The notes below the pieces were generated by a model that was not told where the DNA came from, did no database searches, and saw nothing but the letters and a program-made list of their open reading frames with translations. 43,953 bases of DNA from Saprospiraceae bacterium (GTDB lineage: Bacteria; Bacteroidota; Bacteroidia; Chitinophagales; Saprospiraceae): NCBI GenBank assembly GCA_020629965.1, contig JAHDCG010000019.1, forward strand, positions 1 to 43,953, read 5' to 3'. This document shows, one piece after another, positions 1 to 43,953 of the stretch. A program made the position numbers and the translations under genes. Numbering within the stretch: the stretch's first letter is position 1; each line of letters starts with the position of its first letter.

Positions 1-670
1 TAATAAAATCCTCGTCGTGCGCGGCATTTTTCGGCAGACCGATGTACTCCGTCGTGCCTTCGATTTGCGTGTGGTTTTGCACGAGGACACCGTTGTGCAG
101 CACCGTGACGTGACCCGGCGCGGTGCGGATACTGTCTTGATTAAAGCGGGGCGCGGTGTAGATGATGTCGTAAGTCTGCCACGTGCCGGCGGGGCGGGAG
201 GCATTAACGAGGGGGATGGTTTGCTTATAAACCGCCGCTGCCTGACCGTTACTGTAGGTGCGATTTTCGTAGCTGTCCAAAATTTGTACTTCATAGCGAT
301 TTTGCAGAAAAACGCCGCTGTTGCCGCGCCCCTGACCTTCACCTTCGATGACTGCGGGCGTGCGAAATTCGAGGTGCAACTGTATATCTCCGAATTTTTC
401 TTTGGTGCGTATATCGCCGGTGCCGGGTTTTACGGTCATTGCGCCGTCGGCGATTGTCCACTCGGCGGGTTTGTCGGCATTGGCGCTTTGCCACGCGTCG
501 AGGTCTGTGCCGTCAAAGAGAATGACGGCGTCGGAGGGGGCTTTATTTTCTTGCGCGACTACGATGCGGGGTTCGGGTTCCCAAACTTCGGTGGCTGTGG
601 GGTCGGCGATTTGTGCGGTTAATACGCTGAAAATCAGTAGATTAAAGAAAGCGAGTAGTATATTTTTCAT
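1..670 (-). CDS. DUF1080 (3-keto-disaccharide hydrolase-like) secreted protein, 3' end missing
   Basis: Read on the minus strand from ATG at 670, the frame stays open to the window edge for 223 codons, so the C-terminus is cut off. It opens with a signal peptide (MKNILLAFFNLLIFSVLTAQ). Next comes a WEPEPRIV segment and then AVILFDGTDLDAW, the characteristic start of the DUF1080 / 3-keto-disaccharide hydrolase fold. This is followed by TIADGAMTVKPGTGDI, LHLEFRTP, GNSGVFLQNRYEVQILDSY and WQTYDIIYTAPRF, all typical of this jelly-roll family. Members are exported and many act on sugars or glycosides; the substrate here cannot be read. No neighbour lies within the window on its 3' side. Family assignment is firm; the enzymatic role is family knowledge only. 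Confidence 0.85.
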   Translation of the reverse strand, partial: MKNILLAFFNLLIFSVLTAQIADPTATEVWEPEPRIVVAQENKAPSDAVILFDGTDLDAWQSANADKPAEWTIADGAMTVKPGTGDIRTKEKFGDIQLHLEFRTPAVIEGEGQGRGNSGVFLQNRYEVQILDSYENRTYSNGQAAAVYKQTIPLVNASRPAGTWQTYDIIYTAPRFNQDSIRTAPGHVTVLHNGVLVQNHTQIEGTTEYIGLPKNAAHDEDFI

Positions 671-740
671 TTTTTTTGATAATTATGTTTTCTTGAGAAA
701 AGGTGCTGCTTTACAGGTGTACAGGGGCGTTTGATAAATT

Positions 741-765
741 AAAAAAAACGGCATTCTTGTCGTTT
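741..765 (-). terminator. Probable terminator after aroK
   Basis: On the minus strand a 7-bp stem with one G-T pair (AACGACA / TGCCGTT, 4-base loop) is followed by a run of eight T. It lies about 140 bases past the shikimate kinase stop, in the right orientation for that gene. Confidence 0.5.
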
Positions 766-844
766 TACGGCATGAGTCCTAAATATTTTTCTTTACGAAA
801 CAGAAGTAATATTTTTAGTTTACCACAGACTGAAGCCCGGAGAA

Positions 845-876
845 AGTTCCCCCGATTCGGGGGTTAGGGGGCTGAA
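845..876. repeat. C/G-run palindrome, dispersed-repeat type
   Basis: A perfect palindrome, CCCCCGATTCGGGGG at 849-863, is followed by a TTAGGGGGC tail. Sequences of this style (C-run, spacer, G-run, TTAGGGGG) occur as dispersed intergenic repeats in many Bacteroidota genomes, from general knowledge. Only this copy is in the window. Confidence 0.5.
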
Positions 877-903
877 GACGAAAGGTATCTGTCCGCCGTC
901 ACC

Positions 904-1485
904 TCAATGCCCCGTCAATCTCTCCAACGCCGCAAAAATTTCCGTCGCCGCGTCCGTTTCCACCTTTTTCTGCGTAAAAATAATGTGCGCACGACGGTAG
1001 TAGGGGAGGCGTTCCTCCGTTTTTTGTCGGATAAAATTTTTCAATTCCTCGGCATCTTTTCCTTGCAACAGCGGTCTCTTATCGGTTTCATTTTGCAATC
1101 TTGTTTGGATAATTTTCAAATCCGTGTCCAAAAAAATCACGATGCCGTTTTGGCGCATGATCTCCGTGTTGTCAAAGAAGCAAGGTGTGCCGCCGCCCGT
1201 GGCGATAATCCGGGCTGCGGATTGTGCGCACAATTCCCGTAGATATTTCCGTTCGCACTTTCTGAAATAATTTTCACCGTGTGCTGCGAAAATTTTCGGG
1301 ACGCTCATTTTTTCTTTGGTCTCTATATAAGTGTCTAAATCCGTGAAGTCGCTGCCTGTCAGTTCTGCCAAGCGTTTTCCCGTATAGCTTTTGCCGCTGC
1401 CCATAAATCCCGTAAGGAAGATTTTCAGCCCGTTTATCGGCTGTGGGAGAGGGATTGGCGTCTTTTCGGAAACCTTACTTAACAT
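904..1485 (-). CDS. aroK: Shikimate kinase
   Basis: 193 residues. It phosphorylates shikimate with ATP in the cytoplasmic chorismate pathway to aromatic amino acids. The P-loop GFMGSGKS is at residues 26-33, the shikimate-binding acidic pair at D49/D51 (TDLDTYIE), the substrate arginine R75 (FRKCE), the Walker B-like GGG at 97-99, and the lid arginine R137 in KRPLL. Every diagnostic motif is present. The chosen ATG gives about 20 residues before the usual family start (KIFLTGFMGSGKS); no ATG lies nearer the P-loop, so the extension is probably real but short and unstructured. It is followed by a hairpin terminator at 741-765. No other aro genes are adjacent. High confidence. Confidence 0.95.
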   Translation of the reverse strand: MLSKVSEKTPIPLPQPINGLKIFLTGFMGSGKSYTGKRLAELTGSDFTDLDTYIETKEKMSVPKIFAAHGENYFRKCERKYLRELCAQSAARIIATGGGTPCFFDNTEIMRQNGIVIFLDTDLKIIQTRLQNETDKRPLLQGKDAEELKNFIRQKTEERLPYYRRAHIIFTQKKVETDAATEIFAALERLTGH

Positions 1486-1615
1486 AACATAAATTATAAA
1501 CGTTTTGCGCGGAAATTATTACAGGACGCTGTCAGACAAGGTTTTTTATTTGATTTCACATAATTACTTAATTCTGCATTTTTACATGAGTATCTTGTCA
1601 GACAGATTAAGCATC

Positions 1616-2056
1616 TTAAAAAATAATTTTTCCGTTCCACCATTGCTTTTCAATCGTCGCTTTATTTTTCTCGTAAAATTTCACGGCCGACTCATTCCAG
1701 TCCAAAACCTGCCATTTGACCATCGCGCAGTTTTTTTCGTGTGCAGCCGCTATAAAGGCGTCAAAAAGCTGCTGACCGTAGCCGCGCCGTCTGTGCTGCT
1801 CTGCGACGACAAAATCTTCCAAATACAGCATTTTGCCGCGCCAGGTCGAATACGTCAGGTAATACAGCACCATGCCGCGAATTTCATTTTCTTCCTCCAA
1901 AACCACCGCCTCAAAAACGCCGGCGGCAAAATCGCGCTTGTAATCCGCTAATGTCGCGGTTAATTGCTCTTCTGCTTTTTCAAAAATCGCCAATTCACGT
2001 ACTAATCCGTAAATCGCCGGTAAATCTTTTTTGGTTGCCTTCCGCGTATTTGCCAA
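1616..2056 (-). CDS. GNAT-family N-acetyltransferase (SSAT-like)
   Basis: 146 residues, a complete single GNAT domain. The N-terminal beta strand is TRKATKKDLPAIYGLV, the central strand LYLEDFVVAEQHRRRGYG carries the acetyl-CoA pyrophosphate loop (RRRGYG), and the end has WQVLDWNESAVKFYEK with the Asn and Tyr typical of the family. The LEDFVV...RGxG...WxVLDWN...FY pattern resembles diamine / spermidine N1-acetyltransferases and small-molecule amine acetylators. The acceptor substrate cannot be told from sequence. It lies upstream of aroK on the same strand, 130 bases away. It diverges from the M28 peptidase gene. Confidence 0.88.
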   Translation of the reverse strand: MANTRKATKKDLPAIYGLVRELAIFEKAEEQLTATLADYKRDFAAGVFEAVVLEEENEIRGMVLYYLTYSTWRGKMLYLEDFVVAEQHRRRGYGQQLFDAFIAAAHEKNCAMVKWQVLDWNESAVKFYEKNKATIEKQWWNGKIIF

Positions 2057-2118
2057 ATTATATTTTGTTTATGAATTACATGAATAAGTAAATTTAGAGC
2101 TAAGCAATAGTCTTCACT

Positions 2119-2153
2119 CGCCGTCCGCTGTTCACCGTACAACCGTCCAAAGT
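2119..2153. repeat. Degenerate heptamer tandem repeat
   Basis: About five imperfect 7-base units of the CNCCGTN type lie in the divergent gap between the acetyltransferase and the M28 peptidase. Related 7-9-base arrays occur elsewhere in the window, mostly at stop codons; this one is near two starts. Confidence 0.5.
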
Positions 2154-2196
2154 CACATTATTGCGCAAAATAGACGTGTTTTCCCAAACAGACACG

Positions 2197-2204
2197 TATT
2201 TTTG
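2197..2204 (+). promoter_or_regulatory. Possible -7 box (TATTTTTG) for the M28 peptidase gene
   Basis: TATTTTTGC fits the Bacteroidota sigma -7 consensus TAnnTTTG exactly. It lies 35 bases upstream of the chosen ATG. A clear -33 TTTG at the usual distance is not seen, so this is tentative. Confidence 0.3.
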
Positions 2205-2238
2205 CAAAAAATACAAAATCTTTCAATTTTTTGCGATT

Positions 2239-3459
2239 ATGAAGTATTTGGTGATAGTTTTTACTCTCCTCTCCCCTCTTTTTGTGTCCGCTCAATTTGA
2301 CGAAAATGTGCTGCAAGACCTGCGCGTCGATGTGGTTTATCTTTCCTCCGACCTGCTGAAAGGGCGCGAAACGGGCACGGACGGCGAGAAATTGGCGGCG
2401 CAATACATAGAAACACGCTTCGCCGAAATCGGCTTGGAGCCTAAAGGTACGGACGGTTATATGCAGCCTTTCGACTTCAAATTTAAACCCAATCCGCACG
2501 AACCGGATTTCGAGGCACGCAAAGGACGCAATATTGTCGCGTATTTGGATAACGGCGCAAAAAATACCGTCGTTATCGGCGGTCATTACGACCACTTGGG
2601 TATGGGGCATTTCGGCTCACGACACACGGGAGAACACGAAATTCACAACGGAGCGGATGATAATGCCTCGGGCATCGCTTCGATTTTAATGTTGGCGGAA
2701 AAACTGAAGGCTTCCGACTTAAAAAATAATAATTACCTGTTCATCGCCTTCAGCGGCGAAGAATTGGGACTGTACGGCAGCAAATATTTTGTCGAGCACC
2801 CTACCCTGCCTTTGGAGTCGCTGAATTACATGATAAATTTGGACATGGTCGGTCGCCTCAACACCGAGAAAATCTTAGCGATTAACGGCGCGGGAACTTC
2901 GTCGGCTTGGAAAGAAATGTTTGGAAAAACGGATGTCCACGGGATCAAAGTTAAAACCACCGACAGCGGTATCGGTCCTTCCGACCATACTTCTTTTTAC
3001 CTGAACGACGTCCCGGCGGTGCATTATTTCTCGGGACAACACACCGATTATCACAAGCCCGAAGACGACTCGGAGTTGGTGAATTACGAGGGGATTTACG
3101 AAATTTCCGACCACATTTACGCCGTTATCGAAGGATTGAATGACGCCGGAAAAGTCGATTTTCAAAAGACGAAAGACGAGAACGAAGGGCGCACGGTTTC
3201 TAAATTTAAAGTCACCCTCGGTGTCATGCCCGACTATGTACACGACGGCACGGGCATGCGCGTGGACGGAGTCATGAGCGACCGACCGGCGGAAAAAGCG
3301 GGCTTACAAAAGGGCGATATTATTATCAAAATCGGTGAGACGGAGGTAAAGGACATTTATGACTATATGGACGGCTTGGCGAATTTTAAAAGCGGAGATA
3401 AGACGACAGTCGTCGTAAAAAGAGAGGAGAAAGAAATGGAAATGAAGGTGCAATTCTAA
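2239..3459 (+). CDS. Exported M28-family zinc aminopeptidase with C-terminal PDZ domain
   Basis: The ATG at 2239 was chosen over one 26 codons upstream because it directly begins a signal peptide (MKYLVIVFTLLSPLFVSAQ); the product is 406 residues. The M28 di-zinc core is complete: GGHYDHLG (H116, D118), NGADDNASG (D140), SGEELG (E174/E175), NLDMVGR (D202) and TDYHKPEDD (H272). A protease-associated insertion is absent, so the core is compact. Residues about 325-406 form a PDZ domain with the GVMSDRPAEKAGLQKGDII ligand-binding pattern. The arrangement is common in periplasmic or surface Bacteroidota peptidases that trim N-terminal residues from peptides. No partner gene is evident. Specificity is not deducible. 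Confidence 0.93.
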   Translation: MKYLVIVFTLLSPLFVSAQFDENVLQDLRVDVVYLSSDLLKGRETGTDGEKLAAQYIETRFAEIGLEPKGTDGYMQPFDFKFKPNPHEPDFEARKGRNIVAYLDNGAKNTVVIGGHYDHLGMGHFGSRHTGEHEIHNGADDNASGIASILMLAEKLKASDLKNNNYLFIAFSGEELGLYGSKYFVEHPTLPLESLNYMINLDMVGRLNTEKILAINGAGTSSAWKEMFGKTDVHGIKVKTTDSGIGPSDHTSFYLNDVPAVHYFSGQHTDYHKPEDDSELVNYEGIYEISDHIYAVIEGLNDAGKVDFQKTKDENEGRTVSKFKVTLGVMPDYVHDGTGMRVDGVMSDRPAEKAGLQKGDIIIKIGETEVKDIYDYMDGLANFKSGDKTTVVVKREEKEMEMKVQF

Positions 3460-3527
3460 AAAAGGTGTTTATTTGTTGAATTTTTGAGCGCATACACCCT
3501 GCCCGTTGAGCAAAATCACGGAGTTCT

Positions 3528-3567
3528 CAACGATTCAACACCTCAATAATTCAACGATTCAACAACA
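3528..3567. repeat. Period-8 tandem repeat (CAACGATT-type)
   Basis: Five consecutive 8-base units (CAACGATT, CAACACCT, CAATAATT, CAACGATT, CAACAACA) end 5 bases before the next start codon. The first units can pair with GTTGAATTTTTGAG near 3475, giving a possible weak hairpin after the M28 gene. Confidence 0.6.
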
Positions 3568-3572
3568 GCTAC

Positions 3573-5123
3573 ATGCCTAAACAATCTACTGACTACCTCA
3601 TCCAACTTATCAAGTCGCTGACCAAAAGTGAGAAGCGCCATTTTCGTCTCTTTGTGCGCCGTAATCAGGCGTCGGAGGACATTCTTTTCCTGCAATTATT
3701 CGATTTTTTGGAGAAAAACGGCGAGTACGAAGAGGATAAGATATTGGCCACAATTCCCGATATTAAGAAGCGGCAAATGTCAAATCTCAAGGCGCATTTG
3801 TACAAACAACTTCTGATTTCTCTACGGCTTTTGAATAAAAATTACGACGAAGAAATCGAAAATCGGGAACGTATTGACTTTGCTAAGGTGTTGTATAACA
3901 AGGGATTGTACAGGCAGGCTTTAGAAGTACTCGAACGGGTCAAAAAACGCTCGGTCGATGCGCGGCAGACGGCACTGGTGTACGAAATTACGGAGTTTGA
4001 AAAGTTAATCGAAGGGCAATACATTACCCAAAGTCTCGAAAATCGTGCGGAAAGCATCAGTGAAGAGTCGGCGGATTTGCTGCGCGAAATGCAAATCGAA
4101 AATGAATACTCCAATCTCTCGCTGCAACTCTACGGTCTTTACCTCAAGGTGGGCTACGTGCGCGACGAAAAGGACTATATTTTTATCAAAAATTTCTTCA
4201 CTTCCAACCTGCCCAAACACGACTACGAAGACCTTTCTTTTTTTGGAAAACTGCATTGGTGTCAGTGCTACGTGTGGTATCATTACATCTCGCAGGATTT
4301 TTTGAATTGTTACCGTTACGCACAGCGTTGGGTCGATTTATTTGACGAACACAAGGACATGGTCGCGCGGCAACCGGTCTTGTATTTAAAGGGCTTGCAC
4401 AACCTGCTGAATGCCCTGCACAACCTGCTGCACCACGATAAATTTGTGGAAACGCTGGATAAATTGGAGGCTTTCCCCAAGCAGTTTAACATCAAGCAGG
4501 TCAAAAATATCGAGGGGCTGTTTACGCTGTACTATTACATCCATTTGATCAAGAAAAATTTCATGGCGGGCACTTTTACCGCCGGTTTGGAAGATGTAAA
4601 ACCACTGAAAAAACTGCTGAAAGATAATCCTTATAATTGGGACGATCGCCGCATCATGATTTTCAATTATCGCCTGGCGTGTATGCACTTCGGCGCGAGT
4701 CAATTCGACGAAGCGATTGATTATTTGAACCTCATTATCAATCAAAAAGCACCCGACTATCGCGGTGATATTCAGTCTTTTGCGCGTATTCTGAACCTCA
4801 TCGCTCACTTTGAACTCGGCAATGACCAACTCGTTGAATATCAGGTCAAATCCGTGTATCGCTTCTTGGCGAAAATGGAAGATTTGCATGAGGTGCAAAA
4901 AGAAATTTTCCGTTTTGTGCGCAAATTGTCACGGGTGCGCCGCGAAGAACTGCACGAAGAATTTGTGAGCTTAAAAAAGAAGCTGGTCAAAATACAGGAC
5001 AAGCAGTACGAAGGTCGGGCCTTTTTGTACCTCGATATTATCAGTTGGCTGGAGAGTAAAATCGAAGGGCGACCGGTAGAGGAAGTGACGCGGGAGAAGT
5101 TTTTGGAGTCCGTTGCCGGTTAA
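3573..5123 (+). CDS. Hypothetical helical-repeat (TPR-like) protein
   Basis: 516 residues, no signal peptide and no membrane segment, so presumably cytoplasmic. The N-terminus (STDYLIQLIKSLTKSEKRHF) has the style of a conserved Bacteroidota family of unknown function. The body is almost all alpha-helical: leucine-rich amphipathic helices with repeated aromatic pairs such as YNKGLYRQALEVLERVKKRS (about residues 112-130) and FDEAIDYLNLIINQKAPDYR (about 380-400), which look like TPR units. No catalytic motif is visible. The last codons and stop lie within a degenerate heptamer repeat, so the extreme C-terminus (VAG) may be recently acquired. A scaffold or binding role is plausible but inferred only. 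Confidence 0.75.
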   Translation: MPKQSTDYLIQLIKSLTKSEKRHFRLFVRRNQASEDILFLQLFDFLEKNGEYEEDKILATIPDIKKRQMSNLKAHLYKQLLISLRLLNKNYDEEIENRERIDFAKVLYNKGLYRQALEVLERVKKRSVDARQTALVYEITEFEKLIEGQYITQSLENRAESISEESADLLREMQIENEYSNLSLQLYGLYLKVGYVRDEKDYIFIKNFFTSNLPKHDYEDLSFFGKLHWCQCYVWYHYISQDFLNCYRYAQRWVDLFDEHKDMVARQPVLYLKGLHNLLNALHNLLHHDKFVETLDKLEAFPKQFNIKQVKNIEGLFTLYYYIHLIKKNFMAGTFTAGLEDVKPLKKLLKDNPYNWDDRRIMIFNYRLACMHFGASQFDEAIDYLNLIINQKAPDYRGDIQSFARILNLIAHFELGNDQLVEYQVKSVYRFLAKMEDLHEVQKEIFRFVRKLSRVRREELHEEFVSLKKKLVKIQDKQYEGRAFLYLDIISWLESKIEGRPVEEVTREKFLESVAG

Positions 5124-5154
5124 TTTAGTTGTCCGTTGCCGGTTGCCGGTTGTC
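5110..5154 (+). repeat. Heptamer repeat overlapping the stop codon (GTTGCCG-type)
   Basis: CCGTTGCCGGTTAA, which contains the last codons and TAA stop of the preceding gene, is followed by further GTTGTCC, GTTGCCG, GTTGCCG and GTTGTCA units. The array therefore starts inside the coding region and runs about 30 bases into the 3' UTR. Confidence 0.7.
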
Positions 5155-5235
5155 AGGCTGTTTTCGCTTTTACCCTGTCCTGCTGATCAGAGTATTGGGT
5201 CTTTATTTGATATGAAAAAATTGCAAGTAATTTCC

Positions 5236-5264
5236 TTTCGTTTCGAAAAAAGAACCTATCTTTG
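5236..5264 (+). promoter_or_regulatory. Probable rpsT promoter
   Basis: TATCTTTGC at 5257-5265 is a perfect Bacteroidota -7 box, with a TTTCG stretch about 17 bases upstream as a weak -33. Transcription would start near 5271, leaving an untranslated leader of about 265 bases that contains the large hairpin before rpsT. Confidence 0.5.
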
Positions 5265-5351
5265 CGGTTCGTTAGAAAAAGCGACTAAAAAAGACTTCAT
5301 ATTCAGCAAAAATAAGCCGACGAAAAGACAGTTTTTCCTCTCGGTGTTGAA

Positions 5352-5514
5352 TAGACCTTTTTACATAATAATTTAACTAAATTGAGAAAGTCTTTTTCCG
5401 TTTAAGAAACCAATTTTTAACTTCCGTAGCTATGGCTATGCAAGAGAAAAATTAATTCCTTAAACGAAAAAATACAATTCTCACTTTAGCCAAATTATCA
5501 TATATAAAGGTCTA
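5352..5514. repeat. Long imperfect inverted repeat (giant hairpin) upstream of rpsT
   Basis: The two arms, about 5352-5418 and 5447-5514, pair over roughly 65 bases with scattered mismatches. The outer stem TAGACCTTT pairs with AAAGGTCTA, then AAATTAT and CTAAA segments, then GAGAA with TTCTC, CGTTTAAG with CTTAAACG, and AATTTTT with AAAAATT. The central loop holds a small TAGC-TATG-GCTA stem. It ends 21 bases before the S20 start and sits downstream of the probable promoter. It could be an S20-responsive mRNA leader, or a MITE-like element with TA at both ends inserted in the leader. The pairing is visible directly; the function is not. Confidence 0.75.
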
Positions 5515-5535
5515 ATTAAAACATAAAAATTTACA

Positions 5536-5796
5536 ATGGCACAGCATCAGTCATCAAAAAAGCGTATTCGTCAGGACGCTAAAAAACGTATTCATAACCG
5601 TTACTACAAGAAAACTACGCGTACCGCTATCCAAAAATTGCGTGAGACGGAAGACGTAAGCGAAGCAAAATCATTTTTACCGAAGGTCGTCAGCATGATC
5701 GACCGCTTGGCAAAACGCAATACTTGGCACAAAAACAAAGCGGCTAATCTCAAGTCTGCTTTGATGATTCATGTGAATCGTTTGGCTGCTAAATAA
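5536..5796 (+). CDS. rpsT: 30S ribosomal protein S20
   Basis: 86 residues, the normal length. The N-terminus AQHQSSKKRIRQDAKKRIHN is the lysine/arginine-rich start of S20, followed by RYYKKTTRTAIQKLRE, and the end has the KNTWHKNKAANLKSAL helix typical of the family. It binds 16S rRNA in the 30S body as a primary assembly protein. It is monocistronic here: a promoter at about 5236-5264, a long leader hairpin upstream, and a strong terminator 53 bases downstream. In other bacteria S20 can repress its own translation (established in E. coli), which makes the leader worth noting. Confidence 0.97.
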   Translation: MAQHQSSKKRIRQDAKKRIHNRYYKKTTRTAIQKLRETEDVSEAKSFLPKVVSMIDRLAKRNTWHKNKAANLKSALMIHVNRLAAK

Positions 5797-5848
5797 ACTG
5801 ATTTTTCGACCGATTTTTTTCGGTTTGAATGTTTGTTTTCAACAGGAA

Positions 5849-5884
5849 GGGATAAAGACCGTTTGGCGGCTTTTATCCCTTTTT
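5849..5884 (+). terminator. Terminator after rpsT
   Basis: GGGATAAA pairs with TTTATCCC around a 15-base loop and is followed by five T. Right place and strand to end rpsT. Confidence 0.85.
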
Positions 5885-5922
5885 GTCGTTGGTGGTTTTG
5901 AACCGTTATTTTCAAACAGCAG

Positions 5923-6039
5923 AGGTCAGCACCTTTGAGCGCATTCGAGAGGTGTCTGACACTTGACTTAAAAACGAGCGGTGCTTTTGCGAATTATTGT
6001 TGAATTGAGCAACGAAAAGTGTCTGTGTCCGACACCTTC
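5923..6039. repeat. Inverted repeat with GTGTC/GACAC motifs
   Basis: GAGGTGTCTGACACTTG near 5949 is inverted as AAGTGTCTGTGTCCGACACCTTC near 6017, and AGCACC / GGTGCT also pair between. The outer copy abuts the DUF2141 stop. It has the look of a small palindromic intergenic repeat. Confidence 0.55.
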
Positions 6040-6044
6040 CTGTG

Positions 6045-6479
6045 TTACCACCTCACCAATTCGGTCCGCAGCACCTGCCCGTCTCGCTCAAAAGCAAATT
6101 GCACTTCAGTAAAGCGCGGCACCCGCCATTTGGGCGCGAAAGGAACGGAAAAACCGTAAGGCTCCAACGGAATACCAATCCAATTTTGCTCCATGACGCC
6201 GTTGTTATTTTCATCGTAAAATAAGGCGGCGGCGTAAGTGCCGTAGGGGATTTTATCTAATTTAATCAGCGTCTCCCCCGCTCTTTCTATCTTTTCTCCT
6301 TGTACCAATACGGCCTCTTCCTGATTTAAAAAACTGCTCTGTGAGTCGTATATGCCGATCCAAACCATACCGCCGCCTTGCTCGACATTCTCAATGTTCA
6401 AAAGCAAATGCCCGTCTATTGACGATGTATTTCCAAAAAGAAAACTTTGGAAAAGTAAAAGAAAAATGATAAAATTCAT
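6045..6479 (-). CDS. Secreted DUF2141 protein
   Basis: 144 residues with an N-terminal signal peptide (NFIIFLLLFQSFLFGNTSS). The rest is a single DUF2141 domain: GMVWIGIYDSQSSFL, then the hallmark GTYAAALFYDENNNGVMEQNWIG with a Ca-binding-like DENNNG turn, then EPYGFSVPFAP. DUF2141 proteins are small beta-sandwich secreted proteins of unknown function, frequent in Bacteroidota. No linked operon partner is present; the stop is followed by a palindromic repeat. Confidence 0.88.
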   Translation of the reverse strand: MNFIIFLLLFQSFLFGNTSSIDGHLLLNIENVEQGGGMVWIGIYDSQSSFLNQEEAVLVQGEKIERAGETLIKLDKIPYGTYAAALFYDENNNGVMEQNWIGIPLEPYGFSVPFAPKWRVPRFTEVQFAFERDGQVLRTELVRW

Positions 6480-6581
6480 AACGTGTCGAGTTTGTCTGAT
6501 TTTAGAAGGAAAAACATCCGCACGGCGGTGAAGTTGCTTTCGGCGGCGATTTTGTCAATCTCTTCGTCCGCAACGGGACAG

Positions 6582-6624
6582 AAAAAAAACGCCGAACAGA
6601 GCATATACTTCGTTCGACGTTTTT
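6582..6624 (-). terminator. Terminator after the SSS symporter
   Basis: On the minus strand AAAACGTCGAAC pairs with GTTCGGCGTTTT (one mismatch) and runs into eight T in total. It lies 68 bases past the symporter stop. Confidence 0.75.
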
Positions 6625-6671
6625 GTTTGTGAATGCTTTTGAATTAGCGAAAGCAGCATTATATCGCACTT

Positions 6672-6689
6672 CTCAACAACTCAACAATT
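6672..6689 (-). repeat. Short period-8 repeat at the symporter stop
   Basis: In the transcript sense TTGTTGAG occurs twice in tandem directly after the TAA stop. It is the shortest example of the stop-proximal repeat class seen across the window. Confidence 0.45.
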
Positions 6690-6691
6690 TC

Positions 6692-8440
6692 TTACCAAAA
6701 GGCACCCACGATAATCGCGGTCAAAATCAACAGACCAATCGCCATGTAGCGGTAATTCAAATACCACGGATAGCCCGCCAATTCCAAACTTTCTTCTTTT
6801 ATCAAACGCGGTGACCAAGTGTAGGCCGCTACCTTCTCCGGGTCGGGCATTTCGGTCAGATTGCTGACCACGACATTCACTAAACCGCACAACAGGAAGA
6901 GGTAGAAAGTACGGTGCAAAAAGTGCATTTGTGTAAACCAATTTTCTGCACCCTGTGCATCCATGACGAGGTAAGTCACGGAGATAATCGCGCCGACGAT
7001 AAGACTGGTAAATGCGCCTGTACCGTTCGCCCGCTTACTGAACAAACCAACGATAAATGCCGCCGCAATCGGAGGGGCAATGAAACTTAATACCACCTGC
7101 AAATACTCCCACAAACTCGGGAAACGCTCGATTTGCGGTGCCCAGGCGCAGGCTGCTACCACCAAAGCTAAGGTCGAAAGCTGACCGACGCGCACCAGTT
7201 GTTTGCTCGTTAATTTCGGATAAAATTTCGTCACAAAATCCATTGTAATCAGCGTAGAAGCCGAGTTGAACGTCGCCGAAACCGATGACATCATCGCCGC
7301 CAAAAGTCCCGCCAATACCAAACCTAAAATACCGGTCGGCAGCAATTGGAAAAGTAACATCGGGTAAATTGCATTCGGGCATTCCGATAAATCCCGGCAA
7401 ATTGCGCCGCCCGCCATCTGATAGTTAATGCTCTCCACGGGAAAATCTTTGAACATAATAATCGCCACCGTGCCGGGCAGTACCATGATGAACAACACCG
7501 GCAGTTTCAACAAGCCCGCAAACAAGGCACCCCAACGACCGTGGTTGAGGTCTTTGGCACCGAGTACACGCTGCACCATAAATTGATTATTCGCCCAAAA
7601 ATAGAAGCCCAAAATCGGTGCGCCGAGCAGCAAGCCCGTCCACGGCATAAAGCCGTCACCGCCCGTTCCGAGGAAAAATTCGCCCCACGTCTGCCCCGTC
7701 GGCCGCACGAGAGAAAGTATCTCTTCGGCGTTACCGGGCTGATACGGGGCGCCGTTATCGGGCAGCGTACCCGCCGCGCCCATATCGTTCAACCCGGTGA
7801 TAAGACCCGACCAACCGCCGACTTGGTCGAAGGCAAAATAGGTAATCAAACAAGAACCGATGATGAGCAAAATCGCCTGTATGACCTCGGTTTGTATTAC
7901 GGAATTAAGACCGCCCGGCACCGTATAAGCCGCCGCCGCTACCGCCAAAATCGACACAATCGCAAAGGTGCTTAAATCGGGAAACAGCAGTTTTAACACC
8001 ACCGTACCGACGTACAGACCCGCCGCCGTGTCCAGCAAAACATTACCGATAATGGTCACGAAACTGAAGTAATACCGAGAGCGCACATCGTAGCGTCGCT
8101 CCATAAACTCCGGCATGGTATAGACCCGACTTTTCAGATAAAAAGGCAGAAAAAAGATGGCAAAAAAGACCAAAACCACCGAAGCGAGCCATTCGTAATT
8201 GAAGACCTGCGTGTTGGTTTTGTAGGCATCTCCGGCGAGACCGACGAGCGTAGAAGAGCTGATATTCGCCGCAAAAAGCGAAATACCGACGATGGGCCAA
8301 GTCATGTTGCGCCCCGCGAGAAAATACTCTTCCGAGCTTTTTGCCTTGGCGGTGTAGAGTCCGTAACCGATGATACAGACGGCGTACAAAGCCATGATTA
8401 TCAGGTCGATCGAGGAAAGAGAAAAGTCAAAAGTATCCAT
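6692..8440 (-). CDS. Sodium:solute symporter (SSS / SGLT family)
   Basis: 582 residues with about 14 hydrophobic segments. The start fits the family: LIIMALYAVCIIGYGLYTA is the first helix, then SSEEYFLAGRNMTWPIVGIS, the hallmark SSS loop. SSSTLVGLAGDAY and the signature VPGGLNSVIQTEVIQA are present, as is MMSSVSATFNSASTLITMDF, which holds the conserved Na2-site serine/threonine residues. The whole is of the SGLT-like branch (WANNQFMVQRVLGAKD), whose members couple Na+ to uptake of sugars, inositol or sialic acid-like solutes. The substrate cannot be fixed. No sugar-catabolic gene is next to it. A promoter-like site lies about 100 bases upstream. Confidence 0.93.
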   Translation of the reverse strand: MDTFDFSLSSIDLIIMALYAVCIIGYGLYTAKAKSSEEYFLAGRNMTWPIVGISLFAANISSSTLVGLAGDAYKTNTQVFNYEWLASVVLVFFAIFFLPFYLKSRVYTMPEFMERRYDVRSRYYFSFVTIIGNVLLDTAAGLYVGTVVLKLLFPDLSTFAIVSILAVAAAAYTVPGGLNSVIQTEVIQAILLIIGSCLITYFAFDQVGGWSGLITGLNDMGAAGTLPDNGAPYQPGNAEEILSLVRPTGQTWGEFFLGTGGDGFMPWTGLLLGAPILGFYFWANNQFMVQRVLGAKDLNHGRWGALFAGLLKLPVLFIMVLPGTVAIIMFKDFPVESINYQMAGGAICRDLSECPNAIYPMLLFQLLPTGILGLVLAGLLAAMMSSVSATFNSASTLITMDFVTKFYPKLTSKQLVRVGQLSTLALVVAACAWAPQIERFPSLWEYLQVVLSFIAPPIAAAFIVGLFSKRANGTGAFTSLIVGAIISVTYLVMDAQGAENWFTQMHFLHRTFYLFLLCGLVNVVVSNLTEMPDPEKVAAYTWSPRLIKEESLELAGYPWYLNYRYMAIGLLILTAIIVGAFW

Positions 8441-8537
8441 ACAACGTTTTGTTTTGAGAGTTGAAAAGTCGTGTAGTGCGGAGTTTGCAGGACGGGCGGT
8501 GACTTATTGTTTATCGTACACGTTTTAAAATCAGGCG

Positions 8538-8567
8538 TGAAGTTAGTGCAAATTTGCGGAAAACAAA
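8538..8567 (-). promoter_or_regulatory. Promoter-like site for the SSS symporter
   Basis: On the minus strand TTTG, 18 bases, then TAACTTCA gives the Bacteroidota -33/-7 layout with two mismatches in the -7 box. It lies about 100 bases upstream of the symporter ATG. Confidence 0.4.
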
Positions 8568-8576
8568 TTTTAAGCA

Positions 8577-8614
8577 TAAAAAAATCCGATGCAGCGCGGA
8601 GGCGGCAGCGGATT
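8577..8614 (-). terminator. Terminator after the PorT-like pair
   Basis: Minus strand: AATCCGCTGC pairs with GCATCGGATT (one mismatch) and is followed by seven T, 25 bases past the stop of the second barrel gene. Confidence 0.8.
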
Positions 8615-8638
8615 CGGGAAGCAGAGCGGGTTTGTATT

Positions 8639-9280
8639 TTAGAGGAAGAAGTAGGCGGCGGAGAGTTGTAAGGTTTCATGAAAGGTAGAAATTCCGGTCA
8701 ACGGAACTCCGTTTTCATCGGTAAAAAGAAGACCCGACTCATCTTTTAAACCTCGAATGAAGCGCAGACCTATCGCTAATTTATCGAAGCGATAATCAAT
8801 ACCGCCTAAGATGCCGAGGTCGAAACCGTCAAAAAAGAAATCATCGACGGCTGTATAGCCAAGGTCATTTTCTGCGACAAAAGTATTGAGCAAATACGAA
8901 AATTCGGCTCCGCCGGAAATTCCGAAATTACCGATTTTGTATTTCAGAGAAAGCGGAACCGCTATATAATGATATTCAAAACGAGTGCTGAACGGTTCGA
9001 CAATATCGAAACGGTCGGTATTTTTATTCGGAACTAACCTTTCCCCCTTTACACTGTACAAAAAATCGCCGGCAACCGCTAAATTATCGGTAAAAGTGTA
9101 TTCGGAAGAAATACCGAAATGATAAGCGAGCATCGGAGCAATCGCAATCGGCGACTCATCGGAGGGTTTTCCTTGAGTTGCCTTAGAAAGATTAAAGCCG
9201 ACTTTTACTCCGAAATCAAATTGTGCGGAAGTCACAGTGATCATTCCAAAAAAGAAAAGAAGAATTATTGAGTTTTTCAT
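8639..9280 (-). CDS. PorT-like outer-membrane beta-barrel protein (copy 2)
   Basis: 213 residues. The signal peptide is MKNSIILLFFFGMITVTSAQ, then alternating amphipathic strands: FDFGVKVGFNLSKAT, YHFGISSEYTF, FEYHYIAVPLSLKYKIGNFGISGG, ending in LQLSAAYFFL with the terminal aromatic typical of outer-membrane barrels. It is a clear paralogue of the gene 41 bases upstream: the same length, the shared SVKGE..V, EY.Y..VPL..KYK.GNF.I..GAE and identical YFFL ends. The family is the 8-strand PorT-like / outer-membrane beta-barrel group of Bacteroidota. Most members have no known function. Translationally coupled or at least co-transcribed with its twin, and followed by a strong terminator. Confidence 0.88.
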   Translation of the reverse strand: MKNSIILLFFFGMITVTSAQFDFGVKVGFNLSKATQGKPSDESPIAIAPMLAYHFGISSEYTFTDNLAVAGDFLYSVKGERLVPNKNTDRFDIVEPFSTRFEYHYIAVPLSLKYKIGNFGISGGAEFSYLLNTFVAENDLGYTAVDDFFFDGFDLGILGGIDYRFDKLAIGLRFIRGLKDESGLLFTDENGVPLTGISTFHETLQLSAAYFFL

Positions 9281-9321
9281 GGTTGAGCTTTATGGAAGAA
9301 ATTTAAATTAAAAGGCATTTT

Positions 9322-9951
9322 TTACAAAAAGAAGTAGCCGACCGACAATTGAAGAGTACGATTATAAGCGGTCGTATCGAGTTCCTCGCCGCTGATGTCG
9401 GTAAATCTCTCCCCGCCGTTGACAAAACTGCGTATGTAACGAATGCCGACCGTAAATTTATCAATCCGGTAATCCGCTCCGAGAAAGCCGCCCACGTCAA
9501 TCTTTTCATTATCGTTGGTTTCGGTCAAATCAAATCGCTCTCCCTCCGGATTTGTGATGAAAAAACCGAGTAAACAGGACGTCTCCGCACCGATTGTAAT
9601 GCTGAAATTTCCCGCTTTGTACTTGACTCCGAGCGGCACAGACAGGTATTGATATTCGCTGTCCGTTACAAAAGGTTTGGTGGCGCTGTCGGGGTTTTCG
9701 GCTACCCACTTTTCGCCTTTTACGCTGTATAAAGCTTCGACAAGCAACGAAAATTTATCATTCAAACCGAACTCGGATGTCAAACCTGCATGGTAAGCAT
9801 ACAAGTCTTGAAAGTCGATGCCGTAATCATCCGGAATATCGCCCCGCGTGCGGTCGGAAACGTTGACACCCGCTTTTACCCCGACGTTTATTTGTGCGGA
9901 AAGAGAGACGGTTAAAAGAAAAAAGAAGAGGATTGAGAAGGAATTTTTCAT
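9322..9951 (-). CDS. PorT-like outer-membrane beta-barrel protein (copy 1)
   Basis: 209 residues. The signal peptide is KNSFSILFFFLLTVSLSAQ, then INVGVKAGVNVSDRT, SEYQYLSVPLGVKYKAGNFSITIGAE, YRIDKFTVGIRYIRSF and LQLSVGYFFL. The strand pattern and the aromatic C-terminus mark an outer-membrane barrel of about eight strands. It precedes the shorter-spaced paralogue by 41 bases on the same strand, so the two probably arose by tandem duplication and share a transcript. Divergence is highest in the extracellular-loop positions (GERFDLTETNDNEK here), suggesting different ligands or antigenic drift (inference). No regulatory site was clear upstream. Confidence 0.88.
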   Translation of the reverse strand: MKNSFSILFFFLLTVSLSAQINVGVKAGVNVSDRTRGDIPDDYGIDFQDLYAYHAGLTSEFGLNDKFSLLVEALYSVKGEKWVAENPDSATKPFVTDSEYQYLSVPLGVKYKAGNFSITIGAETSCLLGFFITNPEGERFDLTETNDNEKIDVGGFLGADYRIDKFTVGIRYIRSFVNGGERFTDISGEELDTTAYNRTLQLSVGYFFL

Positions 9952-10140
9952 GATTGAGTTTTATTTTCTGAAAGATTTATTTCTAAAACTCACTCCGAGT
10001 TGTCTTATTCTTTCCTTAACAAAATTTTGTCTTTGTGGGGTTTAAGTAGATTCGCAGATTTAGCGGATAAAGCGAATTTGTACGGAGTTTTTGTTCGGCA
10101 GCCGAGTATACACAACGCAGAAAAATCAAACCGTGCCCCG

Positions 10141-10190
10141 ACAATTCCAACTATTCCAACAACTCAAACCACTCAAACATCCTATTCTAA
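10141..10190 (-). repeat. Period-9 tandem repeat beginning at the glycosyltransferase stop
   Basis: Minus-strand sense: consecutive 9-base units of the types TTGAGTGGT, TTGAGTTGT, TGGAATAGT and TGGAATTGT. The first unit includes the TAG stop of the upstream gene. Same class as the heptamer arrays, with a different period. Confidence 0.65.
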
Positions 10191-11131
10191 AACCTTTTCA
10201 CACTCTCAATAATATACATCGGTCGTGCTTTCATTTCCTGATAAATATTCGCCAAATAGACCGACATGATGAAAAGATTAAGAAACATCACGGCGAAGAA
10301 AACCGAGATGATGACGACGAGGAAAGTCCAACCCGACACCGCTTCGTGGTAGTCGCCGAAAAGGTCGTAATTGGTAATTTTTACCAACAGCGCATTGATA
10401 ATGACGACGAGGGCAAAGAGGAAAGAAAGGGCAAAAATCCACAGAGACAGGGTGCGAAAGAAAGTAGTAAAAGAAGTGACGGCAACGAGTGAAGTTTTTA
10501 CCCGGTCATTGAAACCTTTGCTGTAATCGGGCAGCAAGATTTCCGTTTTCAGTGCGGCGGTCGGATAGCCGACGAGGGAATAAATTGCCTTCATGTAGCG
10601 CAAATTTTCGCGCAGGCGCAGCAATGAATTTAAAGCCCGCCGCGAGATAATTCGCGTATCGTGCGCCTTTTCATCGACTTTCAAATCCGAGTAATTTTTG
10701 AGGACGGAATAGAACATTTTGTAGAAAATACCGACCCGCGTTGCTCGGTTTTCGGCTTGCAGATAAACGATGTCGAAGCCCCGGCGGGTTTGCTCGAAAA
10801 GGCGGCTAATCAGCTCGGGTTGCTGCCCGAAAATGCGCTCGAAAATGACGGTATAGTCTCCGTTGGCGCGGTCGAGTCCTGCCAACAGCGCATGGTTTTT
10901 ATTGACGGGAACGGAAAGATTAAGCAGAAAAATATTGGATTTTAATTCTGCGGATAAGCCCTCGATTTCCGCATCTATGCCCGCGCCGACGGCATTGTTC
11001 AGCAAAATTATTTCGTACTGCGTAAATGCGCCGTGCAGCACCTCCCCGACCCCGCGCAGGAAGTCGCCGAGACCGCGAATTTCGGCGGGTCGGTTGACGA
11101 CGTGGACTAAAGAAACGAAGGTTTGCTGCAT
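10187..11131 (-). CDS. GtrB/DPM-like family 2 glycosyltransferase lacking its acidic motifs
   Basis: 314 residues. The fold is that of GtrB-type polyprenyl-phosphate glycosyltransferases: N-terminal Rossmann-like half, KNHALLAGLDRANGDY (79-93), RRGFDIVYLQAENR (116-129), HDTRIISRRAL (157-167), two C-terminal transmembrane helices (about 228-250 and 268-295), and the closing IYQEMKARPMYIIES. But the donor-binding Asp near residue 45 is replaced (LLNNAVGAG instead of a DDGS-type motif). The metal-binding DxD near 98 is also replaced (IFERIFGQQPE where DADLQDPPE is usual). So it is either a pseudoenzyme or an unusual metal-independent transferase. It stands alone, and its stop starts a 9-base repeat array. 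Confidence 0.8.
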   Translation of the reverse strand: MQQTFVSLVHVVNRPAEIRGLGDFLRGVGEVLHGAFTQYEIILLNNAVGAGIDAEIEGLSAELKSNIFLLNLSVPVNKNHALLAGLDRANGDYTVIFERIFGQQPELISRLFEQTRRGFDIVYLQAENRATRVGIFYKMFYSVLKNYSDLKVDEKAHDTRIISRRALNSLLRLRENLRYMKAIYSLVGYPTAALKTEILLPDYSKGFNDRVKTSLVAVTSFTTFFRTLSLWIFALSFLFALVVIINALLVKITNYDLFGDYHEAVSGWTFLVVIISVFFAVMFLNLFIMSVYLANIYQEMKARPMYIIESVKRF

Positions 11132-11279
11132 AGCGGCGAAGGTAAGAATTATTCAAACTTCCGTCAAGCATAAAAAAGTGTCGAGCGTGGTTTTTTCTTA
11201 CAGTCCTGCGTTTTTCGTAATTTTACTGCCCGGTTCCGAATGTCCTTATCGGCAAATTTTTTAACCAAAATTTCACAAT

Positions 11280-11513
11280 TTGAAAAATACCAACAGCCCC
11301 CAACCCAACAACCCCCTGCACGGCGTAAAACTCGTCGATATGCTCGAATACCTGCATGCCGTGCACGGTTGGAGCGGCATGGCGAAGCGCGTTAATATTC
11401 TTTGTTTTAAAAATAATCCTTCCATAAAATCGAGTCTGCGGTTTCTGCGCAGAACCCCGTGGGCGCGGGCAAAAGTTGAAGAATGGTATAAGGAGTCTAT
11501 TAATGTTGTTTAG
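11280..11513 (+). CDS. VF530-family putative DNA-binding protein (TTG start)
   Basis: 77 residues. The core NNPLHGVKLVDMLEYLHAVH, then GWSGMAKRVNILCFKNNPSI, SSLRFLRRTPWARAKVEEWY matches VF530 (DUF2132) end to end. The family is small, all-helical and assigned as DNA-binding on structural grounds. The start is TTG: an in-frame stop lies 16 bases upstream, and the first internal ATG (codon 21) would delete the conserved NNPLHGV. It is a single gene between divergent and convergent neighbours. The biological role is unknown. Confidence 0.85.
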   Translation: MKNTNSPQPNNPLHGVKLVDMLEYLHAVHGWSGMAKRVNILCFKNNPSIKSSLRFLRRTPWARAKVEEWYKESINVV

Positions 11514-11676
11514 GCGTTTAAATTAGTCATTTTTTGTTTAGCAAATCAGTTTTTGAGACCTAAACTTTTAAGCGATTAAATCTGTAAATAGTATAATAAA
11601 AACATTTTTCCGGCAAAATTTTTGAACCATACAGTCGCAATAGTTGTATATACATTGAATTTAAAATATTGAACCA

Positions 11677-12537
11677 ATGGACAGAAAGAAATTTATCAAA
11701 AATTCGCTGTTAGGCTTGACGGCAGCGACGGTCGTACCGAAAATCGGCAGCGCGAAAACCGCCGAACGAACCGAAATGCCGCAGGTCGGTTTTAATCATT
11801 TACCCAATAAAGAGGAAAAAGATATGAAATCTGTATTGCACCGCGCCGACACCCGAGGTCACGCCAATCACGGGTGGTTGGACACTTCGCACACCTTTAG
11901 TTTTGCCAATTATCGCAATCCCGAACGCATGCACTTTGGCGTCCTGCGCGTCCTTAACGACGACCGGGTTGCTCCGCAGCGCGGCTTCGGTACGCACCCG
12001 CACGACAACATGGAAATCATTTCCATTCCGCTCGAAGGCGCGCTCGAACACCGCGACAGCATGGGCAACCAACACGTTATCAAAAAAGGCGACGTGCAGA
12101 TTATGAGTGCGGGTACGGGTATTCAGCATTCGGAAAAAAATCGGAATGCGGATGAAGAAGTCCGGTTTTTGCAAATTTGGTTGTTTCCGAAAAAGCGCAA
12201 TATCACACCGCGTTACGACCAAATTGCTTACGATGAAAAAGACCGCATCAATAAATGGCAGCGCGTGGTCAGCCCCGAAAACGACGGTACGGTGACGATC
12301 AACCAAGACGCGTATTTCAGTATGACCAAACTCGAAAAAGGCAAATCTTTGGATTATTCCGTCGCCCGCCCCGGCAACGGTGTGTACGCCTTCATCCTCG
12401 ACGGCGCGGTAGAAATCGATGGTCAAGACCTCGGCAAGCGCGACGGCTACGGCGTGTGGGATACGGAGCAAATCTGCGTCAAAGCGACGGAGGATGCGGA
12501 GGTACTTTTGATGGACGTTCCGATGGAAATTAGTTGA
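11677..12537 (+). CDS. Pirin-family protein, possibly with an export signal
   Basis: 286 residues from the first ATG. The cupin core is intact: RGHANHGWLDTSHTFSFANY, GFGTHPHDNMEIIS and GTGIQHSEKN. The metal ligands are H107, H109, H151 and E153, matching the Fe site of pirin/YhhW (quercetin dioxygenase activity in some members). The first 49 residues look like an export signal (DRKKFIKNSLLGLTAATVVP...GSA), unlike the cytoplasmic pirins. A second ATG at 11824 follows an AGAGGAAAAAG stretch and would give the standard 237-residue pirin (ligands H58/H60/H102/E104). Either start is possible; the longer one is kept because the extension stays open and signal-like. The TGA stop sits inside a heptamer repeat. 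Confidence 0.85.
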   Translation: MDRKKFIKNSLLGLTAATVVPKIGSAKTAERTEMPQVGFNHLPNKEEKDMKSVLHRADTRGHANHGWLDTSHTFSFANYRNPERMHFGVLRVLNDDRVAPQRGFGTHPHDNMEIISIPLEGALEHRDSMGNQHVIKKGDVQIMSAGTGIQHSEKNRNADEEVRFLQIWLFPKKRNITPRYDQIAYDEKDRINKWQRVVSPENDGTVTINQDAYFSMTKLEKGKSLDYSVARPGNGVYAFILDGAVEIDGQDLGKRDGYGVWDTEQICVKATEDAEVLLMDVPMEIS

Positions 12538-12560
12538 CGGTTGTCGGTTGTCGGTTGACC
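12533..12560 (+). repeat. Heptamer repeat containing the pirin stop codon
   Basis: Four GTTGNCG units (GTTGACG, GTTGTCG, GTTGTCG, GTTGACC). The TGA stop of the pirin gene is part of the first unit. Confidence 0.75.
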
Positions 12561-12587
12561 GGCGGCTTAGTTCACTACACAAAAAAT

Positions 12588-12627
12588 CAGAAAGGGTTGC
12601 AAAATTAATTTTTTTGCAGCCCTTTTT
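12588..12627 (+). terminator. Terminator after the pirin gene
   Basis: AAGGGTTGCAAAA pairs with TTTTTGCAGCCCTT (one bulge) and is followed by T-rich sequence, 53 bases past the stop. Confidence 0.75.
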
Positions 12628-12736
12628 CTATGCAGCACAAGCTGCCTCCCTCTCCCCTCTCTCCTCGCCCCTCTCACCTTCCCCAAAAAATACACAATTC
12701 TGACACCTAAAATACCCTTCCCGGCGTTTGTGAATG

Positions 12737-12744
12737 TAACTTTG
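12737..12744 (+). promoter_or_regulatory. Probable -7 box for ccmE (TAACTTTG)
   Basis: An exact TAnnTTTGC match lies 30 bases before the ccmE ATG. No convincing -33 TTTG at 18-19 bases. Confidence 0.4.
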
Positions 12745-12773
12745 CGTTCTTAAAACAAAAATCTTCCGTTCTT

Positions 12774-13184
12774 ATGAAAAAATCACACATTATTGCCATC
12801 GTTATGATTGTCGCTGCCATCGGTATCTTTATCAGCAGCGGTTCGGATATGACAACTTTTTCGACTTTTAAAGAAGCTACCGCTACGCAAAAAGTGGTGA
12901 AAGTTTCGGGTGATTTGGTTAAAAATAAAGAGATGTATTACGACGAACAGGAAAATCCGAACCTGTTTACTTTTTACCTCAAAGACAGCGAAGGTCAGGA
13001 GCGAAAGGTCATTTTAAACAATGCCAAGCCGCAGGATTTTGAAAAATCGGAGAATATCGTAGTGACGGGAAAAATGCAAAACGACGAATTTGTGGCAACC
13101 GATATGTTGATGAAATGTCCGTCGAAATACAAGGATGAAGAGATTTATGTAAAGTCGAAAGAGACTGCTTCGATTATGAATTGA
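12774..13184 (+). CDS. ccmE: Cytochrome c maturation protein CcmE, CxxxY type
   Basis: 136 residues with one N-terminal membrane anchor (SHIIAIVMIVAAIGIFI) and a periplasmic OB-fold (KVSGDLVKNKEMYYDE through ENIVVTGKMQNDEFVATDML). CcmE carries heme covalently to the cytochrome c synthase. The heme-binding residue, usually His in HxxxY, is Cys here: KCPSKYK, C115 and Y119. CxxxY CcmE proteins are known from some archaea, deltaproteobacteria and other lineages. The C-terminus is short (16 residues after Y119). The gene lies just upstream of a GT39 gene and ccmF; ccmA-D are not in the window. Confidence 0.9.
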   Translation: MKKSHIIAIVMIVAAIGIFISSGSDMTTFSTFKEATATQKVVKVSGDLVKNKEMYYDEQENPNLFTFYLKDSEGQERKVILNNAKPQDFEKSENIVVTGKMQNDEFVATDMLMKCPSKYKDEEIYVKSKETASIMN

Positions 13185-13218
13185 ACTCCGTGATTTTTCG
13201 TAAAAATTATCTGCGCGG

Positions 13219-14682
13219 ATGGAGAAAAATTCCGGTTCGACCAAATATTTCTTGGCTTTGGTGGTCTTGTTTGCCTTTAATTTTTTGCTGCATCTCAATA
13301 CGGTGCAACGGGATGTACAAGGTCTGCACAGTTGGCGGCAGTCGCAAACAATGTGGAACATCAGGAATTTTGCGCGGCACGATGCGAATATTCTCAACCC
13401 GCGTGTCTGCTCGTTTAACGGTGATAACGATAATCTTTATCGCTACGAATTTCCCGTGATGCAGTGGGGTGCGGCGATGTTGCAGCGGGTTTTCGGAGAA
13501 GATATTACTGTGGTGCGGCTGTGGATGTTTTTACTCGGCAGTTGCGGAACGGTCGGTATTTTCGCCCTGATGACGCTGTTACTGAGCAGTAAATTATCGG
13601 CTTTGATTACCGCTTTTTTATTTCAATTTTCGCCGATTTTCAATTACTATTCTTTCACCCCGCTGCCCGATATTTTGGCTTTGACTGCCGCGATTTGGTA
13701 TTTGTATTTTATTGTCAAATATAAGCAAGAGAAAAAAATCGGTCACTTTTTACTTTCCGCCGTTTTTTTGACTTTGGCGACTTTGGCAAAACTTCCGTTT
13801 TTGATGTTCGGCAGTGTGACTTTGATAATTTTCGGGCAGGCATTTTTTAAAGACAAAAAGGCAGTCGGAAAAATTTCGCTGCTCGCCGCTGCACAAGCGG
13901 TGTTCTTATTACCCGCTTTTGCTTGGTACGCGTGGGTCATGCCGACCTGGACGGGAAATCCCGTTTTGCAGGGCATTTTCGGCGGCGGCTTTTCGATTTT
14001 GGAATTTTTCAAACTCATCGGTTTTCATGCCGTCAAAATGTTTCCGAATAAACTGCTGTCCTTTCCGATTTGGCTGCCTTTCTTGCTCGGTATTTTTGTT
14101 TTACTCAAAAACCGAACCCGCAATACGTGGCTTTTCGGACTCATCGGCATCACCTTTTTGTATTTGCTGCTGCAACTGAATACCATCGGCAGAGCGCATG
14201 ATTATTACCTTTTGCCGTTTTTGCCGTGGCTGTTTGTGGTGACGGGTTTCGGGGTAGAAAAAATCAGGGAGCAATTTACGCACGGCAAAGCCGTACTTTT
14301 GACAATTTGTGCGGCGAGCGTGGTGTACACTTGTCGGCTGACGCGCGATTGGTCGTCTTTAGCAATGACCGCTTTCAACGAAGACGTTTTTGTACACAGC
14401 GAGGCTTTGCAAAATGCCGTTCCCGCCGGTGAGCGATGCATTATTTTGAACGACCGAACGGGATATATTTTCGCTTATCGCATTGACAAACAGGGTTACA
14501 TTTTTCAAAACGACAAATTGCCGGTAGCATGGCTAAACGCGATGATTACAAAAAACGGCGTAAAATATATGTACTCCGACTCACGCACCTTCGACCAAAA
14601 GCCCGAAGTGCAGCCTTATTTACAAGCATTGATAAGTGAAAAAGGCAGTGTGCGGGTCTTTAAATTAACCGCCCCGGACTGA
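13219..14682 (+). CDS. GT39-like membrane glycosyltransferase
   Basis: 487 residues, about 11 hydrophobic helices. The first periplasmic loop has the HSWRQSQTMWNIRNFARHDANILNP pattern of ArnT/PMT-like (GT39 clan) transferases of the HxWRQ branch. The loop after helix 3 has FTPLPDILAL, where PLPD is the usual signature. The C-terminal 60 residues are soluble (RTGYIFAYRIDKQGYIF). Such enzymes transfer sugars from polyprenyl-phosphate donors to lipids or proteins at the outer face of the inner membrane. Acceptor unknown. It is inserted between ccmE (34-base gap) and ccmF (30-base gap), an unexpected place for this activity. Confidence 0.82.
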   Translation: MEKNSGSTKYFLALVVLFAFNFLLHLNTVQRDVQGLHSWRQSQTMWNIRNFARHDANILNPRVCSFNGDNDNLYRYEFPVMQWGAAMLQRVFGEDITVVRLWMFLLGSCGTVGIFALMTLLLSSKLSALITAFLFQFSPIFNYYSFTPLPDILALTAAIWYLYFIVKYKQEKKIGHFLLSAVFLTLATLAKLPFLMFGSVTLIIFGQAFFKDKKAVGKISLLAAAQAVFLLPAFAWYAWVMPTWTGNPVLQGIFGGGFSILEFFKLIGFHAVKMFPNKLLSFPIWLPFLLGIFVLLKNRTRNTWLFGLIGITFLYLLLQLNTIGRAHDYYLLPFLPWLFVVTGFGVEKIREQFTHGKAVLLTICAASVVYTCRLTRDWSSLAMTAFNEDVFVHSEALQNAVPAGERCIILNDRTGYIFAYRIDKQGYIFQNDKLPVAWLNAMITKNGVKYMYSDSRTFDQKPEVQPYLQALISEKGSVRVFKLTAPD

Positions 14683-14712
14683 GAAAACACAGCTAAAAAA
14701 CTCAAAGAATAA

Positions 14713-17577
14713 ATGGAAGAAATACAATATATCGGCGAACATCTGCTGCCCGGTCAAATCGGTAAAGCCTGCGTCATGCTTAGCTTTGCGGCGGCGGTTT
14801 TGGCGGCTGTTGCCTATTATTTTGCCACCGAAAAACGCGAAACACCCGAAGCCGACGGCTGGCTGAAAATCGGGCGCACGGCGTGGACGGCGCACGGTAT
14901 CGGCATGTTCGGCGTAGTGTCGGTGTTGTTTTACATCATGATAAATCACTACTTCGAGTACCGCTACGTGCAGTCGCAGGTCTCGGCGGATTTACCTTTT
15001 CAGTATATTTTTTCCGCCTTTTGGGGCGACCAGGAGGGTAGTTTTTTGCTGTGGTTATTTTGGCATGTAGTCTTGGGTTTCGTCCTGATTTTTACCGCCA
15101 AAAAATGGGAAGCCCCGGTCATGGCGTCGCTTTCTTTGATACAAATCGTGATTGTCTCCATGATACTCGGTGTGTACGTCGGTTTCGGCGCAGATGCGTT
15201 GAAGTTCGGTTCTAATCCTTTCGATTTGCTGCGCGACACCATGGAAGCCCCGATTTTTGCGCAGGCGGATTATGTAACGTTGATAAAAGGTCGCGGACTG
15301 AATCCCTTGCTGCAAAACTACTGGATGACCATCCACCCTCCTACCCTGTTTTTGGGTTTTGCCTCGACCTCGATTCCGTTTTGTTACGCCATGGCGGGGT
15401 TGTGGACGCGCGAACACCAAGCGTGGCTGAAGCCCGTTTTGCCCTGGGCATTGTTCAGCGGTGCGATACTCGGCACGGGAATTTTGATGGGTGCGGCCTG
15501 GGCTTATGAGGCGTTGACCTTCGGCGGCTATTGGGCTTGGGATCCCGTCGAAAACATGTCGCTCGTCCCGTGGATTATTTTGGTGGCGGGTATTCACACC
15601 AACCTCATTGCGCGGTCTGCGGGCTATTCGATTAAGGCGACTTACCTTTTTTATGCCTTCACTTTTATCATGATTGTCTATTCGACTTTCCTCACGCGCT
15701 CGGGCGTTTTGGGCGATACTTCGGTGCATGCTTTTACGGAAATGGGCTTGGAAAATCAGTTGGTCGCCTTCATCGGCATCTTCTTTTTGCAAACGATGTG
15801 GCTGTACTTTTCTCGGATGAAAGGCATTCCCGTTAAGGAAAAAGAGGAGAAAGCAGCGTCCAAAGAATTTTGGATGTTTATCGGTTCGCTGGTGTTGCTG
15901 TTTTCGGCGGTGATGATTACGGCTTCGACTTCGCTGCCGGTTTATAATAAAATTCGGGAGGTTTTCGACCCGTTGTTCGAGGGGCGAACGATTGCCGATG
16001 CGGTTGACCATTTTAACAAATATCAACTGTGGATCGGTGTTTTTGTGGCTTTGCTGTCGGGTACGACGCAGTTCTTGCGCTGGGGCGGAAAGAATTGGGA
16101 CGATAAGCGACGTAAGAAATTCATGGTACGCATGGGCGCTGCGTTCATCGTTTCGGCGGCGCTGACGGGTCTGTTGTGTTTGTGGATTAACGCGACGGCG
16201 TGGCAGTATATCGTCTTGCTGTTTAGCGGGGTGTTTGCGATTGTGACGAATGCGGACTACGCAATTTTTTACGCCCGCACAAATTTGAAAGCGACGGCTT
16301 CTGCTTTGTCACACGTCGGTTTCGGCGTGTTGCTGATTGGAATAATGGCGTCCGGATTGAATAAACGACACATTTCCACCAATCCGTTTGCGCAGCGGGA
16401 TATGGGTTTGAGTTCGGAAATGCTGGACAAAAATGTGCTGCTGTACAAAAACTTCCCGATGTACATGAGCGGCTACCGGGTGACTTATACGGGCGATACT
16501 TTGGTCGGCAATGACCGCCGCTACGATATCACTTACGAAAAACTGGACAGCGTCGGGCGCGTCACGGAAGAATTTGCGGTGCGGCCGACTATCCTTTACG
16601 ATAATGCGCTGACGAAGGTCGCGGCTTATAATCCGAGTACCAAACATTACCTGCACAAAGATATTTTCACGCACATCGCCACCATCGCCGAGCGCGAGGC
16701 GGACATGGAAGTGCGCAAGGAATTTGAAGATACCCTGACGCATTACCGCTACGATTTGCCCTATGATACACCGCTGTCGGTCATCGACACGACGCGCAAA
16801 AAGGGTCCGGACGGTACGCCGGAAACCTATTACCTCAAACACGAAATCGAGTTAATCGAAATCACGGAAAGCCCGAACCGCCCCGACTACGAGCCGGAAG
16901 AAGGCGACCGCATCATCGGTGCCAAACTGAAAATCACCCCACAAATCGCGGACACGGTTTTCTACGCCAACCCGATGCTGGTCTTGCGCGGCGCACGCGT
17001 CTATACCTATCCGGATCAAATCGACCCGATAAATATGCGTCTGCGTCTGCACCCGGATTTGATCGATTTGACCTTTCCGCCGGAGTCGGCATTGAACTAC
17101 GAAGCCAAAACCTTCGGCATCGGCGAGACGCAAACCATCGGTAATCTGCGCGTGACTTTCCAAAATGTATTCTCCAATCCGGAACATCCGAGCTACGTCG
17201 CACAGGAAGGCGACCTCGCCGTCGGCGGCAATATCAAAGTCGAAAACCTCAGCAACGGCGTCACGGAAATTTTGCAACCGCTGTATATCATCCGCGAAGG
17301 CAGACCCTTTGTCGTTAAAGATTCGGACAACCGAACGGGCGCACACGTTCTCTTCGAGTCCATCAATCCGGCGACGGAGTCCTTTGCTTTGCGCGTAGCG
17401 GAAGCACCCGCGACCCAAAATATCGTGCCTTTGGAAATCAGCACGAAGAGTTACCGCACGGATTATATTGTCTTGGAGACGATTGTTTTCCCCGGTATCA
17501 ATTTGGTTTGGTTGGGCAGCATTATGATGATGGTCGGATTGACGGTGGGTGTCTTTCAGCGAAAACGCGGGATTTAG
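14713..17577 (+). CDS. ccmF: Cytochrome c synthase subunit CcmF/CcsA
   Basis: 954 residues, longer than the roughly 650 of proteobacterial CcmF, as is usual for Bacteroidota. The WWD heme-binding domain is GGYWAWDPVENMSLVPWI from residue 271. Other family landmarks are QGSFLLWLFW-type sequence (WGDQEGSFLLW, about 100-110), QNYWMTIHPPTLFLGF, and FTFIMIVYSTFLTRSGVLGD. About 14 helices cover residues 15-560. A large C-terminal periplasmic region (about 570-920, YRVTYTGDT, VRPTILYD, VFSNPEHPSYVAQEGD) ends with one more helix. With CcmE it ligates heme to c-type cytochromes in the periplasm. It closes the ccmE-GT39-ccmF run and is followed by a strong terminator. Confidence 0.93.
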   Translation: MEEIQYIGEHLLPGQIGKACVMLSFAAAVLAAVAYYFATEKRETPEADGWLKIGRTAWTAHGIGMFGVVSVLFYIMINHYFEYRYVQSQVSADLPFQYIFSAFWGDQEGSFLLWLFWHVVLGFVLIFTAKKWEAPVMASLSLIQIVIVSMILGVYVGFGADALKFGSNPFDLLRDTMEAPIFAQADYVTLIKGRGLNPLLQNYWMTIHPPTLFLGFASTSIPFCYAMAGLWTREHQAWLKPVLPWALFSGAILGTGILMGAAWAYEALTFGGYWAWDPVENMSLVPWIILVAGIHTNLIARSAGYSIKATYLFYAFTFIMIVYSTFLTRSGVLGDTSVHAFTEMGLENQLVAFIGIFFLQTMWLYFSRMKGIPVKEKEEKAASKEFWMFIGSLVLLFSAVMITASTSLPVYNKIREVFDPLFEGRTIADAVDHFNKYQLWIGVFVALLSGTTQFLRWGGKNWDDKRRKKFMVRMGAAFIVSAALTGLLCLWINATAWQYIVLLFSGVFAIVTNADYAIFYARTNLKATASALSHVGFGVLLIGIMASGLNKRHISTNPFAQRDMGLSSEMLDKNVLLYKNFPMYMSGYRVTYTGDTLVGNDRRYDITYEKLDSVGRVTEEFAVRPTILYDNALTKVAAYNPSTKHYLHKDIFTHIATIAEREADMEVRKEFEDTLTHYRYDLPYDTPLSVIDTTRKKGPDGTPETYYLKHEIELIEITESPNRPDYEPEEGDRIIGAKLKITPQIADTVFYANPMLVLRGARVYTYPDQIDPINMRLRLHPDLIDLTFPPESALNYEAKTFGIGETQTIGNLRVTFQNVFSNPEHPSYVAQEGDLAVGGNIKVENLSNGVTEILQPLYIIREGRPFVVKDSDNRTGAHVLFESINPATESFALRVAEAPATQNIVPLEISTKSYRTDYIVLETIVFPGINLVWLGSIMMMVGLTVGVFQRKRGI

Positions 17578-17596
17578 AACGAGATTATTTTTTCGG

Positions 17597-17629
17597 AAAA
17601 GCCGAGCGCGGATGTGCTCGGCTTTTTTT
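17597..17629 (+). terminator. Terminator after ccmF
   Basis: AAAGCCGAGC pairs with GCTCGGCTTT and is followed by a T run, 20 bases past the stop. Confidence 0.9.
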
Positions 17630-17642
17630 GTCAACAACTCGA

Positions 17643-18086
17643 CCTCCGTAGAGATGCTGCACTGCGACGTCTTACCACGAAACGAGTGTTTTTGCCTCTG
17701 TTGTGTTTCTTTCTCATCCTACTGCCGGTTGTGTTTTTTCATGGCAAGACGTTCCGATGATACGTCTTTACGATTTTTCATTTCGTTGATTACCTGACTT
17801 TTGTAGAGACGTTGCATGGCGACGTCTTTCCCGGGAGAGAGTAATTTTACCTCCGTTGTATTTTCATGAGAACCTATTGCCAATTGCGTTTTTTCAGTCC
17901 CACCGTTACGTCTCTACGATTTTTCATTTCGTTAATTATATGACTCTTGTAGAGACGTTGCACTGCGACGTCTTTCTCCGGCGGTGTAATTTTACCTCCG
18001 TTGTATTTTTTATCAAAATCTATTGTCTATGATGTTTTTTCATGGCAAGACGTCCCGATGGTACGTCTCTACGATTAACAGGGCGT
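17643..18086. repeat. Three degenerate ~150-bp units bounded by GTAGAGACG / CGTCTCTAC
   Basis: Units begin near 17643, 17802 and 17948. Each opens with TGTAGAGACGTTGCA...GCGACGTCTT and closes with a near-inverted CATGGCAAGACGTNCCGATGNTACGTCTCTACGA. In the first two units this is followed by a shared TTTTTCATTTCGTTNATTA. Units 2 and 3 also share GTAATTTTACCTCCGTTGTATTTT in the middle. The opening and closing motifs are inverted copies of one another, so each unit can fold into a long hairpin. This looks like a tandemly amplified non-coding palindromic repeat. No open frame. Confidence 0.8.
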
Positions 18087-18129
18087 ATTTATAGTGAATT
18101 TTTCTGCGCGATAGTTTAAATGCTCTAAC

Positions 18130-18157
18130 CTTAGACGCGTTGTCATGCGTCTCTACA
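18130..18157. repeat. Isolated half of the same GTAGAGACG family
   Basis: TTAGACGCGTTGTCATGCGTCTCTACAA contains the closing motif of the array at 17643-18086 and a short self-complementary arm (AGACGCG / TGCGTCT). It appears to be a solo, shorter member. Confidence 0.55.
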
Positions 18158-18202
18158 AAAAAACCGATTAGGGTTATCATCACCGAACAGGTCAGAAAAA
18201 TA

Positions 18203-18244
18203 TCCCAACCCACCTATCAACCATCAACCAACATCCACCAACCA
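18203..18244 (-). repeat. Heptamer repeat (GGTTGAT-type on the minus strand)
   Basis: Minus-strand sense: GGTTGGT, GGATGTT, GGTTGAT, GGTTGAT, AGGTGGG. It lies downstream of the histidine kinase, just past its terminator. Confidence 0.6.
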
Positions 18245-18280
18245 AAAAAATGCCCTTTCCGAAATAAATCGAAAAGGGCT
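18244..18280 (-). terminator. Terminator after the PAS histidine kinase
   Basis: Minus strand: AGCCCTTTTCGA pairs with TTCGGAAAGGGC (one mismatch) and is followed by seven T, about 90 bases past the kinase stop. Confidence 0.8.
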
Positions 18281-18366
18281 GTTCACTAAATGTTGGATTA
18301 TAATTTGTTGCGTCGTAAAGACGAATGTGCGTTTGTTAACGGGGTCGAAAGCCGTGACAATGTAAA

Positions 18367-19500
18367 TTATTTTTGCAGAGAAAAAGTAAAAACGGTGCCT
18401 TCATTAAAAACGGAGGCTACACTGATGGTACCGTGGTGCTGATTGACTACTTTTTTACAAATCGCCAAACCGATGCCCGTACCTTGATAAACCTGTTTTC
18501 CGTGCAACTTCTTAAACATTTCAAAAATCTTACCGAAAAACTCTTTTTGGATGCCGATGCCGTTATCTTTGAAAGAAATTATGCGATGTGTCTCGGTTTC
18601 TTCTCCGCTTATCAGCACTTCCAACGGGCGATCGGGGTGTCGAAATTTGATAGAATTGGAAAGCAAAGACTCGAATAACAGACGTATTTTTTCTTTGTCG
18701 CCCGTAATAACCCCGTCCATATTTTGCACGGTCAGTTTTCCGCCGACGGCTTTTATGGTTTTGTGTTGCATTTTTTTCAACATAAACAACATAGTCGGAA
18801 AGTGAATTTCCTGTCGCTGATGCGGTCGGGAATCGAGTTCGGAGTAGCGCAGCAGGTCGTCGATGAGGTTATTCATACCCCTCACGCCGTTCATGATGAA
18901 GGACAAATATTCTCGCCCCGTGTCGTCGATAAAACCGTGACATTGGCGATTGAGTAACTGTGAGAAGTTGCCGATAATGCGCAGCGGTTCTTTTAAATCG
19001 TGGGATGCAACGTACAAAAAATCTTGCAACTGCTTTCCCATAATTATCAATTTTTTCCGTTCTCTTTCTCTTCGCATTTGCTCTGCGGGCTGCTGTTTTT
19101 GCAACTCGCTGTTTAACTTTTCCTGCGTTATATCCTTTAATATTAAGACCCCGGCATTATCGACCGTCGGATTATTTTTAACAATCGACACCGAAAATCG
19201 GAAAGGTATTTCTCCTTGGTAAAGGTAGTCGATTTCCGCCCCGAACTCATGACAATCCGTATGATTTAAAGCATCGGGTATTTGTCGCAACGACTGTTCG
19301 TCCCATATCGGCAAAGTCAATAACGAGGTGTTGACGGGGTCATAATTGCTGAAACCGGTCAATTGATAAAAAGAGGAATTAACTCGATAAATAGTTAGAT
19401 TTTCGTCGAAAAATGCAACCGCATCCGTTTTTTCGAGGTTTCTTCGCGTATTATTTAATTCCGGACTTTTAGTTGGTAAATGTGCGCTGATGATGTTCAT
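18367..19500 (-). CDS. PAS-domain sensor histidine kinase, cytoplasmic
   Basis: 377 residues, no membrane helix. A PAS fold spans about 22-125 (DAVAFFDENLTIYRVNSSF, LTGFSNYD, FRFSVSIVKNN, GVLILKDITQEK). A short coiled coil at 130-155 leads into HisKA with the phospho-acceptor H167 in VASHDLKEPLR. HATPase_c has the N box ESLLSNSIKFR (277-287), G1 DNGIGI (312-317), F box FEMFKKLH and G2 GTGIGLAICKK (340-350). All catalytic residues are present. It belongs to the phytochrome-like kinase group common in Bacteroidota. No response regulator is adjacent, so it is an orphan; the signal sensed is unknown. Terminator at 18244-18280. Confidence 0.92.
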   Translation of the reverse strand: MNIISAHLPTKSPELNNTRRNLEKTDAVAFFDENLTIYRVNSSFYQLTGFSNYDPVNTSLLTLPIWDEQSLRQIPDALNHTDCHEFGAEIDYLYQGEIPFRFSVSIVKNNPTVDNAGVLILKDITQEKLNSELQKQQPAEQMRRERERKKLIIMGKQLQDFLYVASHDLKEPLRIIGNFSQLLNRQCHGFIDDTGREYLSFIMNGVRGMNNLIDDLLRYSELDSRPHQRQEIHFPTMLFMLKKMQHKTIKAVGGKLTVQNMDGVITGDKEKIRLLFESLLSNSIKFRHPDRPLEVLISGEETETHRIISFKDNGIGIQKEFFGKIFEMFKKLHGKQVYQGTGIGLAICKKVVNQHHGTISVASVFNEGTVFTFSLQK

Positions 19501-19817
19501 TTCTTAATATTTACATCTGTATCCTCGGTTTATCAAACCACAGCCCGGTCATTTTACCATGACAGGTCGGCATGACAGTCGGAAGATTGAACAAAAACAT
19601 TTAGCCGATGCATTTATTCACAAAACGGAACGACAGAAAGGATGTATGACCGTTTCATTGACAAAAGTAATCGAACCGCCGCTAAGTTAATTTACCCGTT
19701 ATAAGAGTTTGTGACAAGGCAGTAATGACGGTCTTTGTCGTTTTCAAACGCAAAACACCGATAATTCAGGAAAAAAAGGTTGCGATTAGTGACAATTTCA
19801 CACGAATAAAAAAATCT
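19501..19817. other. Divergent intergenic region
   Basis: Between the kinase and the metallophosphoesterase. It holds a direct repeat of CATGACAGnTCGG (about 19558-19582) and one weak promoter-like site on the plus strand at 19708-19737 (TTTG, 18 bases, GGTCTTTG). No gene is seen. Confidence 0.5.
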
Positions 19818-20519
19818 ATGCGAGAATTTGTAATTACCGACATTCACGGCTGCCGTGCCTCGTTTCAAACTTTGTTGGAAAAAATAGAGTTCGGAAAAAA
19901 CGACAAACTGTTTATTCTCGGCGATAACATCGACCGCGGTCCCGACAGTAAAGGCGTTATCGACGACCTGATGCAGTTGGAAGCTAACGGCCACGAGGTG
20001 CATTGTCTGCGCGGCAATCACGAGGAGGAAATGCTCGCGGCTTACGACTCTTATTCCTCCGCCGGGCACTGGTGGCGTTGGGGCGGCAAAGAAACTACGG
20101 CATCTTTCGGCTTTCATACCCTTGTCGATTTACCGCTCATTGAAGATAAATATTGGAATTGGATGGGAAAATTGCCGTGGTACATCGAACACGAAAATTA
20201 TTTGATGGTGCACGCGGGTTTTAATTTTGCCGCAAAAAAGCCTTTTTCCGATAAAGAAAATATGCTGTGGATTCGGGATTGGTACCGAGACATTGACTAC
20301 GATTTTTTGGGCGAAAGAATTATTTTGCACGGACACACACCGCGCCCGGAGGCGGAAATTCGGGCACAGCACAAAAATTTGGCTGAAAATCAATATCTCG
20401 ACCTCGACTGCGGCTGCTATGCGGATAAAGAAGGCATGGGCCGACTCTGCGCTTATGAATTGAAAAGCGGGCGGCTGTTTTTTCAAAAACGTCTCGACAA
20501 AGTGACTTGGAGTCGATAA
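19818..20519 (+). CDS. Metallophosphoesterase, serine/threonine phosphatase type
   Basis: 233 residues from ATG 19818, chosen over an ATG 31 codons upstream because the family begins directly with the beta strand REFVITDIHGC. The full metallophosphoesterase set is present: DIHG, GDNIDRG, RGNHEE, VHAGFNF and LHGHTP, which bind the two metals and the phosphate. It is of the small prokaryotic PPP type (lambda phosphatase, PrpA/B-like), which dephosphorylate proteins or nucleotides such as Ap4A; the target is not deducible. It is divergent from the histidine kinase and followed by an 8-bp dyad before the subtilase. Confidence 0.92.
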   Translation: MREFVITDIHGCRASFQTLLEKIEFGKNDKLFILGDNIDRGPDSKGVIDDLMQLEANGHEVHCLRGNHEEEMLAAYDSYSSAGHWWRWGGKETTASFGFHTLVDLPLIEDKYWNWMGKLPWYIEHENYLMVHAGFNFAAKKPFSDKENMLWIRDWYRDIDYDFLGERIILHGHTPRPEAEIRAQHKNLAENQYLDLDCGCYADKEGMGRLCAYELKSGRLFFQKRLDKVTWSR

Positions 20520-20530
20520 ATTTTACTCCG

Positions 20531-20563
20531 AACATCGTGTACACATTGTTCAAGTACGATGTT
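20531..20563. promoter_or_regulatory. Perfect 8-bp dyad before the subtilase
   Basis: AACATCGT and ACGATGTT are inverted around a 17-base spacer. There is no T run, so an operator or a weak terminator are both possible. Confidence 0.35.
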
Positions 20564-20607
20564 TGCTGATTTGCCTTTATTGTTCCCTCTACAAATAAAT
20601 AACTACT

Positions 20608-22008
20608 TTGAGAAGACACAAAAACATACTGTTTTACCTGCTGCCGGCGGTGTGCTTTTTTCTGTCGGCATCGACTTTCGCGGCGGCTCAATCTTCCGAA
20701 ATTTATCTAAAATTTGCGATAGAATTTACCGATAAAAACAACCCTTCCTTTTCTTTCGATAAGCCCCTCGCCTACCTTTCGCCGCGTGCCGTACAGCGTC
20801 GAAAAAACTTCGCTATTCCCCTCACCGCTTCTGATTTTCCGGTCAATTCACAGTATCTTACAGGTCTGCGCCCCTTCATCGAAGAAATTTGCGTCACTTC
20901 CAAATGGCTCAACACTGTCTTGGTGATTGCCGCTGCCGATAACCGAGAAGCAATGGAAAAATTACCCTTCGTCAAATCCGTAAAATACGTCGGCAAATCG
21001 GGGAGACCGCGCCTGCTGCTGCGGCGCGGCGGTAAAAATGCGGACGAAAAACCGCCCGACGAAAAAACGGAAAATCCTTACGGTTTCTCGGAATTTCAGA
21101 ACAGGTCCCTCAATCTGCCGCCGCTGCACGCGCAAAATTATCGAGGGGAAGGCATGTTGATTGCCGTACTCGACGGCGGATTTACCAACGGCGATATCAT
21201 GCCTTTTTTTGACAAAGCAAGGCACGAAAATCGAATATTGCCCGGCTACGATTTTGTCGAAAATGACGATTACGTTTACGAAACGACGGCGCACGGCTCG
21301 CAGGTTTTGTCCGTCATGGCCGCAGACATTCCGCACGTAATGGTAGGCTCTGCGCCCGATGCGGCCTACGTTTGCCTCAAGACGGAGGACAACAGCGGCG
21401 AATACCCGGCGGAAGAAATGAACTGGGTCGCTGCCCTCGAATACGCGGACAGCATCGGTGCCGATATTGTCAATTCTTCTTTGGGCTACACCGAGTTTTC
21501 GGATGAAAGTTTGAGTTACAACTACCGGCATTTGGACGGCAAAACTTCCTTGGCTACCCGTGCGACCGCTTTCGCCTTTCAAAAAGGCATGATAGTCGTC
21601 AACAGCGTAGGAAACGAAGGCGACACCCCGTGGAAATATTTGGATGTGCCCGCCGACGGGGAAAATGTCTTGGCGGTAGGTGCAACCGACCCGGCGGGTT
21701 ACAAGACGAAATTTTCGTCTTTCGGACCGACCGCCGACGGGCGCATTAAACCCGATGTTTGCGCATTAGGAAAAGAAATTGCCGTCGCCTCGGTGTACAG
21801 CATCAAAGTCAACGCAACGAAGGGCACTTCCTTTTCCGCGCCTCTGATAGCCGGGGCGATAGCCTGTCTGTGGCAGGCAGTCCCCTACCGCAGCAACGCC
21901 GAAATACTGGATGCCGTCCTGCGCAGCGGCGATCGCGCAGACCGACCGGATAACGAAACGGGCTACGGCACACCCGACTTTGCGAAGGCATTGGAAATGT
22001 TGAGATAG
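20608..22008 (+). CDS. Secreted subtilisin-like serine protease (S8), TTG start
   Basis: 466 residues. The TTG at 20608 is used because it directly precedes the signal peptide (RRHKNILFYLLPAVCFFLSASTFAAAQ). Residues 50-130 form a propeptide-like region (KPLAYLSPRAVQRRKNFAIP...LNTVLVIAAADNREAMEKLPFVKSVKYVG), a layout seen in many Bacteroidota S8 peptidases. The catalytic triad is D189 (VLDGGF), H229 (TTAHGSQVL) and S408 (GTSFSAPLIAG), with oxyanion N335 (VGNEGD). No C-terminal T9SS sorting domain follows the protease: the chain stops at FAKALEML. So it is probably periplasmic or freely secreted. Downstream lies the repeated intergenic element. Confidence 0.92.
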   Translation: MRRHKNILFYLLPAVCFFLSASTFAAAQSSEIYLKFAIEFTDKNNPSFSFDKPLAYLSPRAVQRRKNFAIPLTASDFPVNSQYLTGLRPFIEEICVTSKWLNTVLVIAAADNREAMEKLPFVKSVKYVGKSGRPRLLLRRGGKNADEKPPDEKTENPYGFSEFQNRSLNLPPLHAQNYRGEGMLIAVLDGGFTNGDIMPFFDKARHENRILPGYDFVENDDYVYETTAHGSQVLSVMAADIPHVMVGSAPDAAYVCLKTEDNSGEYPAEEMNWVAALEYADSIGADIVNSSLGYTEFSDESLSYNYRHLDGKTSLATRATAFAFQKGMIVVNSVGNEGDTPWKYLDVPADGENVLAVGATDPAGYKTKFSSFGPTADGRIKPDVCALGKEIAVASVYSIKVNATKGTSFSAPLIAGAIACLWQAVPYRSNAEILDAVLRSGDRADRPDNETGYGTPDFAKALEMLR

Positions 22009-22021
22009 GTAAAAAAGCGAG

Positions 22022-22176
22022 CAAAAAAAAACTCCTACATCAAAGACGCAGGAGCACTAAACATACTATGAGAAAACTACACGATGCAAAGTAAAGGTTT
22101 AGCGCGGAAAAAAATTAACGAAAATTAGGGAGTGACAAGGAGGAGCGGTAAACGGTAGATTTCGCTTAGAATACGG
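22022..22176. repeat. Unrecognised intergenic element, copy 1
   Basis: Layout on the plus strand: an A-run (22023-22031), a hairpin (CTCCTAC 22032-22038 with GCAGGAG 22048-22054), the core ACATACTATGAGAAAACTACAC (from 22061), then after an unconserved middle ACGGTAGATT (22152) and GCTTAGAATACGG (22164). On the minus strand the hairpin plus T-run is a strong terminator. The plus-strand ATG opens an 8-codon frame. Confidence 0.75.
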
Positions 22177-22345
22177 GAAAAACTAATATGGAAAGGCAGG
22201 TAAAGAAGAAGCGAAAAACTTAATAAAGTTAATATTTTTTAATGCGTAAATATTTGAATGACAGATACATATTTCTTTTTGACGATTTATTTTCTGTCCG
22301 GCACAAAATTAGCCTTAGTCATTACGTCGCCGGAAAAACGAGCGC

Positions 22346-22506
22346 AAAAAAAAATCCTGCCCTTGATTAGATTATCCGAGGCAGGATTGAAAAACATACT
22401 ATGAGAATTTTTTTCACGGAAACTGTTTTATACTTCCGCTGATTGTCTTACTTTTACGGAACGGTAGCGTTTTATGAGGAAACGGTAGATTGGAAAGCGT
22501 CACCGT
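22346..22506. repeat. Unrecognised intergenic element, copy 2
   Basis: A-run, hairpin (AATCCTGCC 22353 with GGCAGGATT 22380, a perfect 9-bp stem), ACATACTATGAGAA (22394), then ACGGTAGATT at 22482, 81 bases after the ATG. The middle differs from the other copies. The plus-strand ATG opens a 13-codon frame rich in aromatic and hydrophobic residues. Confidence 0.75.
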
Positions 22507-22546
22507 TTTTTTCGTATTCGGTTTTAGCGTTTTTTGTTTTTGGAGA

Positions 22547-22709
22547 AAAAAAACCCTGCACCTCAGGAGGGAAACGAAGTGCAGGACGATTAAACAAACA
22601 TACTATGAGAAAACTGAACGCAAGATATAATCTATTTTTCATATTTAAAAATTTTTATATAAAAAAGTCCTAAAATAAAAGCGAACGGTCAGTTTGGCTT
22701 AGAATACGG
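22547..22709. repeat. Unrecognised intergenic element, copy 3
   Basis: A-run, hairpin (CCCTGCAC 22554 with GTGCAGG 22579), ACATACTATGAGAAAACTGAAC (22598), ACGGTCAGTT (22685) and GCTTAGAATACGG (22697). The plus-strand ATG opens a 22-codon frame (MRKLNARYNLFFIFKNFYIK...), basic and hydrophobic. The hairpin is again a terminator on the minus strand. Confidence 0.75.
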
Positions 22710-22750
22710 TCACTTCTCCGCACATAAATTACACTGAAATACTTAAAATT

Positions 22751-22782
22751 CAGCAGCACAGAACTGCTTGAGAAAATTACAC
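22751..22782. repeat. Possible degenerate fourth copy of the element
   Basis: A small hairpin (AGCAG / CTGCT) is followed by TTGAGAAAATTACAC, close to TATGAGAAAACTACAC of copy 1. The A-run and the ACATAC part are missing. Confidence 0.35.
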
Positions 22783-22800
22783 ACACAGTTTTTTACAAAA

Positions 22801-22831
22801 GCGACGGATACTCTCCGTCGCTTTTTTTTTT
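22801..22831 (+). terminator. Strong plus-strand terminator with no gene before it
   Basis: GCGACGGA pairs exactly with TCCGTCGC around 5 bases, then ten T. The nearest upstream plus-strand gene stops almost 800 bases away, so an unannotated short transcript may end here. Confidence 0.85.
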
Positions 22832-22844
22832 ACCGGTGTTGCAT

Positions 22845-22887
22845 AAAAAAATACCGCAACGAACTCAATCATTGCGGTATTTTTTTT
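22845..22887. terminator. Bidirectional terminator
   Basis: ATACCGCAA pairs exactly with TTGCGGTAT, with an A-run before and a T-run after, so it can work on both strands. On the minus strand it ends the 22918-24453 gene. Confidence 0.85.
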
Positions 22888-22917
22888 CAAAAGTGAAGGA
22901 AAATCACCGAAAACGGA

Positions 22918-24453
22918 TTACTTATCCGAACGGTCGGTTTTCATCATTTTATCGGAAGTTTTCTGTCCGTTCAGTTTTTGCAAACTGTCTTTCGCGGCAT
23001 CGAAAAAATTGTAAATAATCGGTGCTTGATCGGTCAGCATTTCCGAAGATTTTAAGTTTTTAGCCACCTGCATCACACGCGAGTCGTTTTTCATTTTACC
23101 CATTGCATTGATGATTTCGGCAGCGGCAATAAAAGCTTCGCTTGTCAGATCAGCGTGGTCGGTTTCTTTCCAGTTCTTCGTAATTTCGTTTGCATTATTT
23201 CTAATGACGGAAATCTTTTGTGAAAAACCGGCAATTTCAATATTTTTGTCTTGCTGCATGGCTTCCAAAGCATTCGTCAATGACATCAAACCGCTGCGAG
23301 TGTAATCATGGTACACATTTACCTCACCGTTTCGCTTGGTGTTGTTCACCCAATTCACAAAACCGTTGATTTTTTGTTGCGTACCTTTTGAAAAAGTCGA
23401 AGTTGCAGACATTTCATTATTCCTGTTATTGTTCTGCATTTCGATTTCATAAATTTTCAAAACCGACAACTGCGGTACAATACTCATCAAAGAGTTCATC
23501 ATCAGACGGTTTTCTACCGCATCTTCATACAGGTAAAATTTTGCGGCTTTATCCACACCGATAATATCTTCCAAACGGTCGAATTGGTCTTTTTTCAACT
23601 CGGCACCGTCATTGATGATTTCCCAGTAATCTTCGATAAAATCAGCGCGGTCTTCCTGTTCGTTTTCAAAGTCGTCGTCTTCCGCCAACTCTTCGCGCAA
23701 ATCTTCCAACAAATCCATACGACGTTCCAAAAGCGCTTCTTTATCTTTCATGTAAGACATATATGCACTCGTAAAACGGGCACTTTCTTTATCGTTCAAG
23801 TCCAAGGCTTTCACCATGGTATTACGCATGTCCACTTTCATTTTCGAGTCGATGTAGCGTTTGTAATCTTCATCCGAAACGTTTTTATCGGCTACTTTCA
23901 CCTTACTGTCGGCAGGTTGCATCTCAATTTGCAACTGACCGTTCACGACACTTTCGGGGAGCAGCATGCTCAAAAAATCTTGTGATGCGTAACGATTAAA
24001 GGCATCGTCCCAAATGAAAAACTGCATGGTTTTTTCCAAACCGATTTTGTCTTCCAGTTTATCGTAAGCATCCTTACGGTCTTCCGATTCGTCGATTTCG
24101 ATTTCCAAAAAGTCTTCGATGTAATCGGCGCGGTCTTCGTTTTGGTTGGCCACACTGTCGTCTTCCTTCATTTCTTCACGGAAGCGTTTAATCAAATCTT
24201 TTTTGCGTTGGTAATATTTATCGCCTTCGGCGGTGTAAGAAGTGTAGAAAAAATCAAAACTGTTGATTTCATCTTCGTTTAAATCCAAAGCTTCGATGGT
24301 TGCGTTGCGAAAATCCATCTGCGCTTTAGCACTCAGATATTGGCGAAAGTCCGCAAACATATCTGCTTGTGACTGTTCTTTCACTTTCATCTGTGCATTC
24401 ATGCTGCCGACAAAGCAGAAAAATGCCAGTATTAATAATGAGAAATTTTTCAT
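22918..24453 (-). CDS. Hypothetical secreted protein with a duplicated helical domain (Spy/CpxP-like pattern)
   Basis: 511 residues with a signal peptide (KNFSLLILAFFCFVGSMNAQ). Two related blocks of about 140 residues follow (about 28-160 and 180-320). Each has KMxxDMRNxxxxALDLNxxE, a tyrosine-rich helix, RxDLxxxxREExxEDD, NxxEDRADxIEDxxEI, and LEDxIGxxKxxxFxxxEDA. The repeating acidic helices recall Spy/CpxP-type periplasmic chaperones, but the motif is not exact and no catalytic residue is seen. A third, different helical region (about 350-511) has KGTQQKINGFVNWVN and ends in a lysine/aspartate-rich tail. Acidic, very helical, periplasmic or surface. I do not recognise the family. Terminator at 22845-22887. 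Confidence 0.75.
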   Translation of the reverse strand: MKNFSLLILAFFCFVGSMNAQMKVKEQSQADMFADFRQYLSAKAQMDFRNATIEALDLNEDEINSFDFFYTSYTAEGDKYYQRKKDLIKRFREEMKEDDSVANQNEDRADYIEDFLEIEIDESEDRKDAYDKLEDKIGLEKTMQFFIWDDAFNRYASQDFLSMLLPESVVNGQLQIEMQPADSKVKVADKNVSDEDYKRYIDSKMKVDMRNTMVKALDLNDKESARFTSAYMSYMKDKEALLERRMDLLEDLREELAEDDDFENEQEDRADFIEDYWEIINDGAELKKDQFDRLEDIIGVDKAAKFYLYEDAVENRLMMNSLMSIVPQLSVLKIYEIEMQNNNRNNEMSATSTFSKGTQQKINGFVNWVNNTKRNGEVNVYHDYTRSGLMSLTNALEAMQQDKNIEIAGFSQKISVIRNNANEITKNWKETDHADLTSEAFIAAAEIINAMGKMKNDSRVMQVAKNLKSSEMLTDQAPIIYNFFDAAKDSLQKLNGQKTSDKMMKTDRSDK

Positions 24454-24506
24454 GTGTTGTAAATTTTTTTGGTTAGAAAAATAAGTGCGATTTTGCCGGC
24501 GGGCAT

Positions 24507-24538
24507 AAAAAAATCCGTACGCTTTTCAGGCGTTCGGA
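24507..24538 (-). terminator. Minus-strand terminator upstream of the duplicated-domain gene
   Basis: Minus strand: TCCGAACGC pairs with GCGTACGGA (one mismatch) and runs into seven T. It lies 54 bases before the ATG of the 22918-24453 gene, so it either ends a separate short transcript or acts as an attenuator for that gene. Confidence 0.75.
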
Positions 24539-24540
24539 CG

Positions 24541-24651
24541 TAGGCACGAGGCGCGTCGCTTTGGAGATACAACGCAGACCCCGGGGGGTGATGTTCATTT
24601 AACTGCCGAATTTTATTTTGCGACAAGTAACGGCGACTTTCAAGTCGTCCG
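24541..24651 (-). ncRNA. Candidate small RNA or leader between two terminators
   Basis: About 110 bases on the minus strand lie between one terminator (24652-24695) and another (24507-24538). The region has a CGACTT-GA-AAGTCG hairpin and a GC-rich stretch with a C6G4 block (about 24579-24590), unlike the AT-rich surroundings. No reading frame and no clear promoter. It could be an independent small RNA or an attenuator leader. No RNA family recognised. Confidence 0.3.
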
Positions 24652-24695
24652 AAAAAAATCAGCCGATACGCCTCACGATGAGACTTATCGGCTGA
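24652..24695 (-). terminator. Terminator after the RlmI-like gene
   Basis: Minus strand: TCAGCCGATA pairs exactly with TATCGGCTGA and is followed by seven T. It is the first terminator after the methyltransferase, 275 bases past its stop. Confidence 0.85.
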
Positions 24696-24933
24696 AAATT
24701 TACGATCCTGAAATTACACCTGCAAATTATTCTCAAAGAGAAAAAACACAGAATTACGTTTTTGATACCGGTAAAAAAAATCCGCTAATGCAGTAATTTC
24801 TAAGTTCTTGACAGCTTTTTTATCATTGGTCACGTAGATTTTACGAAGTAAAATCCAAATCATAACCAATCATTAGAATCATAAAAATCAGGTTCAAAAA
24901 AAAAGTATCGGCAACTAATAAATCATTGCAATA
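24696..24933. other. AT-rich intergenic stretch
   Basis: No gene seen. It contains one perfect small dyad, GATTTTAC-GAA-GTAAAATC at 24837-24855, without a T-run. Confidence 0.5.
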
Positions 24934-24975
24934 ATCCACCATCCGTCAACTACCACCCACCAACCATCTCTAATC
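24934..24975 (-). repeat. Heptamer repeat containing the stop of the RlmI-like gene
   Basis: Minus-strand sense: units GATTAGA, GATGGTT, GGTGGGT, GGTAGTT, GACGGAT, GGTGGAT. The TAG stop of the methyltransferase gene is inside the first unit. Confidence 0.65.
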
Positions 24976-26151
24976 CACCCGCAACACCAAGCCCTTCAGA
25001 TAACTCCCCTCCGGGTGAAACAGATTAACCGGGTGATCGGCCGGCTGCGAAAGGTGGTGCAGCACCCGCACATTGCGCCCCGCCTCGATGCCTGCCGCCG
25101 TAACGGTATCGTAAAAAAGCTGTCTGTCCACCACCTGCGAGCAGGAAAAAGTAAAAATGATGCCGCCCGGCGCGACTTGCTTAATCGCCAGAGCATTCAG
25201 GCGTTTGTAGCCTTGCACGGCATTGTGTTTTTTGCGGACATTCTTGGCAAATGCCGGCGGGTCCACCACCATGACTTCGTAAGTACGCGTATTATTTTTC
25301 AAAAATGCCATAACATCTTCCGCAAAGCCCTCGTGTGCGCCCCGATCGCTCGGATTGAGCGCGATATTCTTCTCCGTCCACTCGATGGCTTTCTTGGAAA
25401 CATCGACCGAGTGTACCACATTCGCGCCCGCCGCCAGTGCGTAAACCGAAAATCCGCCGGAGTAAGAAAAGGCATTCAGCACGGTTTTATTTTCCGCGTA
25501 GCGACTCAACAAATCACGGTTATCGCGTTGGTCTAAGAAAAAACCGGTCTTTTGTCCTTCTTCCCAATTTACAAAGAAATTGTGTCCGTTTTCCTTTACC
25601 ACCTGCTGCCCCGCCTCGCCGTAGAGGTAGCTGTCCGTCACGCCGAGACTGTACGGCTGACTCAGACTCGCCTGACTTTTATCGTAAACCGCCGTCAGTT
25701 TTTGCCCTAAAACTTTGCGCAGCGCGAGCGTCAGTTCCTTGCGCACCTTGTGCATGCCGACCGAGTGGCATTGCAACACGGCAGTGTCACTATACACATC
25801 CACTATCAGACCCGGCAGCCCGTCGCCCTCCGCGTGTACTAAGCGATAGCAGTCCGTATCCGCACTGTCCGCCACGCCCACTGCCCGACGATGCCGATAC
25901 GCCGCCGCAATTTTTTGTTCCCAAATATCCGCCCCGATTTCCGCATCCGAAAAACTGAACAAACGCAGCGCGATACTGCCGTCGGCATAATGCCCGGTTG
26001 CCAAAATATTATCCGCTCCGTCTTCCAGGCGGACAATCTCACCGCTTTCGGGCTTTCCGTCGGGAAAAGCGTGAATTGCTCCCGAAAATACCCACGGGTG
26101 ACGCCGCTTAACGGCTTCCAATCTCTTTCTCTTTAGTATGACTCTTTTCAT
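24970..26151 (-). CDS. rlmI: RlmI-like 23S rRNA (cytosine-5) methyltransferase
   Basis: 393 residues. An N-terminal PUA-like domain (KRVILKRKRLEAVKRRHPWVFSGAI, about 1-70) is followed by an EEHEH-type linker and a class I SAM methyltransferase domain (about 190-393). Motif I is VLNAFSYSGGFSVYALAAGA (224-243), motif IV DPPAF (298-301), and the nucleophile C337 lies in FSCS. The layout PUA + Rossmann with FxDQRDNR (206-212) is that of RlmI/YccW, which methylates C1962 of 23S rRNA. The cytoplasmic enzyme is usually a single-gene unit, as here. Its stop codon lies in a heptamer repeat. Symbol assigned by architecture. Confidence 0.85.
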   Translation of the reverse strand: MKRVILKRKRLEAVKRRHPWVFSGAIHAFPDGKPESGEIVRLEDGADNILATGHYADGSIALRLFSFSDAEIGADIWEQKIAAAYRHRRAVGVADSADTDCYRLVHAEGDGLPGLIVDVYSDTAVLQCHSVGMHKVRKELTLALRKVLGQKLTAVYDKSQASLSQPYSLGVTDSYLYGEAGQQVVKENGHNFFVNWEEGQKTGFFLDQRDNRDLLSRYAENKTVLNAFSYSGGFSVYALAAGANVVHSVDVSKKAIEWTEKNIALNPSDRGAHEGFAEDVMAFLKNNTRTYEVMVVDPPAFAKNVRKKHNAVQGYKRLNALAIKQVAPGGIIFTFSCSQVVDRQLFYDTVTAAGIEAGRNVRVLHHLSQPADHPVNLFHPEGSYLKGLVLRVD

Positions 26152-26173
26152 GCCGCGAAGATAGATAAAACTA

Positions 26174-26416
26174 TTTACGAATTACGATGTACGATGTACG
26201 AGGAGTCCGAGCTTCGTTTTTTGAGTCTGTTGATAATGCCGGTATTTTTTTGTTCTCAAATTTATTATTACAGTTATTTTTTGAATCCCGGCGTTCCTTC
26301 TAAAGAGTAAATAACACAGAAACTATAATCCGGGGAGAGATAATTCAAACCTGCGGCAATCCCCAACCCCCAAGAACCGTCCCCTCGTAAATCGTACATC
26401 GTAATTCGTACATCAA
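26174..26416. repeat. Inverted pair of TACGATG heptamer repeats
   Basis: The left array (26174-26203) and right array (26383-26416) consist of 7-base TACGATG-type units and are inverted copies of each other (about 27 of 30 bases). The right one contains the TGA stop of the histidine kinase. They enclose about 180 bases with no gene. Confidence 0.65.
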
Positions 26417-28329
26417 ACCGGTATTGTGAAGAAAAACCGACTCCCCTCACCTTCTTCCGACTCTACCCAAATGCGACCGCCGTGCAAATCGACGATTTTG
26501 CTGCAATGCGACAAGCCGATGCCCGTGCCGTCGTACTCTTTATTTTGGTGAGCGCGTTGAAAAATGACGAAGACTTTTTCGATGTACTCGGGCTTGATGC
26601 CGACGCCGTTGTCGCTTACGCAAAAGACGTAGTTTTCCTTGGTCTCGCGGGCGGTGACACGGACTAAGGGTTCGGCATTTTTGGCGGAAAATTTGACGGC
26701 ATTGTGTATCAGATTTTGCAGTAACAGCCGAAATTCGGTTGCATAGCCCTTGATGAAAGGCAGATTCTCACTCGTCACGGTCGCGTTTTTCTTCTTGATA
26801 AATTCCTGCAAATCCGAGCGTACCGCCGCCAGCGTTTGATTGGTGTCGATGCGTGAAACGGTTTTTTCTCGTCCCAAGCGCGAAAAATCGAGCAGACCTT
26901 TCACCGAATGATTCATGCGACCGGCGGCTTTGGAAATAAAATCGAGTAATACTCTTCCTTCGTCATCGAGTTTATCGGCATTTTCTTCACGCAGTATCTC
27001 GGAGAAGTTGACAATGGTACGCAGCGGCTCTTGCAGGTCGTGTGACACGAGGTAAGCAAACTCTTCGGTTTCTCGATTTTTTGCTTTCAAGGCAGAATAT
27101 TGTGCGGTCAATTCCCGCTCTTTCAGTTTGTTTTCGTGGATATCGAAATAAACATTCAGGGTTTTCTGTTTACCTGTATCGTCGGGCTGAAAGGTGACCA
27201 CCGTGAGATTGACGTAGCGAAATCCGCCGCTTTTCAACCAAATTTTAGCTTCGGTTTTGTACATAGACCGATTTAGTACCTTATCTAAGATGTAACTTTT
27301 TACCGCTTCCGGATTTTTGGTACGTTGTAAGGTCAAAATTTCCTTGCCCAGCAATTCTTCTCGCCGGTAGCCCGTCGCTTCGCAAAATGCGTCGTTCACG
27401 TAGGTATAAATAAAATCTTGGTCGGTTATCGTGACCATGGCTCCGGTATTTAAGGCGCGTTCGAAGTACTTAAATTTGCGCTCGGAAATTTCCAACTCCC
27501 GCTGCAAAGTTTCTCTTTTCAAAGCCTTTACATCTTCATTCTGACCGAGAAATAAAACGTACAATAAACTACCCAGAATACCGACTACCGTAAAGCAGAG
27601 TATCGCAAAATTGACGGAAACCGAGCCGTATTCTATTACACACAATAAAATAAAAGACGCGGCGGTAGTCACCAAAACAATAAAAGGAGCTAACTTGCCG
27701 ACGAGATTTCCGCCCGCCGATTTTTTGTTGTATAGTAAAACGGAGTCGTCGGGGTCGAGGTAAAAGCCGAAAAAATGGGTAACCAACCTCATGCAAATCC
27801 AAGAAACGAAAGAAGTTCGACCTAAATAGTAGGTCTGCTCTCCGACCGTCTGCAAAACGCAGGTAATAACGCCCGCCGCCGCCGCAAAAGACAGCAGCAG
27901 CAAAAAAAACCGAATTACTTTGACGGGAAAAGTCGCAATCTTACTCAGATAAGACAGACTGAGACCGAAGGTGAAAAAAGCGAATATCTCGGGCAGGGTC
28001 AGAGAAAAAAAATCGCCGACAGCGGGAGGAACGGCGGAGGTGAACCGGACAAGCAATGAAACGACCGCTGCGGAAAGCAATAATGCGGACAAAAATTTAG
28101 TAAAGCCGGACGCAAATTCAGCGGATAAGCGGGTACGCAAAAACCAAATCGCCGTCGCTGTGTAGAGGAGAAGCGCGAGCGGAGAGGCAGCCGTCCCGTT
28201 CGGTAAAATGAGTTTTAGAAAATTGACACCTGCAATCAGTCCCGCTGCCGCACAGCAGATGATTAATAAAATTGCAGTACTTCCGAGTTTAATCTTCTTG
28301 TTAAAATCCGCAATACCTGACCCTGTCAT
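26413..28329 (-). CDS. Membrane sensor histidine kinase with PAS domain
   Basis: 638 residues. About eight hydrophobic helices in residues 15-262 form an integral-membrane sensor. A coiled-coil link (264-285) leads to a PAS domain (286-398: TITDQDFIYTYVNDAFCEATGYRREELLG, GFRYVNLTVVTFQP). HisKA has H430 in LVSHDLQEPLRTIVNF; HATPase_c has N box NLIHNAVKFS (539-548), G1 DNGVGI (573-578), F box FVIFQRAH and G2 GTGIGLSHC (601-609). All catalytic motifs are intact. It is an orphan kinase: no response regulator nearby. A good promoter-like site lies 32-61 bases upstream of the start, and the stop is inside a heptamer repeat. Confidence 0.92.
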   Translation of the reverse strand: MTGSGIADFNKKIKLGSTAILLIICCAAAGLIAGVNFLKLILPNGTAASPLALLLYTATAIWFLRTRLSAEFASGFTKFLSALLLSAAVVSLLVRFTSAVPPAVGDFFSLTLPEIFAFFTFGLSLSYLSKIATFPVKVIRFFLLLLSFAAAAGVITCVLQTVGEQTYYLGRTSFVSWICMRLVTHFFGFYLDPDDSVLLYNKKSAGGNLVGKLAPFIVLVTTAASFILLCVIEYGSVSVNFAILCFTVVGILGSLLYVLFLGQNEDVKALKRETLQRELEISERKFKYFERALNTGAMVTITDQDFIYTYVNDAFCEATGYRREELLGKEILTLQRTKNPEAVKSYILDKVLNRSMYKTEAKIWLKSGGFRYVNLTVVTFQPDDTGKQKTLNVYFDIHENKLKERELTAQYSALKAKNRETEEFAYLVSHDLQEPLRTIVNFSEILREENADKLDDEGRVLLDFISKAAGRMNHSVKGLLDFSRLGREKTVSRIDTNQTLAAVRSDLQEFIKKKNATVTSENLPFIKGYATEFRLLLQNLIHNAVKFSAKNAEPLVRVTARETKENYVFCVSDNGVGIKPEYIEKVFVIFQRAHQNKEYDGTGIGLSHCSKIVDLHGGRIWVESEEGEGSRFFFTIPV

Positions 28330-28360
28330 GAGTGTAAAACTGTTTATTTGTTAGCGGTCG

Positions 28361-28390
28361 TAAAAGTAAGAAAAAACATTTTTCGACAAA
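28361..28390 (-). promoter_or_regulatory. Probable promoter of the membrane histidine kinase
   Basis: Minus strand: TTTG, exactly 18 bases, TACTTTTA (one mismatch to TAnnTTTG), about 32 bases before the ATG. Confidence 0.55.
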
Positions 28391-28423
28391 ACTTAAACCC
28401 GTTTTTTTTTCATTGTGTCGGTA

Positions 28424-28453
28424 TTTGACAAAATAAACTTTGTATGATATTTG
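28424..28453 (+). promoter_or_regulatory. Probable promoter of the class IV aminotransferase
   Basis: TTTG, exactly 18 bases, GATATTTG (one mismatch to TAnnTTTG). A leader of about 110 bases would precede the start. It is back-to-back with the kinase promoter. Confidence 0.55.
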
Positions 28454-28572
28454 CATTGGAAAAAATGAGAAACGTGTTTAAAATAACGATGTCGGTATTT
28501 TAAATTTGTAAAACCGGTTTTCGCTATTACTACCCATCTTTTCATTTCTGATAAATAAACTGCCTTATCGAC

Positions 28573-29412
28573 TTGATAAATTACAACGGAAACCTGCTTG
28601 ACAGAAACCAAAACGGTCTGTCTTTCGCCAATCGGGCTTTTCGCTACGGCGACGGTATTTTTGAAAGTATGCGCATGGTTAACGGCAAAATTCCTTTGCT
28701 CGACCTGCACATCGACCGGCTGCTGCGCGGTATGAAAGCCTTGCGCACAGAGATGCCTGCACACTTTAATTCCGACTTTTTCAGAGAAGAAATCGAAAAA
28801 ATTACCCTCGGTCAGTTTCTTGATTTACGCATCCGCCTTTCGGTGTTTCGGACGGAAGGCGGACTGTACACGCCGACCGATAATCGCCCCGGATTTCTGA
28901 TAGAATGCACTGCTTCCTCAGGCAGTTTTCCGCACAACGAAAAGGGAATTTCTCTGACCTTTTACGATGAAGTCCGTATTTCCGACAACCATACTTATAA
29001 TCGCCTGGCAGGTGTAAAATCCGCCAATGCCCTACCCTATGTTCTCGCCGCACAGCACGCTCGCACCTACGGATTTACGGAGTCTTTCCTCTTTAATACC
29101 CGCGAAGAGGTTGCCGAAACCCAAGCAAGCAACTACTACTTGTGGGACGGCGAAAAGCTGCTGACTCCGAGTCTCAAAACCGGTTGTGTGGCGGGCGTCA
29201 TGCGGGAATTTTTGCTGCAAAATATACCAAATCAGGGAATGAAAATAAATGAAATCGACAGCCCGCAACCGAAAGATATTTTTAATGCAAAAGGCATTTT
29301 GTTGACTAATGCCGTGCAGGGAGTCCTTTGGGTGAGAAAGGTCGATTTTATCGAGTACGATAAGCCGACTTGCTTTGAAGCCGTCTATCAGATTTTATCC
29401 GAATTAACGTAA
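28573..29412 (+). CDS. Class IV PLP aminotransferase / aminodeoxychorismate lyase-like, TTG start
   Basis: 279 residues. The TTG at 28573 gives the family's usual start (INYNGNLLDRNQ); there is no usable ATG closer than the middle of the first domain. Conserved features are FRYGDGIFESMRM (23-35), the PLP lysine K149 in LAGVKSANALPY, and EVAETQASNYYLW (179-191). The family includes branched-chain aminotransferase, D-amino acid transaminase and PabC. The GDGIFESMR and AETQASNYY motifs are compatible with either PabC or BCAT-like activity; I cannot decide. Neighbours give no help. Confidence 0.85.
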   Translation: MINYNGNLLDRNQNGLSFANRAFRYGDGIFESMRMVNGKIPLLDLHIDRLLRGMKALRTEMPAHFNSDFFREEIEKITLGQFLDLRIRLSVFRTEGGLYTPTDNRPGFLIECTASSGSFPHNEKGISLTFYDEVRISDNHTYNRLAGVKSANALPYVLAAQHARTYGFTESFLFNTREEVAETQASNYYLWDGEKLLTPSLKTGCVAGVMREFLLQNIPNQGMKINEIDSPQPKDIFNAKGILLTNAVQGVLWVRKVDFIEYDKPTCFEAVYQILSELT

Positions 29413-29619
29413 AAAATTCCTTTTCTTCGTTGCAATTATTAAAATCCGAAATATTTAATATGTCAGAAAATTTTGGAAAAGTAAAATAAAAGTCAAGAAA
29501 ATCAGATAAAATCTGTAGCATAGTCGTTTTTGTCGGCGTTCGTCGAAAAAGCCTCGTACATTATCCCGAAACAAACTATCTTAGAGCATTCATACGTTGT
29601 ATTATAAAATTCCGAAACA

Positions 29620-31164
29620 ATGCTCGTTACCTTATATCCTGTATTTTTCCTCATTGCCGTTTTGGCATTAACCCTGTGGTATTTTCAGCAAAGTCGCGGT
29701 AAAAATGTCCTTTTTGTTCAATTGCTTTTATTGGCGGCTTTGATCGGATGGGCAGCTTCGCTGTACCTTTCCGCCGGTGCTTTTCAGGTTAAATTACCGC
29801 TGTTCATCCGCGACATGGTAATGATGGCGGGAGTGCCTTATGCGATGCAAATGTTTGCGAAAAATAAAATTGCTTTTGCATTTATTTTGGCGGCTTTGCT
29901 CGGTATATATTACGGCTTCGGTTGGGATATTTGGGAAGAAAGTTTGCGGACTGCGGCGGTACGGGAAGAAACAAGAGCAGCAAACAACGACAATACTTTT
30001 GAACTGCTGACGGAAATCAAAAACGGCAAACAAGCCGCTGATTTACAGGCGATTGCCGATAAATATGATTTAATCGTCGAAACGGCATTTACTTTAGCAA
30101 ACGGTGCGAATACCGACTTGGACGACTACGTTGCGGTCGATATTCCCGCGCATAATTTATCCCGCAAACAGGAAATCATCGACGCACTTAATCGCAGCGG
30201 ACTGACCGACTGGACGGAAGAAAACGAAACCGTCAACCTTGACGACCCGGTCTCGAATTTGAAAAAACTGCCTGCAGTAAATAAAAAATTCGGCGTCAAT
30301 GACCCCGACCTCGGCAAACAGTGGGCGATGGAAAAACTCGGTGCGGATAAACTCTATAAACTCTTAGCCGACAATAAAATCAGACCGCAGCGCAAAGCCC
30401 GCATTTTCATCCTCGACACCGGCGTAGATGCCACACACGAAGACCTCGCCGACCGCTACCTTTCGCACAAAAAGAAATACGACACCGACAAACAAGGACA
30501 CGGCACGCACTGCGCGGGCATCGCCTCGGCGGTTACACATAACAATAAAGGCATTGCTTCGCTTTCCCCCGACAATGATTTTACTCAAATCACGAGTATT
30601 AAAGTTCTCAGCGACTTCGGCAGCGGCACGCAGCGCGGCATCATCAACGGCATCTTAGAGGCGGCGGACAACGGGGCGGATGTCATTTCTATGTCGCTCG
30701 GCGGGCGCAGCAACGACAGCAAACAGCGGGCTTATAAACAAGCGGTGGCTTACGCGCAAAAAGCGGGCGCGGTCGTCATCGTCGCGGCGGGCAACGGTGC
30801 GGCGAATGCCAAAAATTTCGCGCCGGCGGGCGCACCGGGCGTCATCTGCGTCAGTGCGGTCGATACGCTGCTGCGCAAGGCGAATTTTTCCAACTCGACC
30901 CAAGACGTAAAAATGGGTATCGCCGCGCCGGGTACGCTCATTCACAGTACCTTTCCCGATAACAAATACGTCGCATTTAACGGCACCTCGATGGCAACTC
31001 CCTACGTGGCGGGTTTGGCGGGCATTTTGAAGAGCCTACAACCCGACTTGACGACGAAAGAAATTTATAAAATATTAAAAGAAAGCGGTACAGACACGGC
31101 AAATACGGAGTTGACGGGTAAGTTTATACAGCCTGCGGCGGCGGTAAAAATGTTAGTTAAATAG
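29620..31164 (+). CDS. Membrane-anchored subtilisin-like protease (S8)
   Basis: 514 residues. Instead of a cleavable signal there are three to four hydrophobic segments in residues 4-103 (PVFFLIAVLALTLWYF, VLFVQLLLLAALIGWAASLYL, AFAFILAALLGIYYGFGW). A linker/propeptide (about 110-250) precedes a complete S8 domain: D266 (FILDTGVD), H294 (GHGTHCAGI), N392 (AAGNGAA) and S457 (GTSMATPYVAG). Polytopic N-termini on S8 proteases are unusual and suggest a membrane-tethered or intramembrane-regulated protease. The direction of insertion is unclear. It precedes the surface-protein block by 580 bases. Confidence 0.9.
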   Translation: MLVTLYPVFFLIAVLALTLWYFQQSRGKNVLFVQLLLLAALIGWAASLYLSAGAFQVKLPLFIRDMVMMAGVPYAMQMFAKNKIAFAFILAALLGIYYGFGWDIWEESLRTAAVREETRAANNDNTFELLTEIKNGKQAADLQAIADKYDLIVETAFTLANGANTDLDDYVAVDIPAHNLSRKQEIIDALNRSGLTDWTEENETVNLDDPVSNLKKLPAVNKKFGVNDPDLGKQWAMEKLGADKLYKLLADNKIRPQRKARIFILDTGVDATHEDLADRYLSHKKKYDTDKQGHGTHCAGIASAVTHNNKGIASLSPDNDFTQITSIKVLSDFGSGTQRGIINGILEAADNGADVISMSLGGRSNDSKQRAYKQAVAYAQKAGAVVIVAAGNGAANAKNFAPAGAPGVICVSAVDTLLRKANFSNSTQDVKMGIAAPGTLIHSTFPDNKYVAFNGTSMATPYVAGLAGILKSLQPDLTTKEIYKILKESGTDTANTELTGKFIQPAAAVKMLVK

Positions 31165-31746
31165 CCTTTTACCGGGTTGCTGAATCTTTATTCATCAGAC
31201 AAAAAACGATAAAGCCGGTCATTGCCAAATATACCGGCGTATGACAGAATATTATTTAGCGGCGATACCATTCAAAAATATCTTTCCTTAAACGACGAAC
31301 AGCAGCCGTTAACTCAAACGGAGTCCGGACTTGCTTTCACATGATGGTAATATTCCGACACTACCGGGATAAATACTGATATTTCCTGTTTACCGCTTCG
31401 GCTTCTGACCTGAACGTTTTTTTTGGGATAAAAATAGACAGCCAAACCCTTGTCTTTTCAGTAAGAAACTTGTTGAATGACAGCCCCGCCGGTTGCCCGG
31501 TTCGTTCCCGCCGCATACACGACCGGCAAAACCGATAATTCTCCCGCTTCCGTTCATCAACAAAATCCTGCCTTTCACAAACAAACACCCGCCGTTCGTT
31601 TAATCTAACATTACATTCACGAAATCAACGATTTTTTTCTGCAATCTCATCCTACCTTTACAGCACCAAATAAACAAATACTACACACTTTTTGACCTAC
31701 TTTTTATTCCCCGAACAGTCACTCCGTTAATCTAAACGAAAATCAA
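31165..31746. other. Long intergenic region before the surface locus
   Basis: 582 bases without a supportable gene. No strong hairpin terminator or clear promoter pair; only loose -7-like strings (TACCTTTA near 31653, TACTTTTT near 31698) upstream of the barrel gene. Confidence 0.4.
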
Positions 31747-33456
31747 ATGAAAACAAACACTTTACACATCGGCGGGATTTTCCTGCTCTTTACCCTTTGT
31801 CTGCTTTCGTTCCGCACGCTCTCGGCGCAGGACATCGAGTCCGTTGCCAAGGACAAGTCGTTTAAGATTTCGGGCAGCATCAACCTCAACCTCGGACTAT
31901 ACGACGCCTACGGCATCGACCCGCGCCGCGACCGCTTTTCGTATCTCGTATCGGGCATGGTCAACCCACGGCTTTTCGGCATCGACACGCCGATGAGCGC
32001 GGTGTACAGTCAGCAGGAAACGGTTTTTTTGCAGCCGTTTAATCAGTTCGGTATCAGTCCGTCTTACAAATGGGCAAAACTGCATCTCGGCTACCGCGCC
32101 CTTTCCTATTCGCCTTTTACTTTGAACGGGCATCTTTTTCTGGGAGTCGGTACGGAACTGACGCCGACGCTCAAACGCGGTCCCGTTAATCTGCGCGTAT
32201 CCGCCATGTACGGGCAGTTTCGGCGGCCGGTCGAGCCTTTATTTGCGCAGGAAAACGGCGGACAGGCTTCTTACCGCCGCATGGGCTACGCGGCGAAGTT
32301 TGGTTTTGTCGGTAAGAAAGAAACCGCCAATTACATCGACTTCAGCCTGATTAAAGCGGAAGACCGCCTCGGCAGCATCGACGAGCCGATTAACAACGTT
32401 GCGCTGCTGCCCGAAGAAAATTTGGCGTTAGGCGTGACGGGTCAATACCGCTTATTCAAAAAATTGGTTTTCAACGCCGATTTCGGTACCACCGCCCTCT
32501 CCCGCGATACGCGCACAGAACGCAGCACCGAGTCGGTTAAGGGAGTATTCAACGCCTTCAACGGACTGTACACCAACCGCGCTTCCACCATTTTTCGCAA
32601 TGCCGTGAAGGCAAAAATCACCTACGCACCGGGGGCTTACTCAATCGGCGTACAATACAGCCGCATCGACCCCGAGTACCGCACGCACGGTTCTTACTTC
32701 TTTTTGAATGACGTGGAAGATTTCACTTTTAACGCCGCGACGCAGTTGGCAAAAGGTAAAATTCGCATCGCGGGTAATATCGGTTTGCAGCGCAATAATT
32801 TGGACGAAGAAAAAAGCACGACCGGCAATCGCGTCATCGGCTCCCTCAATTACAGCCACAACCTGACCGACAATTTCAACTACAACATCACCTACTCCAA
32901 CTTCAGTAGCTCCGTCCTCGTAGCGCGCGATTTGCTGACGGACAGCCTTAATCTCTACCAAGTCACCCGCAGTCTTTCGGTGGGTGCGGGTCTGCAAATC
33001 GGCACGGAAAAACGCCCGCAGTCCGTTACGCTCAATCTCTCGCGCCAAACGGGTAACAGCCGCGACGAGTATTTTATCAACGAGTCGCAAAACGATTTTT
33101 ATAACGTGACGGCAAACTACGCTATCATCCTGAAAGAGACCGGTTGGACCTTCCAAACGGGCATCAACCTCGCCCGCAGCATCGCCGAAAATACGGGTAC
33201 GCGCAACTTCGGTCCGAGCTTCAGCGTCGGTAAGCATTTCCTCGATAAAAAGCTGCAAGCCCGCTACGTCACCACTTACCTCAACGCCAAAACGGACACT
33301 AACAGCTTCGGCATTTTGAACAATCGACTAAATCTCAATTACCGCGTCGGCAAAAAGCACATGCTCAAATTCGGTCTCGGTTTACTCAATAAAATCGACG
33401 ATTTGAACGGTTACTCGGAAGTGCGAGGCACGGCGGGGTACAACTGGAGATTTTAA
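31747..33456 (+). CDS. Outer-membrane beta-barrel protein, first gene of the TANFOR block
   Basis: 569 residues with a signal peptide (LHIGGIFLLFTLCLLSFRTLSAQ). Alternating strands run through the chain: FKISGSINLNLGLYDAYGI, FSYLVSGMVNPRLFGI, PFNQFGISPSYKWAKLHLGYRALSYSPFTLNGH, then regular beta hairpins to the end, where LNYRVGKKHMLKFGLGLL and GYNWRF give the terminal aromatic of a barrel. From memory, homologues of this QPFNQFG..P.YKW..LHLGYR family are adjacent to TANFOR and FN3 genes in other Bacteroidota. A 78-base gap to the next gene suggests one transcript. Function unknown; a pore or assembly site is an inference. The stop begins a heptamer repeat. Confidence 0.75.
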   Translation: MKTNTLHIGGIFLLFTLCLLSFRTLSAQDIESVAKDKSFKISGSINLNLGLYDAYGIDPRRDRFSYLVSGMVNPRLFGIDTPMSAVYSQQETVFLQPFNQFGISPSYKWAKLHLGYRALSYSPFTLNGHLFLGVGTELTPTLKRGPVNLRVSAMYGQFRRPVEPLFAQENGGQASYRRMGYAAKFGFVGKKETANYIDFSLIKAEDRLGSIDEPINNVALLPEENLALGVTGQYRLFKKLVFNADFGTTALSRDTRTERSTESVKGVFNAFNGLYTNRASTIFRNAVKAKITYAPGAYSIGVQYSRIDPEYRTHGSYFFLNDVEDFTFNAATQLAKGKIRIAGNIGLQRNNLDEEKSTTGNRVIGSLNYSHNLTDNFNYNITYSNFSSSVLVARDLLTDSLNLYQVTRSLSVGAGLQIGTEKRPQSVTLNLSRQTGNSRDEYFINESQNDFYNVTANYAIILKETGWTFQTGINLARSIAENTGTRNFGPSFSVGKHFLDKKLQARYVTTYLNAKTDTNSFGILNNRLNLNYRVGKKHMLKFGLGLLNKIDDLNGYSEVRGTAGYNWRF

Positions 33457-33490
33457 TTAGTTGCCGGTTGACCGCTGTCGGTTGACCGTC
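33453..33490 (+). repeat. Heptamer repeat at the barrel stop (GTTGACC-type)
   Basis: Directly after TAA: GTTGCCG, GTTGACC, GCTGTCG, GTTGACC, GTC. Same class as the arrays at 5110 and 12533. Confidence 0.7.
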
Positions 33491-33533
33491 TTCACCAAAT
33501 GAAAGCAGCGTTTTTACCAATAAGCAGCAAATA

Positions 33534-36500
33534 ATGAAAACGATATACACCATACTTACCTTGTGTTTGTTAGCCTGCGGTCTGTCCGCACAAAACGGCA
33601 TCTACCCCATCACGACCACCGTGCAGATTAACCCGCCTGCCACGACTTACCTCACGGATTTTATAGTGCCGGGGTCGAATAAACTGGTCGTCAATCTCTT
33701 CATGAACGACTTCAACGAACCCGAATACGACGTTCGTTTGCAGGTCAGTATCGAGGGCAACGGGATTTCTTTGGTCTCTAACCCTGGTTTTCTGCCCGCA
33801 CCGACTACCGTTAATCCCGGCGGCAATCTGCTGACGGGCAGCGACTTAGAGGAATACCTCAACCCGGTCAACATGATTGTCAACGGCATCAACCCCGTGG
33901 AACTGTTGGAAAACGGCAGCGGATTGCCCGAAGGTATGTACACGATTTGTGTAACCGCCTTCGATTATCGCCGCCCCACGGTGCAGCTTTCTTTGCAAAA
34001 CTGCAACAACCCCGTGCTGCTCAAAAACTACCCGCCTATCCCGGTTTTCCCGGCTTGCGGCGCGACCCTGCCCGTGCAGGACGGCAGCCAAAATGTCTAT
34101 TTTCAGTGGCAGCGCAACGCCGACGCGAGCATTCAAGCCGAATACTTTTTGACCATTGTGGAAGTGCCGCCCGGCATCAGCGACAATCAGGCGATTTTGA
34201 GTGCCAACACCCCCATTCTCGACGCCGAACCGGTCATGGGGACTTCCTTCAACTACGGCGTAGATCAACTGCCGCTGGAAGTCGGCACCCGCTACGCCTA
34301 CCGCATTCAAGTGCAGGATATGCTGCAACAAACGACCTTTGAAAACGACGGTTTTTCCGAAATCTGCTTTTTTTACTACGGCTTCGACGCCACCGGACCG
34401 GTCGAACTGGTCAGCCCGACCAATACCGAATTGCTGGGCACCGACGACCAGCTGACATTCTCTTGGCTGCGCCCCGCGCACGCCCTCAGCGGGCAGGAGG
34501 TGTACTACACTTTTCGGGTGGTAGAGATGGACGAAGGGCAAGACCCGATTAATGCCATGCAGTTTAATCCGGTCTGGCGCGAGGTCGAAACCACCGTACT
34601 CACCGGCGGCGGTAACGAGGTAATCGCGGGCAACGAAATACCTCCCGAGTCCGCCTTTGCTTGGCAAATACGCGCCTGGTCACTCGCCGAGGGCGAACCG
34701 CAGCAAATCGGTGAAAGCGAAATCCGTATCTTCTATTCCTCCCCCGCCATTCAAAAATTTAAAGCAGGTAATCCGACGCATTACATGATCGACGTGGTCG
34801 GTCTGACCGCCAACACCCCCGAGGGCGAGGAAGGCAACGTACGCATATCGGGTACCGGTCGGGTGCAACTGCGCGCAAACGACGAAACCAAATATACCGT
34901 ACAATTTAACGATGTATTGGTCGGTCCTTTTAACGGTGATTTTCAGTTATTGGAAGGCGAAATCGTCTCTCCGCTCACCGATTTTGTGATTGACCTGAAT
35001 AACAGCGGCGAAAACTCCGAAGACGAAGATTATAACGGCAATGCGGAATTTTACGCCGAAAATGTGGTACTGACCGTCGATGACCTTTTTATGGAAGGGC
35101 GGGTACAATGGGATTATCCGCACAGCACTACGGAGACCGGACAGGCGCGGGTGCAGTCCAAATTTCAGCGCGTCCTGTACAACAATTATTTGTTATTGGA
35201 AAATGACGTCGCAGTGGACGGTAAAGGCTTCGAATTGCTGGAACCTTACGGCTTTACCATTAATTTTGACGACGGAGAAAACAGCGACTCCCGTTTTGCC
35301 CTCGCCGATAACATCCTGACGCTGCATCTGAACGGCAGCATGACCCCCGCCGACAAAGTAACGGATACGGAAGGCAATAATCTCGTTTACACTTTCACCG
35401 ATGTGCGGGATGCCTACTATTTCAGCAGCGACGACAATGCGGACGATGCGAACATTCGGATTTTGCCCAACGCCGAAATCAACCTCGACGCCTTGGGAAT
35501 CATCTTCGACCTTTCCGACGACCAATCACCCGCAGTCATCGGCGACGAAGCGTGGCGCGGTATTTACTTTACTAATTATAACATTGACTTTCCGCGTGAA
35601 TTTGACGGCAGTAACCAATTGATACTGGACGAACCGCTGAGTCTTAACTACACCGCCGGTAACCAAAACGGCAGCGCATGGATAGACCCCGCCGGCATGG
35701 ATTTTTTCCTGCTGCAAACATATACTGATAACAGCATCGCGCCCACCGCGCTCTTCAATCGCTTCAGTGACAACTTCACCGAAATACGGCTCGATATGGA
35801 AGACGGCAACATCAGCGAAAGCCACATCGACGGCTTTGTTTTTATTCCGCTGTTGAGTGCGACCGAGGAATTTACCTACCATATTCCCATCGATAATAAC
35901 GGACTACAGGTCAGTTTTCTCGATGATGATTTGACGGAACGCGAAGTCATTTTTAACGATGCCTACGACGAGTTACGGGTCATTATGACCGTGAAGCAAG
36001 CCGTTTTTAAAGACAACGAACGCTTGGAAATGGTTGTCGATTTGGACTGGGCGGGTATTCAGGTGCAGGTCGGTAATCTGAGCGAATTGAGTCTGTGGGG
36101 CAACGGCAATTTCGGCTTTTACGTACCCAACGGCGATAAAGGCATTACGAGTCGCACCGGCACTTATGCCGATACCTACGACCTCACCATAAGCGGCGTA
36201 ACGGCTGCTTACCATAACGAAACTTACGGTATCGGTTTTCTCGGCAGCATCGTGCTGGGCGACGAGTCTTCGGGCATCAGCGGCGAAACGGAAGGCGAAC
36301 CGCCGCTGGTCAATTTGACTTCCACTTTAGGACGCCCCGGCCTGGGTTTGCCCGCTGCCGGCAGCGACGGGCAGAATACCGAACAGACAGCAAATAACTG
36401 GCTGGAAGACGAGCAAGCCGTAGGTTACGAAACGGACGAGACGCGCATTGCCGTCGAAATTCCCATCATCGTCAGTACTCCTGCGGTCGATTTTGCCGCC

Positions 36501-38525
36501 AACCTGATTGCTATGCGTAACGACCCGGTCTGGGGCGATGCCTTCTACGCCGTAGCGGAAGCGGTTATTAAAAAACCGAAAACCTTCGGACTGGATTTGA
36601 AGATGATACTGGGCGAAGAAAGCGGCACGAAGTACTGGTTTGTGGAAGCCGGATTTATGGCGAATAAAAAAGCCGTCAGCGGGAAAAACGGAAAGGTGAT
36701 TAAGGTAGCAAACAAAGTAGCTTCCAAATTACAATCTACCGCAAAATCCGCTGACACGGCAATGGCGGGCGCGGGTTCCGTGGCACCCGGTCCGGCGGGT
36801 ATTCCGTTGGGTCCCGTTACCATCACCGAAATTCGCGGGCGTATTTACCATCACATGAGCCACGATATTTCTTCGGGTATCATTACGGATTGCAATATGC
36901 CGATTATGGACACGCCGCAGTTCGGCAGTTTGAGCAACGAAAACGATGTAGAAGTTTTGGAAATTGAAATTCCCGATTTCGATATTTTTACCGATTACGA
37001 CTTAGGGATACTGATTGCGGGCATGAATGTACCCGATTTAGCGGCCCTGCTCGGCAAGTTTACCCGTCCCAATTTTAAGGCGGTACTCGCTTCGCTGCCC
37101 GCTCCTGATTTCGGCGTGCTGCAAGTCAGCATACCCGGCGTGGATTGGAACGGCATTCAGACGAATTTTCCGAATATTAGCTATTTGCAACTGGAGCAAA
37201 TGTTCCCCGATGTGAATTGGTTTGCCGTTATTGCGAATTTGAACGTCGATTGGGCAAATTTCTTCTTCGATTTAAGCGTGGACAATATTTTCCCTGACCT
37301 CGCGGCTCTAAACAACTATAAGTTCAATATGATGCTGGAAGGGCTGGAACTGCAACTGCCTTTAGACAGCCTTTTTGCCGTCGGCAATCTGCAAATTTCG
37401 CCCGTCGAGTGGGGCAACATTACCTTTTTCGGTCCGAAAGTAACCTGGAAAGACGTTTACATCAGTTACCCCGAAAAGCCGTGGATCGACATTCTGCTCA
37501 ACCTGCCGATGGTAAACTGGACCGACATCTGGACAAACATCCCGCTGCCCGCTTACGCATTGCCCGACATTCCGCTGTATCTGTCCTCTTTGGTTAATAT
37601 CGACTGGTCGCTCTACGCTGCCGAGTTCGACAATTGGGGAGACCTTTTGATAGAACAAATCACCCCCGACGACCTCGACCTCACGTACAGCAACGTCGAT
37701 ATCGACTACACCATCGACCCCAATACGAGCTACGGCGGTATGTTTATGATACGCGGACAAGACACACATTCACAGGGTGCCATGGTGACGGCTTACGGCT
37801 CTATGGAACTCGCTTTCTCTTCCGACGGCGGTTTGAGTCAAATCGGGATGCAGTGGGAAGTGGGCGTGGGTAATCAACCCAACCCGACTACTACCGAGAA
37901 AAGTATGCTGCGCGGCATGGGCTGTTTGAGTTATACGGTACCGACCGAAACTTTCCTCGGCGACATCAGAGTAACAGGCAACAGTCCGATTGCCTGTGTA
38001 TCGGGTGCCATGCACCTCGAAGTATCGCCGGGTTTGATTGACTTCAGCGTAGGTACGCGGCAGAGTCCGATTTGGGTTGTACCCGGCTGTATCGGCGGTA
38101 CGGCGATGGGCTGGTTTACGGCGCGTAAATACGGCGAAAACCTGACTCTCGGTGCAGGTTTCGGATTTGGCTTCGGTGCCTACCTCAAATCCCCGAAAAT
38201 CGGCCTGACCGGGGTCTGTGAGTTTTACGGTTACTGTAACATTTACTCCAATATCGTCGCCTTCGGCAGCTTGGAAGTACAACCGAGTTTGCGTCTGCTC
38301 GAAGCGGGAATCGCTTTCGGCGCGGGTATCGACATCGGGGTCGATTTGTCGGGTGCGCTTTGTCCCTTCGGGGATATCAGACTGCTGCACCTTTACCTCG
38401 GCGGGGATTTAACTTACGACTTTCAGACAAAATACCTTACCGGCGGCTTGACGGGGCAGGCAAAGCTTTTCGGCATTATCAATGCGACTTTCAACATGAA
38501 CATGAATACTCAAGTCAATTTGTAA
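33534..38525 (+). CDS. Giant TANFOR-domain surface protein
   Basis: 1663 residues with a signal peptide (KTIYTILTLCLLACGLSAQ). The N-terminal TANFOR domain (about 25-165) has TVQINPPATTYLTDF, NGISLVSNPGFLPAPTTVNPGG and GLPEGMYTICVTAFDYR. Two FN3-like beta domains follow (about 165-405: PPIPVFPACGATLPVQDGSQNVYFQWQRN and ELVSPTNTELLGTDDQLTFSWLRP). A long beta-rich region (about 410-1180) has no recognised domain. Residues about 1180-1375 carry a 12-residue repeat with a spaced Trp and Pro (DWNGIQTNFPNI, TWKDVYISYPEK, PWIDILLNLPMV, NWTDIWTNIPLP). The last 300 residues are glycine-rich amphipathic strands with several Cys. No T9SS sorting domain. Function unknown. Confidence 0.85.
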   Translation: MKTIYTILTLCLLACGLSAQNGIYPITTTVQINPPATTYLTDFIVPGSNKLVVNLFMNDFNEPEYDVRLQVSIEGNGISLVSNPGFLPAPTTVNPGGNLLTGSDLEEYLNPVNMIVNGINPVELLENGSGLPEGMYTICVTAFDYRRPTVQLSLQNCNNPVLLKNYPPIPVFPACGATLPVQDGSQNVYFQWQRNADASIQAEYFLTIVEVPPGISDNQAILSANTPILDAEPVMGTSFNYGVDQLPLEVGTRYAYRIQVQDMLQQTTFENDGFSEICFFYYGFDATGPVELVSPTNTELLGTDDQLTFSWLRPAHALSGQEVYYTFRVVEMDEGQDPINAMQFNPVWREVETTVLTGGGNEVIAGNEIPPESAFAWQIRAWSLAEGEPQQIGESEIRIFYSSPAIQKFKAGNPTHYMIDVVGLTANTPEGEEGNVRISGTGRVQLRANDETKYTVQFNDVLVGPFNGDFQLLEGEIVSPLTDFVIDLNNSGENSEDEDYNGNAEFYAENVVLTVDDLFMEGRVQWDYPHSTTETGQARVQSKFQRVLYNNYLLLENDVAVDGKGFELLEPYGFTINFDDGENSDSRFALADNILTLHLNGSMTPADKVTDTEGNNLVYTFTDVRDAYYFSSDDNADDANIRILPNAEINLDALGIIFDLSDDQSPAVIGDEAWRGIYFTNYNIDFPREFDGSNQLILDEPLSLNYTAGNQNGSAWIDPAGMDFFLLQTYTDNSIAPTALFNRFSDNFTEIRLDMEDGNISESHIDGFVFIPLLSATEEFTYHIPIDNNGLQVSFLDDDLTEREVIFNDAYDELRVIMTVKQAVFKDNERLEMVVDLDWAGIQVQVGNLSELSLWGNGNFGFYVPNGDKGITSRTGTYADTYDLTISGVTAAYHNETYGIGFLGSIVLGDESSGISGETEGEPPLVNLTSTLGRPGLGLPAAGSDGQNTEQTANNWLEDEQAVGYETDETRIAVEIPIIVSTPAVDFAANLIAMRNDPVWGDAFYAVAEAVIKKPKTFGLDLKMILGEESGTKYWFVEAGFMANKKAVSGKNGKVIKVANKVASKLQSTAKSADTAMAGAGSVAPGPAGIPLGPVTITEIRGRIYHHMSHDISSGIITDCNMPIMDTPQFGSLSNENDVEVLEIEIPDFDIFTDYDLGILIAGMNVPDLAALLGKFTRPNFKAVLASLPAPDFGVLQVSIPGVDWNGIQTNFPNISYLQLEQMFPDVNWFAVIANLNVDWANFFFDLSVDNIFPDLAALNNYKFNMMLEGLELQLPLDSLFAVGNLQISPVEWGNITFFGPKVTWKDVYISYPEKPWIDILLNLPMVNWTDIWTNIPLPAYALPDIPLYLSSLVNIDWSLYAAEFDNWGDLLIEQITPDDLDLTYSNVDIDYTIDPNTSYGGMFMIRGQDTHSQGAMVTAYGSMELAFSSDGGLSQIGMQWEVGVGNQPNPTTTEKSMLRGMGCLSYTVPTETFLGDIRVTGNSPIACVSGAMHLEVSPGLIDFSVGTRQSPIWVVPGCIGGTAMGWFTARKYGENLTLGAGFGFGFGAYLKSPKIGLTGVCEFYGYCNIYSNIVAFGSLEVQPSLRLLEAGIAFGAGIDIGVDLSGALCPFGDIRLLHLYLGGDLTYDFQTKYLTGGLTGQAKLFGIINATFNMNMNTQVNL

Positions 38526-38558
38526 AAGCCCTTATTCAAATTTAAAATTTTTTCGGTC

Positions 38559-40571
38559 ATGAAAAAACTTATAAATAACACATTGCTGCTCTTTTTGCTC
38601 TGCGCCGTTGCATCGCTCACAGCGCAAGACGAAGGCAGAATTTTTGTCACCAATACCGACGGCAGTAATGTCGTGCGCATCAAATGGGTGTATCCCGCTT
38701 TGTACAGCACGGACGCTTCCGACGTGTATCGCAGCGACGATGACGGCAGCAGTTGGGAAAAACTCAACGCCGCACCTATCCGCAAACTCAACGCAGTGCC
38801 CCTGCCCGATGCACAGAAAACGGATATGATGAAAACGCTGGAACCCGAACTCAATCAGGGTAGCCCGGCGGATAAAGAAGGCATTTTACAAATTATGACG
38901 GCGTTCGAGCTTGTAGAGTCCGCACCCTTTGCCACCTATTTAGGTTTGTATTTCGAAGATGAAACGGCTCTGCCCGGCGAAAATTATCGCTACCAAATTC
39001 GCAGCCTGCGCGGCGGCGACGAGCGCGTATTAGCAACGAGCGAAAACATCCGCGTAGGTGCCGACGTAGAAGTGCTGCCCCCGCGTGACATCGACATTTT
39101 TGTGGATGAAGAGGTGGACAGCCTCGTCAAAATCAGCTGGTTGCCCGAAGAAACGCGCTACTTCGGCGTAAATGTCTATCGCACCTCCGAGCGCAGCGGC
39201 ATACGGATTAAACTAAACGAAAACCTCGTCATTCCCGGTCGCGAAATCAAACCCGACGGCAGCTCCGGCTACCCCGACTTCTTTTTCAACAACGACGAAC
39301 ATATCATCGGCGAAAATTACACCTACGAGTTGGAAGCCGTCGATTTTTTCAACCGGGCGAGCAAAATGTCGCTGCCCGTCACCATCGAGATACCCGACCG
39401 CCGCCCCGTGCCCGCCCCCGCCGATGTGGAAGCGGTGAAGAAAAACGCTACGGAAGTCTGGATTGTCTGGTCGAATGCGGACAGCGAAAACCTCGCGGGC
39501 TACAACGTCCTTACGGCGCGCAAATCCGACGGTAAATACAAGCAACTCAACGATGAGATGCTGCCGCCCGACCAAACGGAATTTCTCTACAAGGTGCCGG
39601 AGTTCGGCGATTATTTTTTCAAAATAGAAACCGTCAACCGTTACGGCGTTACGGGCGAGTCTAACCCGACCGGTCTCGGTGTGTACGACATCGTGCCGCC
39701 CGCCGCCGTAACGGGTGTAACCGCCGCCTCCGAAGCCGGAAAAATTAATCTCGCTTGGTCGGCTAACGGCGAAGACGATTTAGTCGGCTACCTCGTCTTT
39801 CGCTCCGTGCGCGCAGACGACACCCGTCCCTTCGTGCGTCTCAACTCCAAAGCCTTGTTGACTACGAATTTCACCGACGAGCTGCCCCCCGCCGCGCGCA
39901 ACCGCTTTTACTATAAAATCGCCGCCATCGACACAGCGTACAATATCAGTGCCTTCCGGGAAGTAGTCGGCACCGTACTCCCCGACGTCACTCCGCCCGA
40001 AACCCCCGTCATGAGCGCAGCAGACGTCACCGACGCGGGTGTCAACCTGCAATGGCTCACCGTGTACAGCGAAGACATGGCGGGGTTTGAAATCTTCCGT
40101 GCGCCCGTAGCCACACCCGACACGCGTGTATTGCTCAATACCAAACTGACCGCCGCCGATGCCGCCGGCTACACGGACACCAAAGCCAAACCCGGCACCG
40201 AATATCTCTATACCGTACGCGCCGTCGATATCACGGGCAATGTCAGCGGCTACTCCAATGCCTACCGCGTGCGTACCAAAGCCCCGCCCAAACAATACGC
40301 CGGTGCCGAAAAACTGAACATCAACACCAACGAACGCAAAAAACGCGTACAGCTAAAATGGAAAATCGAAACACCGGACACTATACGCGGGCATGTGGTT
40401 TTCCGTAAAACCGCTCGCGGCACTTTTGCCGCCGTCAGTCCGCTGCTGACGGGCAAAAACGAATACGCCGACACCGATATTAAAGCGGGTCGCTCCTACA
40501 CTTATCTCGTAAAAACCTACTACGTCGAAGGCGGCGTGGGGGTGTCGCAGGAGAAAAAGGTGAAGATTTAA
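38559..40571 (+). CDS. Secreted multi-FN3 protein
   Basis: 670 residues with a signal peptide (KKLINNTLLLFLLCAVASLTAQ). An N-terminal region (about 25-170) precedes about four to five fibronectin type III-like units, each with a W and the YxYxVxAVD style edge: SLVKISWLPEETRYFGVNVYR, EVWIVWSNADSENLAGYNVL, KINLAWSANGEDDLVGYLVF, VNLQWLTVYSEDMAGFEIF, and the last VQLKWKIETPDTIRGHVVF. Links between are PP-rich. No catalytic residues. It lies 34 bases after the TANFOR gene, so co-transcribed, and probably forms part of the same extracellular structure (inference). Confidence 0.85.
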   Translation: MKKLINNTLLLFLLCAVASLTAQDEGRIFVTNTDGSNVVRIKWVYPALYSTDASDVYRSDDDGSSWEKLNAAPIRKLNAVPLPDAQKTDMMKTLEPELNQGSPADKEGILQIMTAFELVESAPFATYLGLYFEDETALPGENYRYQIRSLRGGDERVLATSENIRVGADVEVLPPRDIDIFVDEEVDSLVKISWLPEETRYFGVNVYRTSERSGIRIKLNENLVIPGREIKPDGSSGYPDFFFNNDEHIIGENYTYELEAVDFFNRASKMSLPVTIEIPDRRPVPAPADVEAVKKNATEVWIVWSNADSENLAGYNVLTARKSDGKYKQLNDEMLPPDQTEFLYKVPEFGDYFFKIETVNRYGVTGESNPTGLGVYDIVPPAAVTGVTAASEAGKINLAWSANGEDDLVGYLVFRSVRADDTRPFVRLNSKALLTTNFTDELPPAARNRFYYKIAAIDTAYNISAFREVVGTVLPDVTPPETPVMSAADVTDAGVNLQWLTVYSEDMAGFEIFRAPVATPDTRVLLNTKLTAADAAGYTDTKAKPGTEYLYTVRAVDITGNVSGYSNAYRVRTKAPPKQYAGAEKLNINTNERKKRVQLKWKIETPDTIRGHVVFRKTARGTFAAVSPLLTGKNEYADTDIKAGRSYTYLVKTYYVEGGVGVSQEKKVKI

Positions 40572-40651
40572 TCTGCCCGTTTTCTATTTTTTAAAATTTA
40601 AAAACTCATTGGTTGTCAACCGTTTGCACAACCGCATAAATCATAAAAATT

Positions 40652-41917
40652 ATGAAAAAGTTACTCTTTTCTTTACTTGCTTTTCTTTCTTTTTTCGTGT
40701 TTGCCGGCGCACAAAATGTGGGTATCGGTACGACGACGCCGGACGTAAAGGCGAAGCTGCATGTGCAATCCAACAACCAGGGCTTTTTAATGCCGGTGTT
40801 GAGTCAGTCAGAGGAAGATGCTCTGTTCTCGGGAGCAGTACCGCTGAGTTTGATGGTGTATAATTCAAGTCGCAACCAGTTTCGCTATTATCAAAACGGT
40901 GCCAACAGCCTGCTTTCGCAGACCGGCATGGGCGACTTATTTCTCGCGGGAGGTACCACTCGCAATACTATTGACTTCGGTCAGACGGGCATAACGCCGC
41001 CAACGGGCGCGGAAGGCTGGAAACTTAAACTTTTTACTGACCCTACATTAACGAATAGCTACGGTTTTGGTATAGAAAGCAGTACACTCTGGAGCAATAC
41101 CCGCGAAGGAGGCAGCTTCAAATGGTATGCCGGGGGTGATGTACTGTTAATGTCAATGAATCCAACCTATACCAACATCAGTAGCAATTTAGCCCTTGGC
41201 GGCATAAATTCGGAAGAGCGTCTTTATGTAAACGGCACTACTAAAATGACGGGAAAATTAAGGGTCAATAATTCGGGAGGCGGCGGTGATTTGGCTAACC
41301 AGACCGAGGCTTTGTTTGTCGGCGGAACAACGCAATTGAATGGTAATACAGACATAAATGGTACAGTAGATATTGATTTCGCGATAAATGATGCTGTAAG
41401 CATATATAACACAAAATTTGGTCTATTAAATCTCTATGCAGAAAACGCCTTTGAGCCGGACTCAGAAATCAGATTTGGCGGATACGGAAGTAATCTATTC
41501 TATGCAATAACAATAGAGCAAGGTAACGCCAGTAAACCCGGAGGGGGAGTTTGGATAGCTCCTTCAGATAAACGATTGAAAGAAAATATAACGGATTACT
41601 CGGACGGTCTTGCGCAGCTACGTCAGGTACGTCCTGTCCGTTATAACTACAAAAGGGGCGGACGCTATCCGTCCGAACCGACTTACACCGGAATTATTGC
41701 CCAAGATTTACTGGAAATAGCTCCTTATATGGTAGAAAACGGAGGAGATTATTATTCCGTTGACCCGTCTTCCTTCACCTACATGCTCATCAATGCAGTA
41801 CAAGAACTCGACACGGCTAATAATGAAAAAACAGATATTATCACCGAACAATCCGCGCAAATCCTAAACTTAGAAGCACGTTTGCAACGCATCGAAGCGA
41901 TGTTAAGCGAACGATGA
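40652..41917 (+). CDS. Tail-fibre-like protein with S74 self-cleaving chaperone domain
   Basis: 421 residues with a signal peptide (KKLLFSLLAFLSFFVFAGAQ). The N-terminal NVGIGTTTPDVKAKLHVQSNNQGF is the head common to Bacteroidota tail-fibre-type secreted proteins. The C-terminus is a peptidase S74 intramolecular chaperone: SDKRLKENI from S305, the catalytic serine, then YTGIIAQDLLEIAPYMV, and the coiled tail AQILNLEARLQRIEAMLSER. S74 domains trimerise a beta-helical stalk and cleave themselves off. The passenger middle (about 41330-41530) is distinctly AT-rich against GC-richer flanks, hinting at an exchanged tip. 81 bases after the FN3 gene. Confidence 0.9.
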   Translation: MKKLLFSLLAFLSFFVFAGAQNVGIGTTTPDVKAKLHVQSNNQGFLMPVLSQSEEDALFSGAVPLSLMVYNSSRNQFRYYQNGANSLLSQTGMGDLFLAGGTTRNTIDFGQTGITPPTGAEGWKLKLFTDPTLTNSYGFGIESSTLWSNTREGGSFKWYAGGDVLLMSMNPTYTNISSNLALGGINSEERLYVNGTTKMTGKLRVNNSGGGGDLANQTEALFVGGTTQLNGNTDINGTVDIDFAINDAVSIYNTKFGLLNLYAENAFEPDSEIRFGGYGSNLFYAITIEQGNASKPGGGVWIAPSDKRLKENITDYSDGLAQLRQVRPVRYNYKRGGRYPSEPTYTGIIAQDLLEIAPYMVENGGDYYSVDPSSFTYMLINAVQELDTANNEKTDIITEQSAQILNLEARLQRIEAMLSER

Positions 41918-42024
41918 CAGATGCTTTATCTATCCCGTTTTAATTGTTATTTATACGGCTTTCCGAATCTCCAATGTGCTGATTTCGGAGAAGTAACTGA
42001 AAAATTTTCGCAATTCCTCTCACC

Positions 42025-43953
42025 ATGAGAAATACAATAACCATCCTCCTCCTGCTCGCAGGAATCGGCAACCTCTCTGCCCAAATCGCCCATACCCTCA
42101 CGGTAAGCGACCCCGTCTGCCCCGGCGAAAGCATTACGCTGACCGCCGTCGATTTGCCGCCCGGTGCCGTCGTGCAGTGGGAGCGTTCGGTCGGCTACAC
42201 TTACGAAGCCGTTCCGGCGGAAGAAAATATCGACGGCGTGCAGACCCCCGTACTCACTTTTCCCGCAGTGACGGAAGTGCAGGCGGCGCGCGCGTACCGT
42301 TATCGCGTGACGGCGGGCGGTGAGGTTACTTATTCCGTTTCGGCAGAGTTACCGATACAGACGGCGGTACTGTACCTTTCCCCCGTCGATGCCAAAGGCT
42401 ATTCCAATGCCCCGACGTTCTTCTCGGCGGGCGCAGCCGGTGTAGGTAATCGCTTTGCCTGGCAGGTGAATACGGGTACGGGTTGGATTGATATGACGGA
42501 CGGAAAGCAATTTTCCGGTACTCAAACCGGTCGGCTCGCCGTCAGCAGCAGCAAACCCGAAATGGACGGTTGGCAGTTTCGCTGCCGTATCAGCAATGAT
42601 TTGTGTACCGCTGCGGAAGTCTTTTCCGATGCCGCCGCGCTCCTTTACCAAACACAGGAAAAAGCAATTGCGCAGAACGGAAACCCCGATGTGACGGAAC
42701 TTTACCTCAACGGTGAAACCTTTTTCATAAATGCCGAAACGCAAATCTTTGTGGACGGGGCTGCGGAAATTACCGCCGGCGGTCACATTACCTCACAAAT
42801 TATGGTGGCCGAAGGGCAGATGCACCTGACCGGCGACTTAAAGAATAACAACGCAGTTACGGGAACGGACAATTTTCAAAATATCGCAAAACTATACCTC
42901 AACAACGACCGCACATTTACCCGCTTCGTGGGCAGCAACCCGGCAGACATCAGCGGTTCGGCACCGATTAACTTTTGGAATTTCAGCATCGAAAAAACGG
43001 GCGGAGCCGACGTTACCGCCCAACGCAAACTATCCTTGCGCAACCGACTGACCTTCAATGAAGGCAACCTCGACCTCGGTATTCACGACCTGCGGCTGAC
43101 CTTTACCGACGGACTGAATAATGATAACCTGCTGACCCTCACCGCCGCCAATGCCGGTGAATTTCCTCGCCTGCTGGACGAGCGCACCGAAAAACGCATC
43201 CTATCGACGACGGGCGCGGTTCAAATTTTAGACCAAACCGTAGCCAATGATTTTGACCTCTTTGCAGATTATTTCAACGCGGGCGGCACCGGTTCGGGCA
43301 GCGGTATCGGCAATCTGTTGTTTTTCGCACTCGACCCCGATAATCAGTTCGCGGGCAATACCTTTTCCCTCTCCCGCCGGGCGGATGCCCTGCCCGTCAA
43401 CGGAGGCAATTCGGTGGGCTACAATTTTGCTTTCGACGTGCTAAATCCGGTATCCGATAACCTCGACATCGGTCTGGGTTTCTTCGAAGACGTTCTGCTG
43501 CCGCTTACCGATTTTGCTGCTCTTGCGGTAGTGCGCACGGACGCTGCCTACCCACCGTCACCGACCGCAGAGTGGGACGTGTATTCGTCGGGTTTCACGG
43601 ACTACGGCGACATCGTGGTGGTCAGCACGGAAGACATCGCCGACGAAGAAGGGCTTTTTACCCTACAATTTTGCGACAATCCCCCCCTCGCCGAGTTCGC
43701 CGAAGGCGAAAGCATCAATCTCTGCGACGGCGAAGCAATTACCCTCTCCCCGACCACCGACGGCGTTGGTTTCCGTTGGTTTTTGGATGGTGCTGATACC
43801 AACGTCACCGCAAATACCTACACTCTTACGGGCGATACGGATTTGGGAACCCAAACGCTGACTTTTGAAGCCTTCGGCGCGGACGGCTGTACCGCTAAAG
43901 ACGTTTTGACTGTCAACCACGTACCTGCCGCCGTCGTCGATTTGGGCAGCGAC
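42025..43953 (+). CDS. Large Ig-like/PKD-type surface protein, C-terminus missing
   Basis: 643 codons from ATG 42025 to the edge, still open. Signal peptide: RNTITILLLLAGIGNLSAQ. The N-terminus has two Ig-like units: TVSDPVCPGESITLTAVDLPP with PGAVVQWERSVG, and ACVA-like RFAWQVNTGTGWIDMTDGKQFSG. The middle is a beta-solenoid-like region (KAIAQNGNPDVTELYLNGETFF, LTFNEGNLDLGIHDLRL), as found in Bacteroidota surface proteins with an N-terminal 'GNLDLG' style repeat. Near the edge a SPTTDGVGFRWFLDGADT unit is a second Ig/PKD-type domain. A T9SS sorting domain may follow beyond the window; it cannot be seen. 108 bases after the S74 gene. Confidence 0.85.
   Translation, partial: MRNTITILLLLAGIGNLSAQIAHTLTVSDPVCPGESITLTAVDLPPGAVVQWERSVGYTYEAVPAEENIDGVQTPVLTFPAVTEVQAARAYRYRVTAGGEVTYSVSAELPIQTAVLYLSPVDAKGYSNAPTFFSAGAAGVGNRFAWQVNTGTGWIDMTDGKQFSGTQTGRLAVSSSKPEMDGWQFRCRISNDLCTAAEVFSDAAALLYQTQEKAIAQNGNPDVTELYLNGETFFINAETQIFVDGAAEITAGGHITSQIMVAEGQMHLTGDLKNNNAVTGTDNFQNIAKLYLNNDRTFTRFVGSNPADISGSAPINFWNFSIEKTGGADVTAQRKLSLRNRLTFNEGNLDLGIHDLRLTFTDGLNNDNLLTLTAANAGEFPRLLDERTEKRILSTTGAVQILDQTVANDFDLFADYFNAGGTGSGSGIGNLLFFALDPDNQFAGNTFSLSRRADALPVNGGNSVGYNFAFDVLNPVSDNLDIGLGFFEDVLLPLTDFAALAVVRTDAAYPPSPTAEWDVYSSGFTDYGDIVVVSTEDIADEEGLFTLQFCDNPPLAEFAEGESINLCDGEAITLSPTTDGVGFRWFLDGADTNVTANTYTLTGDTDLGTQTLTFEAFGADGCTAKDVLTVNHVPAAVVDLGSD

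Follow-up and report, generated by a model that had tools for sequence, protein, structure and literature searches.

In a window of 43,953 nucleotides from a Saprospiraceae bacterium, the whole stretch of DNA analysed here, one intergenic element stands three times in a row, and the question is what these copies encode and on which strand. The initial annotation of this DNA proposed minus-strand small RNAs (sRNAs) with separate terminators, a plus-strand micro-peptide with an antisense RNA, or relics of repeated leaders of lost genes. From the results described below, we consider it probable that the locus is an array of sibling sRNAs, that the array is the output of a LytTR, possibly peptide-sensing, two-component system, and that the RNAs pair through a shared 5' block with mRNAs of envelope and secreted proteins.

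Three minus-strand elements in the window

The triplication is real. The copies lie at 22060, 22393 and 22597, have ACATACTATGAGA and the 15-mer AACATACTATGAGAA in common, and each carries a minus-strand hairpin with a U-run. Read on the minus strand, every copy consists of TTCTCATAGTATGTT, then the hairpin, then the U-run; the 20-nt block AGUUUUCUCAUAGUAUGUUU, from which copy 2 deviates in letters 2-4, is at the predicted 5' end of the RNA. As predicted from sequence, the window holds an ordered array of three minus-strand sRNA genes of about 55-71 nt, each with tandem upstream boxes, the 20-nt 5' block and a terminator hairpin. The features of the array and its neighbours are as follows.

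20608-22008, plus strand: S8 peptidase gene, on one side of the array
22024-22082, minus strand: sRNA copy 1 (class A); covariance match R1 at 22024-22078, E 1.4e-10; folding z against shuffles -4.5; predicted 5' end near 22078-22082
22023-22055, minus strand: copy 1 terminator hairpin and U-run, from a terminator scan
22059-22078, minus strand: copy 1 conserved 5' block AGTTTTCTCATAGTATGTTT, putative seed, from sequence comparison
22087-22093, minus strand: copy 1 -7 box TACTTTG, of the TAnnTTTG type
22145-22178, minus strand: copy 1 two LytTR-type boxes (22178-22166 and 22157-22145), 21 nt apart
22346-22411, minus strand: sRNA copy 2 (class B); covariance match R1, E 4.2e-7; folding z -4.3
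22454-22487, minus strand: copy 2 two LytTR-type boxes (22487-22475 and 22466-22454), 21 nt apart
22545-22615, minus strand: sRNA copy 3 (class C), the leading copy when the array is read in RNA direction; covariance match R1, E 1.8e-10; folding z -3.8
22596-22615, minus strand: copy 3 conserved 5' block
22621-22627, minus strand: copy 3 -7 box TATCTTG
22678-22711, minus strand: copy 3 two LytTR-type boxes (22711-22699 and 22690-22678), 21 nt apart
22918-24453, minus strand: 511-aa ORF without a Pfam match, on the other side of the array

The 5' block occurs once per RNA and was predicted to be single-stranded when the window RNAs were folded. A plain terminator scan recovered two of the three window hairpins. 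TAnnTTTG is what we take to be the Bacteroidota -7 box consensus. By sequence, an own promoter and an intrinsic terminator are present in the copies of the family; copy 2 of the window, which starts with AAAA and not AGTT, is an exception in that its promoter, judged by eye, has no clear -7 box. The Rfam scan of the window gave no match at the gathering score, relaxed E-values gave 22 matches in 21900-22900, every one below its cut-off, and the tRNA/tmRNA search found none.

The shared box motifs of the initial annotation, ACGGTAGATT and GCTTAGAATACGG, were found again, but what had been taken for one single box is two minus-strand direct-repeat boxes, 21 nt apart, before each copy. The pairs start at 22711/22690, 22487/22466 and 22178/22157, so that copy 2 has two boxes as well. 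A possible fourth copy was not confirmed inside the window; further copies sit elsewhere in the genome.

The plus strand was the basis of the two other readings. An ATG is present in the block complement of every window copy, which is what a type I toxin-antitoxin-like pair of a plus-strand micro-peptide and a minus-strand antisense RNA would call for. However, this ATG is the mere complement of the sRNA 5' block, and the frames that it opens enter the sRNA promoter region, which differs between copies and relatives. Such a pair also calls for a conserved small hydrophobic peptide opposite the antisense RNA. No shared peptide was seen by eye among the plus-strand frames of the window or at this place in relatives, and we regard such a pair as extremely improbable. 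As to relics of repeated leaders, no gene of at least 80 aa begins on the plus strand right after the element in the window, and the element is conserved with compensatory changes across many genera; this reading is not supported.

Two further observations concern the region beyond the array. Between it and the 511-aa ORF, two strong adjacent inverted repeats with T-runs (22797-22889) are usable as terminators. The ORF itself contains stretches that appear repeated by eye (those at about 23634 and 24112 are alike), perhaps by internal duplication.

Spread, structure and order of the family

The reading of the copies as minus-strand sRNAs with separate terminators is backed by covariation, promoters, boxes, array order and a wide spread in one bacterial family. 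The 15-mer gave 53 matches in 20 of 60 genomes, including this one, and all 20 were Saprospiraceae; the reversed 15-mer gave one match in the 60 genomes, so the 53 are far above chance. Matches often came two or three per contig. When named genome contigs were scanned with AGTTTTCTCATAGTATGTTT, at least 119 stretches came up, and among the 80 matches listed most were from Saprospiraceae, with two from Phaeodactylibacter and two from Lewinella. Copies in other genomes, on which the initial annotation had made its proposal depend, were thus found, and the covariance model matched 79 of 150 Saprospiraceae genomes. In the order it matched 41 of 298 genomes, of which 40 were Saprospiraceae and one, outside the family, gave a weak match in a 61%-complete genome. 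In the phylum, 2 of 395 genomes were matched, both Saprospiraceae and one of them this genome.

From 123 loci, 199 distinct block matches were collected. Six copies without a clear U-run were excluded from the class counts, and the remaining 193, with a U-run, include at least one site (C82, L004) later read as a target leader. For the alignment, 110 non-redundant copies were chosen, of which 97 were aligned. In these 97 copies, compensatory changes were found at all 10 stem pairs; at pair 38/66, for example, 64 copies have A-U and 29 have G-C. The hairpins noticed in the initial annotation are therefore real, but their stems are not quite as unrelated as had been stated: they fall into recurring classes with compensatory changes. 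The 5' block is nearly invariant among the collected copies, which is partly imposed by the exact search word, whereas the -7 box, the hairpin and the upstream boxes are independent of that word.

Four classes were defined. Class A has GTGT or GGT before the block and typically the stem CTCCTACATC, class C has GTTT after the block and the stem CCTGCACC, class D has TGATTTTCCTACTGC or TGATTTTCCTGCTGC, and class B comprises all other copies, often with CCTACACC. The order of classes in the 54 multi-copy arrays was BA (17), CBA (15), CB (8), CA (6), BB (4), CBBA (2), CBB (1) and BBB (1), and class A was last in all 40 arrays that contain one. The window array has, in RNA order, C (copy 3), B (copy 2) and A (copy 1). 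Among the 20 class D copies, 12 come after prs and 14 precede a rhodanese gene. Loops are often C-rich or pyrimidine-rich (CCCTTCT, CCCTCC, GCCTCCC), and a further site of pairing may lie in the C-rich loop.

In this genome, copies beyond the window are located in C120 and C133, and variants in C93, C117 and C73. Several highly similar sRNA genes are thus present in one genome, as is expected of sibling sRNAs. Four copies at G000:C117:29937-30507 (L253, L165) and one at G000:C73:9853 carry GGTGTTCTCATAGTGTGTG in front of a GC-rich hairpin and U-run and form a second seed variant with the same architecture. At G000:C93:9035-9187 (L162), close to the end of the contig, a glucosaminidase gene (PF01832) is followed at once by a unit of about 90 nt (TTTTCTCATGTATGTTC and a hairpin) in direct repeat. 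The family and its structure were computed directly, and the evidence is strong that this sRNA family is real, conserved, ordered and new.

Upstream boxes, two-component genes and a double-glycine peptide

In the copies of the family, the start of the TAnnTTTG-type -7 box is mostly at -12 (81 matches) or at -13 to -17. Upstream of the copies, pairs of the word ACC[GA][TC] occur 85 times at a spacing of 21 nt and 9 times at 20 nt, and 17 and 16 times at 41 and 42 nt, that is, twice the step; every other spacing from 5 to 69 has at most 6. A matrix trained on the upstream regions, TACC[GA][TC]TT[CT]CTAA, found at least one box before 180 of 193 copies (shuffled 35.8), a pair at 20-22 nt before 99 (shuffled 0.2) and a triple before 33 (shuffled 0), counts that are flattering because the matrix and the shuffled control derive from the same sequences. 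The modes of the box position are -97, -76 and -55 from the block, and 162 of the 178 box pairs in all collected loci stand in front of sRNAs. This geometry, direct repeats about 21-22 nt apart upstream of a promoter, fits binding sites of LytTR regulators.

A search for the boxes over this whole genome was swamped by dispersed repeats of the ACCGTCA type; such ACCGTCA/ACCGTCC heptamers occur genome-wide, e.g. at C6:51962, C139:23244 and C82:36222. Box matches in C38 and C199 were rejected as regulon sites since they are located inside ORFs. At G000:C78:3861 (L365), three LytTR-type boxes about 21 nt apart precede a 464-aa ORF without a Pfam match, and this ORF is possibly a further member of the regulon.

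The genes near the arrays point to a regulator. One cluster of TPR histidine kinases (PF06580 in the tested member) supplies the nearest upstream gene, in the same orientation, at 47 of the 123 loci, and in 24 loci a LytTR response regulator gene (PF04397 in the tested member) precedes the kinase gene. A PBP1C gene faces the array in 22-24 loci. Many of the 123 loci are too short to display kinase, regulator and PBP1C together. In many relatives the order is LytTR regulator, double-glycine-leader peptide, TPR histidine kinase and then the array. Among 60 genomes, 17 had both a regulator orthologue (at least 284 bits) and the sRNA, 3 the sRNA alone, 1 the regulator alone and 39 neither, and the regulator was 2-3 kb from the array in 10 of the 60. 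Among 150 Saprospiraceae genomes the corresponding numbers were 63, 16, 6 and 65 (Fisher p 6e-20, in a test that ignores shared ancestry). In two of the six regulator-only genomes, G247 and G275, the contig with the regulator also carries weaker sRNA matches, at a distance of about 2.4 kb. The boxes, the gene linkage and the co-occurrence were computed directly, and together these sequence comparisons strongly support a link between the sRNA family and LytTR regulation.

In G028, which is without a regulator orthologue, none of the three copies retains a box pair, though two retain a single box (one case). The link has exceptions. The class D copies retain box pairs in 20 of 20 cases, against a simple regulator-box rule. 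The regulator orthologue of this genome is located at G000:C207:40434, away from the window array, and the 11 kb surrounding it yielded no kinase. Upstream of the regulator gene, a box pair was found in 0 of 41 loci, and a control inside the gene gave 1 of 41. LytTR-type boxes between the regulator and the peptide, at the 3' end of the regulator gene, were seen among the 41 loci in both genomes of this genus only.

The position of the arrays also bears on whether the elements could be terminators or attenuators of upstream genes, i.e. 3' UTR elements and not independent sRNA genes. Every copy ends in a hairpin and U-run, and in relatives the first copy comes right after the kinase gene in the same orientation, which would suit such a role. 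Most copies, however, have a -7 box and upstream boxes of their own, and some arrays, that of the window among them, are not next to a kinase gene; it is very unlikely that the elements are only the ends of other transcripts.

The small ORF between the regulator and the kinase encodes a double-glycine-leader precursor, of 45-57 aa in the aligned set (e.g. MGKNKKKLSELKKDLKTLKKEEMIKIVGG/KKGKRKSQSNNGCGGILPQ). Counted by hand, 36 of the 42 distinct regulator loci have such an ORF after the regulator; of the other six, two have a similar C-terminus minus the GG and four have none. An alignment of 26 sequences shows almost no variation at the two glycines and at a C-terminal proline, and the majority C-terminus is GCGGI-x-PQ. 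The precursor of this genome, MGKTKKGIDKILKNDKAERLENDEMKDILGG/RGKKKKFRLIRFSFRDIMPS, is located after the regulator. When eight peptides were scanned against Pfam and NCBIfam, none was above the cut-off. The best score with the ComC family model was 16.1 bits, far below the cut-off of 50, so the peptide is not filed as ComC.

In ComCDE/Blp operons, one locus combines a LytTR regulator with a histidine kinase and a double-glycine precursor. The order regulator, precursor and kinase recalls these operons: a small double-glycine precursor adjoins the LytTR regulator and kinase genes (36/42 loci; no kinase is beside it in this genome). This is the basis for a quorum-sensing reading, in which the peptide would be the signal sensed by the kinase. 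Alternatively, the peptide may be a secreted bacteriocin or modified product and not the signal of the kinase, with regulator, kinase and array still linked. A resemblance, below cut-off, to TIGR04149 and to type-A lantibiotic leaders is in line with a product, whereas its position, flanked by regulator and kinase, together with CGGI-x-PQ as the majority C-terminus, recalls pheromone operons. In the available part of a survey of modified peptides in Bacteroidales, a cluster with a kinase/regulator pair is described and tetratricopeptide-like genes are mentioned (PMC10352776), so a product peptide stays open as a reading, one that we hold to be a serious possibility though short of probable.

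A seed-complement site was also seen 73 nt before an ORF at G033:C114:147704; this ORF looks to us like a C39-peptidase ABC exporter, presumably of the kind that would export double-glycine peptides.

Candidate targets and comparison with known systems

The complement of the 5' block is AAACAUACUAUGAGAAAACU / AAACATACTATGAGAAAACT. In four genomes (G000, G001, G002 and G020) it covers the start codon of a gene for a DUF6089 outer-membrane protein. In this genome (C74) the run is 17, with 15 Watson-Crick pairs, and in the other genome of the genus (G001), whose protein is 74% identical to that of C74, it is 15. In L097 (PBYL01000066.1), a 20-nt complement covers the start of a caspase-domain ORF; this sequence is recorded as Thalassovita sp., a bin that we suspect is mislabelled and really Bacteroidota. 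Two genomes have the complement in the leader of a glucosaminidase gene, the two genes being similar (L013 and L079, with Pfam run on L013); 29 other glucosaminidase loci had no site with at most one mismatch. Each of the two genomes of the genus also has a double site, with 28-40 nt between its parts, in the leader of a large secreted protein (G000:C82:26596-26638 and G001:C88:14659-14711); the two proteins are similar, and the G000 copy has Por_Secre_tail. The double site may be a double target site, a sponge or a relic. Several of the complement sites, including L178 and L017, were found by the motif search itself.

The counts give the following picture. The 13-mer YRTACTATGAGRR had 49 matches in eight sRNA-bearing genomes (about 52 Mb), of which 26 were counted as sRNAs or sRNA-like, and 6 in eight sRNA-lacking genomes (about 39 Mb); the reversed 13-mer gave 10 and 7, respectively. 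Complement sites at start codons were no rarer in sRNA-lacking (2-3 of 6) than in sRNA-bearing genomes (7-8 of 23). At flanking gene starts, runs of at least 13 occurred in 3 of 564; shuffled seeds averaged about 1, with a highest value of 4 in one of the control sets. This is no clear excess, and there was none at runs shorter than 13. From 50 DUF6089 start regions 45 could be scored, and two had runs of at least 13, as against 2 of 436 background starts. Among 30 DUF6089 loci, L178 had 17 and L179 had 15, and the others had at most 12 where the start was found, so most DUF6089 starts are without a complement site. In G000 (C138:3890-6129) and in G001 (C192:7388-9652), one contig each has glucosaminidase and DUF6089 matches close together; both families hold sRNA-complement sites elsewhere.

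A different role of the block has to be weighed: it could be a protein-binding or titration site, like a CsrB-type sponge, in elements that would still be sibling sRNAs, with the complementary mRNA sites arising by chance. The block is almost invariant, yet the candidate targets differ among genera, and the complementarity at flanking gene starts is not clearly above that of shuffled seeds. On the other hand, the block is predicted to be single-stranded and occurs once per RNA, and its complement lies over the start codons of homologous DUF6089 genes in four genomes and in the leaders of similar glucosaminidase genes in two. A protein-binding or titration site seems unlikely to us. Pairing with envelope-gene mRNAs via one shared seed is what we take to be most likely, although the target controls are mixed, and the DUF6089 outer-membrane proteins are the best candidates for targets.

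The array of sibling sRNAs would most likely work as follows. Each sRNA of about 55-71 nt, in the class order C, B and A, would be transcribed independently from the minus strand, as a common single-stranded 5' block of about 20 nt plus a terminator hairpin of its own. Activation of each gene would come from a LytTR-type response regulator at two or three boxes spaced by 21 nt, and the partner of this regulator would be a TPR-containing histidine kinase of the LytS type, whose gene is between the peptide gene and the array in many relatives. Through the shared block the RNAs would pair with mRNAs of envelope and secreted proteins, at their start regions or in their leaders, and repress translation. 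We infer transcription, binding of the regulator, the direction of regulation, the targets and the signal function of the peptide from sequence. A wider circuit, in which a double-glycine pheromone (mature form about ...NNGCGGIVPQ) acts on the TPR kinase, and this on LytTR at phased boxes, so that sibling sRNAs silence outer-membrane and murein-hydrolase mRNAs at start codons or leaders, is put forward only tentatively. If true, it would be a quorum-sensing RNA system in Bacteroidota resembling Qrr and RNAIII, and, if the peptide is the signal, peptide quorum sensing with an RNA output in a Gram-negative group. We know of no such peptide system with RNA output in that group, and to our knowledge few sRNA families have been characterised in Bacteroidota. 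A search of the open-licence literature, partly judged by title, found no earlier report of a Saprospiraceae sRNA family or of a double-glycine/LytTR circuit. With a regulator and targets proposed, the binding site predicted and the seed fixed, each step can be tested in a cultured genus, e.g. Phaeodactylibacter.

The closest system within the phylum is FopS of Bacteroides thetaiotaomicron, multicopy sRNAs with a single-stranded 5' seed followed by a terminator hairpin, which bind near the start codon of outer-membrane susC mRNAs and whose regulator is described, in the available part of the paper, as unknown (PMC11697453). The sRNAs of Saprospiraceae are likewise multicopy with a 5' seed and a terminator, but they stand in tandem ordered arrays with tandem LytTR-type boxes and two-component linkage; the two were compared by description, from the partial text, and the window had no Rfam match at the gathering score. 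In Listeria, several near-identical LhrC sRNAs under LisRK answer envelope stress and have CU-rich motifs, one of them in the terminator (PMC4132741). Like these and the CiaR-dependent csRNAs, the present family would place several near-identical sRNAs under one two-component system; the regulators there are CiaRH and LisRK, no peptide gene is mentioned in the available parts of the texts, and the likeness is one of description and not of sequence. OmrA and OmrB stand in tandem and hardly differ in their first 21 nt, and the Qrr sRNAs of quorum sensing have the response regulator LuxO as their activator (PMC4211561). They share with our family a constant pairing region in several copies, as far as the available text describes them, but are proteobacterial; membership by sequence was compared through Rfam only.

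Regulators of the same domain type are also known to control RNAs. RgaR carries a LytTR domain, RNAIII, in the AgrA system, is the P3 product, and in the VirR-VR-RNA system a VirR-like regulator activates a regulatory RNA. At the spoZ sRNA promoter of C. difficile, RgaR needs direct repeats with a critical G at -51 and -72, 21 nt apart (PMC10602386), and AgrA of S. aureus is a LytTR/VirR-like regulator that activates a regulatory RNA (PMC4227749). In all of these, to the extent of the available texts, such a regulator drives an RNA output, and the Saprospiraceae boxes at about -55, -76 and -97 from the block are comparable. Unlike these Firmicutes systems, the present one has sibling arrays, is found in Bacteroidota and is linked to a TPR-type kinase. 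With ComCDE/Blp it shares the LytTR regulator, the histidine kinase and the double-glycine precursor in one locus; it differs in that its kinase has TPR repeats, in that 30 of the 32 kinases longer than 550 aa are without a strongly hydrophobic segment, and in that its peptide reaches 16.1 of the 50 bits for ComC.
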